NCBI RefSeq assembly: GCF_900119145.1
Contig: NZ_FPIY01000001.1
Span: 992,001 to 1,056,000 of the forward strand
Source: Cellulophaga fucicola
GTDB lineage: Bacteria; Bacteroidota; Bacteroidia; Flavobacteriales; Flavobacteriaceae
Reading direction: 5' to 3'
DNA: 64,000 nucleotides
The position numbers and the translations under genes are program-made. Below, piece after piece: positions 1 through 64,000 of the stretch; within the stretch, counting starts at the first letter, position 1, and every line of letters begins with the position of its first letter. Below the pieces are notes generated by a model. The model was given only the letters and a program-made list of their open reading frames with translations, did not search any database and was not told the DNA's origin.

Positions 1-1
1 G

Positions 2-1489
2 CTAAACATAATAGATACCAAAGTAATTAAAACGGCTAAAGGAGAGGTGACTGAAAAAAAGTATAAGAATAATAATGGTAGTACTAAAAAAATTGTTAGA
101 ACTCTTAATAATAAACTAGAAGGATTACAAGAGTCTTATAATTACAAAGGACTGTTAGAAGAAACTATCAACTATTCTAAAGGAATAAAGAACGGAAAGC
201 ATACCAAGTTTAATGATGATGGCACTTTATTTTATGAATACACCTATGTAAATGAAAAAAAAACAGGAGCATATAAATTTACTCCAGAAGGTTTTAAAGA
301 CAAATATTATGTCTTAGATGAAGGTTTTTATGACGAAAATCAAAAATTTACAGGAAAATTTACTCGTTACCTACAAGACAAAAAAGAGGTAGTAAATTTA
401 GGGAAAATGAATACTGAAAAAATTGTTATTGAATCTGGAACCTACAAGAACCATATTAAAACAGGGATTTGGAAAACTTTTGATGAAAGTGGAAAACTAA
501 TTAAAGAAACAAATTTTTCAAATAACAAAAACGATCTTTATGTAAAAAAAGAGTATTTTAAAGATAAAAAAACTCTTAGATCCATAGTTGAATATGACAA
601 CCAAAAAGATGAAGGTCTTAAAAAAGTTTATTATGAAAATGGACAATTAAAATTTAGTGCTACATATAAAAACGAAGAACTAGATGGTGAGTATAAAGAA
701 TATTATGATAATGGACAATTAAAAGAGGTTGGACAAAGAGAAAGGGGTCGTAAAATTGGCAATTGGAAAGATTACAATGAGGAGGGTAAAATAGAACACG
801 ATAATACATACTCAATTGATTATTGTTGTTTTCCCTCAAAAAGAATAGCTTACTTCTACCGTTATGACGGTACATTATCTTCTATAATAATTCAATCTGA
901 TAAAAAAAAGAATCCGTTAAACGAGAATGAATCTTACTATGGCACTACTATAAATAAGAACTATTCTGAGAATAAAATCCTAAGAGAGTTAAAATCCAAA
1001 AAGAAAGCTAATTACAAATCCTATGGTGTATTAGATGGTTTATATCAACTATACTATACTTCGGGGAAATTAAATATCGAAGGATATTATAAAAATGATG
1101 AGAAAGATGGAATTTGGATTTACAACGACTTTGAAGGTAAGTTAAAAAGAAAAGTTACATATGTTTTAGGTGACGAAATAGGACCTATTGAGAGTTATGA
1201 ATATCACCCTAAAAGCAAAAACAAAAGCAAAGCTTCTATTGGAATTAATTCTAAAGATAAAAGCACACGAACTATAACCCGTTATTATGATTCTGGTAAA
1301 ATAGAAGAAGTAGGGAACTATATTAGTCTACCGAAAAGCAATTTAAGTGGCAGAGATGGCTTGTGGAAATCTTATTATGAAAATGGAAGTTTAAAAGAAG
1401 AACGTTTTTACGAAATAGGCAAAAAAGTAGGAACTTGGAAGCAGTTTAATGAGAAAGGAAAAGTGATTAAAAGAACTAAACATAAATAA
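2..1489 (+). CDS. YwqK/MORN-like repeat protein, 5' end outside the window
   Basis: The reading frame is open from base 2 with no stop, so the gene almost certainly begins upstream; the GTG at 47 is only the first start-like codon in the window. The visible 495 residues are a run of short repeats of the kind YYENGQLK...Y.NG..DG.W, seen clearly near residues 200-260, 350-390 and 430-490. Repeats of this type occur in MORN-like and YwqK-family proteins, many of which are encoded beside polymorphic toxins and are annotated as antitoxin-like. No catalytic motif, signal peptide or membrane segment is visible in the part seen. It is the first of a run of plus-strand genes reaching 9651. The repeat class is well supported; an antitoxin role is only a family-name inference. 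Confidence 0.75.
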   Translation, partial: LNIIDTKVIKTAKGEVTEKKYKNNNGSTKKIVRTLNNKLEGLQESYNYKGLLEETINYSKGIKNGKHTKFNDDGTLFYEYTYVNEKKTGAYKFTPEGFKDKYYVLDEGFYDENQKFTGKFTRYLQDKKEVVNLGKMNTEKIVIESGTYKNHIKTGIWKTFDESGKLIKETNFSNNKNDLYVKKEYFKDKKTLRSIVEYDNQKDEGLKKVYYENGQLKFSATYKNEELDGEYKEYYDNGQLKEVGQRERGRKIGNWKDYNEEGKIEHDNTYSIDYCCFPSKRIAYFYRYDGTLSSIIIQSDKKKNPLNENESYYGTTINKNYSENKILRELKSKKKANYKSYGVLDGLYQLYYTSGKLNIEGYYKNDEKDGIWIYNDFEGKLKRKVTYVLGDEIGPIESYEYHPKSKNKSKASIGINSKDKSTRTITRYYDSGKIEEVGNYISLPKSNLSGRDGLWKSYYENGSLKEERFYEIGKKVGTWKQFNEKGKVIKRTKHK

Positions 1490-1555
1490 AGTAATAAGTC
1501 CTAGAAATAGCATTATTAAAACAACTCTACTTATCTAAAAAAATAACTAATACAA

Positions 1556-1918
1556 ATGGCTACAATTATAATAGAGAGTGAGACAGATGCAAGATTATAC
1601 ATTGGTAATAAAAGTATAGGCAGAATAAAAAAAGGCACAAATGAGTATGAGTTTGAAAACAAAAAGTTTAAAATTTATGCAAAACTTGCGTGGTGTAAAA
1701 GTCAGGAGATAGTAATAAACGCTGTAGATAATGACATACAAACATATACACTAAAAAGCTGTATAAATGAACCTTTGATAGGATGTGCTTTAATGTTTTG
1801 TGTTGGTTTATATGTTGTTACACAAATTTTATTTTTTGCCATTTTATTTTTTATAATCTTGCTTTACCCATTATATTATTTGCTTTTAAAACAAGATGAA
1901 TACCTTGATTTAAAATAG
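1556..1918 (+). CDS. small membrane protein of unknown function
   Basis: A 120-residue protein with a soluble, beta-strand-like N-terminal half (about residues 1-70) and a hydrophobic C-terminal half with one long or two short membrane segments (about 72-112), ending in a charged tail. The N-terminal part could resemble a PEGA-like beta sandwich (it begins with an ESETDARLYIGNKSIG stretch), but that is a weak guess. The ATG follows an A-rich leader 66 nt after the preceding gene. I do not recognise the family. Its place among envelope and cell-wall genes suggests a membrane role. Confidence 0.6.
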   Translation: MATIIIESETDARLYIGNKSIGRIKKGTNEYEFENKKFKIYAKLAWCKSQEIVINAVDNDIQTYTLKSCINEPLIGCALMFCVGLYVVTQILFFAILFFIILLYPLYYLLLKQDEYLDLK

Positions 1919-2024
1919 AGTATCATTAGTTGATAAAGAATTTATCACTGAATACAGGCTGTTTTAAATAGTTCTTTGTATCTATTTTTGATGCATTATA
2001 TACTCATAAAACACATATAAAACC

Positions 2025-2618
2025 ATGACCCGATATCTAAAAAAAGTCTTTTTAACCCTAGTCTTTATAAGTTTTAGTTTCTGTTATGCACAAACAGAAA
2101 CGAGTCAAATTAGTCTGTCAGACAGTGCCATAGAACTCACAAAACAAAAGGTTACCTATGACCCAAGCTACTTTTCTATTGAGTACCCTAACGGAGATGT
2201 TCCAAGTGATAAAGGTGTATGTACAGATGTAATAATACGTGCTTATAGAAAAATTGGAGTTGACTTACAGAAAAAAGTACACGAGGATATGAAAGCTAAT
2301 TTTAGTACCTATCCTAAGCTCTGGGGACTAAAAAAAACTGATAAAAATATAGATCACAGAAGAGTACCAAATTTAATGACTTTTTTTAAACGAAAAGGTG
2401 CAGAAAAACCAATTACTAAAGATGCAAAAGATTATGAACCGGGGGATGTTGTTTGTTGGAATTTAAGTGGTGCCATAACACATATTGGAATTGTAGTTGA
2501 TAAAAAATCAACAGACGGAAAACAGAACCTAATTGTCCACAATATAGGTGGCGGACAAGTTTTACAAAACTGTCTTTTCAGCTTTAAAATTATTGGTCAC
2601 TACAGGTATATAAGATAA
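2025..2618 (+). CDS. DUF1287 family secreted protein, amidase-like
   Basis: A 197-residue protein with a signal peptide (cleavage probably after CYAQ, about residue 23). The rest matches the DUF1287 family (YijF-like), whose layout resembles NlpC/P60 cysteine amidases: a Cys in GVCTDVIIRAYR (C66), a His in HRRVPNL (H111), then the GDVVCWNL and THIGIVVD block (H153) and a C-terminal HNIGGG. Candidate catalytic residues are C66 and H153. It probably acts on peptidoglycan or another envelope substrate in the periplasm. It sits 12 nt before an M23 peptidase lipoprotein gene, so the two are likely co-expressed. Family assignment is good; activity is inferred from fold resemblance. Confidence 0.8.
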   Translation: MTRYLKKVFLTLVFISFSFCYAQTETSQISLSDSAIELTKQKVTYDPSYFSIEYPNGDVPSDKGVCTDVIIRAYRKIGVDLQKKVHEDMKANFSTYPKLWGLKKTDKNIDHRRVPNLMTFFKRKGAEKPITKDAKDYEPGDVVCWNLSGAITHIGIVVDKKSTDGKQNLIVHNIGGGQVLQNCLFSFKIIGHYRYIR

Positions 2619-2630
2619 AAAACAACACTT

Positions 2631-3221
2631 ATGAAATACTTTTTTCTGATTTTTAGTTTAGTAATTTTAATTTTTAGCTGTAAACCTAAAGCAGAAAACA
2701 AGGTTAAAAATACAAGCATTGCTAAAGTTGATGTTGTACAACAAGATACAATTAAGAAAACTAATGGGTTCGATTTTCCTGTTGGAAAACCAAATGCAAA
2801 AGGATATTATAATGCTCAAAAATTTACAGAAAATAACCATTTGGGTGATGACTGGAATGGTATAAAAGGTGGTAATTCTGATTTAGGAGATAACATTTAC
2901 ACTATAGCTAATGGTTATGTTTCTTTTGCTAAAAACATAGAAGGCGGCTGGGGAAATGTTATTAGAATTGTGCATTATATTAATGATACCGAAAAAGTTG
3001 AATCTCTTTATGCCCATTGTGACACTATACAAGTAAAAAAAGGAGATTATGTAGCTAAAGGAGATTTAATTGGTACAATTGGCAATAATAACGGACAATA
3101 CTGGGCACATTTGCATTTAGAGTTAAGAAATGAAGTTGGCTTGCCTATAGGGGGCGGATATGATACCGATACTACAGGATATTTAAACCCTACAGAATAT
3201 ATAAAAAACAATAGAAACTAG
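2631..3221 (+). CDS. M23 family metallopeptidase lipoprotein
   Basis: A 196-residue protein with a type II signal (LILIFSCK, lipidated Cys17) and a LytM/M23 domain over about residues 50-190. The zinc-site motifs are present: H70-x3-D74 in NHLGDDWNG, H129 in YAHC, and H160-x-H162 in WAHLHLE. The M23 family cuts peptide cross-bridges in peptidoglycan; all visible motif positions are intact, so an active enzyme is likely. The lipobox places it on a membrane facing the periplasm or surface. It directly follows the DUF1287 gene, giving a paired set of exported cell-wall-acting proteins. The next 220 nt up to the DnaJ-like gene hold no gene, only a short inverted repeat (TAAGAC at 3383, GTCTTA at 3396). 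Confidence 0.88.
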   Translation: MKYFFLIFSLVILIFSCKPKAENKVKNTSIAKVDVVQQDTIKKTNGFDFPVGKPNAKGYYNAQKFTENNHLGDDWNGIKGGNSDLGDNIYTIANGYVSFAKNIEGGWGNVIRIVHYINDTEKVESLYAHCDTIQVKKGDYVAKGDLIGTIGNNNGQYWAHLHLELRNEVGLPIGGGYDTDTTGYLNPTEYIKNNRN

Positions 3222-3441
3222 ATTTTTTATAATAAAAATACCCTTAAATTATTATAGCTTTTTCTTTCTTCATTTTAAAAACTTGTATAACTTGTAGTAC
3301 AATTAAGACGATACTTTTCCTTAGCATATTTTATTTATTGCTAAAGCATAAATCATATTAAACAACACAATATCTGTTTTAATAAGACGTGTGTTGTCTT
3401 AAAAATTTAATTCTTCTGCTCAATTAAAAAAACAATAAATA

Positions 3442-4341
3442 ATGGCATTTATAGATTATTATAAAACCCTGGGCATTTCAAAAACAGCAACCGAAAAGCA
3501 AATTAAAACTGCTTATAGAAAACTTGCTCGTAAGTATCACCCAGATTTAAACCAAAACAATAAAGAAGCCGAGTTAAAATTTAAAGAAATAAACGAAGCT
3601 AATGAGGTTTTAAGTAATCCTGAAAATCGTAAAAAGTACGATAAGTACGGAAAAGACTGGAAACACGCAGAAGAATTTGAAAAGGCTGAACAGCAACAAC
3701 AATATTCTCAGCAAAGAACTCATCAGCAAGGTAATAGTAACGAAGACTATTCAGATTTTTTTGAATCTATGTTTGGAGGTGCAGGTAATGGCAAATCATC
3801 ATTTAATAGATCTCGTCAACAGCAATTTAAAGGACAGGACTACAATACAGAGTTACAGTTAAACTTAAAGGATGTATACTCCTCCCAAAAGAGAGTATTA
3901 ACTGTAAACAATAAAAAAATTAGACTTACAATTCCTGCTGGAGTAGAAAATAGTCAAGTAATAAAAATTAAAGGTCAAGGAGGTCCAGGAAGTAACGGAG
4001 GCCCTAACGGTGACTTGTTTATTAAATTTATTATAGACAATGATACAGAGTTTAAACGAGAAGGAAATAACCTGTATTTAAATGTTGATCTAGATTTGTA
4101 TACCTCTATATTAGGAGGAGAAATTAAAGTAGAGACTTTTAATGGCAAAGTAAAACTACCTATTAAGCCCGAAACCAAAAACAATTCTAAAGTAAAATTA
4201 AAAGGAAAAGGGTTCCCTGTTTATAAAAAAGAAGATCAATTTGGAGACTTAATTATCACCTATAACATCAAAATACCTACAGACTTAAGTGAAAAAGAAA
4301 TTGAGCTATTTAAAGAATTACAACAAATTAAAGAAAAATGA
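3442..4341 (+). CDS. cbpA: DnaJ-like co-chaperone CbpA
   Basis: A 299-residue class B J-protein. An N-terminal J domain (about residues 4-68) carries the HPD motif at H33-P34-D35. A Gln/Gly-rich linker (about 75-130) follows, then the two beta domains of a DnaJ C-terminal region (about 135-290). The Cys-rich zinc domain of DnaJ is absent, as in CbpA. J-proteins deliver clients to DnaK and stimulate its ATPase. The stop codon overlaps the start of the next gene (ATGA at 4338), which encodes its usual modulator CbpM; that pairing supports the name. Confidence 0.9.
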   Translation: MAFIDYYKTLGISKTATEKQIKTAYRKLARKYHPDLNQNNKEAELKFKEINEANEVLSNPENRKKYDKYGKDWKHAEEFEKAEQQQQYSQQRTHQQGNSNEDYSDFFESMFGGAGNGKSSFNRSRQQQFKGQDYNTELQLNLKDVYSSQKRVLTVNNKKIRLTIPAGVENSQVIKIKGQGGPGSNGGPNGDLFIKFIIDNDTEFKREGNNLYLNVDLDLYTSILGGEIKVETFNGKVKLPIKPETKNNSKVKLKGKGFPVYKKEDQFGDLIITYNIKIPTDLSEKEIELFKELQQIKEK

Positions 4342-4634
4342 GCGAAAAAACTTTAATACTAGTAGAAACTCTTTGTTCTCATTATAACATAGAAATTTCA
4401 TTTATGGATGATCTAAATAATATGGGACTTATTGAAATAGAAATTATAGAACAAAACCAATTTATTCATCAAGATCAAATAAGTAATCTAGAAAAAATAA
4501 TAAGGCTTTATACCGAGCTAAACGTAAATCTAGAAGGTATTGATGTTGTTTTTAATTTATTAGAGAAAGAAAGAGCATTGCAAGACAAAATAAACACATT
4601 AAAAAATAGATTAAGGCTTTATGAAGATGATTAA
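4338..4634 (+). CDS. cbpM: chaperone modulator CbpM
   Basis: A 98-residue protein beginning inside the stop codon of cbpA (ATGA overlap), so translation is probably coupled. It has the look of the CbpM/MerR-like family: a small helical N-terminal part, an IEIIEQNQFIHQDQ hinge, and a C-terminal helix (about residues 70-98) likely to form a coiled coil. In E. coli CbpM binds the CbpA J domain and blocks its action. Sequence similarity is loose, so the call rests on size, helical pattern and the adjacent partner. Confidence 0.8.
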   Translation: MSEKTLILVETLCSHYNIEISFMDDLNNMGLIEIEIIEQNQFIHQDQISNLEKIIRLYTELNVNLEGIDVVFNLLEKERALQDKINTLKNRLRLYEDD

Positions 4635-4673
4635 AATGTAACCTTATTTACTTTAAATAGAGAACTAAACATA

Positions 4674-5240
4674 ATGAAGAAAACCTACTCTAAAAGTCTA
4701 AAATACTTAGCATATGTTGTTTTAAGTGTATTGGCATTTGCTGGTATAGTAATAGGTTTGTTTTTCTTTTCTATAAGTCAGAATAAAAAACAATTAAATA
4801 AAGAGGCATCAGAAAAATCTAAGAATTGTAATTCTATTCTTTACGTAACAGAACAGCCAGAAATTACGTTTTTTGATTTTAAAGATATAACCTCAAATCA
4901 TTTAGAGTTTAAAGTAATACGTAATAATAAAGTCATAAAAGACACAGTAATTTTAGACACAACAGCTAATAAAAACATAATAAATTATATAAATATTCCT
5001 TTTAATAGCTTTTTAAAAACAGATAGTATTTTAATAACCGTACATAAAGAGTTTCATTATTATATTTCAGATTTTAAACATACTGTTGGTTTAAATTACG
5101 GAATGTTTGGTCCTGTAGCAACATCTGACTGTGAGCTATTAAACTCGTTTACAATTAATGGCAACAAAAACAAAACTAATTTAAATAAAGCAATAGCCAT
5201 TTCAGTTGATAAAGAAAACACCTTTGATACTACAAAATAA
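4674..5240 (+). CDS. single-pass membrane protein of unknown function
   Basis: A 188-residue protein with a short basic N-terminus, one membrane helix (about residues 12-33), and a soluble domain that probably faces the periplasm, rich in beta-strand-like stretches (for example LEFKVIRNNKVIKDTVIL). Two Cys residues (one soon after the helix, one in TSDCELL) could pair. I do not recognise the family. It starts 39 nt after cbpM and is followed after 25 nt by a multi-pass membrane protein on the same strand, so all may share a transcript. Confidence 0.6.
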   Translation: MKKTYSKSLKYLAYVVLSVLAFAGIVIGLFFFSISQNKKQLNKEASEKSKNCNSILYVTEQPEITFFDFKDITSNHLEFKVIRNNKVIKDTVILDTTANKNIINYINIPFNSFLKTDSILITVHKEFHYYISDFKHTVGLNYGMFGPVATSDCELLNSFTINGNKNKTNLNKAIAISVDKENTFDTTK

Positions 5241-5265
5241 AAACTAACCAAAAGAAACCATTCTA

Positions 5266-6357
5266 ATGTCAATGATATTTCCTCTATTACTTATCTTATT
5301 TTTTGTACTAATATACTTTACGATTAAAGGATTAAAAAAGAAGAAAGAAAATATAACTACTATAGAGATTCTTATATTCGTTTTATATATGCTTTCTTTT
5401 CTATTATTTGGCATTGGCTTAATCACCCATAGCAATCAACATACAGATGCAATAGACCCTGTAGACTTAGAATGTTATATTCCGTTTGGAGAAAAACATA
5501 TAATAACTCTTATTCTTTATTTTATATGTTTTAATATTTCGGCAGGTTTTATCTGGGTTAAAGGTCGTAAACTACCTCCTTTATCTCTTGTTCTTTTTTT
5601 AATTTTCTTGTTTATAGGTATTGTAATAAATAGTGCTATTCTTATCCAAATTACAACTCATAACACAGAAACTTTGGACGTATATAAAGAAAACATAGGA
5701 ACATTTCTTTTTATTTTTACACCTGCACTAAGTTTAATTATTGCTATTGGTCTCCTTATTAAAGTAATAAAAGAAGAGAAAATAGAAGCCAAAAACAAAA
5801 CATACAAAAACAAATTTATTAACTATTGCAATACTTTTTTAGCTGATAAGTTTAATGAGTCTATATGGGCATTACTTTTTTTAATTCCTGTTTTTATTAC
5901 TATTACAATAATATTAATGTTGTTTGGACAAGATGTAAATTCTATCTCTAAAGTATTTACAGATACTACAACTTGGGCTTTGTCACAAAAAAGCCACCCT
6001 CCTATTCTAGACCACAAAGGTCATTATTTATGCACTGTAGCTGCTAAAGGTAGCCCAGATATTGTAAAGCCTATTAGATTAGGAAAAAGGCATAAAAATA
6101 TAATAATTGTGAATAGACAATTACAAATTGCTAATGCTTTTGAAGAAATGATAACAGATATTTCTCCTAAACTTCATAGGTTTATTAGAAGCAACTATGA
6201 CAAGTACGGATACAACCTTTCATTAAAAATAAATTCTAAAATGGGGTCTAACATTACTTATATTTTAATGAAACCTTTAGAATGGATTTTTCTAATCTCC
6301 TTATACTTACTATGTCTTAACCCAGAAAAAAAAATAAATAAACAATATAAAATATAG
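5266..6357 (+). CDS. multi-pass membrane protein, DUF6688-like
   Basis: A 363-residue protein with about six membrane segments in the first 230 residues and one near the C-terminus (about 335-352). Between them lies a conserved-looking soluble block with HPPILDHKGHYLCTVAAKG followed by KPIRLGKRH and NRQLQIANAFEEMI. That block recalls the DUF6688 family as I remember it; function unknown. The cluster of His and Cys residues could bind a metal, but this is speculation. It lies in the same direction and close spacing as its neighbours. Confidence 0.6.
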   Translation: MSMIFPLLLILFFVLIYFTIKGLKKKKENITTIEILIFVLYMLSFLLFGIGLITHSNQHTDAIDPVDLECYIPFGEKHIITLILYFICFNISAGFIWVKGRKLPPLSLVLFLIFLFIGIVINSAILIQITTHNTETLDVYKENIGTFLFIFTPALSLIIAIGLLIKVIKEEKIEAKNKTYKNKFINYCNTFLADKFNESIWALLFLIPVFITITIILMLFGQDVNSISKVFTDTTTWALSQKSHPPILDHKGHYLCTVAAKGSPDIVKPIRLGKRHKNIIIVNRQLQIANAFEEMITDISPKLHRFIRSNYDKYGYNLSLKINSKMGSNITYILMKPLEWIFLISLYLLCLNPEKKINKQYKI

Positions 6358-6385
6358 TTTTAAAAAATTACACACTAACTAACAT

Positions 6386-7615
6386 ATGAAAAACATAGGA
6401 TTACTACTTTTTACCCTGCTAACAACAGTATTTACTAACAATGCGCAAACTATTGAAAAACTAGTAGAAGACAATACTGCCAAATCTTGTAAGTGTATGA
6501 AAAAAATAGATATTGTAACTAGTAAATTAGACTTAGAAAACAAGGTTTATTCTTGTTCTAGACTTAGTAAAAATGACTCTATTGCAATATTAAAAATCAC
6601 CACTTTTAAAGAGTATGAAAAGTTTGTATTATCTAAATTACCTGCAGACTGTGATGGCTTAGAAGCTAAATTAGAACAGTTAAGGCAAAGTTATACTTCT
6701 ACTACTTACACAGACGATACAGAAGAAAAATATGAAAACGTAGAGAAAAAAATAATAGGAAGTTATGATTTATCTTTTGGACACAAATCTCCAGAAGGTA
6801 GTCCAACATTAATACTTTATAATCAAAATGAATATGTTATTGAAACTTTTGATGCATTACAAGTAGGCACTTGGCAAGTTGTAAAAGGGAAATACTTACA
6901 TTTATTTCCTAATAAAAGTAAATCTCCGCTTACGATCTATGGTCGTCACAACCCAAATATAGGGGACTCTACTTATACCTCTTTTTTGGGGGACAGATTT
7001 AGCTATAAAACACTTATTACTTACCAACAAGCAACTAAAAAACCTATAAACTTAAGTCCTATATTTAATAAAGATGCCAATTGTTTTAGTTTTCCGTATA
7101 TACACAAAACTAGCGGTAAACCAGATCAAATATCATTAGCATATAATCAAAATTATGAGGAATTTACAGAGCAAGAAGTAACATTGTACACATTTAAAAA
7201 TTCTAAGAGTTTTAACGACTTCATTATTTTTGAACACACAAGAAATATAAATGGTATGCCAGCTGACATTCTAATTGGTGACAACAAACTGATATTTGAT
7301 GAAGACAGTATAGCCATAAAATATTCTTCTACTGGAGAAAATACCACGGATGATACTAATTCTAGATTTATCTATTACAATACTGGCTATAAAATATTTA
7401 AAAGCGAGCTTATAAACTCTAAGCAATACAGTTATAACAAAAAAGATAATAACTATTTGTATGATAAAAGTTTAGAAACTACTTATGAGCCAGATATAAG
7501 CAATTATCATAATTACTATCAAGTAAATAAATACGAAAAATTACAAGACCTAACTAAGGAACAAAAACGGTTTACAATAGCTGAGAAATCTATTATTTAT
7601 ACCGTTTGTGATTAA
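6386..7615 (+). CDS. secreted protein of unknown function, tandem paralog A
   Basis: A 409-residue protein with an N-terminal signal peptide (cleavage about residue 20, ...TNNAQT). It is clearly paralogous to the next gene along the whole length: both carry a Cys-bearing N-terminal helical part (CKCM, CSRLS, ADCDG here), a shared SFGH.SPEGSPTL block, GDRFSY.TLITY, PIFNKDANCF, DFIIFEHTR and the same C-terminus ending in IYTVCD. The conserved Cys pairs suggest disulfides in the periplasm or outside the cell. I do not recognise the family. A duplicated exported protein in a cluster of cell-wall enzymes could be a self-protection protein, but nothing shows this directly. Confidence 0.65.
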   Translation: MKNIGLLLFTLLTTVFTNNAQTIEKLVEDNTAKSCKCMKKIDIVTSKLDLENKVYSCSRLSKNDSIAILKITTFKEYEKFVLSKLPADCDGLEAKLEQLRQSYTSTTYTDDTEEKYENVEKKIIGSYDLSFGHKSPEGSPTLILYNQNEYVIETFDALQVGTWQVVKGKYLHLFPNKSKSPLTIYGRHNPNIGDSTYTSFLGDRFSYKTLITYQQATKKPINLSPIFNKDANCFSFPYIHKTSGKPDQISLAYNQNYEEFTEQEVTLYTFKNSKSFNDFIIFEHTRNINGMPADILIGDNKLIFDEDSIAIKYSSTGENTTDDTNSRFIYYNTGYKIFKSELINSKQYSYNKKDNNYLYDKSLETTYEPDISNYHNYYQVNKYEKLQDLTKEQKRFTIAEKSIIYTVCD

Positions 7616-7647
7616 GTTAATAATTAAAAAAACATACCAATAAACCG

Positions 7648-8913
7648 ATGAAAGACATAAAATCATTAATTTTTCTCTTATTTACAACTATAGTTACTGG
7701 TAATGCGCAGAGTATTGAAAAAATTGTAAAAGATAAAGCATCTTCTACTTGTGACTGTATAGAAAAAATAGAATACATAGACAGCAAAGCAGATTTTGAA
7801 GTTAAGGTAAAATCTTGTGCAGCACTTAGTGCAAAAGATTCTACCAGAATATTTAAACAAACTACGTTTCACGAGTATGATAAACTTCTACAAGCTAAAT
7901 TATTTGAAGACTGTGATGCTATACAAATTAAATTAGAACAGCTAAGACAAAGCTATAATACAACTAACATGGACTCTTTATACTCAGCAGAAAAAAAGTA
8001 CAAAGAAATAGAGAAAAATATAATGGGGAGTTATAGTTTATCTTTTGGTCATAGATCGCCAGAAGGCAGCCCTACTTTATTTCTTTACAAGGAAAATAAA
8101 TATGTAATTGCTTCTTTTGGTGAAGTACAAATAGGTACTTGGCGCGTTATAAAAGAAAAATATTTACACCTTACACCTAACAAAGCAAAAAAACCTTTTA
8201 ATGTATACGGTCGTTACAATCCTAGTATTGGAGATTCTACCAAAAGCTCTTTTTTAGGTGACAGATTTAGCTATAGAACACTTATTACGTACAATGAAAC
8301 AAGTAAAAAACCAGTAAACCTATTTCCTATTTTTAATAAAGATGCCAATTGTTTTGATTTTCCTTATGTGCATAAAACAACAAGTGTACCTAAGCAAATC
8401 TCCTTAGCGTTTAATCAGTCATATGAGGAGTCTCCAGATCAAAAAGTAATGCTAACCACATTTAAGAACACCAGCAATTTTAATGATTTTATAATTTTTG
8501 AACATACAAGAGATCAAAATAAGATGCCAATTAGAGTTTTAATTGATGGCAACAAATTAATATTTAGAGAAAGCCAAGTAACGGAAAAATCTCCTTTACC
8601 AAAAGCAGGCTCTGAGGACGATACCTTTTTAAAAGAAATGTCTACTATTAATAATACACCTGAAACTATTTATTACAATTTTGGATATAAACAGTTTAAA
8701 AGCGAGGAAATAAACTCTAAAAATTATAAGTATAATAAAAAGCTAAATAATTATGTTTATCGAAGAAAAGTTCCGCCTACCTATGAAAAAAATGTTAGTG
8801 AATATCATAATTTTTTACAAGTAAATAAATATGAAATGTTACAAGATGTAACACAACAACAAAAACAGTTTACAATAGCCAAAAAATCTGTTATCTATAC
8901 GGTTTGTGATTAA
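7648..8913 (+). CDS. secreted protein of unknown function, tandem paralog B
   Basis: A 421-residue secreted protein (signal peptide to about residue 21, ...TGNAQS) that starts 32 nt after its paralog and matches it end to end, with the same Cys positions (CDCI, CAALS, DCDA) and the same final VIYTVCD. The main difference is a loop near residues 310-335 (ESQVTEKS...), several residues longer here, the sort of divergence seen after duplication and drift. Function unknown. It is followed by 105 nt that carry a promoter-like sequence for the next gene. Confidence 0.65.
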   Translation: MKDIKSLIFLLFTTIVTGNAQSIEKIVKDKASSTCDCIEKIEYIDSKADFEVKVKSCAALSAKDSTRIFKQTTFHEYDKLLQAKLFEDCDAIQIKLEQLRQSYNTTNMDSLYSAEKKYKEIEKNIMGSYSLSFGHRSPEGSPTLFLYKENKYVIASFGEVQIGTWRVIKEKYLHLTPNKAKKPFNVYGRYNPSIGDSTKSSFLGDRFSYRTLITYNETSKKPVNLFPIFNKDANCFDFPYVHKTTSVPKQISLAFNQSYEESPDQKVMLTTFKNTSNFNDFIIFEHTRDQNKMPIRVLIDGNKLIFRESQVTEKSPLPKAGSEDDTFLKEMSTINNTPETIYYNFGYKQFKSEEINSKNYKYNKKLNNYVYRRKVPPTYEKNVSEYHNFLQVNKYEMLQDVTQQQKQFTIAKKSVIYTVCD

Positions 8914-8963
8914 GTAACTACTTTTAAGTTAAAATTATTATACTTTACTAATACAGCTATATT

Positions 8964-8998
8964 TCTTGGTAAAAAATATAATATCTAGTCTATATTTG
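8964..8998 (+). promoter_or_regulatory. Bacteroidota-type promoter
   Basis: A -7 box TATATTTG (8991-8998) fits the TAnnTTTG consensus, with a TTTCTTGG -33-like stretch at 8962-8969, about 22 bp upstream. The predicted start of transcription lies some 15-20 nt before the ATG at 9019, a typical short leader. This suggests the gene at 9019 has its own promoter. Confidence 0.5.
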
Positions 8999-9018
8999 CT
9001 GCTATAAATAAGTGCATA

Positions 9019-9651
9019 ATGGGATTAAGTATTACAAGCGGAATTTTAGCAGATTTTTTAGAAAACGAACCAGAAGGTTATGAAGCCTACAAAATTGAGT
9101 TTGAACAACTAAATAAATTATTAGAGTTAAATGGCTACAAACCACATATAGAACCAAGCAAATTAGACGTAGATCCTATACACGTTGGTGGCTTTCCTTA
9201 TTCTTTTCTTCATTATTTAAGACGATTTTTTGCTTATTATATGAATGATGAAGACTGGGTTGTGAAACCTTTTAATACAGAGTTAGATCCTGCAAATGAC
9301 CCTATAGTAGAAGAAGAATCTTCTATGTTTTACAGTCATCTTTTAGTACACTCGGATTGTGAAGGATACTATATTCCTATAGATTTTGAAGAAGTTATTT
9401 TTGATACAGATGAAATTACTGTACCAGGCGCTATGGTTGGTTCTTCTTTTGGATTGTTAACAGACCTAAAAAGCATTGCTAAAAAATTAGGAGTAGAATT
9501 AAATGAAAAATTAGAAGTACAAAACAAAGAAGACCTTTACAAAACTATTGATGATCAAGGCGATTTTTGGATAGAAAAAATGGTTTGGCTAACACTTTTT
9601 GAAGCTGCTAACTACAGTATAGCAAATAAAACTGCCATTGTTTTTAATTAA
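9019..9651 (+). CDS. soluble protein of unknown function
   Basis: A 210-residue acidic, soluble protein with no signal peptide or membrane segment. It begins MGLSITSGILADFLE and has the notable motifs YSHLLVHSDCEGYYIPIDF (about residues 106-124) and PGAMVGSSFGLL (about 135-146). The HSDCEGYY stretch looks like a conserved core, but I cannot name the family. It has its own likely promoter and ends just before a strong bidirectional terminator, so it closes the plus-strand gene run. Confidence 0.6.
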   Translation: MGLSITSGILADFLENEPEGYEAYKIEFEQLNKLLELNGYKPHIEPSKLDVDPIHVGGFPYSFLHYLRRFFAYYMNDEDWVVKPFNTELDPANDPIVEEESSMFYSHLLVHSDCEGYYIPIDFEEVIFDTDEITVPGAMVGSSFGLLTDLKSIAKKLGVELNEKLEVQNKEDLYKTIDDQGDFWIEKMVWLTLFEAANYSIANKTAIVFN

Positions 9652-9672
9652 CACACTACAATTTACATAAAT

Positions 9673-9707
9673 AAAAAAGCCTCAATTTTATAAAATTGAG
9701 GCTTTTT
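9673..9707. terminator. bidirectional intrinsic terminator
   Basis: A perfect 12-bp inverted repeat (GCCTCAATTTTA at 9679 and its complement to 9702) flanked by A6 on the left and T5 on the right. It can stop transcripts from both the plus-strand gene ending at 9651 and the minus-strand utilisation locus whose last gene ends at 9736. Confidence 0.9.
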
Positions 9708-9735
9708 AGCTATAAATATAATCATAAACAAAACT

Positions 9736-12024
9736 CTAGAGTGTAAAATCGGCCTCTAAAGCAGTATAAGAACTTCCTCCTATAAAAACTTTAAAATCTC
9801 CTGGTTCTAAAAGAAACTCTCCTTTATTATTAAAAAATCCAAGTTCTTTGCTTGTTAACTTTAATGTAATAGTTTTAGCTGTATTTGGCTCTAGTTCTAC
9901 CATTTTAAACCCTTTTAACTCCTTTACGGGTCTAGTTACACTTGCAAATAAATCTCTTATATACAATTGTACCACTTCTTTACCTTTGTATTTTCCCGTA
10001 TTTTTTAATTTTACAGAAACCTCAACTTCAGTATCCGAAAGTTTGCTCACATTTAAGTTTGTATACTCAAAAGAGGTATAGCTTAAACCGTGACCAAAAG
10101 GGTATAACGGAGTATTACTTTCATCTATGTAATGAGACCAAAATACAATATCAGGATTATCTGTTGTTGGTCTTCCTGTGTTTTTATGATTGTAATAAAT
10201 TGGCACCTGCCCTACACTTCTAGGAAACGTCATTGGTAGCTTTCCACTAGGATTATAGTCACCATATAATACTTGCGCTACTGCATTACCACTTTGCGTT
10301 CCTAAATGCCAAGCTTCAACAATTGCAGGTATGTGCTTGTCTGCCCAAGGTATAGTTAAAGGCCTACCATTATTTAACACTAGGACTATGTTTTTATTAA
10401 CAGCATAAACAGCTTCTAAAAGTTCTTGTTGTACACCTGGTAAATCTATATTTGTTCTACTTCTAGCTTCTCCACTCTGAAAACCGTGCTCTCCTAAAAC
10501 CATAACTACAACATCTGCCTGTTTAGCAATAGTAATGGCCTCTTCAAATTCACTTTTATCTGTTGTATTAATCTTTAATTCAAACGCAAACTCTGTTTTC
10601 CCCGTAACTACATCTGCTCCTTTTGCATACGTAAGAGTATTATTAGGATAGTTTTGCATACCCTCTAAAACAGATACTGCTGTATTATCATCAGCTGCAA
10701 TTCTCCAACTACCTAAAGGACTTGTTTTGTCTGCCGCCAATGCTCCTATTAATGCAATTTTTTGCCCGTTTTTCTTTAGCGGTAAAACGTTATCTTCATT
10801 TTTTAATAAAACAATAGACTTTTTTGCCACATCTAGTACAGCTTCATTAATAGCTTTGTTTCCTGTAATTTCCTTTTCTCTTTTCTCATCACAATACTTA
10901 TAAGGATCATCAAAAAGACCTAGTTCGTACTTTACTTTTAAAATACGTTTTACTGCATCATCTATAAACTCTTCAGAAACTTTATTTTCTTTTACCAATT
11001 TACTTAACTCTGCAACATATGCATAAGACTCCATGTCCATATCCGAACCAGCATTTACAGAAATCTCTGCGGCTTGCTTTAAATCTTTAGCGTGTCCGTG
11101 AGCAATCATTTCTTTTATAGATCCCCAGTCTGATACTACAAAACCATTAAAATTCCATTGGTCTTTTAAAACATCTCTTTGTAAGTATGTGTTTCCTGTG
11201 GCAGGTATGCCATTTAACTCGTTAAAAGAGTTCATAAACGTTCTAACTCCTGCATCTACACTTGCTTTAAAAGGAGGGAAAATAATATTATTTAAGGTTG
11301 ATGTACCAACGTCTACAGTATTATAATCTCTACCAGATTCAGAAAAACCATAACCAGCAAAGTGCTTAGCACAAGCTACAATTGTTGCTTTATCTGATAA
11401 ATCTTCTCCTTGAAAACCTTGTACACGTGCTACTGCAATTTTAGTACCTAAATAAGTATCTTCACCTGCACCTTCCATAACACGTCCCCAACGTGCATCT
11501 CTAGAAATATCTACCATTGGTGCAAATGTCCAGTTTATACCTGCAACTGAGGATTCTAATGCAGCTACTTCTGAAGATTTTTTAATAGCATCTAAATCCC
11601 AGCTAGCTGCTTCTGCTAAAGGAATTGGACTTATAGTTTTGTATCCGTGAATTACATCAAAACCAATTATTAGTGGTATGCCTAGCCTAGTTTCTTCTAC
11701 TGCTATTTTTTGTACTGCTCTAACTTCTTTTACACCTCTAACGTTAAGCATAGAACCTACAAAACCTTTTCGTAAGTGTTCATACTTTTTAGCTGCATCA
11801 CCTTCTGCAGGTGTAGGTCCTGTAACATCCCAGAAACCATTATATTGGTTCATTTGGCCAACTTTCTCTTCTAAAGTCATTTTAGAAAGTAAGGCATTTA
11901 CCTTTTGGTCTATACTTAGCTCTTTGTTATTTATGCTTACGGCTACTGTCTTGTTTTGACTTTTACAAGAAGTTATACCAATTGCCATTGCAATGGGTAT
12001 AACTAATAATCTAAATATTCTCAT
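9736..12024 (-). CDS. bglX: GH3 family beta-glucosidase, BglX-like lipoprotein
   Basis: A 762-residue glycoside hydrolase family 3 enzyme. A lipoprotein signal ends at GITSC20. The N-terminal GH3 barrel (about residues 45-370) has the KHF motif (K220-H221-F222) and the nucleophile Asp in GFVVSDWGS (D299). The C-terminal GH3 domain (about 415-625) includes LGEHGFQSGEARSR, probably with the acid/base Glu, and an Fn3-like domain ends the protein. Such enzymes release glucose from the non-reducing end of beta-glucan oligosaccharides. It is the last gene of the locus, 9 nt after the GH16 gene, and fits the final step of beta-1,3-glucan breakdown in the periplasm or at the membrane. Confidence 0.92.
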   Translation of the reverse strand: MRIFRLLVIPIAMAIGITSCKSQNKTVAVSINNKELSIDQKVNALLSKMTLEEKVGQMNQYNGFWDVTGPTPAEGDAAKKYEHLRKGFVGSMLNVRGVKEVRAVQKIAVEETRLGIPLIIGFDVIHGYKTISPIPLAEAASWDLDAIKKSSEVAALESSVAGINWTFAPMVDISRDARWGRVMEGAGEDTYLGTKIAVARVQGFQGEDLSDKATIVACAKHFAGYGFSESGRDYNTVDVGTSTLNNIIFPPFKASVDAGVRTFMNSFNELNGIPATGNTYLQRDVLKDQWNFNGFVVSDWGSIKEMIAHGHAKDLKQAAEISVNAGSDMDMESYAYVAELSKLVKENKVSEEFIDDAVKRILKVKYELGLFDDPYKYCDEKREKEITGNKAINEAVLDVAKKSIVLLKNEDNVLPLKKNGQKIALIGALAADKTSPLGSWRIAADDNTAVSVLEGMQNYPNNTLTYAKGADVVTGKTEFAFELKINTTDKSEFEEAITIAKQADVVVMVLGEHGFQSGEARSRTNIDLPGVQQELLEAVYAVNKNIVLVLNNGRPLTIPWADKHIPAIVEAWHLGTQSGNAVAQVLYGDYNPSGKLPMTFPRSVGQVPIYYNHKNTGRPTTDNPDIVFWSHYIDESNTPLYPFGHGLSYTSFEYTNLNVSKLSDTEVEVSVKLKNTGKYKGKEVVQLYIRDLFASVTRPVKELKGFKMVELEPNTAKTITLKLTSKELGFFNNKGEFLLEPGDFKVFIGGSSYTALEADFTL

Positions 12025-12033
12025 CTTAAAATT

Positions 12034-13686
12034 TTACTGGTAAACTCTAACGTAATCTATTTCCATAGAATCTTGCACAAAACCTGGTTCTACTGTACCT
12101 CCTAAAGTACCACCCATAGCTACATTTAGGATCATAAAAAAGTCTAAATTAAATGGTGTACTGTCTGTATTAGCAAAGCTTAAAAAAACAGTGTCATCTA
12201 CTAAAACTTTAATTACATCTGTTGTCCATTCTACCGAGTAGTTATGAAACTCTGTTGTAGATGTTGCATTTGCTGTCTGATCTGTAAATGCATTTCCTGC
12301 AAAATTATCTGGATAGTGAAGTGCTGCAGAAGTTATACTTTTATCCTGACCTGTTTGTTCCATAATATCTATTTCTCCACAATTTGGCCAGCCTACAGTC
12401 TCAAAATTAGCTCCTAACATCCAAATAGCAGGCCACGTACCCTGTGCAGCCGGCAACTTTGCTCTTACTTCTACTCTACCGTAGGTAAACTCGCTTAAAT
12501 TTTCAGATTTCAGTCTTGCAGATGTATAACCACCATTTTCTGCTATTGCAGTTATTTTCAATAATCCGTCTTCTACAATAACATTTTTAGCATCATTAGT
12601 ATAGGTTTGCAACTCTTGGTTTCCCCATCCGCCAGCACCTAAGTCATAACCCCACTTAGTTGCATCTGGCGTTCCATCAACATCAAACTCGTCTGACCAA
12701 ACTAAATTGTTATATACAGACTCAAACGTATCCTCTGCAGGACTAGTCTGAAACTTGTGATACCAATATAAATCTGGATTTAATCCGTCTTGTGTTCTTA
12801 CATACATTTCTGTATCTGATATTTCTAAAATTTCGTAAGAAGAAGAACTTACATAATACCCCATAAAGGCATCGTTGGAAAAGTTCATTACCGTACCTCT
12901 TGGTCTAAAATCTGGATCTGGTACTGTTTCCCAGTCAATACTAGATGGTGCTAAAGAAACAATACTTGTTCCTGAAGTATCAAACTCAAAACAAGCATCT
13001 TCTCCTGCATTTTGACCAATTACGTCTTGATGTCCTGCGTTAAAAAATGTTCCGCTATTGTTATTAAGTTGGTATGTTAATTGTCCGTTTGCATCTAATG
13101 AAAAAATAAGCTCATCATCACACAAACAATCACTAATTTCTATTCCACATTTTTCAAAAGGTTGTGCTGCAAAAAACGACGGAAACCAAAAAGCATCTGG
13201 TGCAACAGCCTCATTACCACCTACACCTAAATGTGCAACTTCTGATGCTGCTAAGTACCACGTTCTAGTAGAGCCACCAGATAAAAATTGTTTAACTTCT
13301 GGATCATCAAAAGAACTAAAAACCTCTACATCTATAGAAGTACTAGATGCTAAACCACCTGTACCAATTGCATTAACTACTACTGTAAATGTGTTTACAC
13401 CTACTACACTAAACCTATGTGTTATTTCTCCTGAAGGAGACACTTCGCTAATACCATCTCCAAAATCGAACTTATAACTAATAGCATTCGTTGCATTTGC
13501 TTTTAAAGTTACAAAACCACTACCATCTCCATTAGGATTTAAATCATCTACGCCAACTACTTCTGCTGCCAAAGTAACATTTGTTGGTGCAATTATATCT
13601 CCTATTGTTGCATCATCTTCTTGACAAGAAAACAACATCAATAACATAGAAAAAAAGAATCCCATTTTATATTTAAAGTTTTTCAT
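12034..13686 (-). CDS. GH16 family beta-glucanase (laminarinase-like) lipoprotein with PKD domain
   Basis: A 550-residue lipoprotein (lipobox LLMLFSC21). Order of parts: PKD-like domain (about residues 35-125), a lipocalin-like domain beginning TWYLAASEVAHLGVG (about 140-320), and a GH16 catalytic domain (326-550). The GH16 signature GEIDIMEQTG gives the nucleophile E438, helper D440 and acid/base E443. The GYDLGAGGWGNQELQTYT and WPAIWMLG stretches are typical of bacterial laminarinases (endo-beta-1,3-glucanases). Cell-surface anchoring next to SusC/SusD suits initial cutting of laminarin. The middle domain appears again, twice, in the neighbouring binding protein. Cleavage specificity is inferred from family and context. 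Confidence 0.9.
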   Translation of the reverse strand: MKNFKYKMGFFFSMLLMLFSCQEDDATIGDIIAPTNVTLAAEVVGVDDLNPNGDGSGFVTLKANATNAISYKFDFGDGISEVSPSGEITHRFSVVGVNTFTVVVNAIGTGGLASSTSIDVEVFSSFDDPEVKQFLSGGSTRTWYLAASEVAHLGVGGNEAVAPDAFWFPSFFAAQPFEKCGIEISDCLCDDELIFSLDANGQLTYQLNNNSGTFFNAGHQDVIGQNAGEDACFEFDTSGTSIVSLAPSSIDWETVPDPDFRPRGTVMNFSNDAFMGYYVSSSSYEILEISDTEMYVRTQDGLNPDLYWYHKFQTSPAEDTFESVYNNLVWSDEFDVDGTPDATKWGYDLGAGGWGNQELQTYTNDAKNVIVEDGLLKITAIAENGGYTSARLKSENLSEFTYGRVEVRAKLPAAQGTWPAIWMLGANFETVGWPNCGEIDIMEQTGQDKSITSAALHYPDNFAGNAFTDQTANATSTTEFHNYSVEWTTDVIKVLVDDTVFLSFANTDSTPFNLDFFMILNVAMGGTLGGTVEPGFVQDSMEIDYVRVYQ

Positions 13687-13697
13687 TTTATTAATTT

Positions 13698-15788
13698 TTA
13701 GATTCTTACTAATTTATATTGCCAAAACACTCCTGAACCTGCTTCTACATAAACAGACATTGTATTTGCATCTATAAACGTAGCTGTATACGTAATAGAA
13801 GATGGCACTGCTACATTTGGTAATTCTCCTTGATTATTTGCTTTTGCTAATCCTATATAAGCTCCTGTACCGTTTATGGTAACTGTGCCTGTTGCAGCAT
13901 CATAAACATATGTTGCTGCTGCAGAACCGTCATAAGGTGCTACTGGTGCACCGCAAGAGTCAGATCCGCCTTGCCAGCCTTCTATCCAAGATTCTGCCCC
14001 TAAATTATTAGTAAAAGAACCATCTGCGCCAAAAACGTAGGTATCGTCATAATAACAAGCTCTTAGGTCTACACAATCTGCATCACAATTAAACCAACTA
14101 ATATCTCCAGGGTTTGGACCCACACCTAAAGCGCCAGCCTCTTCTGCAAGTTTCCAAGTTCCCGTTACCGGAGATGTAACTGCTCCTTCTCTAACTAACT
14201 TATACTGCCAAAACACTCCTGAACCAGCTTCTACATATACTTCTATTGTATTTATGTCTGTAAAACTTACTTTATAAGTAATTGATGATGGTACCGCTAC
14301 GTTTGGTAATTCTCCTTGATTATTTGCTTTTGCTAATCCTATATAAGCTCCTGTGCCGTTTATGGTAACTTCACCTGCTGCTTCATTATACGTATACGTT
14401 GCTGCTGCAGAACCATCATAAGGTGCTACTGGCACACCACAAGAATCGGATCCGCCTTGCCAGCCTTCTATCCAAGATTCTGCTCCTAAATTATTAGTAA
14501 AAGAGCCATCTGAACCAAAAATGTAAGTATCGTCATAATAACAAGCTCTTAGGTCTACACAATCTGCATCACAATTAAACCAACTAATATCTCCAGGGTT
14601 TGGACCTACACCTAAAGAACCTGCCTCTTGTGCAAGTTTCCAAGTACCAACAAGACCTTCTGGCACATTAGATGGTGCTTTGTAAAAATAAATATTATCT
14701 ATAAAAACGGTACCTGTAGCCCAAGGTTCCCCAACAAATTTAAGTTGAAAAATTTCTGAAACTGTAAGCCCTTGATCTGTATAGTCTGATAAAGGAATCT
14801 CTATTGTTGTCCACTCACCTGCAGTTAAGCTAGATGATACTGGTGCTTCTGTTGTTGTACCAGAAGCGTTATTTATTAATGATGTTTCTAGGCTAGTAAT
14901 ATCTCCTGCAGTCCATACATCTAAATGTAAATATTCCATTTGTGAAACATCTACAGAAGTACCATCTGCTAAAGCAATACCTTGGTAACTTAGGTTTATG
15001 TATTGTAACATAGTATCTCCGTTAAGGCTAAACTCTGACCAACCACTACCTTGACCACCTTGTCCCCAATCTGGAAAATAATTAGTCCCTGCAACATCTT
15101 CATAAGCTGCACTATATATAGATATAACATCTTCTGGATTTCTACTTGGTGGTGTAGCTGCAGAATTTAAAGGTTGTACTATTGCTGTAACAACAAATTC
15201 TTCTTCATAATCTGTAGTTGCAATTGCTGCACTCATAGCCACAATCTTAATTGTATACGTACCAGCTTCTTGGTATGTATAAGAGATTGTCTCGCCAATT
15301 GTAGTTTCTATAGGTTCTTCACCTTCTGTTTCTCCAAAGTATACCTTGTATGCCAATGCAAAGTCTGCATCTGCTGTAACATTGACTTGTTTAGATACCG
15401 CAGCATCATTCTCTATAGTTACTACTAAATTCTCTGGTGAATTAAAAGATACTTCAATATTTTGCGTTGTTGCTGTTTTTTTATCATTTAAACCAATGGC
15501 CGTTACAATAACATCGTAACTACCTTCTGCATAAGTATGTGCTATAGATTGTCCTGGTTTAATTAAGTCTGATATTGCAGAACCATCTCCAAAATCTACT
15601 GTGTAATTTGTTGCTCCTTCTGCTAATGGTGTAATATTTACTACACCTGTATTGTCTTGTGAAATGCTTACTTTGGCAGTAACATTTGTTGGTGCCGCAA
15701 TACCATTTACATAATCTGTATTGTCATCTTCTGAGCAACTTATAAAAAGCAGCGTAGCAAGTAACAATGTATATTTAAATATTTTCAT
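13698..15788 (-). CDS. surface glycan-binding lipoprotein with two PKD domains and a duplicated C-terminal domain
   Basis: A 696-residue lipoprotein (LFISC18). Two PKD-like domains (about residues 30-115 and 115-205) precede a jelly-roll, CBM-like region (about 215-375, with SGWSEFSLNGDTMLQYINL). Then come two near-identical domains of about 155 residues (381-542 and 543-696), each starting GTWKLA.EAG.LGVGPNPG and holding NCDADCVDLRACYYDD. There is no catalytic motif, so a glycan-binding role (SGBP) is likely, passing bound glucan to the SusCD pair. It lies 11 nt from both its neighbours in the operon. The exact ligand is inferred from the GH16/GH3 partners. Confidence 0.82.
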   Translation of the reverse strand: MKIFKYTLLLATLLFISCSEDDNTDYVNGIAAPTNVTAKVSISQDNTGVVNITPLAEGATNYTVDFGDGSAISDLIKPGQSIAHTYAEGSYDVIVTAIGLNDKKTATTQNIEVSFNSPENLVVTIENDAAVSKQVNVTADADFALAYKVYFGETEGEEPIETTIGETISYTYQEAGTYTIKIVAMSAAIATTDYEEEFVVTAIVQPLNSAATPPSRNPEDVISIYSAAYEDVAGTNYFPDWGQGGQGSGWSEFSLNGDTMLQYINLSYQGIALADGTSVDVSQMEYLHLDVWTAGDITSLETSLINNASGTTTEAPVSSSLTAGEWTTIEIPLSDYTDQGLTVSEIFQLKFVGEPWATGTVFIDNIYFYKAPSNVPEGLVGTWKLAQEAGSLGVGPNPGDISWFNCDADCVDLRACYYDDTYIFGSDGSFTNNLGAESWIEGWQGGSDSCGVPVAPYDGSAAATYTYNEAAGEVTINGTGAYIGLAKANNQGELPNVAVPSSITYKVSFTDINTIEVYVEAGSGVFWQYKLVREGAVTSPVTGTWKLAEEAGALGVGPNPGDISWFNCDADCVDLRACYYDDTYVFGADGSFTNNLGAESWIEGWQGGSDSCGAPVAPYDGSAAATYVYDAATGTVTINGTGAYIGLAKANNQGELPNVAVPSSITYTATFIDANTMSVYVEAGSGVFWQYKLVRI
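13701..14648 (-). repeat. tandem duplication inside the glycan-binding protein gene
   Basis: Two adjacent copies (14163-14648 and 13701-14162 on the minus strand) encode protein repeats that differ at only a modest number of residues over some 154 aligned positions, with matching DNA over long stretches. This is a recent in-frame duplication of a whole domain. Confidence 0.92.
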
Positions 15789-15799
15789 GGCTATATGTT

Positions 15800-17275
15800 T
15801 TAATAATTAGGGTTTTGTTGCCAATTACCATTTGAAAACTGAATTTCTTCAATTGGAATTGGAAATACTTCGTTTTTACCTTCTGTAAAGCCTTCAATTT
15901 CTAATGCGGCTTTACCTGTTCTAACCAAATCAAAAAAGCGGTGCCCTTCCCCTACTAATTCTACCCTTCTTTCTTTTGCAATTGCATCTGTAAGTGCTGC
16001 TCCTGTAGCTGTAACATTGTTTGGTGCTCCAAAAGCTCTTTCTCTTACTCTATTTAAGTATGTTTGGGCTTTACTATCATCTATACTACCCCTGTTGTAA
16101 GCTTCTGCTGCCATTAATAAAACATCTGCAAAACGAATTGCTCTGTAGTTATTAGGATTTGTTAAATTTTGATCTCCTGTATTTAAATCTCCTTTTCTAG
16201 CAATGTACTTTCTGTTGTAATAGCCTGTATGCTCATTACCAGTACCAAATGTTGCTCCTGTTTGTGCTGCCCAACCATCTATATCTAAAATAGCTACTTC
16301 TTTACGTAAATCTCCGTCTTCAAAAGCATCTACTACTTCTTGTGTTGGTAGGTTAAAACTAAAACCTGAATCGAACTCAGGTCCAGAATAATTTCTTATT
16401 CCGTTAAAACCAACAGCTACGTTACCCTCACTACATTGTAGACAACTAAAACCAGCACCTTCTGCATCTGAATATTGTACTTCAAAAACAGACTCTACAC
16501 CGTTTTCACCGTCGTTTTCAAAAATAGTATTGTAATCTGTTACCAAATCGTAAGGGCCATTTAGAATTAAATCATCTAAAACAATAGCAGCCTCAGAGAA
16601 TTTATCTTGGTACAAATATGCTTTTCCTAATAAAGCTTGTGCTGCTCCTTTTGTAACTCTACCTAGTTCTGGTGCCGTATAGTCTAAGTTATCTATTGCA
16701 TATTTTAGATCTTTTTCTATTAAAGCATATACTTCTGAAACTGGCGCTCTTGGTATTGTAGTTTCTTCGCCAAGCTCAAAACGAGTTTCTTTAACTGGTA
16801 CTGGACCAAACCATTTTACCAATTCAAAATAATAGTATGCTCTTAAAAAGCGAGCTTCACCTATCATTATTTCTTTTCCTGCAAAATCTGTTTTATCCTG
16901 AAATTCTAAAATAAAATTAGTTCTACTTACACCTGCATACATCCAGTTCCAAATGTCTCTTATATTACTATTCACAGGAGTATGTATCATATCATCAACC
17001 TGCTGAAAACCTACAACGTCTGTTGCACTTTCTCCACCTGCTAATGTATTGTCTGATGCTATTTCACCTAAAAGAACATTTACATAACTAGACTGTAACA
17101 GATCATAAGCTCCAATTAATGCATTGTAATAATCTTCTTCTGAATTAAAGTAACTTTCTGAATCTATACTGTATCTATCTACTTCTTCTAAATAAGAATC
17201 GCTACAAGAATTATTTGATACTACAAACAGTAGAACAAATAAGCTTGTGAAGGTTTTATTTATATATGTTTTCAT
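15800..17275 (-). CDS. susD: SusD/RagB family nutrient-binding outer membrane lipoprotein
   Basis: A 491-residue SusD-like lipoprotein with a lipobox near residue 24 (SNNSC). The N-terminal TPR-like helical part with Y.N.LIGAYDLLQ and the LR.YYYFELVKWFGPVP motif is diagnostic, as is the C-terminal ...ERRVELVGEGHRFFDLVRTGKA block. SusD forms the lid over its SusC partner and binds oligosaccharide at the cell surface. It sits between susC and the glycan-binding protein with about 12 nt gaps on each side, so it is surely in one transcript with them. Confidence 0.95.
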   Translation of the reverse strand: MKTYINKTFTSLFVLLFVVSNNSCSDSYLEEVDRYSIDSESYFNSEEDYYNALIGAYDLLQSSYVNVLLGEIASDNTLAGGESATDVVGFQQVDDMIHTPVNSNIRDIWNWMYAGVSRTNFILEFQDKTDFAGKEIMIGEARFLRAYYYFELVKWFGPVPVKETRFELGEETTIPRAPVSEVYALIEKDLKYAIDNLDYTAPELGRVTKGAAQALLGKAYLYQDKFSEAAIVLDDLILNGPYDLVTDYNTIFENDGENGVESVFEVQYSDAEGAGFSCLQCSEGNVAVGFNGIRNYSGPEFDSGFSFNLPTQEVVDAFEDGDLRKEVAILDIDGWAAQTGATFGTGNEHTGYYNRKYIARKGDLNTGDQNLTNPNNYRAIRFADVLLMAAEAYNRGSIDDSKAQTYLNRVRERAFGAPNNVTATGAALTDAIAKERRVELVGEGHRFFDLVRTGKAALEIEGFTEGKNEVFPIPIEEIQFSNGNWQQNPNY

Positions 17276-17287
17276 TTTTTATATGTT

Positions 17288-20200
17288 TTATATGGAAAGA
17301 TTTAAACCTAAAATAAACTGTCTTGACACTGGGTAAAAACCATAATCAATTCCACTAGAAAAGACATCTAATTTTCCGTCTTGATTAACACCTTGCGCTG
17401 CTGGATCAAAACCAGTATATTTTGTAAATGTAAAAGCGTTATTTACAGATCCATATATACGTAGTTTACTTACTCCTATTTTCTCTAAAAATTCATCTGG
17501 TAAGGAATAACCTAACTGTATATTTTGTATTCTTAAGAATGATGCGTCTTCAACAAAAAAGTCTGAAAACAATCTGTTTGTTGTAGCACCTATTGTTGCT
17601 CTTGGAACTGTATTACTTGTACCTTCCCCTGTCCATCTATTTAAATAAAGATTAGACCTATTTATATTAGGTTGATCTCTCTCGTAATTACGAACCATTT
17701 CTTTACCTAGTTCTGCATACATATAGGTTCCAAAATCTAAGTTTTTGTAATTAATTCTTAAATTAAGTCCCATTATATAATCTGCTTGTGCTTTTCCTAA
17801 ATTTGTTCTGTCTGCAATGGTAATTTCACCATCATTGTTAGTATCTACATACTTTAAATCTCCTGGAGAAGCAGCAGACCCTAAACCTGCTTGTGATGGT
17901 GCTGCATCAACTTCTGCCTGATTCTGAAAAACACCATCGGTTTTAAGCCCATAAAAATACCCTATTGGTTGTCCAACTTCCATTCTTGTAATTGATGGCT
18001 GGCCAACACTGAAAGAACCACCTTCCGAAATAATATCATTACTAACAGATGTAACCTCGCCATCTACTTTTGTAACATTATAGCTAAGATCTAGAGATAA
18101 ATTTTCTGAAAAGTTCTCTTTATAATTTACGAAGAACTCTATACCTTTTGTTCGTGTTGTACCAGCATTAACTGTTGGTAAACCTGCTCCTGGTGCAGAA
18201 GCTCCTAAAATACCAGATACTGGGAAATTAGCAATTAACAAATCGTTTCTGTCTTCTAAAAAGTAATCTGCTGTAATTTGTATTTTATTATTAAACAAGT
18301 TAAGGTCTAAACCAATGTCTAACTTATCTGCAGTTTCCCAAGTAGCATCAGGATTTGGAATTCTACCGTTTGCTGTACCTGTTACTAGACCACCGTTTAA
18401 TACATATGTAGCTTCACCACTAAGTAATGCTCTGTACAAATCGTCACCAACATTGTTCCCTAAAGAACCGTAACTAGCTCTAAGTTTTAGAAAATTAATT
18501 ACATCTGAATCTTCTAAAAATGATTCCTCCGAAAGAATCCATCCTGCTGTTGCAGATGAAAAATAATCTATTCTGTTGTCTGGTGCAAAATCTGATGCTC
18601 CGTCTCTACGAATCATTGCTGATAAGAAATACTTACCTTCATAATCGTATTGTAATCTTCCAAAGAATGAAGACAATCGTGTATCATAAATGTAAGAGCT
18701 ACTTGTTTTTGCTTCACTTAAACCATTTGCTAAAGATATATCTGCAAATTCCCATTCATTATTAGGAACATCAAAACCAGTTCCTTGTAAATTATCTCCC
18801 CAAGCTCTTTGTGCACTTGTACCTATAGTAAAACTAGTATTGTGTTTTTCTGCAAAGTTTTTGTTGTAAGTAACAAAAGTATCCCAAGTATAAGAATTGT
18901 TTGTATTTTTTGTTTGGGTTACACTACTACGGTCTGTATTAAACACTTTACCAGAACCATAATTTACTATTGGTGCAAATATTTTTTGAGTGTCTTTATA
19001 TGATTTTAACCCGATACGAGATGTAATTTTTAATCCGTCTATTGGCTCATAATCTAATTGAAAAGTACCCTCTACAGAACTACCGTCGTATTTATTATAA
19101 GTATTTGCTATTTGCGATAGCGGATTAATAACCTCATTACCTAAAAAACCTGAAACATCTTCTTGATCTAATGCATATGTTGGTGCGTAATTAAGTGCAT
19201 TAAACAAAGGAGAACCCAGTGCATTCTCTCCAATTGTTTTTCTATTATTATTAAAGTAGTTTGCAGATGTAGTAAACTTTAGTTTATCACTAAGATCAAA
19301 ACCAAGTTTAACTTTAACGTTTCCTCTACTAAAATTAGATTTATCGCTAGCAATAATACCATCTTGTTCTAAAAAGGAACCTCCAAAATAATAGGTGCTT
19401 TTTTCTCCTCCACCAGTAACAGAAATACTATGATTGGTAATAGGAGCAGTATCAAAAAGCTGGTCTTGCCAGTCAGTACCTGTTCCTAAATTGCTTACAT
19501 TAGGATAAGGTAAATTACTGCCATTTGCAGCATAACTTTCATTTAATAAAAGACCATATTCTGTAGCATTTAAATAAGGTAACTGACGTGTAGTTTGTTG
19601 TATACCTGTATAACCGTTATAATTTATTTTAATTGCCGAATTTTTTCTTCCGCTTTTTGTTGTTACTAAAACAACTCCGTTTGCGCCTTCTATACCATAA
19701 ATAGCAGCCTGCGCATCTTTTAGAATAGAAAAAGATTCTATATCACTTGGGTTTATACTGTTTAAATCTCCTTTGTAACCATCTATAACTACCAATGGTC
19801 CATTGTCTCCATTAGAGTTTATACCTCTAATAGTAATGTTAAACTGACCGCCTGGAGATCCTGATGGCGCTGTAACTGACACTCCAGCAGAAGTTCCTTG
19901 TAATGCTTGCGCAGCATCTACAGGTCGTAACTCCTCTATTGTTTCTGAACTTACAATAGATACAGCTCCGGTTATGTCTTTTTTCTTTTGTCCTCCATAA
20001 CCTATAACAACTACTTCATCTAACTTAGATACATCCTCTATAAGAACAATATCTATTTTTTGTTGATTGTTTACCTTAATTTCTTGGCTAACATAACCCA
20101 AGTAACTAAATTGAAGTATTGCATTTTCTGGGACATCTTTAATGGTATAATTACCATCAAAATCTGATACCACTCCTTTAATAGAGTTTTTTATAATAAT

Positions 20201-20323
20201 ATTAACTCCAGGAATTGGTAACCCTGTTCCTTGTTCTGTAATAGTACCCGAAACACTGCTTTGTTGCGCGTAGGATACCATACAAAAACTAAAGATTAAT
20301 AGTAAGGTGAGTTTTGTTTTCAT
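17288..20323 (-). CDS. susC: SusC/RagA family TonB-linked outer membrane transporter
   Basis: A 1011-residue TonB-dependent transporter of the SusC type. After a signal peptide (to about residue 20) it has a carboxypeptidase-regulatory-like domain (about 24-100), the SusC motif DEVVVIGYG, a plug domain (about 115-225, with ...RGINSNGDNGPLVVIDG) and a long outer membrane beta barrel. It imports oligosaccharides bound by SusD, driven by TonB. As first gene of the susC-susD-SGBP-GH16-GH3 operon it follows a TAnnTTTG-type promoter. The SusD partner and GH16/GH3 enzymes point to laminarin or a similar beta-1,3-glucan as substrate. Confidence 0.95.
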   Translation of the reverse strand: MKTKLTLLLIFSFCMVSYAQQSSVSGTITEQGTGLPIPGVNIIIKNSIKGVVSDFDGNYTIKDVPENAILQFSYLGYVSQEIKVNNQQKIDIVLIEDVSKLDEVVVIGYGGQKKKDITGAVSIVSSETIEELRPVDAAQALQGTSAGVSVTAPSGSPGGQFNITIRGINSNGDNGPLVVIDGYKGDLNSINPSDIESFSILKDAQAAIYGIEGANGVVLVTTKSGRKNSAIKINYNGYTGIQQTTRQLPYLNATEYGLLLNESYAANGSNLPYPNVSNLGTGTDWQDQLFDTAPITNHSISVTGGGEKSTYYFGGSFLEQDGIIASDKSNFSRGNVKVKLGFDLSDKLKFTTSANYFNNNRKTIGENALGSPLFNALNYAPTYALDQEDVSGFLGNEVINPLSQIANTYNKYDGSSVEGTFQLDYEPIDGLKITSRIGLKSYKDTQKIFAPIVNYGSGKVFNTDRSSVTQTKNTNNSYTWDTFVTYNKNFAEKHNTSFTIGTSAQRAWGDNLQGTGFDVPNNEWEFADISLANGLSEAKTSSSYIYDTRLSSFFGRLQYDYEGKYFLSAMIRRDGASDFAPDNRIDYFSSATAGWILSEESFLEDSDVINFLKLRASYGSLGNNVGDDLYRALLSGEATYVLNGGLVTGTANGRIPNPDATWETADKLDIGLDLNLFNNKIQITADYFLEDRNDLLIANFPVSGILGASAPGAGLPTVNAGTTRTKGIEFFVNYKENFSENLSLDLSYNVTKVDGEVTSVSNDIISEGGSFSVGQPSITRMEVGQPIGYFYGLKTDGVFQNQAEVDAAPSQAGLGSAASPGDLKYVDTNNDGEITIADRTNLGKAQADYIMGLNLRINYKNLDFGTYMYAELGKEMVRNYERDQPNINRSNLYLNRWTGEGTSNTVPRATIGATTNRLFSDFFVEDASFLRIQNIQLGYSLPDEFLEKIGVSKLRIYGSVNNAFTFTKYTGFDPAAQGVNQDGKLDVFSSGIDYGFYPVSRQFILGLNLSI

Positions 20324-20345
20324 AAATATAGTTTTGTTGTATTCT

Positions 20346-20353
20346 CAAATTTA
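20346..20353 (-). promoter_or_regulatory. -7 box of the polysaccharide utilisation operon
   Basis: On the minus strand this reads TAAATTTG, matching TAnnTTTG, 23 nt before the susC start. I see no clear -33 box, as might be expected if a regulator is needed. The rest of the 240-nt gap holds no gene. Confidence 0.45.
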
Positions 20354-20549
20354 AAACACTTTGTTAATGATTTCTTAAAAGAAACCACTACAAAAAACAT
20401 ACACAGCAAAAAAAATCCTCTTAAAATAACAATATCACATAAACTAAGCTATATATACTAGCAAAATAGGGCGTTATCATAATATTTTAGTAATATGCTA
20501 AAATCACAAAAAATATACTAATGTTGTGGTGTTGTATAGGTAAATTTAA

Positions 20550-20572
20550 GAGTTGTAGTAGTATTACAACTC
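20550..20572 (-). terminator. hairpin over the stop codon of the propeller-LuxR gene
   Basis: An 8-bp perfect inverted repeat (GAGTTGTA / TACAACTC, 7-nt loop) spans the stop codon at 20564-20566. Reading on the minus strand it is followed by a TTAAATTT stretch. It probably limits read-through from the regulator gene into susC, but the T-tract is poor. Confidence 0.45.
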
Positions 20573-23362
20573 AAGAATATAGTTTGTTAAACTGGTTTCA
20601 TGGGGTAAATTCATCTTTTTTCGCAAACGATATCGTTTTACCTCTACACTTCTAGAAGAAATATTAAGTAAAGGAGCTATTTCTTTAGAAGATAAATTTA
20701 GCCTAAGATAAGCGCACAACTTTAAATCATTAGGAGTTAATGTATTGTGCTTTGTTTTAATTTTATTTAAGAAATCTTTGTCTGCATTATTAAAGGCTTC
20801 CTGAAAAAATTTCCAATCGTCTGTATTGTTTATATTCTTATCTATAATTTTAAGAACAGCAGCTACATTACTATCTAATTTAGCTTTTGTAAGTTCTTTT
20901 TTTATAGTATTTAAGAATTCATTTTTCTTAATTATGCTCATTGTAGATATAGCCAACTCTCTGTTCTTATTTTCTATATCTAGCTTTAGCTTTTCATTAG
21001 TTAACTGCGTTAACTGTTGCTTATTTTCTAACTCTTTTCTAGATAATTTTCTTTGTGTGTTTAGCAACACTCGTTTTTGTTGCTTTTTATAATACAAGTC
21101 TATTGCTTTAAATAAAAACAAACATAAAATAACATAAATGCAAATAGCTATATTAGATAAGTAAAAAGGTCTTTCTATTGTAAATTTATAACTCGCAGTA
21201 TTTGTTGTGTTATTTCCAGAATTTCCTCTTACATTAAAAGTATACTCGCCATAGGGTAGGTTTTCAAATAATTGTGATGTATTCTGTGTCCAACTAGACC
21301 ATTTGTCTGACAATCCTAATAATTGATACTGATACTTGTTTTTTACTATTGTATTAAAAAAGGGAAAACTATAATGAAACTCAATATTATTTTGCTTGTT
21401 CTTTAAATCTATAGTTCCTATGTTGCTTATTTTAAATTTAGGCTCATCAATTTTATACACCTCTATAGCATCTATATTTATATTTAAGTCTATGGTATTA
21501 GACTTATTTAAATTATTAAGAACCAAATAACCATTAGAAGTACCTATTAAATAGTTGTTATTATCTACTTGGGTCATATTCTCAAAACCAGCAACACTAT
21601 TCACTAAGTTTTTATCTATTGGTATATTAATTAGTTTAGGTTTATTACTTATTGTACCATTACTAATTATAGAAATATTATCATCGCTATACCTCCACAA
21701 TTTTGTAGTGTCTTCCTTTATATTCATTAAGGTAGTAAGCCTATTGTAATTAGAAAAAAGACTCGTATAAAGAGTGTCTTTTTTAAATTCTTTATCAACT
21801 AATTTATATACACCTGTAGACGATGCATACAATAGCTCTTTATTAAATTTTATTATATTAGAACCATTACCAATATCTGAAAATTTAAGCTGTTTTTGTT
21901 CTAAAATTTCATCAAAATTAGAATCTACTTTTAGCTTATACAACCCTTTTAATTCGTGATTTACATAAATTGTAGTATCTATTGTTTCAAAAAAACGACT
22001 AGACATATTTAAACCTTTTAATTGATTTCTATATGTCCATTTATTATTTTCCTTTTTAAGGATATGTAACCCTTTATAGTTTCCTTGTAAAATAAGTTCT
22101 TTACTATTGTTTATAGGCTTAAAGTCCCAAGTACCCGGAACTGTATCTATAAGCTGTTTTATAGCATTATTTTCTATAATTAAGGTTCCTTTATCGTGAC
22201 CACAAAACAATGTGTTATCTATACTTTTTAACATCCATACTTGCCCTTTGGTACCTTCTATAAAATTAAAACTTGTTGCTTTGTTCCTGTTTTTATAAAA
22301 AACTCCTTGATTGGTTCCAATGTATAAAAAATCATTATGAACTAATGAAGTATATATAGTTCCTAATTTACCATCGTTATCTGTATAAACTCTAAACCTA
22401 GAAGAATTATTGATATAGTTTATACCATTATCTAGTCCAAGCCATATATTTTTATAATTATCTTCAAATAAAGAAAGTACCGTATTGTTACTAATACCCT
22501 TTTGTCTATTAAGTTTATATTTTAGGCTACCATCAGGATTTAAAAAGTAAACTCCGTTAGAGATTGTGCCTATTACGATATTGCCATTTTTAAGTTTTAT
22601 GGCATTGTACACACTAAGCTTATCGGTATCTAATGGAGTTTCCCATTTTATAGCTTGGTTATTTACAAATCTATAAAACCCTTTATTCTCTGTTAAATAA
22701 AGCAACTCATTTTCTCTTTCTAGTATTGTAATTATCTTATTTTCTTTAAAAAATGGCTCATCATTTACTACAGTTCCTTTTCCATTTTTAATTTTAAAAA
22801 GCCCACCACCCAGTTCTTGGTAGTATACATTGTTATTTACATTAATTATTTTACCTATAGAAGTTTTTGCCTCTATAAGTCTAACCTTTTGATTCTTTAA
22901 ATTGATTAAATAAATTCTAGATAGTGATTGAAAAATTAACCAATCGTCTACATATTCTATATTCCAAAATTGTTCACCTTCAATTAATTCTAGATTGAAA
23001 ATTTCTTTTAAGGAGTAATATTCTAAAACACCAAGTTTATTTTTTTGCCAGTAACCAAAATCCATAAAACTGCCTGTAAAAACTTTATTATCTATAGCTT
23101 TTACAGAGCGTACAATAGATTTGTTAGGAACAGCGTAAAGTTTCCATTCTGCTCCATTATACTCTAATAAACCACCATTATTAGCTACATATATTAAATT
23201 GTCTGCACTTTGCGATATGTCCCAATTCTGATTTTCTGCACCATATTCTTGGGGTGTAACTATTTTTATTGGAGGTAACTCTTGTGCTTTTAGATTATTA
23301 AAAATCAGAAAACACAAAATAGAACAGCAAGTTTTATATAAAAGTAAAGTTTTGGTAGGCAT
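20564..23362 (-). CDS. one-protein sensor regulator: beta-propeller, Y_Y_Y domain, transmembrane helix, LuxR-type HTH
   Basis: The frame opens at 23410, but the ATG at 23362 is preferred because it puts a signal peptide (MPTKTLLLYKTCC...NLKAQ) at the N-terminus; the protein is then 932 residues. It has a long periplasmic two-component-regulator-type propeller (repeats such as NNTVLSLFEDNYKNIWLGLD), a Y_Y_Y domain (about residues 640-720 of the full frame), one membrane helix (IAICIYVILCLFLF), a coiled-coil stretch, and a C-terminal LuxR/GerE helix-turn-helix (LSSKEIAPLLNISSRSVEVKRYRLRKKM). There is no kinase or receiver domain. It likely senses a glucan fragment and directly regulates the adjacent susC operon. 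Confidence 0.88.
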   Translation of the reverse strand: MPTKTLLLYKTCCSILCFLIFNNLKAQELPPIKIVTPQEYGAENQNWDISQSADNLIYVANNGGLLEYNGAEWKLYAVPNKSIVRSVKAIDNKVFTGSFMDFGYWQKNKLGVLEYYSLKEIFNLELIEGEQFWNIEYVDDWLIFQSLSRIYLINLKNQKVRLIEAKTSIGKIINVNNNVYYQELGGGLFKIKNGKGTVVNDEPFFKENKIITILERENELLYLTENKGFYRFVNNQAIKWETPLDTDKLSVYNAIKLKNGNIVIGTISNGVYFLNPDGSLKYKLNRQKGISNNTVLSLFEDNYKNIWLGLDNGINYINNSSRFRVYTDNDGKLGTIYTSLVHNDFLYIGTNQGVFYKNRNKATSFNFIEGTKGQVWMLKSIDNTLFCGHDKGTLIIENNAIKQLIDTVPGTWDFKPINNSKELILQGNYKGLHILKKENNKWTYRNQLKGLNMSSRFFETIDTTIYVNHELKGLYKLKVDSNFDEILEQKQLKFSDIGNGSNIIKFNKELLYASSTGVYKLVDKEFKKDTLYTSLFSNYNRLTTLMNIKEDTTKLWRYSDDNISIISNGTISNKPKLINIPIDKNLVNSVAGFENMTQVDNNNYLIGTSNGYLVLNNLNKSNTIDLNINIDAIEVYKIDEPKFKISNIGTIDLKNKQNNIEFHYSFPFFNTIVKNKYQYQLLGLSDKWSSWTQNTSQLFENLPYGEYTFNVRGNSGNNTTNTASYKFTIERPFYLSNIAICIYVILCLFLFKAIDLYYKKQQKRVLLNTQRKLSRKELENKQQLTQLTNEKLKLDIENKNRELAISTMSIIKKNEFLNTIKKELTKAKLDSNVAAVLKIIDKNINNTDDWKFFQEAFNNADKDFLNKIKTKHNTLTPNDLKLCAYLRLNLSSKEIAPLLNISSRSVEVKRYRLRKKMNLPHETSLTNYILEL

Positions 23363-23448
23363 ATAAAAATAGTATGCTACAATATACAATTTTAAGTATT
23401 TAAAGACCAAAAAACCGAAGTGCTATTATTAGTAAACCTTGAATAAGA

Positions 23449-24435
23449 TTATATTAAATTAGTAACTTCATTTTCTAAAATTTCTTCTAAAGTAAGATGA
23501 TCAGATATGGACACAAAATTAATATGCTGTGCTAGTTTTTTATCTAAATTCCAATACACAACAACGTAACCATTTATTGGCGAAACATAGACTCCTTTTT
23601 CTGCTTCTTTAACTTCTTTTGCTGTTCTTTTGTTCTGTGTATATTCTACATAGATAACTCTGCCAAAATCGGCCTTATTTACAAAGGTACTATAGTAATT
23701 GTGCAACATTAATTTTGAATCTAATTTTGCTAAATAGTGCTCAATTTTAACTTTAATAGCATCTCTTGTTTCGTTAAAATTTGTATCATCTTCCTTTAAC
23801 TTAATATCTTTTAAAAGCCACACACCGTTTTCTTGCGATACATAATGTATTAGATTAGGAAATGCATTATCTAAAAAGTTTAATTCTAATTTAAAACTAT
23901 GGTAGTACCCAAATTTGTCTGTATCCTCTTTACTAAATAAATCTATAAAATAGTGTTCTTTTTCTAGCACTTCTGCTTCTGCATAACTTTTATCAAAAGT
24001 TAAAGTAACAAGCTCATAATCCCAATCTAGGCTAACGCCAAGTGGTTTCATTTTATCCAAAATTATAGCCTGTGACGCTACAACTTCTTGTTTTTGTATA
24101 TACTCTTCATGGAAAGATAAGCCGTCTGGATACATTGACTTTACATCTTTTTGAGTTGCAATTTCGCTAGCATCAAAAGTTAAATACATTTCTACTTTTG
24201 GGTTTTCAACTTTATTTATTACAGCTTTAAAACAATTAGGGTTCATTGTTGCCGTATTAAAAAACCTGTATAAATCGGTATACTTTAAATCCGTACCATA
24301 ATTAGCTTTTAAAAAAGCTTCTAGGTTTTTAGCTGCTACTTTATTAGATAACATATACTTAGATTTTACTCCATAAAAAAGTAGAACAAGTAAAACTAAA
24401 ATTCCTATCACTATTTCTTTAAATCCTATATCCAT
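23449..24435 (-). CDS. membrane-anchored protein of unknown function
   Basis: A 328-residue protein with an N-terminal membrane helix (about residues 9-25, IVIGILVLLVLLFYGVKSKY) and a large soluble part of mixed helices and strands. No known motif is visible. It lies 86 nt before the propeller-LuxR regulator on the same strand and 56 nt after the YcaQ-like gene, so it may be in either transcript. It is probably not part of the sugar locus, though this cannot be decided from sequence. Confidence 0.6.
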   Translation of the reverse strand: MDIGFKEIVIGILVLLVLLFYGVKSKYMLSNKVAAKNLEAFLKANYGTDLKYTDLYRFFNTATMNPNCFKAVINKVENPKVEMYLTFDASEIATQKDVKSMYPDGLSFHEEYIQKQEVVASQAIILDKMKPLGVSLDWDYELVTLTFDKSYAEAEVLEKEHYFIDLFSKEDTDKFGYYHSFKLELNFLDNAFPNLIHYVSQENGVWLLKDIKLKEDDTNFNETRDAIKVKIEHYLAKLDSKLMLHNYYSTFVNKADFGRVIYVEYTQNKRTAKEVKEAEKGVYVSPINGYVVVYWNLDKKLAQHINFVSISDHLTLEEILENEVTNLI

Positions 24436-24491
24436 AAAGTCAAATGTACTATTTCATTTTCTGTTTACAACCCCAGTTTTCAGTGAGGATT

Positions 24492-25688
24492 TTAGCGCAA
24501 TAATTTATTTAAAATCGATTTAAAACTAGCAGGACTAGTATTTTCTATTTTTATCTTAACACAGTCATTAAACAGCATAAAAGCTTTTAATTCTTGAGCC
24601 AAAGCCATAGCAAAATCTTCTACATCTTTTAAACTAGACTCTAAAAAAAGATGATGTATTAGTAAAACACCAGAGCTTCTATCTGCTTTGCAATCTACTC
24701 TAGCAACCAAATCTGTGTTCCATAAAATAGGCAGTACAAAATAGCCATATTTCCTTTTTTCTTTGGGTACATAACATTCTAACAAATAATTAAAGTTAAA
24801 AATATCTTGCATTCGTTTTCTCTGAATTACCAAATTATCAAAAGGAGAAAGAATCTTCAAATTACCTTTTTTTAAAGGGTTATTTAGCATTTCTAAAACA
24901 GAAGGCAATGCATAGTAACTTATATCATTTATTTTTAATTCTAGCACATCACCATTTAAAACCATTGCTTTTAAGGTTGCAATTATATGCTGTTTGGTGT
25001 TTTTAAGCAAATATGCCATTTCTGCTGCTTGTCCTACTCCATTAGCTTTTAAATACTTGGTAATTATAAATGTAAAATACTCTTTTTGTGTAGGTAAAGA
25101 GGTATCTATACCTTCTGGCAATACCAGTTCTGTAATATTATATACTTTATGAAAATTAACTCTAGAGCTTATCATTAATTTACCTTCCATATATAAGTTC
25201 TCTAAGGCTTGTTTAGCTGGTTTAGTTGCCCAATCTCCTACTTTTTTGCCTTTTCCATCAAAATCTTTAGCCATTAAAGGACCTTCATTTTTAATTCGCT
25301 CTAAAACTGAGTTCATTAATTTAGTATCCTTTTTGTACCAGTGTTTTTGTTCTCCACTTTTAATAGCTTCTTTACGTGGCAACGTAAATCTATAGTCTTT
25401 AATAGGCAAATATGCTGCTGCGTGAGACCAATACTCAAAAACATCTTTACTCGCCACCAAATCTGTTAAATGCTGTTTTCTATAGTTTTGGTTTCTGTTC
25501 CAAATAGTATGGTGGTGTGCGCGTGCTATTGTAGAAATTGTATCTATCTGTATATACCCTAAATGTTCTATTGCAAAAAGTGTAGCGTCTATGTCTGTAC
25601 CTATTTGTTTTGTTACTGGTAACTGCTGTGACTGTACTACTATTTTTCTGGCATCTTCTAGAGATAAAAATTCTATTTTATGCTGCAT
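24492..25688 (-). CDS. ycaQ: winged-helix protein of the YcaQ (HTH_42) DNA glycosylase family
   Basis: A 398-residue protein of the YcaQ/AlkX family. The N-terminal LSLEDARKIVVQSQ and GYIQIDTISTIARAHHHTIWNRN stretch and the later LSPFDNLVIQRKRMQDIFNF...YFVLPILW block are typical; the QIDT and SPFDNL motifs are signature positions. YcaQ in E. coli opens DNA interstrand crosslinks by cutting N-glycosidic bonds. The protein is about full length. It starts 160 nt from the divergent histidine kinase gene. Homologs in this phylum usually carry the same role, but the substrate is not shown here. Confidence 0.85.
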   Translation of the reverse strand: MQHKIEFLSLEDARKIVVQSQQLPVTKQIGTDIDATLFAIEHLGYIQIDTISTIARAHHHTIWNRNQNYRKQHLTDLVASKDVFEYWSHAAAYLPIKDYRFTLPRKEAIKSGEQKHWYKKDTKLMNSVLERIKNEGPLMAKDFDGKGKKVGDWATKPAKQALENLYMEGKLMISSRVNFHKVYNITELVLPEGIDTSLPTQKEYFTFIITKYLKANGVGQAAEMAYLLKNTKQHIIATLKAMVLNGDVLELKINDISYYALPSVLEMLNNPLKKGNLKILSPFDNLVIQRKRMQDIFNFNYLLECYVPKEKRKYGYFVLPILWNTDLVARVDCKADRSSGVLLIHHLFLESSLKDVEDFAMALAQELKAFMLFNDCVKIKIENTSPASFKSILNKLLR

Positions 25689-25818
25689 ACGATCTTACTT
25701 CTTCTTAATTATTCTAGCTACTAAATATACTGTTATATAACTGCTAGGCAAATATGATTTAAGAAAATTAAATACCGTTGTTATCTCCCTAAAAAAGCAG
25801 TACTTATTTAATAAACTT

Positions 25819-25826
25819 TATCTTTG
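25819..25826 (+). promoter_or_regulatory. -7 box before the histidine kinase gene
   Basis: TATCTTTG matches TAnnTTTG and is followed by GC, a frequent extension. The transcript would begin about 16-20 nt before the TTG start at 25849. No convincing -33 box is seen. Confidence 0.4.
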
Positions 25827-25848
25827 CTTAAACCTAAAAAAAATACAT

Positions 25849-26931
25849 TTGGGAGTTTTAACTACAAAAAAAATTAGCAGTACAAAGCAGCATTTAATAT
25901 GTGTGTTATTAATTGTTTTCTTATCTGTATTATCTTATTCTTTTAAAGATATTATTGGGTATCGTGTTGTTGCTTTAATATTACTGTTAGCAGTTTCTAT
26001 TTCTGCTATTTTATTTGATATTTTACCTGTTATTGTAACTGCATTATTAAGTGCTTTAATTCTTAACTTCTTTTTTATACCGCCTACTTTAACGCTGCAT
26101 ATAGATACTGCAGAAGATATTTTAATGTTTGCAATGTACTTTGTAATTGCTTTAATAAATGGTGTGTTAACCTATAAAATAAGACAGTTTGAAATTAAAA
26201 AGCAAAACGAAATTGAGAACGAAAAAACAATAGCACTTTACAACACTATACTAAATTCTCTATCGCACGAATTACGTACTCCTATTTCTGCAATAATTGG
26301 TGCTATTGATACTATTACAGATAAAAACATAAAGTTATCATCTGAAAATAAAATTGAATTATATAGTGAAATTGAATTGGCATCTAACCGTTTAAACAGA
26401 CAAGTAGAAAACCTTTTGAGTATGAGTCGCCTAGAAGCAAAAACTATTAAACCAATTTATGATTGGTTTGATATTGATGAGCTTATTTTTAGTGTCTTAA
26501 AAGAAAATAAAAAAGACGCTACCAACCATACTATTACCTACACTCCTGAAGAAGATTTGCCTTTAGTTAAAATTGATGGCGGACTCCTAGAAACAATGTT
26601 GCACAACCTAATACACAATGCGTTGCAACACACACCAAACGAAACAACAATTACTGTTTCTGCAACGTGTAAAAACAATGCATTAACTATTGTAGTTGCA
26701 GATAATGGTATTGGTTTTCCTAAAAATACCAAACAACACGTATTTAATAAATTTTACAAATTAAACACCAAAAATACAGGTGGTACTGGTTTAGGCTTGT
26801 CTATTGTTAAAGGGTTTACAGAGGCACTAAATGGTTCTATTGAATTAAAAAATATAAAACCTAAAGGAGCTAAATTTACAGTAACTATACCTGTAGAGAT
26901 TTCTTCTATAAAAGTTTTAGAAAATGAATAA
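25849..26931 (+). CDS. kdpD: sensor histidine kinase, KdpD C-terminal type (DUF4118 membrane module)
   Basis: A 360-residue kinase starting at TTG (no in-frame ATG lies between the -7 box and the membrane region, so TTG is the best choice). Four closely spaced membrane helices (about residues 16-108) form a DUF4118-like module. A HisKA domain has phospho-acceptor H140 in LSHELRTP, and the HATPase domain shows NALQHTPN, DNGIGFP and GTGLGLSIVKG. This equals the C-terminal half of KdpD; the N-terminal KdpD/universal-stress part is absent. It overlaps the response regulator gene by 8 nt and lies just before a Trk/Ktr transporter, so it probably responds to potassium or osmotic state. Confidence 0.85.
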   Translation: MGVLTTKKISSTKQHLICVLLIVFLSVLSYSFKDIIGYRVVALILLLAVSISAILFDILPVIVTALLSALILNFFFIPPTLTLHIDTAEDILMFAMYFVIALINGVLTYKIRQFEIKKQNEIENEKTIALYNTILNSLSHELRTPISAIIGAIDTITDKNIKLSSENKIELYSEIELASNRLNRQVENLLSMSRLEAKTIKPIYDWFDIDELIFSVLKENKKDATNHTITYTPEEDLPLVKIDGGLLETMLHNLIHNALQHTPNETTITVSATCKNNALTIVVADNGIGFPKNTKQHVFNKFYKLNTKNTGGTGLGLSIVKGFTEALNGSIELKNIKPKGAKFTVTIPVEISSIKVLENE

Positions 26932-27601
26932 AGCACAAGTACTAATTATAGATGACGAGCCACAAATTAGAAAATTACTCCAGATAAATTTAGAGAGTAA
27001 TGAGTATAAAGTGTTACAGGCAGATACAGCTAAAGAAGGCATTACACTTGCTGCTAGCCACTTACCAGACGCTATTCTGCTAGACATTGGTTTGCCAGAT
27101 AAAAACGGACATATTGTACTTAAAGAATTAAGAGAATGGTACAACAACCCTATTATTATTTTGTCTGTGCAAGACAGTGAAATAGATATTGTAAAAGCAC
27201 TAGACAATGGTGCAAACGACTATTTAACTAAGCCTTTTAGAACGGGTGAATTGTTAGCAAGATTAAGATCTGCAATACGTAGCAATCAAAACATAGAGAA
27301 TAATTCTTGCATTACCACAGGAGATTTAGAGATAGATTTGGTTGCTCGCACAGTGAAAAAGAATAATGAAATAGTAAAATTAACTTCTACCGAGTATAAT
27401 CTACTGGCTCTCTTTGCTAAAAACGATGGTAAAGTATTAACACACCAATATATACTTAAAGAGGTTTGGGGTAACGGTTATAGTACAGAAACACAATACT
27501 TAAGAGTCTTTGTAGGTAACCTTAGAAAAAAAATTGAAGACAATCCTAATAATCCACATTATATTATTACAGAAAGTGGTGTTGGTTACCGATTTGAGTA
27601 A
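26924..27601 (+). CDS. kdpE: OmpR-family response regulator, KdpE-like
   Basis: A 225-residue response regulator with a receiver domain (about residues 3-118; phospho-acceptor D54 in LLDIGLPD, acidic pair DDEP, Lys in NDYLTKPF) and an OmpR/PhoB winged helix (about 130-225, VLTHQYILKEVWG, LRVFVGNLRKKIE). It overlaps the kinase gene by 8 nt. KdpE normally controls the kdpFABC ATPase, but no kdp ATPase genes are visible here; the genes that follow encode a Trk/Ktr system. The likely operator is a large inverted repeat just downstream of this gene. Confidence 0.9.
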   Translation: MNKAQVLIIDDEPQIRKLLQINLESNEYKVLQADTAKEGITLAASHLPDAILLDIGLPDKNGHIVLKELREWYNNPIIILSVQDSEIDIVKALDNGANDYLTKPFRTGELLARLRSAIRSNQNIENNSCITTGDLEIDLVARTVKKNNEIVKLTSTEYNLLALFAKNDGKVLTHQYILKEVWGNGYSTETQYLRVFVGNLRKKIEDNPNNPHYIITESGVGYRFE

Positions 27602-27623
27602 TCTTTATAAAATCTTTATATCT

Positions 27624-27662
27624 CATCTAAAAACTTGATTTTAAACATATAGTTTTTAGATG
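27624..27662. promoter_or_regulatory. 12-bp perfect inverted repeat between the response regulator and trkH
   Basis: CATCTAAAAACT (27624-27635) and AGTTTTTAGATG (27651-27662) with a 15-nt spacer. No T-tract follows, so a simple terminator is unlikely. It abuts a weak -7-like TGAACTTTG and ends 40 nt before the TTG start of trkH. An operator for the adjacent KdpE-like regulator, or a leader hairpin, is possible. Confidence 0.5.
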
Positions 27663-27702
27663 AACTTTGCAGTCTTAAATTTAAAATTAAACCTACTGCA
27701 AA

Positions 27703-29472
27703 TTGAGTTTTTTAAATAACTACATTAACTATTTTAAACAACTATACCGCATTGCATTTATTTGTAGTGTACTTGGGTTACTTCTATTTGTAATAGATTT
27801 TGGATACGATAAATCTTCACAATTACAGTACATTTTTAATATCTATTATTTTATAGTTATAGCATTAGGTATACTAGCCACAATACTGCGTTATATTAAA
27901 CGCCATAAAACTATAAAACTTGGTGTACTTATTTTTGATAGCCTAACCATACTTGTTACCCTTACTATTTTATATGCCCACTTTTTAGGAGAAGAAGCAC
28001 ACAAACATATTTCTTTTTTATATAATGACAATTGGGTTAAATTTGCCATTATACTAACCTTTATAAGAGAGTTTTCTGAACAGAACGTAAACTATAAGCG
28101 TACTGTATTTAATCCTGCACAGCTCTTTATAATTAGTTTTTTGGGGATTATTTTTATGGGTACATTATTACTAATGCTACCCAATGCAACCTACACTAGC
28201 ATTTCTTTTTTAGATGCTCTTTTTACAGCCACAAGTTCGGTTTGTGTTACGGGCTTAATTGTAGTAGATACAGGCAGTTATTTTACAACATTTGGGCAAT
28301 CTGTAATCTTATTTTTAATACAAGCTGGTGGTATTGGCATACTTACAGTGGCTAGTTATTTTAGTTATTTTTTTAAAGGTGGCGCTAGTTATGAGAACCA
28401 GCTCTCTTTAAGTGATATTACTGGCTCATCTAAGTTAGGAGAAGTCTTTTCTACCTTAAAACGTATTTTAATAATTACATTCTCCATAGAAATATTAGCC
28501 ACATTATTAATTTATACTAGTGTAGATAAATCTTTGTTTAGCTCTTTTTTTGAACGTTGCTTTTTCTCGCTATTTCATTCGGTTTCTGCATTTTGTAATG
28601 CTGGTTTTTCTACGCTACCAAATAGTCTTTATCAAACAGGATTTAAAAACAACTATATGCTTCACAGCATTCTAATGGGTTCTTTTATATTAGGAGGGTT
28701 AGGGTTTCCTATAGTTGTAAATCTAATTAAGTATTTAAAGTACTTTTTTGTTAGAAAACTGTTTTATTTATCGGGCAAAAAAGAAACTCATAAACCTTGG
28801 GTTTTAAACATAAATAGCCGTATTACCTTGGTTACTACAACAGCCCTAACTATTGTAGGTACAATTATTTTTTATAGTAACGAATACAACAATACACTAA
28901 AAGAACATAGCGGAATTGGAAAATTTGTAACAGCACTTTTTGGTGCTGCCACACCTAGAACGGCAGGCTTTAACACCATAGATATGTCTGCCTTAAACTT
29001 TTCTACCATAATGCTTATCTTTTTACTAATGTGGGTTGGTGCATCACCTGCTTCTACGGGTGGTGGTATAAAAACGAACACATTTGCCATTGCAACACTT
29101 AACTTTTTAAGTTTAGCAAAAGGAAAATCTAAAATAGAAGTATTTAGAAGAGAAATAGCTGAAGTATCTGTACGTAGAGCCTTTGCTGTTATCTCTTTAT
29201 CGCTTTTAGTTATAGGAACAGGAATAATTATGATTTCTATTTTTGATAATGATAAAAAGCTACTAGATATAGCTTTTGAGTGCTTTTCTGCATACAGTAC
29301 AGTAGGTTTAAGTCTTGGTATTACAGCCAAGTTAAGTGCTGCAAGTAAGGTTGTTATTATTGGTATTATGTTTATTGGTAGAGTAAGTATGCTTACACTC
29401 CTTATTGCATTGGTTAAAAAAACCAAACAAAGAAATTACAAATACCCAACTGAAGAATTGACTATAAATTAA
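27703..29472 (+). CDS. trkH: TrkH/KtrB family potassium uptake channel subunit
   Basis: A 589-residue protein starting at TTG (an in-frame stop lies 5 codons upstream and no ATG is near). The C-terminal 450 residues are a TrkH/KtrB channel with four pore segments whose filter-like motifs are TSSVCVTGL, FCNAGFST, ATPRTAGFNT and AYSTVGLSLG. The first 125 residues add about three to four membrane helices with a basic RYIKRHKTIK stretch before the canonical start, longer than E. coli TrkH or KtrB. It moves K+ (perhaps with Na+) across the inner membrane. The partner TrkA gene follows after 6 nt. Confidence 0.92.
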   Translation: MSFLNNYINYFKQLYRIAFICSVLGLLLFVIDFGYDKSSQLQYIFNIYYFIVIALGILATILRYIKRHKTIKLGVLIFDSLTILVTLTILYAHFLGEEAHKHISFLYNDNWVKFAIILTFIREFSEQNVNYKRTVFNPAQLFIISFLGIIFMGTLLLMLPNATYTSISFLDALFTATSSVCVTGLIVVDTGSYFTTFGQSVILFLIQAGGIGILTVASYFSYFFKGGASYENQLSLSDITGSSKLGEVFSTLKRILIITFSIEILATLLIYTSVDKSLFSSFFERCFFSLFHSVSAFCNAGFSTLPNSLYQTGFKNNYMLHSILMGSFILGGLGFPIVVNLIKYLKYFFVRKLFYLSGKKETHKPWVLNINSRITLVTTTALTIVGTIIFYSNEYNNTLKEHSGIGKFVTALFGAATPRTAGFNTIDMSALNFSTIMLIFLLMWVGASPASTGGGIKTNTFAIATLNFLSLAKGKSKIEVFRREIAEVSVRRAFAVISLSLLVIGTGIIMISIFDNDKKLLDIAFECFSAYSTVGLSLGITAKLSAASKVVIIGIMFIGRVSMLTLLIALVKKTKQRNYKYPTEELTIN

Positions 29473-29478
29473 AATAAG

Positions 29479-30159
29479 ATGAAATATATAATTGTAGGCT
29501 TAGGAAGTTTTGGCTCGTCTTTAGCCATAAAATTAACAGAAAAAGGTAACGAGGTTATTGGTATAGATACCAATATGGGTCGTGTAGATATGTACAAAGA
29601 ACGTATCTCTCATTGCATTTGTATGGATGCTACAGATGAGCATACAGTATCTGGTTTACCTCTAAAAGATACAGATTTGGTTGTTGTTGCAATTGGCGAA
29701 AACAAAGGTGCTAATATTATGGCTACTGCCTTATTTAAAAACTTGCAAGTAAAACGATTAATAAGCAGAGCTATAGACTCTTTACACGAAAAAGTTTTAC
29801 ACGCTATTGGTATTGATGAAATTGTACATCCTGAAGAAGAATCTGCCGAGAGGTGGGCTAAAAAACTATGTTTAAAAGGGGTTTTAAACTCTTTTGAGCT
29901 TAATGATGACTTTAGTATTGTAGAAGCTGTATTACCTCCAGAATTTGATGGCAAAACAATTAGAGAAATAAATATTAGAGAAAATTATAATTTAATTGTT
30001 TTAACTACAATTTCTAACAAAGAAGTAAAAAGTATTATAGGTAAAACTAGAAATATTACAAAAGTAAAAGGTGTTGCTAATCCAGATAACACACTCTACT
30101 TAGATGATATTTTAGTCATTTACGGCAGCAACAAAGACATAAAACGATTTTTGAATTAA
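29479..30159 (+). CDS. trkA: TrkA/KtrA regulatory RCK protein
   Basis: A 226-residue single-RCK protein: a Rossmann TrkA_N domain (about residues 1-120) with GLGSFGSSLA nucleotide-binding loop and GIDTNMGRVDM, and a TrkA_C domain (about 140-226). Its one-unit size is like KtrA, in contrast to the double RCK of E. coli TrkA. KtrA forms a ring that gates KtrB in response to ATP/ADP. It follows trkH by 6 nt and ends at the base next to the stop of the convergent beta-barrel gene. Confidence 0.93.
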   Translation: MKYIIVGLGSFGSSLAIKLTEKGNEVIGIDTNMGRVDMYKERISHCICMDATDEHTVSGLPLKDTDLVVVAIGENKGANIMATALFKNLQVKRLISRAIDSLHEKVLHAIGIDEIVHPEEESAERWAKKLCLKGVLNSFELNDDFSIVEAVLPPEFDGKTIREINIRENYNLIVLTTISNKEVKSIIGKTRNITKVKGVANPDNTLYLDDILVIYGSNKDIKRFLN

Positions 30160-31041
30160 CTACTTTTTTATGCGTAATCCCGTGCCAAAATAAACAGTAT
30201 TCTTTTTATCTACAGTAGATACCTTATCGTTGTTTTTATCTCTTAGTTCTGCAGACTCCATAAGTACGCCAGAAAAGTTACAAAAAAACTCTAAATGTTC
30301 TTTAATCTTATACTCGTATCGTAAACCTCCTAGAATAAGTGAAACATTAATTTTCTTAGCTAAATCTTCTTCATTATTAACTGGTAAACCTTCTTGTATA
30401 TTGGCAGTAAAACCATCTAATTCTGTCACCAATTTTAATCTAGATTTTTTAGAAATATGATATTGTAAATTAGACTTTGGGACTCCTAAATTATAAGACC
30501 ACTTTGGGTGAAACTTACGGTAATAACTTATAAACGGTAGCGGAAAAGAAATACCCCTGTTTTGCGAATAAGAGACTCCAACTATTAAACGGTAGGGTTT
30601 GTCTATTGTAGTATCGTCTCGTTTATCATTAATAAATACTACATCTCCTGCAAAAACAGCATCTTCAAAAGTAATTTTACTACCTAAATTAGAACTAAAA
30701 CCCGGTGTAAAACGTACTCCCAAACGCCAATCGTTTTTTAGTTTTTTTATATATGCCAGATTAAACTCTAGCATTTGAAAATCCTGAATAATATCTGTAT
30801 TAAATTTTACTATATCAGAATCAAAAGACATTTCTATATTACTATAATCTAATCCTAATAGTAAATAATTGCTGTTTTTTAGCTCTATTGGATAATTAAC
30901 AGCTGCACGAATACGACTATAACCAAAATTAGAGCTTCCTCTTGGTAGTAATTTATATTCTACTCTTGCAAAATCGGAAATCTGTGCAGACACGGTTACA
31001 AAACATAATAACATTACAAACAACAGACTTTTATTCCTCAT
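30160..31041 (-). CDS. outer membrane beta-barrel protein, DUF6268-like
   Basis: A 293-residue protein with a signal peptide (to about residue 19, VSAQ) and alternating hydrophobic beta-strand pattern throughout (for example YLLLGLDYSNIEM, WRLGVRFTPGFSS, LGGLRYEYKIKEHLEFFCNFSG) up to a C-terminal VYFGTGLRIKK. The first line, DFARVEYKLLPRG, is typical of DUF6268 proteins. It probably sits in the outer membrane; its substrate is unknown. Stop codons of this gene and trkA abut on opposite strands with no terminator between them. Confidence 0.75.
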   Translation of the reverse strand: MRNKSLLFVMLLCFVTVSAQISDFARVEYKLLPRGSSNFGYSRIRAAVNYPIELKNSNYLLLGLDYSNIEMSFDSDIVKFNTDIIQDFQMLEFNLAYIKKLKNDWRLGVRFTPGFSSNLGSKITFEDAVFAGDVVFINDKRDDTTIDKPYRLIVGVSYSQNRGISFPLPFISYYRKFHPKWSYNLGVPKSNLQYHISKKSRLKLVTELDGFTANIQEGLPVNNEEDLAKKINVSLILGGLRYEYKIKEHLEFFCNFSGVLMESAELRDKNNDKVSTVDKKNTVYFGTGLRIKK

Positions 31042-31208
31042 TCAAATTAATTAAATTACTACTAAGATCTATAAAACCTTACAAAGTTATCAATAATAAA
31101 TGATTAAGTATGTTTGTATTTACAACTGATTACTTATTAAAAGCAACATTTTAACAAATTCTATAACAATAACTACGCAAGTTTATAGAAAAGATAAAAA
31201 CAAGAGTC

Positions 31209-31841
31209 TTACATAAAGTAATTACCAAACATTAAATGACAAGCAATAAACCCTATAACAGCTAAAATAATTCCAATTAGGAATACGTGAAAAGAAGCTC
31301 TAAGCAATTTAAATTTTCTATCAATGGTTTTCCCTAAATGATAGGTATCTTTAGCAATAGCTTTGTAAAGATCGTCTCCCTTGTACATTAAACTAGTAAG
31401 TTCCTCTGTATATTGCTCCTCTTCCATTGTATTAAAATTTCCGTAGAATAATAAATTATTGGTATTCTTATTTCCGTGTGTAAGCTCTGGTCTTGTTGCA
31501 AATACAGCATACCCAATAGAAATTAAGTTTGTAAATAACATAATACTTGCCGGAAATATAAGATGAGGGTCTTTATCTAACTGGCTAAGTACAGTACCTA
31601 AAATTATAGAAAGAATAAGTGCGTTAATAGAAATAAGAATATTAGATTTTCTATCAATCATTGTGTTTAAAGTGTACTGATTTTTAGACACCAAACGAAA
31701 CAATGTTTCTGCACCACGTTCAGAACGTGGCTCTACTTTTAAAAGCTTTTTCTTAAGCTCTTTTAATTTTTCTTTATCAATCCCTAACTCTTTAATTAGT
31801 TCTTTATCTATACGTTTATCCTCTTTCTTAGTATCAGTCAT
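31209..31841 (-). CDS. orphan Pycsar effector-like (PycTM, DUF5706) membrane protein
   Basis: A 210-residue protein. A charged helical N-terminus (about residues 5-45) is followed by the motif Q..LNTMIDRKSNILISINALILSIILG, the recognisable first membrane helix of the PycTM/DUF5706 family, then a second helix (about 93-115) and a third near the C-terminus (about 183-205). In Pycsar anti-phage systems such proteins permeabilise the membrane on binding cCMP or cUMP. There is no nucleotidyl cyclase in the window, so this looks like an orphan or housekeeping relative. It lies 6 nt after the NAD(P)HX epimerase gene. Confidence 0.78.
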   Translation of the reverse strand: MTDTKKEDKRIDKELIKELGIDKEKLKELKKKLLKVEPRSERGAETLFRLVSKNQYTLNTMIDRKSNILISINALILSIILGTVLSQLDKDPHLIFPASIMLFTNLISIGYAVFATRPELTHGNKNTNNLLFYGNFNTMEEEQYTEELTSLMYKGDDLYKAIAKDTYHLGKTIDRKFKLLRASFHVFLIGIILAVIGFIACHLMFGNYFM

Positions 31842-31847
31842 TTTTAT

Positions 31848-32501
31848 TTATAAAGCTATTAATTGGTCTTTTAAAAAATCTGGCATTTTTATATTAAAAT
31901 GGTCATAAACCGACTTTGGAATTCCTAAATCTGCTACAAACACTTCTACTGCACTTGGTAATTTTTCTAATATAGTTTTAGGAGCTGCCAAAGTCATTAC
32001 TTGGTTTGCTTTAAATCCTGTAAGTTTACCATCTTTAGAAATACCCACAGGAATATCTAAAGAAATTTTAAAGGCTGATGATGCATTTGCTACTTCAATT
32101 TTATTAGTAAATACAGCTGATAATGGCAGTCTTTGAGAGAAACCCAAATAGGCATCTACCCAAATATCTGTTTTCTTTGGAATGCCTTCTTTTGCACCAA
32201 ACAATAACGCTCTTTCTAATTGTGCCTTGGGTAATTCTTTAGTGATAGAAACCGCTAAATCTAAATTAACATTAAAACCCCAAGCAGCAAGTCTACGCGC
32301 GGCTACTAATCCGCCACCTCCATTGTTTCCATTACCAACACCTATAGTAATAACTGAGCCTTTTGTTGCTTTTTTAGCCACTAGCCTAGCCAATTGTAAA
32401 CCTGCATTTTCCATCATTAGAGCAATAGACAAATTGTACTTTTCTAAAGCCCAATAATCCATTTCTTTAAAAGCATCCAAAGAAAGACTGCTTACTTGCA
32501 T
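31848..32501 (-). CDS. nnrE: NAD(P)H-hydrate epimerase, YjeF N-terminal domain
   Basis: A 217-residue protein of the YjeF_N fold: an N-terminal segment with MDYWALEKYNLSIALMMENAG, the glycine-rich GVGNGNNGGGGLVAARRL loop and SLDIPVGIS. It converts the R form of damaged NADHX/NADPHX to the S form for repair. The ADP/ATP-dependent dehydratase domain (YjeF_C), often fused, is absent here. It is the middle gene of a closely spaced minus-strand run (2 nt after the gene at 32504, 6 nt before the PycTM-like gene). Confidence 0.88.
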   Translation of the reverse strand: MQVSSLSLDAFKEMDYWALEKYNLSIALMMENAGLQLARLVAKKATKGSVITIGVGNGNNGGGGLVAARRLAAWGFNVNLDLAVSITKELPKAQLERALLFGAKEGIPKKTDIWVDAYLGFSQRLPLSAVFTNKIEVANASSAFKISLDIPVGISKDGKLTGFKANQVMTLAAPKTILEKLPSAVEVFVADLGIPKSVYDHFNIKMPDFLKDQLIAL

Positions 32502-32503
32502 AC

Positions 32504-33238
32504 TTATTTTTTATAGGTGTTTATAGCTTCAATAAAAAACTGAATCAATTCTGTTTTGCTTACTCCAGAAGCTGGTAAAACTGCTCCTTTAAAGCCTTCA
32601 TTTTTCCATTCACCTATAGAAAGTGCATCAAAATTTGAAGTATCTAATCCAGAATGACCTTTATATCCACTAATATAAAAATAATGCTCGTTAACCATAC
32701 TATCTGGCACAGCCAAACCAAAACCTATAGCTATATCCGCAGTTAAGCTGGCATAAGCTCCAGAATCAAAATGATGCGGCCAAATACGAACGGTTGATTC
32801 CAATTCTGTTTCTTTTAGTGTTTTCTCTATACTAATCTGCGCTAAAGTTCTTAACCCTGCTAATTTTTTTAATTCTGATGCTTCTAGTTTATAAGTAAAA
32901 GAATCTTCAATTGAATAAGGCAAATCGTAATGAAAACCATACGTATATTTCTTACCCAAAAAAGTCTCAGCAGAACTAACCAACCACTCTAATACTTGTG
33001 TATGTGTTTTACCATCTAACAAAAAAGAATCTTTCGTTTTAGCTGAAATCCATTCTAATGAAAACGTTTTATAATTTAAAACAAGTACATCTCCGTTTAC
33101 AGATAATGGGTGAGTTTCTAGTTGTTGTTTATCTACTAAAAAGCCAAGGTTTGTATGGCTATCATCATCCTTTTTATCAACAAAACTTATTCCTGCAGCA
33201 GCTAAATATTGTGCCGCTAAGTGCATCATTTTTTCCAT
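32504..33238 (-). CDS. protein of unknown function, paralog of 35070-35819
   Basis: A 244-residue soluble protein with no signal peptide. Its conserved core includes HLAAQYLAAAGISF, DDSHTNLGF, LETHPLS.NGDVL, the block VRIWPHHFDSGAYASL and VNEHYFYISGYK, and it ends with GEWKNEGFKGAVLP. The WPHHFD motif recalls DUF5996-type proteins, but I cannot confirm that. A close paralog lies on the far side of the Rieske/glutamate-synthase gene. This copy starts 12 nt after that gene and ends 2 nt before the epimerase gene, so all are likely in one transcript. Confidence 0.7.
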   Translation of the reverse strand: MEKMMHLAAQYLAAAGISFVDKKDDDSHTNLGFLVDKQQLETHPLSVNGDVLVLNYKTFSLEWISAKTKDSFLLDGKTHTQVLEWLVSSAETFLGKKYTYGFHYDLPYSIEDSFTYKLEASELKKLAGLRTLAQISIEKTLKETELESTVRIWPHHFDSGAYASLTADIAIGFGLAVPDSMVNEHYFYISGYKGHSGLDTSNFDALSIGEWKNEGFKGAVLPASGVSKTELIQFFIEAINTYKK

Positions 33239-33250
33239 TTTTGTATCTTT

Positions 33251-34864
33251 TTAGGCGTTAATACCAGCGTAGTTAATTCCTGTTAGTTTATGCATATCAT
33301 AATTAAAAGTAGATAAATCATCAAAGTTAAATTTAGAAACATCATCGTGACCACAGGCTCTTGCTACTACTTTTATTAAATTGTTTGTTGCATCAAAATA
33401 ATTGTGTAATTGCTTTGCCGAGGAGTCAATAATTAATCTACTACGTAACGATTCTTTTTGAGTGGCAATACCAACCGGACAGTTGTTACTACCGCAGGCA
33501 CGCATACCCAAACAACCAATTGCCTGTAAGGCAGAATTAGATACTGCAATGGCATCTGCGCCTAACATCATAGCTTTTGCAAAATCTTCAGCAATACGTA
33601 AACCTCCTGTTATCACTAAGGTTACATCCGTAGCGCCTACTTTATTTAAATATTTACGAGCTCTTGCTAAAGCCGGAATTGTTGGGATGTTTATGTTATC
33701 TCTTAAAATAGTTGGAGCAGAGCCGGTACCACCACCTCTACCATCTAAAATAATATAGTCTACGCCTACATCTAGTGCAAACTGTATGTCTTTTTCTATA
33801 TGACTTGCTGCAATTTTAAACCCTATTGGAATACCACCGGTACGTTCTCTTACTTGTGCTGCAAAATCTTTAAAATCTTCAACTCCGTGAAAATCTGGAA
33901 AAGTAGCAGGTGATATTGCTGTTTCACCCTCTTTTAAGCCTCTAACCTCTGCAATTTCTTTACTTACCTTAGAACCTGGTAAATGTCCGCCAGTTCCTGT
34001 TTTAGCTCCTTGTCCGCCTTTAAAATGAAACGCCTGCACATTGTCTAGCTTATCCCAAGAAAAACCAAATTTTGCTGATGCTAACTCATAAAAATACTTG
34101 CTATTGCTTTCTTGCTCCTGGGGTAACATACCGCCTTCTCCAGAACAAATGCCTGTACCAGCCAATTCTGCTCCTTTAGACAATGCTATTTTAGCTTCTC
34201 TAGATAATGCTCCAAAGCTCATATCACTAACAAATAAAGGGATATCTAAATGCAATGGTTTTTTAGCTTTAGGGCCAATAATTACTTTGGTTGCTACATT
34301 TTCTTCATCTAACAAAGGTCTACTTGCTAATTGTGCTGGTAAAAATTGAATATCGCTCCATTTTGGTAACGTATTTCTATCTACTCCCATAGAGGCCGAA
34401 AACCCGTGATGCCCTAAATTCTTTAACCCGTTGGTAGCTAATTCTTTTATATACCCAGTGTACGGTTCCGTTTCTTCTGGGTGTGTATCTGCGTAAGCGC
34501 CTAAATATGCATCTCTATTAAATGGTTGTGGACTATCTACCAAATAAGCATCTATCTCTGCCTCATCTACAAAAAGACTATCTCCTTCTATTTTTGTGGT
34601 AAACTTATGTAATACCTCAGCATTATTATACTCAGACACTCCAGTATCAACTCTATAATCCCAACCGTGAACACCACAAATAAGATTATGACCGTCTACG
34701 TGACCATCTGACATTAAAGCTCCTCTGTGCAGACATCTACCGTACAATACAGAAATATCGTCATCAAACTTTACTATTACTAAATCTAAACCATTGACTA
34801 AAGCGTGTTCTGGTTTTTTATTTTCTAAAGAGTTTACTTGGGCAATTGCAATTGGTTTTTTCAT
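33251..34864 (-). CDS. Rieske [2Fe-2S]/FMN-binding glutamate synthase-like fusion protein
   Basis: A 537-residue protein. An N-terminal Rieske domain (about residues 1-105) has the cluster ligands C44-x-H46 and C63-x2-H66. From about residue 130 to 510 there is a glutamate synthase FMN domain (Glu_synthase): LFVSDMSFGALSREAK, SGEGGMLP, FKGGQGAKTGTGGHLPG, DYIILDGRGGGTGSAP, and a Cys-rich iron-sulfur motif GCLGMRACGSNNCPVGIAT. The glutaminase domain is absent. Such proteins transfer electrons to or from FMN; the substrate of the Rieske-fused form is not known to me. It sits between the two paralogous unknown genes. Confidence 0.85.
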   Translation of the reverse strand: MKKPIAIAQVNSLENKKPEHALVNGLDLVIVKFDDDISVLYGRCLHRGALMSDGHVDGHNLICGVHGWDYRVDTGVSEYNNAEVLHKFTTKIEGDSLFVDEAEIDAYLVDSPQPFNRDAYLGAYADTHPEETEPYTGYIKELATNGLKNLGHHGFSASMGVDRNTLPKWSDIQFLPAQLASRPLLDEENVATKVIIGPKAKKPLHLDIPLFVSDMSFGALSREAKIALSKGAELAGTGICSGEGGMLPQEQESNSKYFYELASAKFGFSWDKLDNVQAFHFKGGQGAKTGTGGHLPGSKVSKEIAEVRGLKEGETAISPATFPDFHGVEDFKDFAAQVRERTGGIPIGFKIAASHIEKDIQFALDVGVDYIILDGRGGGTGSAPTILRDNINIPTIPALARARKYLNKVGATDVTLVITGGLRIAEDFAKAMMLGADAIAVSNSALQAIGCLGMRACGSNNCPVGIATQKESLRSRLIIDSSAKQLHNYFDATNNLIKVVARACGHDDVSKFNFDDLSTFNYDMHKLTGINYAGINA

Positions 34865-34993
34865 AGAATATGTGGTTGTGGCTGTTATTAGTGGTTATTC
34901 TTATATTGCTTAAATTACAAAAAGGATATAATATTGGACGAATAAATGATAGAAGCCTTTCAATACTAAAAAAACAAATCTTACATAAATAAC

Positions 34994-35019
34994 AAAAGCA
35001 CCGCTTATGCGATGCTTTT
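34994..35019 (-). terminator. intrinsic terminator-like hairpin
   Basis: AAAAGCACCGC / GCGATGCTTTT around a TTAT loop; in minus-strand RNA the odd pair becomes a U-G wobble. It lies just past the stop of the gene at 35070. The remaining 200 nt between the flanking genes hold nothing else I can identify. Confidence 0.6.
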
Positions 35020-35069
35020 ACTATTGAATAACCATTATAATAACTTTTTATTTAGCTATAAAAAACAAC

Positions 35070-35819
35070 TTAAGACAGTTCACCAACCTTCGCATATTCC
35101 TTAACAACACTAGTAAAAAACTGTATTGCTTTGTCTTTCTCTACCTTTTTTACAGGTAATACAGCTCCTTTAAAACCATTGTTTTTCCACTCACCTTCTG
35201 TAAGTATCTCCATATTAATTGTTTCTACGCTTTTACCTTCTTTATACCCACTTATATAAAAATAATGCTCATTAACAACTTCATCTGGTATAGCCATACC
35301 TAGTCCTAAATCTAACTTACTATTTAAACTAGCATATGCACCAGTATCAAAATGATGTGGCCAAACCCGAACCTCTGACTTTAAGTTTAACTCTTTTAGA
35401 GTCTCTAATATTGTAGATTGTGCTACTGTTCTTAAAGAAGCTAATTCGCTTAATTCTGATATATTTAATTCGTAAATAAAAGAATCATCTATAAGATTCG
35501 GTAAAGCGTAATGAAATTGATATTTGTATTCTTTACCTAAAAAAATCTTAGCGGAATTATGCAACCACTCTAATGCTTGTAAATGTGTTTTATCTTCTAG
35601 AAAAAAAGAAGCACTAAATTTAGGTGAACTCCAATCTAGAGAAAACGTATTATAATTTAAACAAAGTACATCTCCGTTCGTGGATAAAGGATGTGTTTCT
35701 AATTGTTGATTTCTTACTGAAAAGCCAAGGTTAGTGTGACTATCATCTGCCTTTTTTTCAATAAAACTTATTCCTGCAGCAGCTAAATATTGTGCTGCAA
35801 AATGCATTATTTCTGTCAT
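35070..35819 (-). CDS. protein of unknown function, paralog of 32504-33238
   Basis: A 249-residue soluble protein sharing the whole layout of its paralog: HFAAQYLAAAGISF, DDSHTNLGF, LETHPLSTNGDVL, VRVWPHHFDTGAYASL, VNEHYFYISGYKEG and GEWKNNGFKGAVLP. It ends with a short extra tail. It has its own terminator-like hairpin at 34994, so it is probably transcribed apart from the Rieske fusion gene 206 nt downstream. Having both copies on either side of that enzyme suggests a linked but unknown role. No membrane or export signal is seen. Confidence 0.7.
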   Translation of the reverse strand: MTEIMHFAAQYLAAAGISFIEKKADDSHTNLGFSVRNQQLETHPLSTNGDVLCLNYNTFSLDWSSPKFSASFFLEDKTHLQALEWLHNSAKIFLGKEYKYQFHYALPNLIDDSFIYELNISELSELASLRTVAQSTILETLKELNLKSEVRVWPHHFDTGAYASLNSKLDLGLGMAIPDEVVNEHYFYISGYKEGKSVETINMEILTEGEWKNNGFKGAVLPVKKVEKDKAIQFFTSVVKEYAKVGELS

Positions 35820-35981
35820 TTTTTATAGTTTTAGGCATTAACAAACAAAGAGCTAAACTCTATTGCATTGCAGGCTATACAAAACCTATCGCTCTATAAT
35901 TCAATAAATTATACTCTTTTAAAGATACTCAATTTAATTTTTAACCTCAACTATATTCTTATTACATCCCTACATAAACTA

Positions 35982-36341
35982 CTATTTTAATAGTTCTTTT
36001 GCATTAATTGCTTTGGTATAATTAGCTTTTATAGTAGGGTGACTGTTAAAAAACTTTTTGCTGTTTTTACGCTTTAAAGTAACCTCTACATTACCATCTG
36101 AGTTTGTATTAACAGCTGTAACCACAACAGTTAAATTTTTTAAACTCTTATAGTTTGCTAAACCTCCACTTTTTATAATAAAGTTTTTTCTTGGTAAGAC
36201 TAAATGTTGATAGTTTGCTGCAGAAGCTGCTCCTATTTTAAGTTCTGTACCTATTTTAATTTCAGAATTTAAAGGTGCTGTATTTGCGTGTAAAACAACT
36301 GCTAAACACAAGCTCATTACTAGTGATATAATTTTTTTCAT
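35982..36341 (-). CDS. small secreted protein of unknown function
   Basis: A 119-residue protein with a clear signal peptide (MKKIISLVMSLCLAVVLHANT, cleavage about residue 20). The mature part is basic and beta-rich, with a repeated ANYQHL / ANYKSL element around residues 42-67. I know no function. It is likely a single-gene unit, bounded by 163 nt upstream and separated from the T9SS operon by a hairpin terminator at 36415-36443. Confidence 0.6.
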   Translation of the reverse strand: MKKIISLVMSLCLAVVLHANTAPLNSEIKIGTELKIGAASAANYQHLVLPRKNFIIKSGGLANYKSLKNLTVVVTAVNTNSDGNVEVTLKRKNSKKFFNSHPTIKANYTKAINAKELLK

Positions 36342-36414
36342 CTTTGTAAAATTTATCTTTCAAAATAATAAATTATGCACTAAAAGGCTACCATTTTATA
36401 TTTACTTTAACATA

Positions 36415-36443
36415 AATAAAGCACCGAAACACGGTGCTTTATT
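36415..36443 (-). terminator. intrinsic terminator of the T9SS-associated operon
   Basis: A 12-bp perfect stem (AATAAAGCACCG / CGGTGCTTTATT) with a 5-nt loop, 29 nt after the stop of the OmpA-type gene on the minus strand. A-T pairs in the outer stem give the U-rich 3' end. Confidence 0.7.
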
Positions 36444-36471
36444 AAAGATTTGGGGGAAACTATACGTATTT

Positions 36472-38388
36472 TTATTTCGCAACAATTATAAAGTCAGATC
36501 TTCTATTAATTAAATGTTCTTGTTCAGAACACTTAACACCGTTGCTACATTTATTTTTAAGTCTTAATTCGCCAAAACCGTTGGCGCTTTCTATACGGTC
36601 TATATCTATTCCTTTAGACACTAAATACCTTCTGGTAGATTTTGCTCTATCATCAGACAATTCTAAATTATAAGCATCTTTACCTCTAGAATCTGTATGC
36701 GATTCTATTTTTATTTTAGTATCTGGAAATTCTCTTAATACAAAAAGTACTTTTTCTAGTTCTATCTCTGCTCTTGGTGTAATATTAGATTTATCGTAAT
36801 CAAAATAAATAGGTTCTACATTTATCTTTTCTACATTATCTTCTTTAACTATTAAGCTCTCAAAAGGAGTTAAATACACCTTATTGTTAAAAGATGGCTC
36901 TTCAGGGTTTTCTTTAGTTGTAATGGTAACCGTTTTTTTAGAGTACTTATCTTTAGCAAAAACTATTTTACTGGTATTATTACACGGTAAAACAAAATTG
37001 TAATAGCCATTTGTATCTGTTTTACTGTTTTGCAGTAATTTATCATCCTCATCATAAATAGCAACAGTAACTCTCTCTAATGGTTCTTTAGTAATATCAT
37101 TATAAACATTTCCAGAATATTCTAAACAGTTTATAGGTTTTGCTCCTTCAAAATGATAAATATCATCATCTCCCATACCGCCATAACGGTTAGACGCTAT
37201 GTAACCACTGGTAGATGCCATTTCTCTGATAAATGAAAAATCGTCCATATTACTATTTATAGGCTCTCCCATATTTAGTGGCAATGAATATTCTCCTTTA
37301 GGTAAAATTTTAGAAGCAAAAATATCTAAACCACCTAAACCATAATGTCCGTCTGATGAAAAATACAGTTCTTCTTTATCTACAAAAGGAAACATTTCTC
37401 TTCCTCTGGTATTTACAGTAGGCCCTAAATTCTCTGGTTTAGAAACAACATCTCCAGAAGCAGATAGTTCTACCACATAAATATCACTATCTCCATAACC
37501 ACCATCCATATTAGAGGTAAAGTATAAAGACTTACCATCTGCGCTCAATGCAGGGTGTCCGCAAGAATAATTTTTACTATTAAAACTTAAAGACATTACA
37601 TTTATAAGCTTATTATCTGCTATTGTTCCTTTTAATATTTGCATATTAGACAGGCCATCTGCATTGGCATTAAGTTTGTTTTTTTTGATAAAATTACGTG
37701 TAAAATATACAGTTCTTCCATCATTAGAAATAGCAATTGTTGCATCATGGAAAGTAGATTCCATATTCTCTAAAAACTTTTCTGGAACAAAATCTTCTTG
37801 CTTAGGATTTGTAAAATACAAGTCTAAATATGGCTGCTTGTTCCAAGGATATAATTTGCTAGATTTAACTGTATCTCTTGCAGATGCAAAAACTAAACCT
37901 CTAGAATACATTGCAGGTGCAAAATCTGACTTTTGACTATTAAAAGGCATATTTTTAATAGTGTATTTTGGTTTTGTCTTAGAGATACTATCTAAATACG
38001 CCTTTTGCAACATAATCATTTTTAGCTTTGTTGGGTTGGTGTAGTACTCTTTTAAAAGCTCATCTGCTTTTTCTACTTGCATACTAGCTTTTAAGCTTTG
38101 CACCAATTTTATGAGGTTGCTCTCTCCTATTTGTTTTCCTTTTATTGCATACAACTTACTGTACCATTGTTCTGCATTTTGATAATCGTTTATATTAAAA
38201 TAACTATCTGCTAAATGCTGAATAACGTCTAACGATGGTTTCTTTTTTTCTGACGCTATACTTGTGTAAACTTTAATAGCTTCACTAAATTTAAAATCAT
38301 CAAAGAAATCGTTTGCTCTCTCTTCTTTACTTTGTGCTACAGATAATGAAGCAAAAAGTATACTTAAAATGAATAAACTTTTTTTCAT
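36472..38388 (-). CDS. PorE-like OmpA-family lipo/outer membrane protein (TPR, PD40 propeller, CRD, OmpA)
   Basis: The frame opens at 38445, but the ATG at 38388 gives a proper signal peptide (MKKSLFILSILFASLSVAQS) and lies 10 nt after the PorP gene; the protein is 638 residues. Order of domains: TPR helices (about residues 15-120), WD40-like PD40 propeller (about 140-400; SADGKSLYFTSNMDGGYGDSD), carboxypeptidase-regulatory-like domain (about 410-490), OmpA C-terminal peptidoglycan-binding domain (about 520-635; IESHTDSRGKDAYNLELSDDRA). That is the architecture of PorE of the type IX secretion system, which ties the secretion complex to peptidoglycan. In Flavobacteria several such genes accompany PorP/SprF and type B CTD proteins, so it may serve one substrate only. 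Confidence 0.85.
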   Translation of the reverse strand: MKKSLFILSILFASLSVAQSKEERANDFFDDFKFSEAIKVYTSIASEKKKPSLDVIQHLADSYFNINDYQNAEQWYSKLYAIKGKQIGESNLIKLVQSLKASMQVEKADELLKEYYTNPTKLKMIMLQKAYLDSISKTKPKYTIKNMPFNSQKSDFAPAMYSRGLVFASARDTVKSSKLYPWNKQPYLDLYFTNPKQEDFVPEKFLENMESTFHDATIAISNDGRTVYFTRNFIKKNKLNANADGLSNMQILKGTIADNKLINVMSLSFNSKNYSCGHPALSADGKSLYFTSNMDGGYGDSDIYVVELSASGDVVSKPENLGPTVNTRGREMFPFVDKEELYFSSDGHYGLGGLDIFASKILPKGEYSLPLNMGEPINSNMDDFSFIREMASTSGYIASNRYGGMGDDDIYHFEGAKPINCLEYSGNVYNDITKEPLERVTVAIYDEDDKLLQNSKTDTNGYYNFVLPCNNTSKIVFAKDKYSKKTVTITTKENPEEPSFNNKVYLTPFESLIVKEDNVEKINVEPIYFDYDKSNITPRAEIELEKVLFVLREFPDTKIKIESHTDSRGKDAYNLELSDDRAKSTRRYLVSKGIDIDRIESANGFGELRLKNKCSNGVKCSEQEHLINRRSDFIIVAK

Positions 38389-38398
38389 ATCTATATTT

Positions 38399-39322
38399 TT
38401 AAAAGAATCTTGGTGATAGTGCTCTCTTTTTTGAATTGAAAACACTGTACTTTAAAATAATCTCATGAGAACCGTTATTGTAGTCTCCTAAATCTGTTAA
38501 AGAATAATCGTAAGCATAGCCTAAGAACAACTCTTTAGTGATATGAAAACCTGCTAACGCACTAACTGCATCATCATAACGATATGCTGCTCCTAAACTA
38601 AATTTTTCATTTATTAGAAAATTTCCAGAAACATCTACTGTTACTGGTGCTCCAGATACGTGTTTAGTTAATATAGATGGTTTAAACTTTAAGTTTCTAG
38701 ACAAATCAAAAACATAACCAGCCATAGCATAATATTGACTTTTACGGTCTGTTACTATATCATCCTTATCATTATAGATTTCAGAATTAAAAAGGTTTTG
38801 CGTAGATAAACCTGCATACCATTTTGTACCATACATAAAAGCTCCTATTCCTAAAACAGGACGTACATCTTTATTGTTCTGGTTAAAAATTGGATCTAAA
38901 TTATTTGAATAACTACCCTTAGACCAATCTATGTTTAAAATATCTAAACCGGCATTTAAACCTAAAGATAATTTTGTTGTGTAACCTAACGGAAGCTCAT
39001 AAGCAAAGTTAGCATTAACTACTATGTTGTTAGATGCTCCTAGTTTATCATTAACAGCACTTAAGCCTACTCCTATTCTCTCCTTTAATTTTCCTTGTAT
39101 AGAAAAAGACTGACTCGTTGGTGCACCATCTAAACCAACCCATTGTGAGCGGTGTAATAATGTTGCTTCTAATTTGCCTCCTGTTCCTGTATACCCAGAG
39201 TTTAACGTCATTGTATTATACATATATTGAGTATACTGCGGGGCTTGCTGTGCATTGACTATACTTATACTGCATAGTATAACTACTAGCACTAAATGCT
39301 TTATATTTTTGGTTAAGTTCAT
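38399..39322 (-). CDS. PorP/SprF family type IX secretion outer membrane protein
   Basis: A 307-residue protein with a signal peptide (to about residue 24, IVNAQQ) and the family's opening APQYTQYMYNTMTLNSGYTGTGGKLEATLLHRSQWVGLDGAP. It is a 14-strand-type outer membrane barrel related to PorP and SprF. In Flavobacterium johnsoniae, SprF-like proteins are needed to secrete or attach the type B CTD protein encoded next to them. The 1005-residue CHU_C protein gene lies 36 nt upstream, and the PorE-like gene 10 nt downstream. Confidence 0.9.
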   Translation of the reverse strand: MNLTKNIKHLVLVVILCSISIVNAQQAPQYTQYMYNTMTLNSGYTGTGGKLEATLLHRSQWVGLDGAPTSQSFSIQGKLKERIGVGLSAVNDKLGASNNIVVNANFAYELPLGYTTKLSLGLNAGLDILNIDWSKGSYSNNLDPIFNQNNKDVRPVLGIGAFMYGTKWYAGLSTQNLFNSEIYNDKDDIVTDRKSQYYAMAGYVFDLSRNLKFKPSILTKHVSGAPVTVDVSGNFLINEKFSLGAAYRYDDAVSALAGFHITKELFLGYAYDYSLTDLGDYNNGSHEIILKYSVFNSKKRALSPRFF

Positions 39323-39358
39323 TTTAATATTAATTTGGGGTTGTCGTCTTGGTTAGGT

Positions 39359-42300
39359 TTATCTTGCTAATTGTATCCAGCCTTTTAAAGTTCTGTTTAG
39401 CTCTGGAATAGCAAGGGTATAATAATAGGTTCCTGAAGGTAAATGGTTTCCTTTACTTAACACACCATTTACGTTTGCAACACCATTCCAATCGTTTTTA
39501 TAATTAACAGTTTCAAAAACTCGGTTTCCGTTTCTGTTAAATATTTTTAATGTATTAGACGAGTAATCTTCAATACATTTAACTTCAAAAAAGTCGTTGT
39601 AACCATCATTATTTGGTGTAAACTCGTTGTAAACAAACAAACAAAACTCTTCACCTAAAACTTCTCCACAAGAAATTACAGCAACCTCTAGTGTGTTTTC
39701 TGTAGATGTGCAACCAGCTGCATTGTCATAAGAAACAACAACCGAAGTATTTTGTAGATCGTCCCAGGTAACAGTAATAAAACTATCTGTACTTGTACCT
39801 CCTTCTGTAATTGTACCGCCAGCAACTGTCCATACATAATTTTGCTTACCAGATTCTGTTGTATACATATAAGAATCTTCTAAACAAGCATCTTCAAAAA
39901 TACCAGTAATAGTTGCTACTTCTTGTTCTTCAACCAAAACAGTAACAGCTAACCTTGTTGTACTTTCACAACCGTTTTCTGTATTAGCAACATAGTATGT
40001 AGTGCCATCTACTAAAGCCGTAGAAGGATCTAACATTGTACCATCTGTAGCACTATCGTAAAAAATAACACTAGATTCGTTTACTTGTATGTCTGCTACA
40101 ACTGGATTATTAGCTACACAAAAAGTTTGAGTTTCATTTATTGTAGTTGGTGCAGGTGTATTTAAAATTGTAACCGTTACTGCTATACGTGGTAAAACAG
40201 ATAATGGAACATTTAACAGACCTACATAATATGTTCCTCCGTCTACTAAAGGAGCATTAACATCTAATTCTGCACTACCTAAAAGACTATCAAAAAACAA
40301 CACATTGTTTCCGTTTACGTCTAAATCTAGTAGTGTTACATCATCTGAAGCACAAAAAACCTGATTTAAATTATCTAGTATAAAATCTGGAATTACAACA
40401 GTAATATCATCTGTACTAGTACAAAGTCCGCCTGAAATAAAAGCCTCTAAAATATTATCTATGTCTGATAAAAGGTTAATACCATCTACAGCTACACTAA
40501 AATCTAAATTAGCATCTAGTATACCTGTGTAAGTTTCTCCATTTACTGCTAAAGTAATCTCATCTCCTGGAGATGCATCACCCGTTACAGAACCAGTTAC
40601 ATTTGTTGCTGGATTACCTTGAAAAATACTAATTAAGCTAGGTAGGTTAATAACAGAATCTAAAGTAACACTTACTGCATCTGTAGAGTCTACAATAGTT
40701 ACAGGTACAGCTTTTACATCTCCAGGTGCGTTTGTACAACCAGCAGCAGTGTCTGTAGCACCTACATAAAATGTATAAGGACTATTAACTTCTGTTAAAC
40801 CACTAACAGTTAGTACACCGTTAGCGTCTATGTTATATGTTGCTCCGTCTAAAACCATACCATCTGTAATAGGCATAGTTTCATTAGCGTCTAAAAACCA
40901 ATTAAAAGTTAAATTATTAGAACTAGAAGGAACTAAAACAACATTGTTTTGTGAACAAATAGGATTATCGTTACCAACTACAGTTATATCTGTAGCTGTT
41001 GGTATTGCTGCTACTGTTACAGGAACTTCTACTCTAGGTGATTCTTCTGTACAACCAATATGCGCAGCTGCAACATAATAAGTTTGATCTGCATTTAAAA
41101 CGGGTGTAGTGTAAGGATCTCCAGAGTTTACGGTTGCAAGTAAATTACCTCCAGTTTCTGCATCATACCAACGTAGCTCTGTTGCTGTACCGTTAGACTC
41201 TGCTATTAAATCTACTGTAGAACCACTACATATATTTACATCTGTAGATGACGCAGCAAGCTCTGGCTGTTCTGGAGCTCTAAAAATATCATAAATACGT
41301 AACTGCTGACCAACAGCTACATTTAATAACGATTCTAAATTTACGGTAACTCGGTCTACAGCTCCTCCTGGATTAAAAGCAACAATTGCATTATCTCCGT
41401 TTTCTAACAGACCTAATAAGTCTACATCTAATAAACTAGATAAATCTCCAGAGAAAACATTTTGCACACCATTTCTAGCGCTTACGTCTACATTGTTTAG
41501 TAAACCTACATTTATTAATGAAGGATCTGCACCTAAAATAATATAAACATTATCATTGGGGTCTGAATCCGTATCATAATATACCGTTTGTTGCATATTA
41601 GCAGCAACACCAATAATACCTAATCCTAATTCAGAATACGTAGTTGGGTCACCATCTATTGCTAAATGTGGATCTTTTACTCCTGCGCCTCCAAGATCTA
41701 ATAGATCTAAAGAAACACCATTACCACTAAAAGAAGTGTAACTTGGTAAGCCACAAGCACCAGCGCCTGTAGTATAATACGTTTCGTAAACACCAAGTTC
41801 TCTAGTATTGCCTAAGCCTATTAAAGAACCCATTCTGTTTTCTATACGTATTCTATTGTATTCTTGTTCTGGGGTTACTGCTAAAAAATAATCGTTGTTT
41901 TTATCTGTTACTACGCGTACATCATCTGTAGAGAATCCGTTTACAGCATTAGATTGTTTTTCTAAAACAGTAACAGCATCATTTTGTGCTAGTACAGAAA
42001 ATTCCTGATTTCCTAGAAGTAGAATACCTGTAATTTCTGATAACAAACCACCTAAACTACCACCTAATAAACTAGGTAATAGATCATCTTCTGTTTCAAT
42101 TTTTGTAAAACTAGTAGTGTTGGCTGGTAAATTTGCAGGATACTCTAGATCTAAGTGACCACTGTAAGCTCCTATACCTGCAAGAACACCAGATCCTGCA
42201 TTAATGTCCGCTTTAGTGACTAAATCACCATCAACTGCATTAGTTGCGTTATCTACTCTACTCTCATTTGCAACTACAGTTGCATACGTTTTTGTTTGTG

Positions 42301-42376
42301 CCTTTAAATTTGTGGCAAATATGAGGACTATTGCTACAAAAATGAATTTAATTTTTTGGGGTAAAATTAGTTCCAT
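39359..42376 (-). CDS. large secreted surface protein with Ig-like domains and T9SS type B (CHU_C) C-terminus
   Basis: A 1005-residue protein with a signal peptide (cleavage about residue 26, NLKAQT). The N-terminal 350 residues (with TFSKIETEDDLLP-type and repeated LLGLL stretches) are of unknown fold. An Ig-like CHU-type domain begins near APEQPELAASSTDVNICSGS (about 370-455), followed by repeated Cys-bearing modules. The last 90 residues hold CLFVYNEFTPNNDGYNDFFEVKCIE ... GTYYYTLAIPELNRTLKGWIQLAR, a gliding-motility-associated type B CTD that marks it for type IX secretion. A surface adhesin or scaffold is the likely role; its ligand is unknown. Confidence 0.9.
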   Translation of the reverse strand: MELILPQKIKFIFVAIVLIFATNLKAQTKTYATVVANESRVDNATNAVDGDLVTKADINAGSGVLAGIGAYSGHLDLEYPANLPANTTSFTKIETEDDLLPSLLGGSLGGLLSEITGILLLGNQEFSVLAQNDAVTVLEKQSNAVNGFSTDDVRVVTDKNNDYFLAVTPEQEYNRIRIENRMGSLIGLGNTRELGVYETYYTTGAGACGLPSYTSFSGNGVSLDLLDLGGAGVKDPHLAIDGDPTTYSELGLGIIGVAANMQQTVYYDTDSDPNDNVYIILGADPSLINVGLLNNVDVSARNGVQNVFSGDLSSLLDVDLLGLLENGDNAIVAFNPGGAVDRVTVNLESLLNVAVGQQLRIYDIFRAPEQPELAASSTDVNICSGSTVDLIAESNGTATELRWYDAETGGNLLATVNSGDPYTTPVLNADQTYYVAAAHIGCTEESPRVEVPVTVAAIPTATDITVVGNDNPICSQNNVVLVPSSSNNLTFNWFLDANETMPITDGMVLDGATYNIDANGVLTVSGLTEVNSPYTFYVGATDTAAGCTNAPGDVKAVPVTIVDSTDAVSVTLDSVINLPSLISIFQGNPATNVTGSVTGDASPGDEITLAVNGETYTGILDANLDFSVAVDGINLLSDIDNILEAFISGGLCTSTDDITVVIPDFILDNLNQVFCASDDVTLLDLDVNGNNVLFFDSLLGSAELDVNAPLVDGGTYYVGLLNVPLSVLPRIAVTVTILNTPAPTTINETQTFCVANNPVVADIQVNESSVIFYDSATDGTMLDPSTALVDGTTYYVANTENGCESTTRLAVTVLVEEQEVATITGIFEDACLEDSYMYTTESGKQNYVWTVAGGTITEGGTSTDSFITVTWDDLQNTSVVVSYDNAAGCTSTENTLEVAVISCGEVLGEEFCLFVYNEFTPNNDGYNDFFEVKCIEDYSSNTLKIFNRNGNRVFETVNYKNDWNGVANVNGVLSKGNHLPSGTYYYTLAIPELNRTLKGWIQLAR

Positions 42377-42459
42377 ACAGTATAATTTTGGTTAAGTAAT
42401 AATTTGGTACTTTTATAACGTAACCTTTGCTATACGTATTTTCCACTTATTGCATTTAC

Positions 42460-42493
42460 TCGACGAAATACACCCCATTTCGATGAAATACAC
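42460..42493. promoter_or_regulatory. 14-bp direct repeats upstream of the T9SS operon
   Basis: TCGACGAAATACAC (42460-42473) and TCGATGAAATACAC (42480-42493) differ at one base and are exactly 20 bp apart. They lie about 85-120 nt before the ATG at 42376. Spacing of two turns of helix on one face suggests a dimeric regulator that binds direct repeats, as LytTR proteins do. Confidence 0.6.
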
Positions 42494-42589
42494 ATAATTT
42501 TAAGACTTTGAAGATAATTTAGCTATTCAAAACTTTTATTAATAATAACGCAATGTTTTAAAAATTAACTATTTATATGTTTTTGTAAC

Positions 42590-42633
42590 AAAAAAAACTC
42601 TTTTAAAACAATAAACATTGCTTTAAAAGAGTT
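42590..42633 (-). terminator. intrinsic terminator of the CAP-domain gene
   Basis: A long stem (AACTCTTTTAAA ... TTTAAAAGAGTT, with an inner CAAT/ATTG pair and one mismatch) followed on the minus strand by a run of U (A run at 42590-42597 on plus). The rest of the 290-nt gap between 42376 and 42667 holds the direct repeats at 42460. Confidence 0.85.
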
Positions 42634-42666
42634 GTCAAAAAGAGGTTTTTTTAATCTAAAAAAATC

Positions 42667-43164
42667 TTATTTGTAATATAATTGTGTAAAGTATAATTTA
42701 CCGTTTTCATCTGCTTTAATATTAATAGCAGTATAAGTAAAATCACCTTCCATTACTTTCTTATGTGTTGGACTATTAATCCAAGCTTTAACAACACCAT
42801 TTGCAGTTTTAAAATCTTTAGCTAAATTCTCTGATACAAAATCTGCATTTGCCTCTACAGCTAAATTAGATGCACGTAAATTAAAGTTATCGTGGCTAAT
42901 TTTACCTTCCTCAATCATATAACTATTATGCTCTGCTGCAAAGTTGTATGCTACTTTACCATATTCTAAAGTATTTAAACCTTGAGATGCTCTGTACTCG
43001 TTAACTAACTCTATAACTTCATTTTCTAAATCACTAGATGTATTAACCTGTGCATATATTGCATCTTCTTGCTCAATACTTTCTGTAGTACAAGAAGTCA
43101 TTGTGATAAATAAAGCTAATAATCCTAAAGTTAAAAAATTAAATTTTGACATCGTAATAAACAT
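42667..43164 (-). CDS. CAP (SCP/TAPS) domain lipoprotein
   Basis: A 165-residue protein; the ATG at 43152 (MSKFNFLT) is also plausible. A lipobox TMTSC marks a lipoprotein. The CAP domain covers about residues 45-165: VIELVNEYRASQGLNTLEYG, AAEHNSYMIEEGKISHDNF, ENLAK and AWINSPTHKKVMEGDFTYTAINI, including the two His residues (AEH, SH) typical of the CAP cavity. Bacterial CAP proteins of this type (YkwD-like) have uncertain function. A good minus-strand promoter and a strong terminator bracket it, so it is a single-gene unit. Confidence 0.88.
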   Translation of the reverse strand: MFITMSKFNFLTLGLLALFITMTSCTTESIEQEDAIYAQVNTSSDLENEVIELVNEYRASQGLNTLEYGKVAYNFAAEHNSYMIEEGKISHDNFNLRASNLAVEANADFVSENLAKDFKTANGVVKAWINSPTHKKVMEGDFTYTAINIKADENGKLYFTQLYYK

Positions 43165-43183
43165 TTGTAGGTTAATTCTGGGA

Positions 43184-43217
43184 CAAAGTTACCACGGATA
43201 AAAAGCTAAATATTCAA
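43184..43217 (-). promoter_or_regulatory. Bacteroidota-type promoter of the CAP gene
   Basis: On the minus strand the -7 box is TAACTTTG (43184-43191 on plus), with a CTTG -33-like element 23 bp further upstream (43215-43218). The start of transcription would be about 13 nt before the ATG at 43164 or 25 nt before the one at 43152. Confidence 0.5.
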
Positions 43218-43440
43218 GAATCAATTGAATGGATCCTTTTGAACGTTGAAATGCAAAAAAGTGTCCATTAGACCGTTTTAAAAAAAACAGAGAAAATTTT
43301 TCAACCTAGAAACGTGCAGATTATCTAGGGTTAGTCATATTTTATCAATCTATAAAAAAGTTAAAAGGAGAATACATTTTTGTTCTACATACTTATTTAG
43401 CTACTTTTAGTTTTTAACTTCAACAATAAAATAAATAACT

Positions 43441-44946
43441 ATGAAAAAGTTGTTCCTTGTAAAAGCTTGTTTACTTACTACCTTTATATGTATCACACAA
43501 AAAAGCATTAGTCAAGATTTAAAAATTGCTGTAGATACCACAGTAGTAACAAACCACTCTGCTACAATAAACAATACTAAACTTACCTATTCTGCCACTA
43601 CTGGTACACAACCAGTTTGGGATAAACAAGACAATGTGGTTGCTACTTTATTTTATACCTATTATAAAAGGACAAATGTTAACAAAGGAGAAGAACGCCC
43701 CTTGGTAATATCTTTTAATGGTGGTCCTGGATCTGCATCTGTTTGGATGCACATTGCTTATACTGGACCTAAAATTTTAAATATTGATGACGAGGGTTAC
43801 CCTGTACAACCTTATGGTATTAAAGATAATCCGTATTCTATTTTAGACGTAGCAGATATTGTTTACGTAAACCCTGTTAATACGGGTTACTCTAGAATGG
43901 TGGCCCAAAAAGAAGGGAAAATGCCAGACCGCAAACAGTTTTTTGGTATTAATGCAGATATTAAATACTTGGCTGCTTGGGTAAATACATTTGTTACACG
44001 TAATAATAGGTGGCAATCTCCTAAATATATTATTGGTGAAAGTTATGGCGGTACCCGCGTGTCTGGTTTAGCATTAGAACTGCAAGAGTCTCAATGGATG
44101 TATTTAAATGGTGTAATCATGGTATCACCAGCAGATTATAAAATATACAACGCAGACGGACCTTTATCTTCTGGTATAAACTTACCTTATTTTGCTGCTG
44201 CTGCTTGGCATCATAAAATGTTACCTGCTGCTTTACAACAAAAAGACTTGTTAGAGGTATTACCAGAAGTAGAACAATATACTATAGACAAGCTTATGCC
44301 TGCCATTGCAAGAGGTGGTTTTGTAACAGATGCCGAGAAGCAAGCTGTTGCAGAAAAAATGGCGTACTACTCTGGTATGTCTAAAAAAGCAATTTTAGAC
44401 CATAACTTAATGGTACCTACTTCTTTTTTCTGGAAAGATTTACTGCGCAATAAAAGCGGACATACTATTGGCCGTTTAGACTCTAGATATTTAGGTATAG
44501 ACAAAATGGCTGCTGGTACAAAGCCCGATTATAATGCAGAAATTACCTCATGGTTACACTCTTTTACACCTGCAATTAACTTTTACCTTAGAGAACACTT
44601 AAACTTTAAAACAGACCTTAAATACAATATGTTTGGTAATGTACACCCTTGGGACAATAGCAATAATAATGTTAGAGAAGGTTTGCGCAAAGCAATGGCA
44701 GAAAACCCATACCTAAAAGTATTGTACCAAACTGGTTATTATGATGGTGCCACAACCTACTTTACCTCTAAATATAGTATGTGGCAAACAGACCCTAGCG
44801 GAAAACTAAAAGACAGATTTACTTTTAAGGGCTACAGAAGCGGACATATGATGTACTTGCGTAAAGAAGATTTAAAATCTGCTAACCAAGATATAAGAGC
44901 TTTTATTAAAAACAGTGCTGCTAATGGTAAAGCAGCTAAGTATTAG
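43441..44946 (+). CDS. secreted S10 family serine carboxypeptidase
   Basis: A 501-residue protein with a signal peptide (to about residue 24, SISQD). The S10 fold is shown by the oxyanion-hole motif FNGGPGSASVWMH, the nucleophile Ser in GESYGGTR, an Asp in TGYYDGATTY and the His in GYRSGHMMY near the C-terminus. It trims C-terminal residues from peptides, probably in the periplasm. It starts 276 nt from the CAP gene; that gap contains the CAP promoter and a weak interrupted inverted repeat (AACCTAGA at 43302, TCTAGGGTT at 43325) but no gene. Its 3' side runs straight into a repeat element. Confidence 0.92.
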   Translation: MKKLFLVKACLLTTFICITQKSISQDLKIAVDTTVVTNHSATINNTKLTYSATTGTQPVWDKQDNVVATLFYTYYKRTNVNKGEERPLVISFNGGPGSASVWMHIAYTGPKILNIDDEGYPVQPYGIKDNPYSILDVADIVYVNPVNTGYSRMVAQKEGKMPDRKQFFGINADIKYLAAWVNTFVTRNNRWQSPKYIIGESYGGTRVSGLALELQESQWMYLNGVIMVSPADYKIYNADGPLSSGINLPYFAAAAWHHKMLPAALQQKDLLEVLPEVEQYTIDKLMPAIARGGFVTDAEKQAVAEKMAYYSGMSKKAILDHNLMVPTSFFWKDLLRNKSGHTIGRLDSRYLGIDKMAAGTKPDYNAEITSWLHSFTPAINFYLREHLNFKTDLKYNMFGNVHPWDNSNNNVREGLRKAMAENPYLKVLYQTGYYDGATTYFTSKYSMWQTDPSGKLKDRFTFKGYRSGHMMYLRKEDLKSANQDIRAFIKNSAANGKAAKY

Positions 44947-44984
44947 AGTTTGTAGTGATATTAAATAATTTTAGTTGGTTTAAC

Positions 44985-45020
44985 GGCACAAGCAAGATGC
45001 TTGCGCTAGCGGGGACTTTT
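44985..45020. repeat. REP-like element, single inverted half
   Basis: Reverse complement of the first half of the repeats at 45811 and 47157. It forms the hairpin CAAGCA-AGA-TGCTTG (44989-45003), followed by GCGCTAGCGGGGACTTTT. Compared with the other copies two base pairs of the stem differ, and both changes are compensated on the other side. Confidence 0.8.
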
Positions 45021-45024
45021 AAAT

Positions 45025-45801
45025 ATGATAACAATTAACGATAGAATTTCTGATAAATTAAAGAGTACTGATATTTGGATTCAACATATTAGTGATGATG
45101 AGAGAAATTTAAAGACAATGGGTTTGAATTTTAGATTCTTGGAGGTGGACTTAGCTGTCAAATCAATTAATGATAAAGATTATATGCAAAGTAAACTACA
45201 TTTCTATTTAGCATCACTTCTTGACAAAATGAGAGTTGAAAAATTTAATGATACATTATTTGATTTTGGACTTCCTTATATTGTCTACCCTATTTTGAGC
45301 GATAATGAAATTTTAATTGAGACGTATTCGAAATTAAGATATAATGCTTGGGGGCGAATGCCCAGTATGAATGAAAACGTGTTAAAAGGAAAAGATGCTG
45401 TTTGGTGTAATACAGTTCAATTTTTTATGGTTAATGATGTCCAAGGGATCGAAAGAAATCTAAATATCATTGAAACTTTAACGCTCTCTAAACTACCAAA
45501 TAATAAACAAGAATTAAAAATCGATTATGATTTTTATAAGGCTCTTTTTAACCAGGACAAAGGGAAATGTGAGGAACTTTTAGAGCATTTGGTAAGTCCT
45601 AAAATTCATAAGAAAAGAAATATTAATGATGTTTTAGCTCAATATGTTTCACAACCTGCATTAGGCTATGCAAAATTAGCTTGGCGTTTAGGTATTGAAG
45701 TTGAAGTTAACTCTCCGCTCATTCCAAAAGAAATATTACCAATTGAGCCTTTAGATAGTTATGAAATACCTTATAATTTTTTAAGACAAGAATCAATATA
45801 A
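45025..45801 (+). CDS. Imm49-like immunity protein
   Basis: A 258-residue soluble protein that fits the immunity protein 49 pattern: a helical middle part, and the C-terminal LGYAKLAWRLGIEVEVNSPLIPKEILP followed by PLDSYEIPYNFL, both features I associate with Imm49. Imm49 proteins protect against polymorphic toxins. No toxin gene adjoins it, so it is an orphan immunity gene, perhaps guarding against neighbours. It is enclosed by REP-like elements in opposite orientation (44985-45020 and 45811 on). Base composition is as AT-rich as its surroundings. Confidence 0.62.
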   Translation: MITINDRISDKLKSTDIWIQHISDDERNLKTMGLNFRFLEVDLAVKSINDKDYMQSKLHFYLASLLDKMRVEKFNDTLFDFGLPYIVYPILSDNEILIETYSKLRYNAWGRMPSMNENVLKGKDAVWCNTVQFFMVNDVQGIERNLNIIETLTLSKLPNNKQELKIDYDFYKALFNQDKGKCEELLEHLVSPKIHKKRNINDVLAQYVSQPALGYAKLAWRLGIEVEVNSPLIPKEILPIEPLDSYEIPYNFLRQESI

Positions 45802-45810
45802 AAACAAAAA

Positions 45811-45890
45811 TCCCCACTAGCGCGAGCGTCACGCTCGTGCCGTAAAGAGTAAGCAAACAAGAAAAATGCTTGCGCTAGCGGAGGACTTTT
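45811..45890. repeat. REPIN-like element: two REP halves in inverted orientation
   Basis: Forward half 45811-45842 (CCCCACTAGCG, hairpin CGAGCG-TCA-CGCTCG at 45823-45837), a spacer with AAAGAGTAAGCAAA, and an inverted half 45862-45890 ending TGCGCTAGCGGAGGAC. The GC-rich core stands out from its AT-rich setting. The same layout recurs at 47157. Confidence 0.85.
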
Positions 45891-46120
45891 TTAATGCCAA
45901 TAGCTTAAACGATATTACACAATGGCATATTTTTGAACAAGTTTTTACGCAAAGTGATTTAAAAAATATACTGTCTACAACAAAAGCTAAAGATGCGTTA
46001 AAAGAATTAGCTAAAATTAATAAACTTCAGGAATTTTTTCCAAATGAAGAAATAAGCTCAATAGATCATTTTATAAATAAAATAACAGAAATAAATGTAT
46101 TTGAAACAATCTATAAATAA
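45866..46120 (+). CDS. small ORF starting inside the REPIN-like element, possible gene remnant
   Basis: An 84-residue frame whose ATG and first six codons (MLALAE) come from the repeat element; the frame is open further upstream through the repeat to a TAG near 45817. The rest is a helical, acidic protein (NANSLNDITQWHIFEQVFTQSDL...). It overlaps the next gene by 26 nt. The most likely reading is the 3' part of a gene whose start was cut off when the repeat inserted, perhaps kept as an upstream part of the next gene. I do not recognise the product. Confidence 0.35.
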   Translation: MLALAEDFFNANSLNDITQWHIFEQVFTQSDLKNILSTTKAKDALKELAKINKLQEFFPNEEISSIDHFINKITEINVFETIYK

Positions 46121-47150
46121 TATTAGTAATTTTTACTTAAGTTATAAGTGTATATATTTATTCACAAAAAAAGATATTTTAATCAAATATGATGATAAAA
46201 ATATATGGAAGAAAAACATTGATACACAACATTTACTTTTTGAACATAAAAATTCAATTTTTATTTATACAAATTACAAAAAAATCGAAAAGTTAAATAG
46301 CCTAAATGCTAAACTAATTAAAAAAATTGAGGAAGATATATTTCCTATAGAAACTATAGAGGATAAGTTATGGGTTGAGACTTCAATTAATAATGAGTAT
46401 CGTGTTTCTTCAGTGACATTAGATGATTTTGAAGTAGTTAATCATACAAGTATAGGTAATAAAAGAGTTAAGAAAATAATACATAATACATTTCTTTCTA
46501 AAAATGACACAGATATAAACTGTTATTATTTAGATACAGGAAAAGAAGTGTGGAGTTTTAACTTTCAACAGTATACTAAACAAATTAACAATCACTTAAT
46601 TTCTAACGAGTTATTAGTAATAAATAATTTGTTGTTTTTATCTTTTGCAAATAGCAGTTTAAACGCCACAGGAAGTATTATAATAAACACAGATACTGGT
46701 AAAGTACACAAAGAAATACCTAGCCTTAAAGGCTTTTTATATAATAACAATAACAAAGAAGTTATTGCTACTTCTGGCATTTTTAATAACATACAAACGT
46801 TAAGTATTTTTAATTTAGATACAGAGGAGTGCAAAACAATAACGCTAAACACTATTTTTCCTGCTAATAATTGGAGTATTAAACACCAATCTAGTGCTAT
46901 TCATAATAATAAATTATACTTAGCTATACAGCAAGGAGAAACCTTAATAGCCAGTATATTGGCTGTCTTAGACCTTAAAACAAATAAGATTATAGATTAT
47001 TATGAACTCTTAAAAGATCCCAAAAAAATTTCTAATGAAGATAACTGGTATCATATAGATAAAATTAAGGTAAATGATAGTATGATTGCTGTATTGACAG
47101 CAGGTGGAACTCTTCATATTTTTGAGAAAGAAGAAACTGATTTAATTTAG
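46095..47150 (+). CDS. beta-propeller-like protein in an immunity gene cluster
   Basis: A 351-residue soluble protein with repeated strand-loop patterns such as CYYLDTGKEVWSFNFQQY, SIIINTDTGKVHKEIP, SIFNLDTEECKTI and AVLDLKTNKIIDYYELL; the DTGKEVW element is typical of PQQ-like or WD-type propeller blades. It has no signal peptide. Soluble propeller proteins of this kind occur as immunity proteins near toxin cassettes in this phylum, which fits the Imm49-like neighbour and the shared repeat elements, but I cannot name the family. Confidence 0.6.
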   Translation: MYLKQSINNISNFYLSYKCIYLFTKKDILIKYDDKNIWKKNIDTQHLLFEHKNSIFIYTNYKKIEKLNSLNAKLIKKIEEDIFPIETIEDKLWVETSINNEYRVSSVTLDDFEVVNHTSIGNKRVKKIIHNTFLSKNDTDINCYYLDTGKEVWSFNFQQYTKQINNHLISNELLVINNLLFLSFANSSLNATGSIIINTDTGKVHKEIPSLKGFLYNNNNKEVIATSGIFNNIQTLSIFNLDTEECKTITLNTIFPANNWSIKHQSSAIHNNKLYLAIQQGETLIASILAVLDLKTNKIIDYYELLKDPKKISNEDNWYHIDKIKVNDSMIAVLTAGGTLHIFEKEETDLI

Positions 47151-47156
47151 TTAGAT

Positions 47157-47235
47157 GCCCCGCTAGCGCGAGCGTCACGCTCGTGGCTTAAAGAGTAGGC
47201 AAATAAGCAAAATAGTTGCGATAGCTGAAGAAACT
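47157..47235. repeat. REPIN-like element, second copy with decayed inverted half
   Basis: Forward half CCCCGCTAGCGCGAGCGTCACGCTCG-like at 47157-47187 with the same hairpin (47169-47183), then TAAAGAGTAGGCAAATAAGCAAAA, and an inverted half (47208-47235) in which GCGATAGC and GAAG replace GCGCTAGCGGAG. It aligns with 45811-45890 over its full length. The remaining 155 nt before the next gene hold only its -7 box. Confidence 0.8.
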
Positions 47236-47360
47236 AATTTACTATAATTAAATAAAAAAATAACTCTTAAAAATTATCAGTATCAGCTTAATAGCTACAA
47301 AACCCTTACCATTGTTAATAAGTAGTGCTTGGTAGTAAAGCAAAAAAGGGATAATCGTTC

Positions 47361-47368
47361 TATTTTTG
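47361..47368 (+). promoter_or_regulatory. -7 box before the gene at 47391
   Basis: TATTTTTG matches TAnnTTTG and is followed by CG, 23 nt before the ATG. No -33 match at the usual distance is seen. Confidence 0.4.
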
Positions 47369-47390
47369 CGATCTCTTTGTAAAATAAATT

Positions 47391-47750
47391 ATGCGATATT
47401 TAGAAGTTGGCGATAAGCTTTTTAATGTAAAACGAGATGGTTTTAACGACTTTGCACGTTACTCTTTCTCTGAGGTTGTTTCACTTACCAAAACCTTAGC
47501 TGTTTTAAAAAACGGAGTAAGATTGGTAAATCAGCCTCGTAAATCTTACATTATTAGTGATGTTGGCTATCCGGTTTCTAAAAACAAAGGAGCACATTGG
47601 CATATTGTTACCATTGAAGCTATTAGAGATGCACAAGTAGAAAATGCCAAAATTGAGGCTTACGATTGGTTTCAAGAAAAAGAGTTTTCTTTAAAAGAAA
47701 TTATGTTTATTCATAGAAAGTTTAAAGAGTTAGAAAAGCATTTAGAATAA
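47391..47750 (+). CDS. small soluble protein of unknown function
   Basis: A 119-residue protein with no export signal. The N-terminal YLEVGDKLFNVKRDGF and the later KGAHWHIVTIEAIRDAQVENAK are its most conserved-looking stretches; the C-terminus is helical and charged. I cannot assign a function. It has its own -7 box and a terminator that overlaps its stop codon, so it is a single-gene unit facing the siderophore operon's last gene. Confidence 0.65.
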   Translation: MRYLEVGDKLFNVKRDGFNDFARYSFSEVVSLTKTLAVLKNGVRLVNQPRKSYIISDVGYPVSKNKGAHWHIVTIEAIRDAQVENAKIEAYDWFQEKEFSLKEIMFIHRKFKELEKHLE

Positions 47751-47763
47751 CCTAAATGCTTTT
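47734..47763. terminator. bidirectional terminator overlapping a stop codon
   Basis: A 12-bp perfect stem (AAAAGCATTTAG / CTAAATGCTTTT) with a 6-nt loop holding the TAA stop of the preceding gene, followed by T6. The convergent gene ends at 47784, and the hairpin can serve both. Confidence 0.8.
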
Positions 47764-47783
47764 TTAATTTAACAATACACTGT

Positions 47784-49835
47784 TTAGGCTATTTCTTTTC
47801 GCCATTGTAAAAGTGTCTTTACTAATAATACACTTACAACTCCCATTAATGCTAGTATTAGTATTTCTGATATGTTAGAAGCCTCATAAGCTATAGCTGT
47901 TATAAAGTGGTATATATTAAAAATACCTAATAAAATTGCCCAAATTATAGAAGTTAATCTAAACCATTGTTTAGATACTTCTAAGGTTGCTATGCAAAAA
48001 AGCATTGCTATGCCTTCAAAAAATATACGGTACAAATGGTGATCTACTGGTACATCTCCTGTAGCACCTTCTATCATTAAACTCTCATTATAATACACAC
48101 CAAATAAACCGTAAACGTGGTGTATAATAAAGCCTACTACTATTAATAGCCAGAATATTGAAATTTTTGTTCTCATAAATTTTATTTTTTTAGATTGATC
48201 TTCTTCAGTTTCTAATTGATTTTCTTGTTCTTTTCTTTGATCTAAAACTGTTTTCTGGTATTCTGCTACTAGTTTAGCGTGGCTAACCTTTGGTACTTTT
48301 CGTTCTATTTTAAAATAAACAGCCAACGCAACTGATGCTAATACCAGCCAAAAGGCATCTATTGTAAAAACATCTAATTGGTTATTTGCAAATGTTTTCC
48401 AAAACCAGTTACCAGAAACCAAACCATTAACTATTGGTATTAAAAGTCCTAAAATACTGCCCCATAACAAGCTGTATTTGTTAGTAATGTAATTGTCTCT
48501 TTTGCTTTTAAAGTAAATGGTTAACAATAGCCAACCTACAAAAAACACTACATATAAAATAGTTTGTCTGCTAGCATCTAAGTCTCTTGGTATTAGTTTA
48601 GATGCTATAAATGATAACGCAGTTATAGGAAACATACTTAAACATATGGCCAAGTACACGTGCCCTACTCGCCTATTGTACAATTGCTTTGCTGCAGATA
48701 TATTTTTTTTGTTACGTGCCTCTAGCCAAATAAGTACTCCAGATATAATTACAAAACAAGTGATTAATGCTAGTATAAAGTATATTACCTTTAAGTACAT
48801 ACCACCAAAATCTCCAAAATGTAGTTTACGTATGGTAAGCTCTACATCCTCTACATAACTGTTTACATATGGGCTTTTTTCAGATTCGATAGTATTGGTT
48901 GCCATTTTATAAACGACTCTTCCGTTGCCTAAAAACTTCTCTTTAGAGCCTAATAAACCATCAACCTGAAACATCATATTAGATGCTCCGTAATTCTTAA
49001 TATAAATTTGCTGTGCTGTAAAGTTTTCCCATTTTTTATCGGCCTTAGCCATAAAAGAATTTACATCTAAAACAGTATCCATTTTTTCTTCTAACGGATA
49101 AGTTTTCATCATTGGACGTATGTCTTCTAATAACTTTTCTTGGTTATTATTATACACATAATTTGCTGGCAACAACACAAAAATAGACATACATAAAAAG
49201 CAACTAGTTACAGCATATATAAACTGAAAAGGAAGTCCTATTACACCTAACGCCGTGTGTGCATCTGTCCAAATTGTTTTAAGCTTTGTTTTAGGTCTAA
49301 ATATGAAGAAATTAGAAACCATTTTTTTCCAATGTACAATTACACCTGTTACAATGGCAAACAAAAAAAAGAATGCTACAAAACCTGCTATATAAATACC
49401 TATCGTTGGTAGTTGATGAAAAAAATGCAACCTGTACAATAGCTCACCTACACTGTAAAAAGAGTAATACTCACTTATTTTATAGCTTTCTTGATCTGCA
49501 TAAAAATAAGTAGGTTTATTGGGTACATTAACAATTGTGGTGTCTTGTGAGTCCGTTAACTGTACGTATATTTCTTTTTTAGCATCTGCTGGTATTATGC
49601 GTATGTCTCTACCATAAAGTGTATGGCCTTCTGCTTCTATACTTTTTATAAGCCTATTAAAATCTATATCTTCAGGAGCTAAAATTTCTGCTGTGTTTCC
49701 TTTTTCCCAAGCAGTAATTTCATCTTTAATAAGCGCAAAGGCTCCTGCAAAAAATATAATATATAAGGCTACACTAATTACAATACCACTAACGGTATGT
49801 GTATGAAAAAAAACATTGTAATTACGTTTACTCAT
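47784..49835 (-). CDS. PepSY-associated transmembrane protein (iron uptake operon)
   Basis: A 683-residue inner membrane protein of the PepSY_TM family: a first helix with FFHTHTVSGIVISVALYIIFFAGAFALI, a large periplasmic part with PepSY-like segments, WTDAHTALGVIGLPFQ and LRKLHFGDFGGMYLK motifs, and about eight membrane segments in all. It carries conserved His residues (HTHT, DAH, LHFGD) that in this family may bind heme or take part in reducing Fe(III)-siderophores. Its ATG overlaps the stop of the upstream gene by one base (TAATG), so translation is coupled. Last gene of the siderophore operon. Confidence 0.85.
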   Translation of the reverse strand: MSKRNYNVFFHTHTVSGIVISVALYIIFFAGAFALIKDEITAWEKGNTAEILAPEDIDFNRLIKSIEAEGHTLYGRDIRIIPADAKKEIYVQLTDSQDTTIVNVPNKPTYFYADQESYKISEYYSFYSVGELLYRLHFFHQLPTIGIYIAGFVAFFFLFAIVTGVIVHWKKMVSNFFIFRPKTKLKTIWTDAHTALGVIGLPFQFIYAVTSCFLCMSIFVLLPANYVYNNNQEKLLEDIRPMMKTYPLEEKMDTVLDVNSFMAKADKKWENFTAQQIYIKNYGASNMMFQVDGLLGSKEKFLGNGRVVYKMATNTIESEKSPYVNSYVEDVELTIRKLHFGDFGGMYLKVIYFILALITCFVIISGVLIWLEARNKKNISAAKQLYNRRVGHVYLAICLSMFPITALSFIASKLIPRDLDASRQTILYVVFFVGWLLLTIYFKSKRDNYITNKYSLLWGSILGLLIPIVNGLVSGNWFWKTFANNQLDVFTIDAFWLVLASVALAVYFKIERKVPKVSHAKLVAEYQKTVLDQRKEQENQLETEEDQSKKIKFMRTKISIFWLLIVVGFIIHHVYGLFGVYYNESLMIEGATGDVPVDHHLYRIFFEGIAMLFCIATLEVSKQWFRLTSIIWAILLGIFNIYHFITAIAYEASNISEILILALMGVVSVLLVKTLLQWRKEIA

Positions 49836-50137
49836 TATACTAAAGGGGAATTAAGTTTTCCAAAATAAATAGCAAAACTGCAGGCTATAATTAAAACCAA
49901 ATATAACGCCCAAGCAAGCCAACCGTTTTTAAACAGAAAAGGAATAATCATAAATACCCCCCATACTATAAAAATAGAATACATAGATGTTGCTAATACT
50001 ATTTTGGGGTTTGGCAACCATAATGCTAATGCAATATGCAAAACAGAGGCTAGTATATAACCGCCTAAAATACCTGATGATATTTTTGCAAAATGTTGCC
50101 AAGGGCTTGTTGTTAAATATTTAGAATTTGCTGGCAT
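49835..50137 (-). CDS. small membrane protein, DUF3649-like
   Basis: A 100-residue protein with three hydrophobic segments (about residues 18-38, 46-68 and 74-93). Size, topology and place (between a TonB siderophore receptor and a PepSY_TM protein) fit the DUF3649 family, which occurs in iron-uptake operons of other bacteria. The FAKISSGILGGYILA opening supports that. It lies 3 nt after the 108-residue gene and overlaps the PepSY gene start by one base. Confidence 0.65.
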   Translation of the reverse strand: MPANSKYLTTSPWQHFAKISSGILGGYILASVLHIALALWLPNPKIVLATSMYSIFIVWGVFMIIPFLFKNGWLAWALYLVLIIACSFAIYFGKLNSPLV

Positions 50138-50140
50138 AGT

Positions 50141-50467
50141 TTATAAAGTTTGTTCTAGAAAAAATGAAATTAAAATAATGGCAAGCAGTAGTTTGTAGTT
50201 TACTATTTGCAATGGTGCTAACAAGACCAACAGACTCCAGACTAGCATAACTAGTATAAATAAAGTGAGTATACCCGCCGCTATACCAAGTGCATATATA
50301 GCAAAAACAGTACTAAGTATAAAAAAAACTATAGTTGTTATTTTTGTTATTTTACTATTAGAATGTAACCAAAACAACAATTTTGTTTCTTTAGTAATTA
50401 CAGCGCGTTTAGAGGTACTGTAGGCTAAAAAACAAGCAATGCTTGTTACTAAAATTAATAAGCTCAT
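50141..50467 (-). CDS. small membrane protein, DUF3325-like
   Basis: A 108-residue protein with three hydrophobic segments (about residues 1-16, 44-63 and 65-105). In other bacteria DUF3325, DUF3649 and PepSY_TM genes follow a siderophore receptor gene in the same order, and this one stands in the DUF3325 position with matching size. The sequence LACFLAYSTSKRAV-like N-terminus is consistent, but similarity is weak. It probably helps to take up or reduce iron at the inner membrane. Confidence 0.55.
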   Translation of the reverse strand: MSLLILVTSIACFLAYSTSKRAVITKETKLLFWLHSNSKITKITTIVFFILSTVFAIYALGIAAGILTLFILVMLVWSLLVLLAPLQIVNYKLLLAIILISFFLEQTL

Positions 50468-50493
50468 TTGTATAATTTTATAATACTTAGAAA

Positions 50494-50527
50494 CACCTTA
50501 GCCAAGTAAAAACTAGACTAAGGTGTC
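50494..50527 (-). terminator. weak hairpin between the siderophore receptor and the following genes
   Basis: A 9-bp stem (ACACCTTAG / CTAAGGTGT) with a 16-nt loop, without a clear U-tract on the minus strand. It may reduce, not end, transcription into the three membrane genes, or protect the receptor mRNA 3' end. Confidence 0.5.
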
Positions 50528-50555
50528 ATTGCAAAAACTGACTTAAACTATCTTT

Positions 50556-52979
50556 TTAAAACTTATAGGTAAAGTTTGCCAACAATACTCTTGGTTGTTG
50601 TGGCGTAATGGTTGTCCATCCTTTGTAATACGTTTCATTAAACATATTATTAAGCTTTAACCCTACTCTATATTTATCTGCTTGGTAAAAAACAGATGAA
50701 TTGTAAATGGTGTAGCTAGGCAAGTCAAAAGTTCCCCCAGGACCATAATTAATAATAGAACTTTCACTAGCTCCATTTAATCCAAACCCAACTCCAAAAC
50801 CATCTAAGTTCCCTTCTTGAAACTCATAATTAGTCCAAAGGTTATATAAAGTTTCTGCTCCTGCTTCTATAGGACGTGTTCCTGCTAAAATTGCATTATC
50901 TGTTTTTGTAATTTCACTATCGTTATTACTAAAACCGGCTTTAATATTTAATCCGTTAATAGGGTTTGCATTTATTTCGATCTCTATACCTTTACTTTCT
51001 ACTTCTCCGTCTTGAATTTTATTAAAAGCAGATGTTGGGTCTGTCATTACTTTATCAGACACTGTAATGTCATAATAACTAACCGTTGCATTTAACCTTC
51101 CGTTAAACAAGTTGGTTTTTAATCCAAATTCTAATTGGTTTGCTTGTTCAGCATCAAATGTCTTTAACGTTTGTGGTCCATCTGCAGGATCACCAACTAA
51201 ACTAGGCGCTACGTTTGTAAATCCATTTTGATAATTGGCAAAAACAGATAGTTTATCCAGTATTGGTTGGTATAAAACACCAAACTTAGGAGACAATGTT
51301 GTTTGTGCGTAATCATCTGCATCTGTAGTAATATCACCCTCATTATCAAACCTATCTACACGTAAACTTGCCATTGCAGATAAAGCTGGCGTAATATTTA
51401 AAACATCAGACACATAAGCACTATATGTACTTGTTTCAGATTTAATATTGTTTGCTGTTTGTGATGCCAATACAGACAATACACCTGCTTCTGTTAATGG
51501 GTATGCATCCGTTTCTACATCTGGTGTAAAAGGATTATCGCCATTAGTATCTCCGTTTGGTAATACATTGCCATAAAAAGCAAAACCAGAACCTTGATTT
51601 ATGTTTGTAGCTTGGTAATAATCTAAACCAGCTACTATTCTATTACGTAGCGTACCTAATTTAAAGTCGCCTATAAAATTTTGCTGAATATCAGTTGTAT
51701 ATGTTTTACTGTTTTCTTTACTTATTTGTCTCGTAAAAGTATTCGGATCTAATATTCCGTACTCATATAAGTAAGAGTAATATCCTTTAGATGATGTATT
51801 ACTTTTAGATAATATAGTTTGTGACTGCCAAGCATCAGACAACTTATAATCCATTTCTACTCTGTAGTTAGATGTTGGATTTTCAATTGATAAATCGTTA
51901 GATGTGTAAGACAATTTATTATTATACCCCATTTCTTCAACAGTTGTAGATGCAGATACTGCTGCTCTATTTAAGAACAACGATGTTGCATTTGTTTGTT
52001 CAGCCTCTGAAATTTCAGCATAAAGAGAAAAAGATAATTTATTGTTTACACGATATGATAATGATGGTGCTACAAAAAACGACTTTTTAAAGCCAGCATC
52101 TTGGAAACTATCTTCTGTGTGGTATGCTGTATTTAATCTAAAATAGATATCGTTATTTTTATCTAAAGCAGTATTAAAATCTGCAGAAAGTACAGATAAA
52201 CCATAAGAACCTGCTGTTAAGGATATTTCTCCTCCATATCCTTTGTAAGGCTTTTTAGTTACTGTATTTATTAATCCTCCGTAAGATGTTACAGAGCTTC
52301 CAAATAATGTTGCAGAAGGCCCTTTTATTACCTCTATACGTTCTATATTAGCTGCGTTTATAGTACCGTTTGTTAAACCTGGCATACCATTTACCAACTG
52401 TGGTTGTACACTAAAACCTCTAATACTGTAATATCCAGATCCGTCTCCACCACGCCCTGTAGAACTCCATAATTTATCTACACCAACAGCATTTTTTAAA
52501 GCATCATCAAACTTTGTTGTAATTTGTGACACAAGCAAATCAGATGTTATAGTATTATAAACCTGTGTGTTTTCTAAATCTTTTAAAGGGAGTTTAGCAA
52601 CGTATGCTGTTGACTTTCTAGAAAACTTGTTTACACGTTCGCCATTAACAATTACTTCTTTTAAAATTTCATTTCCCTCATAAAGCTTAATTGTATCTAT
52701 ATTGTTTTCTACATTACCTGCAATTGTAACTACAAGCTCTTTAGTCTTAAAACCAATATAAGATACTTGTAATGTATATGTACCTGCCTCTACATTTTGG
52801 ATACTATATGCTCCATCAAAATCTGTTTGTGATCCCAAACCTGTACCTACTACAGAAATATTTACACCCATTAACGGACTATTGTCTACGTCTGTTACTT
52901 TACCTGTTAGTTTATTATTTTGTGCTTTAGCGCTTACTACGGCTACAAATAACAGTGCTAACGTCATCAAATTTTTCAT
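50556..52979 (-). CDS. TonB-dependent siderophore receptor
   Basis: An 807-residue outer membrane receptor. Signal peptide (to about residue 19, AKAQN), carboxypeptidase-regulatory-like domain (about 22-105; LTGKVTDVDNSPLMGVNI), plug domain (about 135-240; STGRGGDGSGYYSIRGFSVQPQLVNGMPG, RIEVIKGPSATLFGS) and a 22-strand-type barrel ending in ANFTYKF with a terminal Phe. The plug wording and genome context place it in the FhuE/FecA-like siderophore class. It imports Fe(III)-siderophore using TonB energy. The start lies beside two Fur-box-like sequences, so iron-controlled expression is likely. Confidence 0.92.
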   Translation of the reverse strand: MKNLMTLALLFVAVVSAKAQNNKLTGKVTDVDNSPLMGVNISVVGTGLGSQTDFDGAYSIQNVEAGTYTLQVSYIGFKTKELVVTIAGNVENNIDTIKLYEGNEILKEVIVNGERVNKFSRKSTAYVAKLPLKDLENTQVYNTITSDLLVSQITTKFDDALKNAVGVDKLWSSTGRGGDGSGYYSIRGFSVQPQLVNGMPGLTNGTINAANIERIEVIKGPSATLFGSSVTSYGGLINTVTKKPYKGYGGEISLTAGSYGLSVLSADFNTALDKNNDIYFRLNTAYHTEDSFQDAGFKKSFFVAPSLSYRVNNKLSFSLYAEISEAEQTNATSLFLNRAAVSASTTVEEMGYNNKLSYTSNDLSIENPTSNYRVEMDYKLSDAWQSQTILSKSNTSSKGYYSYLYEYGILDPNTFTRQISKENSKTYTTDIQQNFIGDFKLGTLRNRIVAGLDYYQATNINQGSGFAFYGNVLPNGDTNGDNPFTPDVETDAYPLTEAGVLSVLASQTANNIKSETSTYSAYVSDVLNITPALSAMASLRVDRFDNEGDITTDADDYAQTTLSPKFGVLYQPILDKLSVFANYQNGFTNVAPSLVGDPADGPQTLKTFDAEQANQLEFGLKTNLFNGRLNATVSYYDITVSDKVMTDPTSAFNKIQDGEVESKGIEIEINANPINGLNIKAGFSNNDSEITKTDNAILAGTRPIEAGAETLYNLWTNYEFQEGNLDGFGVGFGLNGASESSIINYGPGGTFDLPSYTIYNSSVFYQADKYRVGLKLNNMFNETYYKGWTTITPQQPRVLLANFTYKF

Positions 52980-52983
52980 TATC

Positions 52984-53076
52984 TTTATTTAGATTGATTT
53001 AAAATAATTTTTTGTTTTGCAAACATATTGCAACAAGTAATACAAAGCAAGCTTATTCATATTAAATCTAAATAAA
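52984..53076. promoter_or_regulatory. two inverted Fur-box-like elements around the receptor promoter
   Basis: TTTATTTAGATT (52984-52995) and its exact complement AATCTAAATAAA (53065-53076) face each other over 69 bp; both continue to an AATAA/TTATT end, giving about 24-nt AT-rich imperfect palindromes. Between them a minus-strand -7 box TATGTTTG (53020-53027) lies 41 nt before the receptor ATG. Fur-like control is inferred from the gene's role. Confidence 0.45.
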
Positions 53077-53108
53077 CTTAATGTATACAATATTATTCAA
53101 CTAATTAT

Positions 53109-53152
53109 GCAACCTATGTTACATAACTATCACCCTAAAAAACAGAAATTTG
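53109..53152 (+). promoter_or_regulatory. Crp/Fnr-type operator (site A) with -7 box before the regulator gene
   Basis: GCAACCTATGTTAC (53109-53122) matches the GTAAC-N4-GTTAC palindrome with one change. A GAAATTTG -7-like box lies at 53145-53152, its first base 29.5 bp from the palindrome centre, as in sites B and C. This suggests autoregulation. Confidence 0.55.
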
Positions 53153-53202
53153 TAGTCTATTTATATGATGGTTACTAACTATTGTTTAATTTTGATAGTA
53201 CT

Positions 53203-53844
53203 ATGATTCAGGAATTAAAAAACAGCTACGGAACTCTATTTGAAGAAGAATTGCTTCAAGAAATTATAGCATCTGCAACTTATAAAGAGGTTCCAGAAGG
53301 ATTTAAACTTATAGAAATTGGCGATTATGTAAAATCTATGCCATTATTGGTTTCTGGTGCCATAAAAATTTTACGAGAAGACACAGATGGCGATGAGCTA
53401 CTACTCTACTATCTAGAAAAAGGAGAAACTTGCACTATGACAATGGCTTGCTGTATGGGACAAAAGAAAAGTGAAATTAGAGCCATAGCAGAAACAGATA
53501 CTAAGCTAATAATGATTCCTATAGAAAAAATGGAAGTTTGGACTGCCAAATATAAATCTTGGAGAGATTTTGTTTTTGAAAGCTACCATAACAGAATTAA
53601 CGAATTATTGCTAACTGTAGACAGTGTTGCTTTTTTAAATATGGATGAGCGCTTACTTAATTACTTAAAAGAAAAAGTACGAGTAACCAATACTTCTATA
53701 TTAAAAAATACACACCAAGAAATTGCCTATGACCTGCACAGTTCTAGAGTAGTAATATCTAGACTATTAAAAAAATTAGAAAAACTAGGAAGCATAGAAC
53801 TACATAGAAATTATATTAAAATACTAGACTTAAACAAAGTGTAA
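53203..53844 (+). CDS. Crp/Fnr family transcription regulator
   Basis: A 213-residue regulator from the ATG at 53203; a TTG at 53182 would add 7 residues. The cNMP-binding-fold effector domain (about residues 10-120) includes EVPEGFKLIEIGDYVKSMPLLVSGAIKILRED and a Cys-bearing stretch CTMTMACCMGQKKSEIRA (three Cys close together), which could sense a redox or sulfur signal. The C-terminal winged helix (about 145-210) has the recognition helix THQEIAYDLHSSRVVISRLLKKLE. No arginine of a canonical cAMP site is obvious. Its stop codon lies within operator site B, and it is divergent from the siderophore receptor gene. Confidence 0.88.
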   Translation: MIQELKNSYGTLFEEELLQEIIASATYKEVPEGFKLIEIGDYVKSMPLLVSGAIKILREDTDGDELLLYYLEKGETCTMTMACCMGQKKSEIRAIAETDTKLIMIPIEKMEVWTAKYKSWRDFVFESYHNRINELLLTVDSVAFLNMDERLLNYLKEKVRVTNTSILKNTHQEIAYDLHSSRVVISRLLKKLEKLGSIELHRNYIKILDLNKV

Positions 53845-53884
53845 CCTAAGTTACTGTACACTAACATAGTGTAACTTAATTTTG
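53841..53884 (+). promoter_or_regulatory. Crp/Fnr-type operator (site B) with -7 box
   Basis: A perfect-arm palindrome GTAACCTAAGTTAC (53841-53854) overlaps the stop codon of the regulator. A -7 box TAATTTTG lies at 53877-53884, the first base 29.5 bp from the palindrome centre, and the transcript would start about 23 nt before the ATG at 53911. A further half-site GTAAC begins at 53871. Confidence 0.72.
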
Positions 53885-53910
53885 TAGTATTAATACTAAA
53901 CTACAAAGTT

Positions 53911-55317
53911 ATGATTATAGAACAAATATATACAGGTTGCCTTGCACAAGGCGCATACTACATAGAAAGTAATGGCGAAGCTGCTATTATAGATCCTTTA
54001 AGAGAAACTTCGCCTTATATTTCTAGAGCAAAGGAAAATAATGCGACTATAAAATATATTTTTGAAACTCATTTTCACGCAGATTTTGTAAGCGGACACG
54101 TAACATTATCTAAACAAACCAATGCTCCAATTGTTTTTGGGCCAAATGCAAATCCTACTTTTAAAGCTATTATTGCTAAAGATAATCAGGAATTTAAACT
54201 TGGAGAAATTACAATAATAGCACTACATACTCCTGGGCATACAATGGAGAGCACAACTTACCTTTTAAGAGATAAAGAAGGTAAAGACCACGCTATATTT
54301 AGTGGTGACACATTATTCCTAGGAGATGTTGGCAGACCAGATTTAGCACAAAAGGCAGGAAAAATTACAGCTCAAGATTTAGCAGGCTATTTATATAATA
54401 GTTTGCGTACTAAAATTATGCCTTTAGCAGATACTGTTATGGTATATCCTGCACACGGAGCTGGTTCTGCTTGTGGTAAAAACTTAAGTAAAGAAACCGT
54501 AGACACTCTTGGTAACCAAAAGAAAACAAACTACGCCTTACGTGCAAATATGACAAAGGAAGAGTTTATAGAAGAGGTTACTGATGGCTTATTACCGCCA
54601 CCAGAGTACTTTCCTTTAAATGTAAAAATGAACAGAGAAGGTTATGATGATATAGCTGATGTTTTAAAACGAGGAACAGTAGCACTAGATCCCAATATGG
54701 TTGAAACATTAGCAAATACGACTGGTGCAATTGTTTTAGATGTTAGACATCAAGACGACTTTGCAAAAGGACATATTCCTAGATCTATATTTATTGGTAT
54801 AGATGGTAGTTTTGCTCCTTGGGTTGGTGCATTAATTGCAGATGTTAAACAACCAATTATACTTGTAACTCCAGAAGGTAGAGAAGAAGAAACAGTAACT
54901 AGATTATCTAGAGTTGGGTTTGATAATACTTTGGGTGTTTTAAAAGGAGGTTTCTCTGCTTGGAAAAAAGCCGCTAAGGAGTATGATACTGTTAGTACCA
55001 CCACAGTTAAAGACTTAAAAACTATACTAGATAGCAACACAAAAGTTTTTGATGTTAGAAAAGAAAGCGAATACTTATCTGAACACATGATAGGGACTAT
55101 TAATACTCCCTTAGATTATATTAACAACTACATTAAAGAATATCCTACAAATAAAAGCTTTTATGTGCATTGTGCTAGTGGCTACAGAAGTATGGTTGCT
55201 GCATCTATTTTAAAAAGTAGAGGAATACATAATTTAGTTAATATAAATGGCGGATTTGTTGCTATAAAAGAAAGCGGAATACCTGTAAGTAATTACGTTT
55301 GTCCGTCTACGTTATAA
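53911..55317 (+). CDS. cstB: persulfide dioxygenase/sulfurtransferase, CstB-like (MBL fold plus two rhodanese domains)
   Basis: A 468-residue protein. The metallo-beta-lactamase domain (about residues 1-235) has THFHADFVSGH (H54, H56, D58), HTPGHT and SGDTLFLGDVGRPDL, the persulfide dioxygenase (ETHE1-like) pattern. A first rhodanese domain (about 255-350) has TPEGREEE where the active Cys should be, so it is a pseudo-rhodanese. The second (about 360-468) has an intact loop CASGYRS. That three-part design is CstB, which oxidises low-molecular-weight persulfide to thiosulfate or sulfite. Encoded directly after the Crp/Fnr gene and preceded by operator B. Confidence 0.88.
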   Translation: MIIEQIYTGCLAQGAYYIESNGEAAIIDPLRETSPYISRAKENNATIKYIFETHFHADFVSGHVTLSKQTNAPIVFGPNANPTFKAIIAKDNQEFKLGEITIIALHTPGHTMESTTYLLRDKEGKDHAIFSGDTLFLGDVGRPDLAQKAGKITAQDLAGYLYNSLRTKIMPLADTVMVYPAHGAGSACGKNLSKETVDTLGNQKKTNYALRANMTKEEFIEEVTDGLLPPPEYFPLNVKMNREGYDDIADVLKRGTVALDPNMVETLANTTGAIVLDVRHQDDFAKGHIPRSIFIGIDGSFAPWVGALIADVKQPIILVTPEGREEETVTRLSRVGFDNTLGVLKGGFSAWKKAAKEYDTVSTTTVKDLKTILDSNTKVFDVRKESEYLSEHMIGTINTPLDYINNYIKEYPTNKSFYVHCASGYRSMVAASILKSRGIHNLVNINGGFVAIKESGIPVSNYVCPSTL

Positions 55318-55330
55318 AAATTAGTTAGCA

Positions 55331-55364
55331 AAAGGAGTGTTACTAAAAAACACTCCTTTTTTTT
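55331..55364 (+). terminator. intrinsic terminator after the CstB-like gene
   Basis: An 11-bp stem (AAAGGAGTGTT / AACACTCCTTT, 7-nt loop) followed by T8, 13 nt past the stop at 55317. It separates this transcript from cydAB. Confidence 0.9.
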
Positions 55365-55408
55365 AGGACAAAACCATTAGAATTTTATCTAAAACGATAC
55401 TGTTTCGG

Positions 55409-55416
55409 TATCTTTG
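55409..55416 (+). promoter_or_regulatory. -7 box of cydAB
   Basis: TATCTTTG matches TAnnTTTG, 30 nt before the cydA ATG. A short inverted repeat GATAC-N7-GTATC (55396-55412) overlaps it. There is no GTAAC-N4-GTTAC site at the position seen in the neighbouring promoters. Confidence 0.5.
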
Positions 55417-55445
55417 TTAAACACCCTATTCTTAAATATTGTGCT

Positions 55446-56777
55446 ATGGAAGATATGCTCTTTTATGACAGAATGCAGTTTGCATTTACAATTACATTTC
55501 ATTATTTGTTTCCGCAATTAACAATGGGCTTGTCCTTATTAATTGTTTATTTTAAATGGAAATTTTTAAGAACTAAGGAAGACACCTACAATGATGCAGC
55601 TAAGTTTTGGATGAAAATCTTTGCTTTAAACTTTGCTATGGGTGTGGTTACTGGTATTCCTATGGAGTTTCAGTTTGGTACCAATTGGGCAAAGTTTTCT
55701 GAACTCACTGGTGGTATTATTGGTCAGACTTTAGCTATGGAAGGTATGTTCTCTTTCTTTTTGGAGTCGTCCTTTTTAGGCTTGTTTTTATTTGGAGAAA
55801 AACTACTTGGACATAAACTTCATTTTTTAACCGGATTTTTAGTGTTTTTAGGTTCCTGGGCAAGTGGTTATTTAATTATTGCTACGCACTCTTGGATGCA
55901 ACATCCTGTTGGTTACGAAATTCTAGAAAACGGAAAATTTGTTCTTACTAATTTTAGTGCTCTCTTTAGTAATACTTGGCTTCTACCCTCTTATTTTCAT
56001 AACCAAGCAGCTTCTTTAGTCACAGCTTCTTTTGTTGTTGCTGCCATTGGCGCATTTTACATCTTAAATAACAAACACAGTAATTTTGGGAAGTTATTTT
56101 TAAAAACAGGTGTTATTTTTGGCTTTTTTGCTAGCGTTATTGTTGCTGTTCCTACTGGAGATTTAGTTGCAAAAAATGTGGTTAAATACCAACCTGCAAC
56201 TTTTGCTGCTATGGAAGGTATATTTAAAACAGAAGATGGTGGGTCGGAAATAGTACTTATTGGACAGCCTAATATATTAGAACAAAAATTAGACAATAAA
56301 ATTGCCGTTCCAAATATACTTAGTTTTTTAACGTACCAAGATTGGAATGCAGAAATTAAGGGTCTTAACGAGTTTGATAAAAGTGTACACCCTACTAACA
56401 TCCCTGGTTTATATTATGCGTACCATATTATGGTTGGTTTAGGAACAATTTTTATAGGGTTACTACTTTTTGCTGTTGTTCAATTATTCAGAAAAAAACT
56501 ATATACTACAAAATGGATTTTATGGTCGTTGCTTTTTATGCTTCCTTTTCCGTATATAGCAAATACTATGGGTTGGTACACTGCAGAATTAGGCAGACAA
56601 CCTTGGTTAGTTTATAACTTACTACGCACAGCAGAAGGTGCATCACCAACAGTATCATCTGGTAATACATTGTTTACACTACTAGGTTTTATAGGTCTAT
56701 ATCTTTTATTAGGCTTATTATTTTTAATGTTAGCAGGTAAAATAATTAATAAAGGACCAGAACTTAAAAAACACTAA
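55446..56777 (+). CDS. cydA: cytochrome bd ubiquinol oxidase subunit I
   Basis: A 443-residue nine-helix-type membrane protein. Heme ligands and signature residues of CydA are present: H19 (heme b595) in FAFTITFHYLFPQL, E99 in AMEGMFSFFLESSF, H185 in PSYFHNQAAS (heme b558 axial ligand) and the quinol-loop end GRQPWLVYNLLRT. The Q loop is of the short type, since the protein is about 80 residues shorter than E. coli CydA. It oxidises quinol and reduces oxygen with high affinity and tolerates sulfide. cydB follows 2 nt after. Confidence 0.95.
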   Translation: MEDMLFYDRMQFAFTITFHYLFPQLTMGLSLLIVYFKWKFLRTKEDTYNDAAKFWMKIFALNFAMGVVTGIPMEFQFGTNWAKFSELTGGIIGQTLAMEGMFSFFLESSFLGLFLFGEKLLGHKLHFLTGFLVFLGSWASGYLIIATHSWMQHPVGYEILENGKFVLTNFSALFSNTWLLPSYFHNQAASLVTASFVVAAIGAFYILNNKHSNFGKLFLKTGVIFGFFASVIVAVPTGDLVAKNVVKYQPATFAAMEGIFKTEDGGSEIVLIGQPNILEQKLDNKIAVPNILSFLTYQDWNAEIKGLNEFDKSVHPTNIPGLYYAYHIMVGLGTIFIGLLLFAVVQLFRKKLYTTKWILWSLLFMLPFPYIANTMGWYTAELGRQPWLVYNLLRTAEGASPTVSSGNTLFTLLGFIGLYLLLGLLFLMLAGKIINKGPELKKH

Positions 56778-56779
56778 TT

Positions 56780-57856
56780 ATGGAGCTTTTTTGGTATATC
56801 GTTTTAATGACAATGTTAACCATCTACGTTATCCTAGACGGATACGATTTTGGTGCAGGAATTATACATTTATTTTTCGCTAAAAAAGAGAAAGATAAAA
56901 AGGCAATTACTAATGCTATTGGTCCGTTTTGGGATGCAAACGAGGTATGGCTTATTGCTGTAGGTGGCGTATTATTTTTTGCATTCCCTACACTTTACGC
57001 ATCATCATTTAGTGGCTTTTATTTGCCCTTAATTATTATTTTATGGTTGTTAATTTTTAGAGCTATTGGGTTAGAGTTAAGAGGACAAATAAACAATACA
57101 TTATGGCATACCATTTGGGACAAAGCTTTTGGTATTGCTAGCTTATTATTAGCATTATTTTTTGGCGTAGCACTTGGTAATGTAGTAAGAGGCGTAAATC
57201 TTGGTAATGTTGTAGACGGTGTATCTACACACGAGGGGCACTATTTCTTTTTACCATTATGGAATACAACATTTAGTCCGCAAGCAGAAGAGCTAGGCAT
57301 TATAGATTGGTTTACGCTTTTATTAGGTATTATTGGAGTTGTGTCTTTAGCAATACACGGAGCAAATTGGATTATATTTAAAACTAATTCTGACTTAAAT
57401 ACAAAACTGAGAAAGGTTATTTTTAACCTTAATTTTGTGCTATTAGCATTAGTTGCTGTTTCTATTCTTGTATGGCACGTAATAGAACCTAAGCCTTTTC
57501 ATAATTTTATAGACAAACCTTGGTTATGGATTTTTCCTATTCTAACCTTTACGGGTCTTTTTGGGTTATTTAAAGTAAAATCATTTAAAAAAGATGGTAT
57601 CGGATTTATATTTTCGTCGCTATTCCTTTTTGGCGGTATAACAACCACAGTGGCATCAATTTTTCCAAAGGTATTACCATCAACAAATACAATAAACCCC
57701 TCTTTAACACTTTACAATACAGCAGCAGATAGTTATGGGCTGGGTGTTGGTGTGTATTGGTTTGCCATAGCTGCTGTACTAGTTGCTGTATATATGTTTA
57801 TACAATACAAAGTCTTTAAAGGGAAAATGGATGATATTGGCTACGGAGATCATTAA
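56780..57856 (+). CDS. cydB: cytochrome bd ubiquinol oxidase subunit II
   Basis: A 358-residue protein starting 2 nt after cydA. It has the CydB opening FWYIVLMTMLTIYVILDGYDFGAGIIHLF, the GPFWDANEVWLIAVGG motif and about eight membrane helices, and ends with a short soluble tail. CydB supports the heme centres in CydA. No CydX-like small gene follows: its stop overlaps that of the convergent hydrolase-like gene by 2 nt. Confidence 0.95.
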   Translation: MELFWYIVLMTMLTIYVILDGYDFGAGIIHLFFAKKEKDKKAITNAIGPFWDANEVWLIAVGGVLFFAFPTLYASSFSGFYLPLIIILWLLIFRAIGLELRGQINNTLWHTIWDKAFGIASLLLALFFGVALGNVVRGVNLGNVVDGVSTHEGHYFFLPLWNTTFSPQAEELGIIDWFTLLLGIIGVVSLAIHGANWIIFKTNSDLNTKLRKVIFNLNFVLLALVAVSILVWHVIEPKPFHNFIDKPWLWIFPILTFTGLFGLFKVKSFKKDGIGFIFSSLFLFGGITTTVASIFPKVLPSTNTINPSLTLYNTAADSYGLGVGVYWFAIAAVLVAVYMFIQYKVFKGKMDDIGYGDH

Positions 57857-58851
57857 TTACCTTTAAGACGTTGCCATAATTCTCCTAGCATTTTTTTAGC
57901 TTGGATTCTATTTTTTGGTTTTTCATAAAAAGCAATATCACCATTACCATATGTTTTTATTTCATAGCTAAAAACAAAATCACTAGCATTATAAGCTAAA
58001 CTTAATGTTCCAAAACGCAAATCGTTATAATAAATAGTACCGTTGTAGCTATCTATAGTATACCATCCTTTACTAATTGCAATCATCCGTTGCATTTTAG
58101 GATTGTCTTTTAAATCATCAACTAAAATATGATTTTTATAGTATTTTGAAAATCGAATTGGCTGTGTATCAAAAAACGAATAATGTCCTATATAATAAGC
58201 ATCATCAGTCTCTACATTAGCTGTCCATAATATGGTGTTTAAAGGAGACGGCTTAGTTTCAATCTCTGTGTATGCTATATTTTGTTCTTCTAATTGTTTT
58301 TTAAATTGATAAAAAGCTGCACCTTTTAAAACAAAGGTTAATAGTAAATAACTACTACTTATTATTAAACCAAGTCTATTGTATTTTTTACGTTTTAGAC
58401 TTTCTTTTTTCTGAAACATTGTTAGAATTAAAAACACCAAAAAAGGAACTGTATATAACGGATCTATTACAAAAATGGTTTTAAATGCCAGTCGGTTTTC
58501 TAATGGCCAAAACAATTGTGTTCCCCAAGTTGTATGCGCATCTAAAATAGGGTGTGTTACAAATGCTAAGAAGAAAAGCCAGCACCAACCTTTAAAATCT
58601 TTGTATTTCTCGTACCTAGTAACTAACCAAGTAAAAATAGGAGCAAATAAAACAGAGAATAAAACAGAATGTGTAAAACCACGGTGCATTTCTAGCCCGG
58701 TAACCGTATCTGTAAAAAAAGAAACAAAAGTATCTAAGTCCGGAATTGTACCAGCTATAGCACCATAAAGCATTGCTTTATTTCCTATTTTTTTTCCTAA
58801 AACGGCTTCGCCAACAGCGGCACCTAATACAATTTGTGTTAAAGAATCCAT
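57853..58851 (-). CDS. membrane-bound metal-dependent hydrolase family (YdjM/DUF457-like)
   Basis: A 332-residue protein whose first 170 residues have about four membrane segments and the family motifs MDSLTQIVLGAAVGEAVLGKK, TIPDLDTF, MHRGFTHSVLF, THPILDAHTTWGTQLFWP. The HRGFTHS and DAHT motifs carry the His and Asp residues thought to bind a metal. The C-terminal half is a soluble beta-rich domain of unknown fold. The E. coli relatives (YdjM) are LexA-linked, but the biochemical role is unknown. It lies convergent to cydB, sharing 2 nt of stop codons, and starts 145 nt from the YeeE pair. Confidence 0.82.
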   Translation of the reverse strand: MDSLTQIVLGAAVGEAVLGKKIGNKAMLYGAIAGTIPDLDTFVSFFTDTVTGLEMHRGFTHSVLFSVLFAPIFTWLVTRYEKYKDFKGWCWLFFLAFVTHPILDAHTTWGTQLFWPLENRLAFKTIFVIDPLYTVPFLVFLILTMFQKKESLKRKKYNRLGLIISSSYLLLTFVLKGAAFYQFKKQLEEQNIAYTEIETKPSPLNTILWTANVETDDAYYIGHYSFFDTQPIRFSKYYKNHILVDDLKDNPKMQRMIAISKGWYTIDSYNGTIYYNDLRFGTLSLAYNASDFVFSYEIKTYGNGDIAFYEKPKNRIQAKKMLGELWQRLKGN

Positions 58852-58924
58852 ACTATAATTTAAAGAATGGTAAATCTAAACAATTAAACTTGTTTGTATA
58901 TAAAATATATAATCTACGGTCTTT

Positions 58925-58969
58925 AGTAACCTAGGTTACTTACAATACCAATTAAAAGAATTTACTTTG
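58925..58969 (+). promoter_or_regulatory. Crp/Fnr-type operator (site C) with -7 box
   Basis: A 16-bp perfect palindrome AGTAACCTAGGTTACT (58925-58940), core GTAACCTAGGTTAC centred at 58932.5. A TTACTTTG -7-like box lies at 58962-58969, its first base 29.5 bp from the centre, and the ATG at 58996 follows with a leader of about 23 nt. Same geometry as sites A and B. Confidence 0.72.
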
Positions 58970-58995
58970 CCACTTAATAGAACTAAAATTAAAAA

Positions 58996-59553
58996 ATGAA
59001 CGCAATAATGCAACCTTGGCCTTGGTATGTTTCTGGCCCGCTAATTTCCTTAGTCTTATTTTTATTGCTTTGGGTTGGCAAAAATTTTGGAATGTCTTCT
59101 AACCTTAGAACATTATGTACTATTTGTGGTGCAGATAAAACATCTGACTTTTTTAAGTTTGATTGGAAAGCACAACGATGGAATTTAGTGGTTGTTCTAG
59201 GTGCCATTATTGGTGGTTTTATAGCTTCTACCTTTTTAACAGATACTGCAGTAGTGAATATAAACCCTGAAACTGTAAAAGATTTAAAAGAACTAGGTTT
59301 CTCTAGTGCTGGTAATGCGTATTTACCAACAGAACTATATAGTTTAGATGCGTTAACAGATATTAAAAGTGTACTAATTTTAGCTATTGGCGGACTTCTA
59401 GTGGGTTTTGGAACTAGATATGCTGGCGGTTGTACTTCTGGACACGCAATATCTGGACTAAGCAACTTACAGTTGCCATCTTTAATAGCTGTAATTGGCT
59501 TTTTCATTGGCGGTTTAATTATGATTCACCTACTATTCCCTTTAATTTTTTAA
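58996..59553 (+). CDS. YeeE/YedE family sulfur transporter, first half
   Basis: A 185-residue membrane protein with about four to five helices and the family's Cys motif RYAGGCTSGHAISG (about residues 138-151). YeeE/TsuA proteins in other bacteria import thiosulfate through a chain of Cys residues. Here the transporter is split into two small genes: this one and the next, 4 nt downstream, each with one GxC motif. Its promoter has the same operator as the CstB-like gene, so the two are probably co-regulated; the pair may move thiosulfate or persulfide sulfur. Confidence 0.85.
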   Translation: MNAIMQPWPWYVSGPLISLVLFLLLWVGKNFGMSSNLRTLCTICGADKTSDFFKFDWKAQRWNLVVVLGAIIGGFIASTFLTDTAVVNINPETVKDLKELGFSSAGNAYLPTELYSLDALTDIKSVLILAIGGLLVGFGTRYAGGCTSGHAISGLSNLQLPSLIAVIGFFIGGLIMIHLLFPLIF

Positions 59554-59557
59554 GACT

Positions 59558-59971
59558 ATGAGAACCCTATTATATTTACTTATCGGAATTTTCTTTGGTA
59601 TTACAATGTTTAAATCAGAAGCAGCATCGTGGTTTCGTATATACGAAATGTTTCAATTTCAGTCTTTTCATATGTACGGCATAATGGGCTCTGCTCTTGC
59701 TATAGGCATTGTTGTAGTACAATTAATTAAGCGCTATAAACTAAAATCTATTTACGGCGAAAGAATACAGTTTATTCCTAAAAACAAAAGTATTAGCAGG
59801 TACTTAATTGGTGGTATTATTTTTGGTTTAGGTTGGGCTCTTGCAGGTGCTTGTCCCGGTCCTATGTTTACATTAGTAGGCGCTGGCTTTGCTCCTATTT
59901 TAATTGTAATTGTTTTTTCTGTACTAGGAACATTTTTATACGGTGTTTTAAAAGATAAATTACCCCATTAA
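59558..59971 (+). CDS. YeeE/YedE family sulfur transporter, second half (DUF6691-like)
   Basis: A 137-residue membrane protein with about four helices and the second family motif LAGACPGPMFTLVGAGF (about residues 103-119), containing the conserved Cys. It starts 4 nt after the first half, so the two are co-translated subunits of one transporter. The MFKSEAASWFRIYEMFQFQSFHMYG stretch is typical of this small partner. It ends before a bidirectional terminator. Confidence 0.85.
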   Translation: MRTLLYLLIGIFFGITMFKSEAASWFRIYEMFQFQSFHMYGIMGSALAIGIVVVQLIKRYKLKSIYGERIQFIPKNKSISRYLIGGIIFGLGWALAGACPGPMFTLVGAGFAPILIVIVFSVLGTFLYGVLKDKLPH

Positions 59972-60031
59972 TTCTATAGTTTAATGTTTTATTGAAATCA
60001 ACATCAAACTATAAACATATAATTTTTAAAC

Positions 60032-60067
60032 AAAAAAGGCTTCATTTTACAATGAAGCCTTTTTTTT
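60032..60067. terminator. bidirectional intrinsic terminator
   Basis: A 10-bp GC-containing stem (AGGCTTCATT / AATGAAGCCT, TTAC loop) flanked by A5 and T7, giving a stop for both the YeeE pair and the convergent S9 peptidase gene. Confidence 0.92.
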
Positions 60068-60103
60068 ATATGTGAGTTTGATAATTTTTGTATTAATACC
60101 TAC

Positions 60104-62179
60104 TTACTCTTTATCTATAACTAAATGCTCTATAAAGAATTCCATCATTCTTCTAGTATCCATAGCTGTATGTCCTTTATCTGGACCTATTTGTACTTCA
60201 AAACTCTTACCCGCATCTTGTAATGCTTTTATAAATTGTAGCGAGTTTGCTGGGTGTACATTGTTATCACTAGTACCAAAGAAAATCATTAACTCTCCTT
60301 TTAAGTCTTTAGCCATAGTAATTAAGCTACTTGCCTCGTACCCTTTTTTGTTTTCTTCTAACAAGCCCATATAACGCTCTGTATAAACGTTATCGTAATT
60401 ACGCCAATCTGTTACTGCAGAATTTGCCACTGCTGCATGAAAAACCTCTGGGTAACGTAATAATAAGGTTGCAGATGTAGTACCCCCGTAAGATGTACCA
60501 TAAACACCAACTTTATTTTTATTAAAGTAAGGTCTATTGTATAAAGATTTTATACCTGCTGCAAAATCGTCCATTTCTGTAAAACCTAAGTTTTGGTATA
60601 AATTATCTAACAATCTTTTACCTCTACCTTTAACGTTTCTACCATCTACTTCCGCTACTAAAAATCCAAATTCTGTTAATGCATTAGGCGTTGTAAAACG
60701 CTCCGTAAACTCATTAGTTGCAGGACCACCGTAGTTACTTAAAAGAAGTGGGTATTTTTTGCTTGGATCAAAATTAGAAGGAAAATGTAAAAATCCGTGT
60801 AATTCTGTTTTTCCGTCTGCAGATGTAAATGTAAATGCTTCAACAGTTTTTAAACCTAATTTTTTAAAATCTGATACGTCTGATGTACCAACTTCTGCTA
60901 CCTTTTTACCTTTAATACTCATTAAATTAGTAACTGGTGCAACATTATGTGTTTCTGCTACATCTACAAAATAAGCATTATTTGGTGCTAAGTATACTGT
61001 GTGGTTAAATGCGGGATCTGTTAATCTCTTATCTCCAGAACCATTTAATTTTACACTGTGTAACTGTATTTTCATATGGTTTTCTCCACTACGTGCTGTG
61101 TAATAAAACATCTTTTTAGCTTCGTCTACACTAACAATACCGTCTACTTCAAAATTATGTTTTGTTAATTGCTTTACCAGTTTACCACTAAAATCATATA
61201 AATAATAGTTGTTAAAACCAGAACGTTCTGATGCCCAAATAAACTGTTTCCCATTTTTTAAAACGTGCATTTCTGGGCTATTTTCTGTATAACTTGGCAA
61301 CCACTCTTCTCTAATTACCGTTCTAGAAACTCCTGTATTTGGGTTAGCTGCTCTAAGTTCCATAACATTTTGCTTACGGTTGGTACTGTGGTATAGTAAT
61401 TCTTTACCATCTGGTGTCCAACTAATATCGTAAATATATGTACCTAAATCACCATCATTATATGGTTTACCTTCTCTTAAATCTAATGGTGTAATTTTCT
61501 TTGTTTCTAAATCGTACACCATTAAGTCTACAGGTAAATTTTTAGCACCAACTTTAGGATATGCTTCAATTTCTACAGAATCTTGTATTTGTGTTTGATT
61601 GTATAATACGTAGTATTTTTTAGACTCTTTTTCATCAAACTTATAAAAAGCAACTTTTTTACTATCTGGAGACCACCACATTGCTGTGTTCTGACTCAAT
61701 TCTTCTCCATAAACCCAAGTAGCAATACCAAATTTTAATTGATTTTCTTCATTACCTTCTGTTGTTATAGCAACAACATTGTTACCATCTGCATTACTAA
61801 AAAACATATTTCTGTCTTTTGTAAAAGCCTTGTACTTTCCGTCTGGAGATTCAGCAGATGCATATTGTCTACCACGAGCTGGTCTGTTTGCCCAGTTTGC
61901 GTATCTATCATCTTTTAGTTTTGTTGTAGCTGTAGCTTCTCCTTTACCAATAGTAAACTCTTTAGCTTCACCGTCTTTCATATATTGAAAAGCAGTTCCG
62001 GCATCGTTCCATTTTATATATTTTGGAGATGTCTTAACAGAACTTCTAATCTGCGGAGCTATTTTAGTATACTGCTCATAACCAGGCATTTCTTTAAGCT
62101 TATCTTGTGCAGATACCACTGTAATTGTACCTAAAGATAGTGCTGCACAAAAAGCAGCTTTAAAAGTGTTCAATTTCAT
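60104..62179 (-). CDS. secreted S9 family prolyl peptidase, dipeptidyl peptidase IV-like
   Basis: A 691-residue protein with a signal peptide (to about residue 24, VSAQD). The N-terminal DPP IV-type propeller (about residues 80-430; FGIATWVYGEELSQNTAMWWSPDSKKVAFYKFDE, DISWTPDGKELLYH) carries the Glu pair of the substrate-binding helix (EE). The alpha/beta-hydrolase domain has Ser in GTSYGGTTS, Asp in FFGTSDNNVHPANS and His in DKGHTAMD. It removes dipeptides with Pro or Ala in second position, in the periplasm. It is a single gene, 133 nt from the YeeE pair with a shared terminator. Confidence 0.92.
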   Translation of the reverse strand: MKLNTFKAAFCAALSLGTITVVSAQDKLKEMPGYEQYTKIAPQIRSSVKTSPKYIKWNDAGTAFQYMKDGEAKEFTIGKGEATATTKLKDDRYANWANRPARGRQYASAESPDGKYKAFTKDRNMFFSNADGNNVVAITTEGNEENQLKFGIATWVYGEELSQNTAMWWSPDSKKVAFYKFDEKESKKYYVLYNQTQIQDSVEIEAYPKVGAKNLPVDLMVYDLETKKITPLDLREGKPYNDGDLGTYIYDISWTPDGKELLYHSTNRKQNVMELRAANPNTGVSRTVIREEWLPSYTENSPEMHVLKNGKQFIWASERSGFNNYYLYDFSGKLVKQLTKHNFEVDGIVSVDEAKKMFYYTARSGENHMKIQLHSVKLNGSGDKRLTDPAFNHTVYLAPNNAYFVDVAETHNVAPVTNLMSIKGKKVAEVGTSDVSDFKKLGLKTVEAFTFTSADGKTELHGFLHFPSNFDPSKKYPLLLSNYGGPATNEFTERFTTPNALTEFGFLVAEVDGRNVKGRGKRLLDNLYQNLGFTEMDDFAAGIKSLYNRPYFNKNKVGVYGTSYGGTTSATLLLRYPEVFHAAVANSAVTDWRNYDNVYTERYMGLLEENKKGYEASSLITMAKDLKGELMIFFGTSDNNVHPANSLQFIKALQDAGKSFEVQIGPDKGHTAMDTRRMMEFFIEHLVIDKE

Positions 62180-62338
62180 TCTTTTGAGTATTTAATTTGG
62201 TTGCTAAATTTACAATTATTAAACTAATTTGTAACTATTACTAAAATTAAGTTCACTTTAGAGCACTATTTCTATCATTTTTTTATTTCTAGCCTCATAA
62301 ACTTTTAAACTCATAAACCATAGAACAAACATTATCCC

Positions 62339-62346
62339 TATTTTTG
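62339..62346 (+). promoter_or_regulatory. -7 box before the Gfo/Idh/MocA gene
   Basis: TATTTTTG matches TAnnTTTG, 17 nt before the ATG at 62363. A TTG at 62354 is in frame but would leave almost no leader, so the ATG is preferred. Confidence 0.45.
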
Positions 62347-62362
62347 TTAAAAATTGATTTTT

Positions 62363-63322
62363 ATGCTTAAAGTTGGAGTTTTAGGAGCAGGTCATTTGGG
62401 GAAAATCCATTTGCGTCTACTTAACGAATCAGAAAAATATTCTTTAGTAGGGTTTTATGATCCAGATGTTATAAATGGTAAAAAAGTAGAAGCCGAATTT
62501 GGTTATACATATTATGACAATATAAACAAACTAATGGATGCTGTAGATGTGCTAGATATTGTTACGCCTACACTTTCGCATTTTGATTGTGCTAAAAAAG
62601 CAATTGAAAAAGGAAAGCATATTTTTATTGAAAAACCAATTACCAATACTTTAGCAGAAGCAGAAGAACTTATTGCGCTAAAGAACAAACACAATGTAAA
62701 AGGCCAGGTAGGACACGTAGAGCGTTTTAATCCTGCTTTTTCTTCTGTAAAAGACAGCATTGTAAACCCAATGTTTATAGAAACTCATAGATTAGCAGAG
62801 TTTAACCCACGTGGTACAGATGTTCCTGTGGTTTTAGATTTAATGATACACGATATAGATGCTATTTTAAGTGTAGTTAATTCTGAAGTTAAAAACATTA
62901 ACGCAAGTGGTGTATCTGTAATTAGTAAGTCTCCAGACATTGCCAATGCACGTATAGAATTTGAAAATGGTTGTGTTGCTAACTTAACCGCTAGTAGAAT
63001 TTCTTTAAAGAATATGCGTAAATCAAGGTTTTTTCAGCAAGATGCCTACATTTCTGTAGACTTTTTAGAGAAAAAGGTTGAAGTTGTAAAAATGAAAGAT
63101 GCACCAGAACAAGCTGGTGATTTTGATATGATTTTACAAAATGCTGAAGGAGAAAAAAAACAAATTTATTTTGAAAATCCAGAAGTTGCAGGTAACAACG
63201 CCATTTTAGATGAGCTTGAAACTTTTGCAGATGCCATAAACAATAACACTACTCCTATTGTAACTTTAGAACAAGGAACAAATGCATTACGAGTAGCTTT
63301 ACAAATTATAGAATCTTTTTAA
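62363..63322 (+). CDS. Gfo/Idh/MocA family NAD(P)-dependent oxidoreductase
   Basis: A 319-residue protein with an N-terminal Rossmann domain (VGVLGAGHLGKIHLR nucleotide loop) and the diagnostic EKP motif (IEKPITNTLAEAEEL), then a C-terminal alpha/beta domain with HDIDAILSVVN. Family members oxidise or reduce sugar-like or other carbonyl substrates; the substrate here is not known. The gene next in line, 13 nt downstream, encodes a 3-hydroxyacyl-CoA dehydrogenase, so the two may share a transcript. Confidence 0.9.
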   Translation: MLKVGVLGAGHLGKIHLRLLNESEKYSLVGFYDPDVINGKKVEAEFGYTYYDNINKLMDAVDVLDIVTPTLSHFDCAKKAIEKGKHIFIEKPITNTLAEAEELIALKNKHNVKGQVGHVERFNPAFSSVKDSIVNPMFIETHRLAEFNPRGTDVPVVLDLMIHDIDAILSVVNSEVKNINASGVSVISKSPDIANARIEFENGCVANLTASRISLKNMRKSRFFQQDAYISVDFLEKKVEVVKMKDAPEQAGDFDMILQNAEGEKKQIYFENPEVAGNNAILDELETFADAINNNTTPIVTLEQGTNALRVALQIIESF

Positions 63323-63335
63323 TATAAAAATACAG

Positions 63336-64000
63336 ATGAAAAATATAGCAGTTATAGGTGCAGGTACAATGGGTAATGGTATTGCTCACGTTTTTGCACA
63401 AAACAATTACAAGGTTAATTTAATTGATATTGCACAAGCATCTTTAGATAAAGGCTTAGCTACCATTACTAAGAATTTAGACAGAATGGTTGCTAAAGAA
63501 AAAATATCTGAAGCAGATAAAAATAATACACTACAAAACATTACACTACATACTGTACTTGCAGATGGTGTAAAAGGTGTAGATTTAGTAGTAGAAGCTG
63601 CGACAGAAAATGTTGACTTAAAACTAAAAATTTTTAAAGATTTAGATGCTATTTGTGACGCTAAAACAATTTTGGCAACCAATACATCATCAATCTCTAT
63701 TACAAAAATTGCTGCCGTTACTAACAGACCAGAAAAAGTAATTGGTATGCATTTTATGAACCCTGTACCAATTATGAAATTGGTTGAAATCATTAGAGGT
63801 TATAATACATCTAATGAGGTTACAGCAGCTATAATGGACTTATCTACTAAACTAGGTAAAACACCTACAGAAGTAAATGATTATCCTGGTTTTGTTGCTA
63901 ACAGAATTTTAATGCCAATGATTAACGAAGCTATAGAAACTCTTTACAACGGTGTTGCTGGTGTAGATGAGATTGATACGGTTATGAAATTAGGTATGGC
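63336..64000 (+). CDS. 3-hydroxybutyryl/acyl-CoA dehydrogenase, 3' end outside the window
   Basis: The ATG at 63336 begins a frame that runs off the window after 221 codons. The N-terminal NAD-binding domain is clear: MKNIAVIGAGTMGNGIAHVFA, DLVVEAATEN, ATNTSSISIT and HFMNPVPIMKLVEII, which are the 3HCDH_N motifs, and the start of the C-terminal 3HCDH domain (DYPGFVANRILMPMINEA). It oxidises or reduces 3-hydroxyacyl-CoA with NAD(P). About 280-300 residues are expected, so most of the protein is seen. Confidence 0.92.
   Translation, partial: MKNIAVIGAGTMGNGIAHVFAQNNYKVNLIDIAQASLDKGLATITKNLDRMVAKEKISEADKNNTLQNITLHTVLADGVKGVDLVVEAATENVDLKLKIFKDLDAICDAKTILATNTSSISITKIAAVTNRPEKVIGMHFMNPVPIMKLVEIIRGYNTSNEVTAAIMDLSTKLGKTPTEVNDYPGFVANRILMPMINEAIETLYNGVAGVDEIDTVMKLGM

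Follow-up and report, generated by a model that had tools for sequence, protein, structure and literature searches.

A Crp/Fnr-type regulator very probably controls sulfur-clearing genes in Cellulophaga fucicola through a GTAAC-N4-GTTAC palindrome

The dedicated sulfide and persulfide regulators CstR, SqrR/BigR and FisR lie outside the Crp/Fnr superfamily, in the CsoR, ArsR and sigma-54 activator families, respectively (PMC9774590, PMC7315123). According to these sources, they control the genes for sulfide:quinone reductase (SQR), persulfide dioxygenase and TauE as well as yeeE-yedE-pdo2, and the CstR, SqrR and Cupriavidus FisR proteins rely on two or three cysteines. Persulfidation of the Acinetobacter baumannii Crp protein has been detected and was suggested to control its activity, but the relevant part of PMC7315123 presents this protein as a catabolite regulator and does not describe it as a regulator of sulfur genes. 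Within the Crp/Fnr family, HcpR2 targets hcp, and the consensus GTAACnnnnGTTAC was assigned to it across a set of genomes, among them most Bacteroides, clostridia and Thermotogales (PMC1274295). Cyanobacterial NtcA recognizes GTAN8TAC at approximately -41.5 (PMC3898017) and serves nitrogen control by 2-oxoglutarate. No Crp/Fnr-type sulfur regulator of Bacteroidota was found in the literature searched, by titles and abstract openings.

In the Cellulophaga fucicola genome, a Crp/Fnr-type regulator very probably controls sulfur-clearing genes via a palindrome at a fixed promoter distance, as judged from sequence comparison. The analyzed stretch of 64,000 nucleotides (the window) contains the following features.

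53109–53122 (+): claimed third operator GCAACCTATGTTAC, not supported and missing in relatives
53145: box claimed with the 53109 site, GAAATTTG, in which the TA of the box is missing
53187–53194 (+): likelier -7 box of the regulator gene, TAATTTTG, 8 nt 5' of the ATG
53203–53844 (+): Crp/Fnr-type regulator gene (213 aa; Pfam cNMP_binding and HTH_Crp_2)
53431–53454 (+): codons of C77, C83 and C84 (C-x5-CC), around the cyclic-nucleotide phosphate-binding cassette
53749–53751 (+): Val183 codon in the recognition helix (CRP Glu181 position), which covaries with the operator type
53841–53854 (+): operator GTAACCTAAGTTAC of the persulfide dioxygenase promoter, overlapping the regulator stop codon
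53877–53884 (+): -7 box TAATTTTG of the persulfide dioxygenase promoter, at an operator-box gap of exactly 22 nt
53911–55317 (+): persulfide dioxygenase with rhodanese domains (Pfam Lactamase_B and Rhodanese), which we take to be CstB-like
55446–57856 (+): neighboring cydAB (cytochrome bd), by profile match
58926–58939 (+): palindromic operator GTAACCTAGGTTAC 5' of the YeeE/YedE pair, conserved in aligned loci
58962–58969 (+): -7 box TTACTTTG of the YeeE promoter, at an operator-box gap of 22 nt
58996–59553 (+): YeeE/YedE-type sulfur transport protein, part 1 (Pfam Sulf_transp)
59558–59971 (+): YeeE/YedE-type sulfur transport protein, part 2 (DUF6691; Pfam DUF6691 and Sulf_transp)

The initial annotation described three identical palindromes at 53109, 53841 and 58926, each with its center 29.5 bp upstream of the start of a TAnnTTTG-like box. 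All three 14-mers are present at these coordinates and the distance is 29.5 bp in each case, but the palindromes are not identical, as the left arm at 53109 contains a mismatch and the central four bases vary among the sites. The 58926 palindrome is perfect over 16 bp (58925–58940), as described. The boxes TAATTTTG and TTACTTTG resemble TAnnTTTG, but GAAATTTG does not contain the TA. In F. psychrophilum, this box spans -12 to -5 (PMC9723704), and a box start at -12 would place the operator center at -41.5, in agreement with the class II position of about -41 that had been proposed. The predicted leaders, given as about 23 nt, measure 22 nt for both supported targets, the dioxygenase and the YeeE/YedE pair, with putative +1 positions of 53889 and 58974; for the regulator gene, +1 would lie at about 53199.

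The 53841 operator is retained in all eight aligned loci (approximately five distinct sequences), and the aligned relatives also retain a TAnnTTTG box at the 53877 position. This operator and its box gave a zero-mismatch match in the whole-genome search. The 58926 operator is conserved in all three aligned loci (L036, L037 and L096), which have the T at the second base of the YeeE box in common. The 53109 site is missing from the aligned loci L036 and L007, where the regulator is 98% identical to the one in this genome, and from L037 and L008–L010. A different box is kept there: the TAnnTTTG box at the 53187 position is retained in all of these loci, and L011 and L096 carry TAATTTTC at this position. 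Because the 53109 site is not conserved, its assignment as an operator is not supported and autoregulation in Cellulophaga fucicola was rejected. Among the 64 relative loci, 13 contain a site 5' of the regulator gene under a looser site rule.

The window contains five palindromes with up to one mismatch against 2.40 expected, and at least five were obtained in 12 of 100 shuffles. The whole 3.92-Mb genome contains five perfect palindromes, two of which (L001 and L005) fall within open reading frames, compared with two for a reversed-pattern control. Since the window statistics are not significant, chance had to be excluded through relatives, and the scan of relatives suggested in the initial annotation recovered both the motif and its fixed box spacing. 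The 64 regulator loci contain 173 copies of GTAAC-N4-GTTAC, compared with a mean of 0.8 and a maximum of 9 occurrences for 59 control half-sites of the same composition. The spacer of 4 accounts for these 173 palindromes, and the other spacers from 0 to 12 yield at most five each. A TAnnTTTG-like box (up to one mismatch) is found at a gap of 22 nt in 165 of the 173 palindromes; the exact box occurs 74 times at this gap and at most once at every other gap from 0 to 49. Two palindromes have a box on both sides, so that the 165 palindromes correspond to 167 oriented sites. At least one palindrome is observed in 61 of the 64 loci, and a perfect site is missing in the three Formosa loci. The repeated geometry, originally considered unlikely by chance, is thus far beyond chance in the comparative data for 53841 and 58926, but not for 53109 or on the basis of the window alone.

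Site number was compared with the regulator match score over 60 genomes. Genomes with a match of at least 250 bits (28 genomes) contain a mean of 7.6 sites, compared with 1.8 for the control. The excess is small at 190–250 bits (2.5 versus 2.08; 12 genomes), and the site number is 0.55 versus 1.55 at 30–190 bits (11 genomes) and 0.33 versus 0.67 in the nine genomes that lack a regulator match. The earlier assignment of the neighboring Crp/Fnr gene as the regulator is corroborated by this relationship and by covariation between the regulator and the operator.

The CRP-E181 position is occupied by valine in 106 and by glutamate in 59 of 165 homologs. Valine is associated with GTAAC sites and glutamate with sites containing GTGAC. 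Among 100 distant loci, the Val group contains 17 GTAAC sites with a box, whereas the Glu group contains no GTAAC, four GTGAC and three GTGAT sites. GTAAC-type sites are present at 18 of 41 Val and 3 of 59 Glu distant loci (Fisher p = 6e-6, with loci that are not independent), and GTGAC-type sites at 0 of 41 Val and 8 of 59 Glu loci (p = 0.02, with the same non-independence). In the stretches fetched, a GTAAC-type site was not found at 23 of the 41 distant Val loci and a GTGAC-type site was not found at 51 of the 59 distant Glu loci. Many sites at Glu loci combine one arm of the GTAAC kind with one of the GTGAC kind; one Val row, L087, has mixed sites only, and a GTGAC-type site additionally occurs at two of the 64 near Val loci. 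An independent-pairs test of Val/Glu against operator type comprised only three pairs (p = 0.25), with 72 of 112 rows lacking a site and three Val rows that hold both kinds dropped. Of the six further HTH_Crp_2 matches found in this genome, five have glutamate and the sixth is not a Crp protein; none has valine at this position. Overall, the covariation supports a link between the regulator and the GTAAC operator.

Target families were named by Pfam and NCBIfam matches on example proteins. In the 64 loci, 159 of the 167 oriented sites are located before 14 named gene families, mostly of sulfur detoxification. Persulfide dioxygenase is the commonest target and an SQR-like protein is the fourth commonest; other targets in relatives include TauE/SafE, SulP, sulfite dehydrogenase-like, peroxiredoxin and cytochrome bd genes. 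Operator conservation and these target families uphold the sulfur-related nature of the regulon that the initial annotation had put forward. In this genome, the comparison supports the persulfide dioxygenase gene and the YeeE/YedE pair as predicted targets, and a fatty-acid-hydroxylase-family gene located elsewhere is probably a further one. YeeE/YedE part 1 matches TsuA weakly, under the cut-off. CydA is an operator target in some relatives, but no operator with up to one mismatch was found 5' of cydAB here, and cydAB was rejected as a target in this genome. A search run without a positive control found in this genome no close relatives of SQR and TauE of the type seen elsewhere, and the DUF983 site of one relative (G003) has no counterpart at up to three mismatches.

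The regulator belongs to the Crp/Fnr superfamily according to its cNMP_binding and Crp helix-turn-helix domains and its fold (AlphaFold2 model with a mean pLDDT of 87.4). The best PDB fold matches are 3dv8, NtcA and CAP. PDB 3dv8 (EUBREC_1222, Eubacterium rectale) is the best match in both sequence and fold and keeps C77 and C83 as C-x5-C, but it lacks the CC pair and has glutamate at the specificity position. In the alignment, NtcA likewise has valine at the position of E181, but the regulator scores 44.9 bits against the NtcA equivalog model, below the cut-off of 244.95. The score against the cAMP-CRP model NF008732 is 54.2 bits (cut-off 266). In CRP, cAMP is bound by Gly71, Glu72 and Arg82 (PMC4868304). 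These residues are not found in the regulator, in which T78, M79 and K89 are aligned there. CRP numbering was presumed in this alignment.

C77, C83 and C84 are the only cysteines in the regulator and, unlike those of CstR, SqrR/BigR and FisR, are placed at a nucleotide cassette. Among near homologs, they are conserved in 95, 93 and 92 of 95 sequences, respectively; with distant homologs included, the values are 165, 158 and 125 of 165. The conserved cysteine pair expected of a thiol-based persulfide sensor is thus present, and the cysteines would be compatible with sulfide or persulfide sensing. Because C84 and, in seven homologs, C83 are replaced, the three cysteines cannot all be essential. 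This replacement pattern also argues against an alternative that accepts the same regulon and regulator but has the cysteines bind a metal, an iron-sulfur cluster or a haem ligand, with redox, oxygen or sulfite in place of persulfide as the signal. The three conserved cysteines could serve as metal ligands, residues 80–86 have pLDDT values below 50 in the ligand-free model, and the targets include genes for sulfite export, a sulfite dehydrogenase-like enzyme and cytochrome bd. However, the N-terminal cysteine ligands of the iron-sulfur regulator FNR are missing, and the ranking of dioxygenase and SQR-like genes among the targets speaks against such a signal; this alternative is considered unlikely.

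The preferred explanation, a Crp/Fnr dimer acting at GTAAC-N4-GTTAC as a class II activator of sulfur-detoxification promoters, is regarded as likely. The regulator dimer would bind the palindrome centered at -41.5, adjoining the -33 element, and the bound protein would recruit RNA polymerase. C77 and C83, with C84, may sense sulfide-derived sulfane sulfur at the place where CRP binds cAMP. Class II activation is proposed because of the operator position, which, relative to the predicted +1, is approximately -41.5. The position adjoins the -33 region, which is also bound by repressors, and the geometry does not equal activation, so that the regulator might repress or another protein might occupy the site. 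Repressors tolerate variable operator positions, whereas the center is fixed in 165 of 173 palindromes, as a class II Crp-type activator requires, and the Val/Glu covariation links the regulator itself to the site. Repression or another occupant is accordingly judged improbable.

The same palindrome has been assigned to HcpR2, and therefore the motif alone cannot identify the regulator. If the regulator were an HcpR2-type sensor of NO or nitrosative stress, cytochrome bd among the targets in relatives would fit, and hcp loci from genomes of the order and class do contain the palindrome: of seven, L262 and L263 have a perfect copy and L261 and L264 a one-mismatch copy, all four with the same box spacing, and none was found at L259, L260 and L265. 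However, hcp (PF03063) is missing from this genome and from 36 other sampled genomes of the genus and family, is present in 2 of 60 relatives, and no Hcp cluster occurs among the operator targets in relatives. The E181 position is Pro in HcpR2, with Ser or Gln in three species (PMC1274295), but Val or Glu in all 165 homologs here. The L264 regulator (3261–3878), divergent from hcp, exemplifies the difference, with the proline-containing helix ARPSLAR and no C-x5-C, as opposed to the C-x5-CC and sulfur-gene targets of the present regulator. HcpR2 identity was rejected on the absence of hcp from the regulon and the helix residue, and this reading is very improbable. Chance matches with forced spacing, a reading that the non-significant window and the unconserved 53109 site would allow, are refuted for 53841 and 58926 by conservation and counts in relatives, leaving a negligible probability.

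In relatives, the operator also appears to drive a predicted leader RNA, which contains a covarying terminator and in most cases precedes a rhodanese gene. In Cellulophaga relatives, the leader TTGGTTGGTTG is the predicted terminator leader before this gene.

Comparison among relatives establishes the predicted operator, its spacing, the target genes and the link between regulator and operator, and the wiring appears to recur in many related bacteria. The chances are evenly balanced that these proteins form a novel class of sensors, namely Crp/Fnr activators whose cyclic-nucleotide cassette was converted into a C-x5-C(C) sulfane-sulfur thiol switch, with a sulfur-detoxification regulon across much of Bacteroidia, an operator that switched between the GTAAC and GTGAC forms as one helix residue repeatedly changed between Val and Glu, and a rhodanese leader RNA in relatives. 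If so, a large marine bacterial group would possess a sulfur-stress switch that is predictable and has a readable operator, and the Val/Glu variants would form a natural series on how Crp-type proteins and their DNA sites change together.

The gene of the Crp/Fnr-type regulator and the elements around it in the window are as follows.

50556-52979, gene of a TonB-dependent siderophore receptor, in divergent orientation to the regulator gene
53109, first site, before the regulator gene
53187-53194, TAnnTTTG box directly before the ATG of the regulator gene
53203-53844 (+), regulator gene (cysteines C77, C83 and C84; recognition-helix Val183)
53841, site before the persulfide dioxygenase gene
58926, site before the YeeE/YedE pair

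The initial annotation described the three sites as identical Crp-type operators (GTAAC-N4-GTTAC) that mark a sulfur-related regulon. A sequence check confirmed the coordinates of the three 14-mers and their boxes, as well as a centre-to-box distance of 29.5 bp at each site. The sites are not identical, as the left arm of the first site is unlike the other two, and the box of this site lacks the TA. The motif count within the window alone is not significant. The whole genome contains five perfect palindromes versus two for the control: the 53841 and 58926 sites, two palindromes inside open reading frames (loci L001 and L005), and one (G000:C8:903872, locus L002) upstream of a gene grouped by clustering with proteins of the fatty-acid-hydroxylase family, a name obtained by a Pfam run on the cluster member from L052. 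The last site has a box with two mismatches, and a similar site occurs in two relatives' genomes (G003 and G015). The 53841 operator overlaps the stop codon of the regulator gene, and many relatives carry sites after the regulator at a roughly equal position.

It is the relatives, and not the window alone, that decide the reality of the motif. The 64 regulator loci from one genome scan (≤8 kb on each side, 1.01 Mb in total) yielded 173 occurrences of GTAAC-N4-GTTAC, far above the 59 other half-sites of the same letters (mean 0.8, maximum 9). All 173 palindromes have a spacer of 4, and every other spacer from 0 to 12 gives at most 5. Exact TAnnTTTG boxes number 74 at a gap of 22 nt, and no other gap between 0 and 49 has more than one. 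If one mismatch in the box is tolerated, a gap-22 box accompanies 165 of the 173 palindromes; two of these have it on either side, giving 167 oriented sites. At least one perfect palindrome is present in 61 of the 64 loci, and the three others, all from Formosa, carry one-mismatch sites. By genus label, the palindrome occurs in 31 of 32; nine loci have no genus label and were assigned by record title. The 53841 operator is kept in 8/8 aligned loci (about five distinct sequences) and the 58926 operator in 3/3. In aligned relatives, the four central bases and the operator-to-box stretch show weak or no conservation, whereas the T at -1 of the palindrome, beside the left arm (93%), and the box are strongly conserved, which indicates that selection acts on the site. 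Because the promoter box of Flavobacterium psychrophilum spans -12 to -5 (PMC9723704), the operator centre would lie at -41.5. T (65%) and G (64%) predominate at -34 and -33, directly after the right arm, as if the operator adjoined a -33 element.

The first site is not supported as an operator. The palindrome upstream of the regulator is absent from the aligned loci L036 and L007, with a regulator 98% identical to that of the window, and also from L037 and L008-L010. The element kept in these loci is the TAnnTTTG box directly before the ATG. The TonB-dependent siderophore receptor gene also adjoins the regulator in L008-L010, L037 and L096.

Target genes were assigned to 255 sites (the 64 loci, the window and stretches of other genomes) as the longest nearby-starting reading frame, which was found for 238. 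Applied to the 64 loci, the strict rule assigns 159 of the 167 oriented sites to 14 named clusters and leaves 8 outside.

Target clusters and their oriented sites (checked on one example per cluster, for ten clusters by Pfam and for four by NCBIfam)
Persulfide dioxygenase, 46
TauE/SafE, 32
DUF983, 19
Sulfide:quinone reductase (SQR)-like, 15
SulP, 11
Regulator itself, 8
YeeE, 7
1-Cys peroxiredoxin, 7
Fatty acid hydroxylase, 4
CydA, 3
Tll0287-like, 3
YgaP-like, 2
SorA-like sulfite dehydrogenase, 1
Outer-membrane efflux protein, 1

The SQR and SorA names are approximate because the scores are below their cut-offs. A genome search found no close SQR or TauE of the relatives' kinds in the window's genome, so the regulon looks reduced there. 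Under a looser rule, a DUF983 gene with an operator is present in 21 of the 64 loci; in L042 (7546), the DUF983 gene ends at the start of the regulator gene.

At some operators without a long reading frame, an element of ∼80-125 nt combines a terminator hairpin with TTGGTTGGTTG or a variant of it.

L013 2187-2280, leader element
L045 12870-12991, leader element
L066 12678-12780, leader element
13 further loci of alignment A2, leader elements

The 9-pair terminator stem is paired in 144/144 cells of the 16 aligned loci, a share biased upward since rows were partly picked for the terminator, and six of the nine pairs change on both sides, which the picking alone does not explain. Slid versions of the stem are at most 71% paired. 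A small rhodanese-like frame (DVRT motif; Pfam on two) follows next in 13 of the 16 loci. No Rfam family reached the gathering score in the five leader loci searched, and TTGGTTGGTTG is absent from the window. The element is read here as a putative terminator-bearing leader driven by the operator, or else as a short RNA. A different tandem version precedes the regulator in L094 (7146-7716; Tenacibaculum MAG), with four units of ∼150 bp that each contain an operator and box and end in a terminator-like hairpin; three units also have a C run. The first three units are not followed by any frame of ≥60 aa that could be found, and the units may encode small RNAs controlled by the same operator.

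Across 60 genomes, operator-plus-box matches (≤1 mismatch) become more numerous as the regulator score rises. The matches average 7.6 versus 1.8 for the control in 28 genomes with a regulator of ≥250 bits, 2.5 versus 2.1 in 12 genomes at 190-250 bits, 0.55 versus 1.55 in 11 genomes at 30-190 bits, and 0.33 versus 0.67 in nine genomes without a regulator match. The residue at the CRP E181 position is Val in 106 and Glu in 59 of 165 regulators. Among 100 distant loci, gap-22 boxed palindromes are mostly GTAAC in Val loci (17 sites, 16 loci) and GTGAC (4) or GTGAT (3), never GTAAC, in Glu loci. With one mismatch allowed, GTAAC-type sites occur in 18/41 Val versus 3/59 Glu loci, and GTGAC-type sites in 0/41 versus 8/59. 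Many sites of Glu loci are mixed, with one GTGAC and one GTAAC arm, and two near Val loci out of 64 likewise hold a GTGAC-type site. In a 112-row tree built without the helix columns (the window, 11 of the 64 near loci and 100 distant ones), Val and Glu interchange at least six times, four of which are forced by supported branches. Operators were scored in 37 rows, with three Val rows bearing both kinds dropped and 72 rows lacking a site; 24 of 25 Val rows have GTAAC only, and 12/12 Glu rows have only sites bearing a GTGAC arm. Independent pairs agree in 3/3 in most pairings (p 0.25, too few for significance). Six other HTH_Crp_2 matches exist in the genome, five with Glu near the E181 position and one that is not a Crp protein. 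The recognition-helix residue and the site number argue strongly for the neighbouring Crp/Fnr protein as the reader of the operator, as first proposed. A correlation between residue 181 and the contacted base is described for other family members in PMC1274295, and the Val/Glu and GTAAC/GTGAC pairing is a new natural instance of it. The natural helix change and its operators are seen in the distant loci L157-L256.

The HcpR2 consensus palindrome given in PMC1274295 is the same as the operator here, which calls for caution in assigning a regulator from the motif. The operator or a one-mismatch form is found in 4/7 hcp loci of the order and class. Perfect or one-mismatch palindromes with the same box spacing precede hcp or its neighbour at L262 360, L263 3181, L261 3202 and L264 3220, and the Crp-type regulator encoded divergently from hcp at L264 3261-3878 lacks C-x5-C. 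The hcp gene is absent from the window's genome and 36 sampled genus and family relatives, and scores above the cut-off in 5 of 295 genomes of the class.

C77 is present in 165/165 regulators, C83 in 158 and C84 in 125. In an alignment to CRP, the three cysteines flank and enter the phosphate-binding cassette. CRP has Gly71, Glu72 and Arg82 in the cassette (PMC4868304), whereas the regulator has other residues at all three positions, which makes cAMP binding unlikely. Loop 80-86 is the sole model segment with a pLDDT below 50, and the nearest solved relative (PDB 3dv8) retains C-x5-C. In the sulfur sensors described in PMC9774590, cysteine pairs or triads form di- to tetrasulfides, and persulfidation has been reported for a Crp protein from Acinetobacter baumannii (PMC7315123). 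By analogy, C77 and C83 may form di- to tetrasulfides.

The proposed regulon, without its unsupported site at 53109, is real and widely conserved, and the 53841 and 58926 sites are good members of it. The regulator probably activates its targets, and its signal may be sulfide or persulfide.
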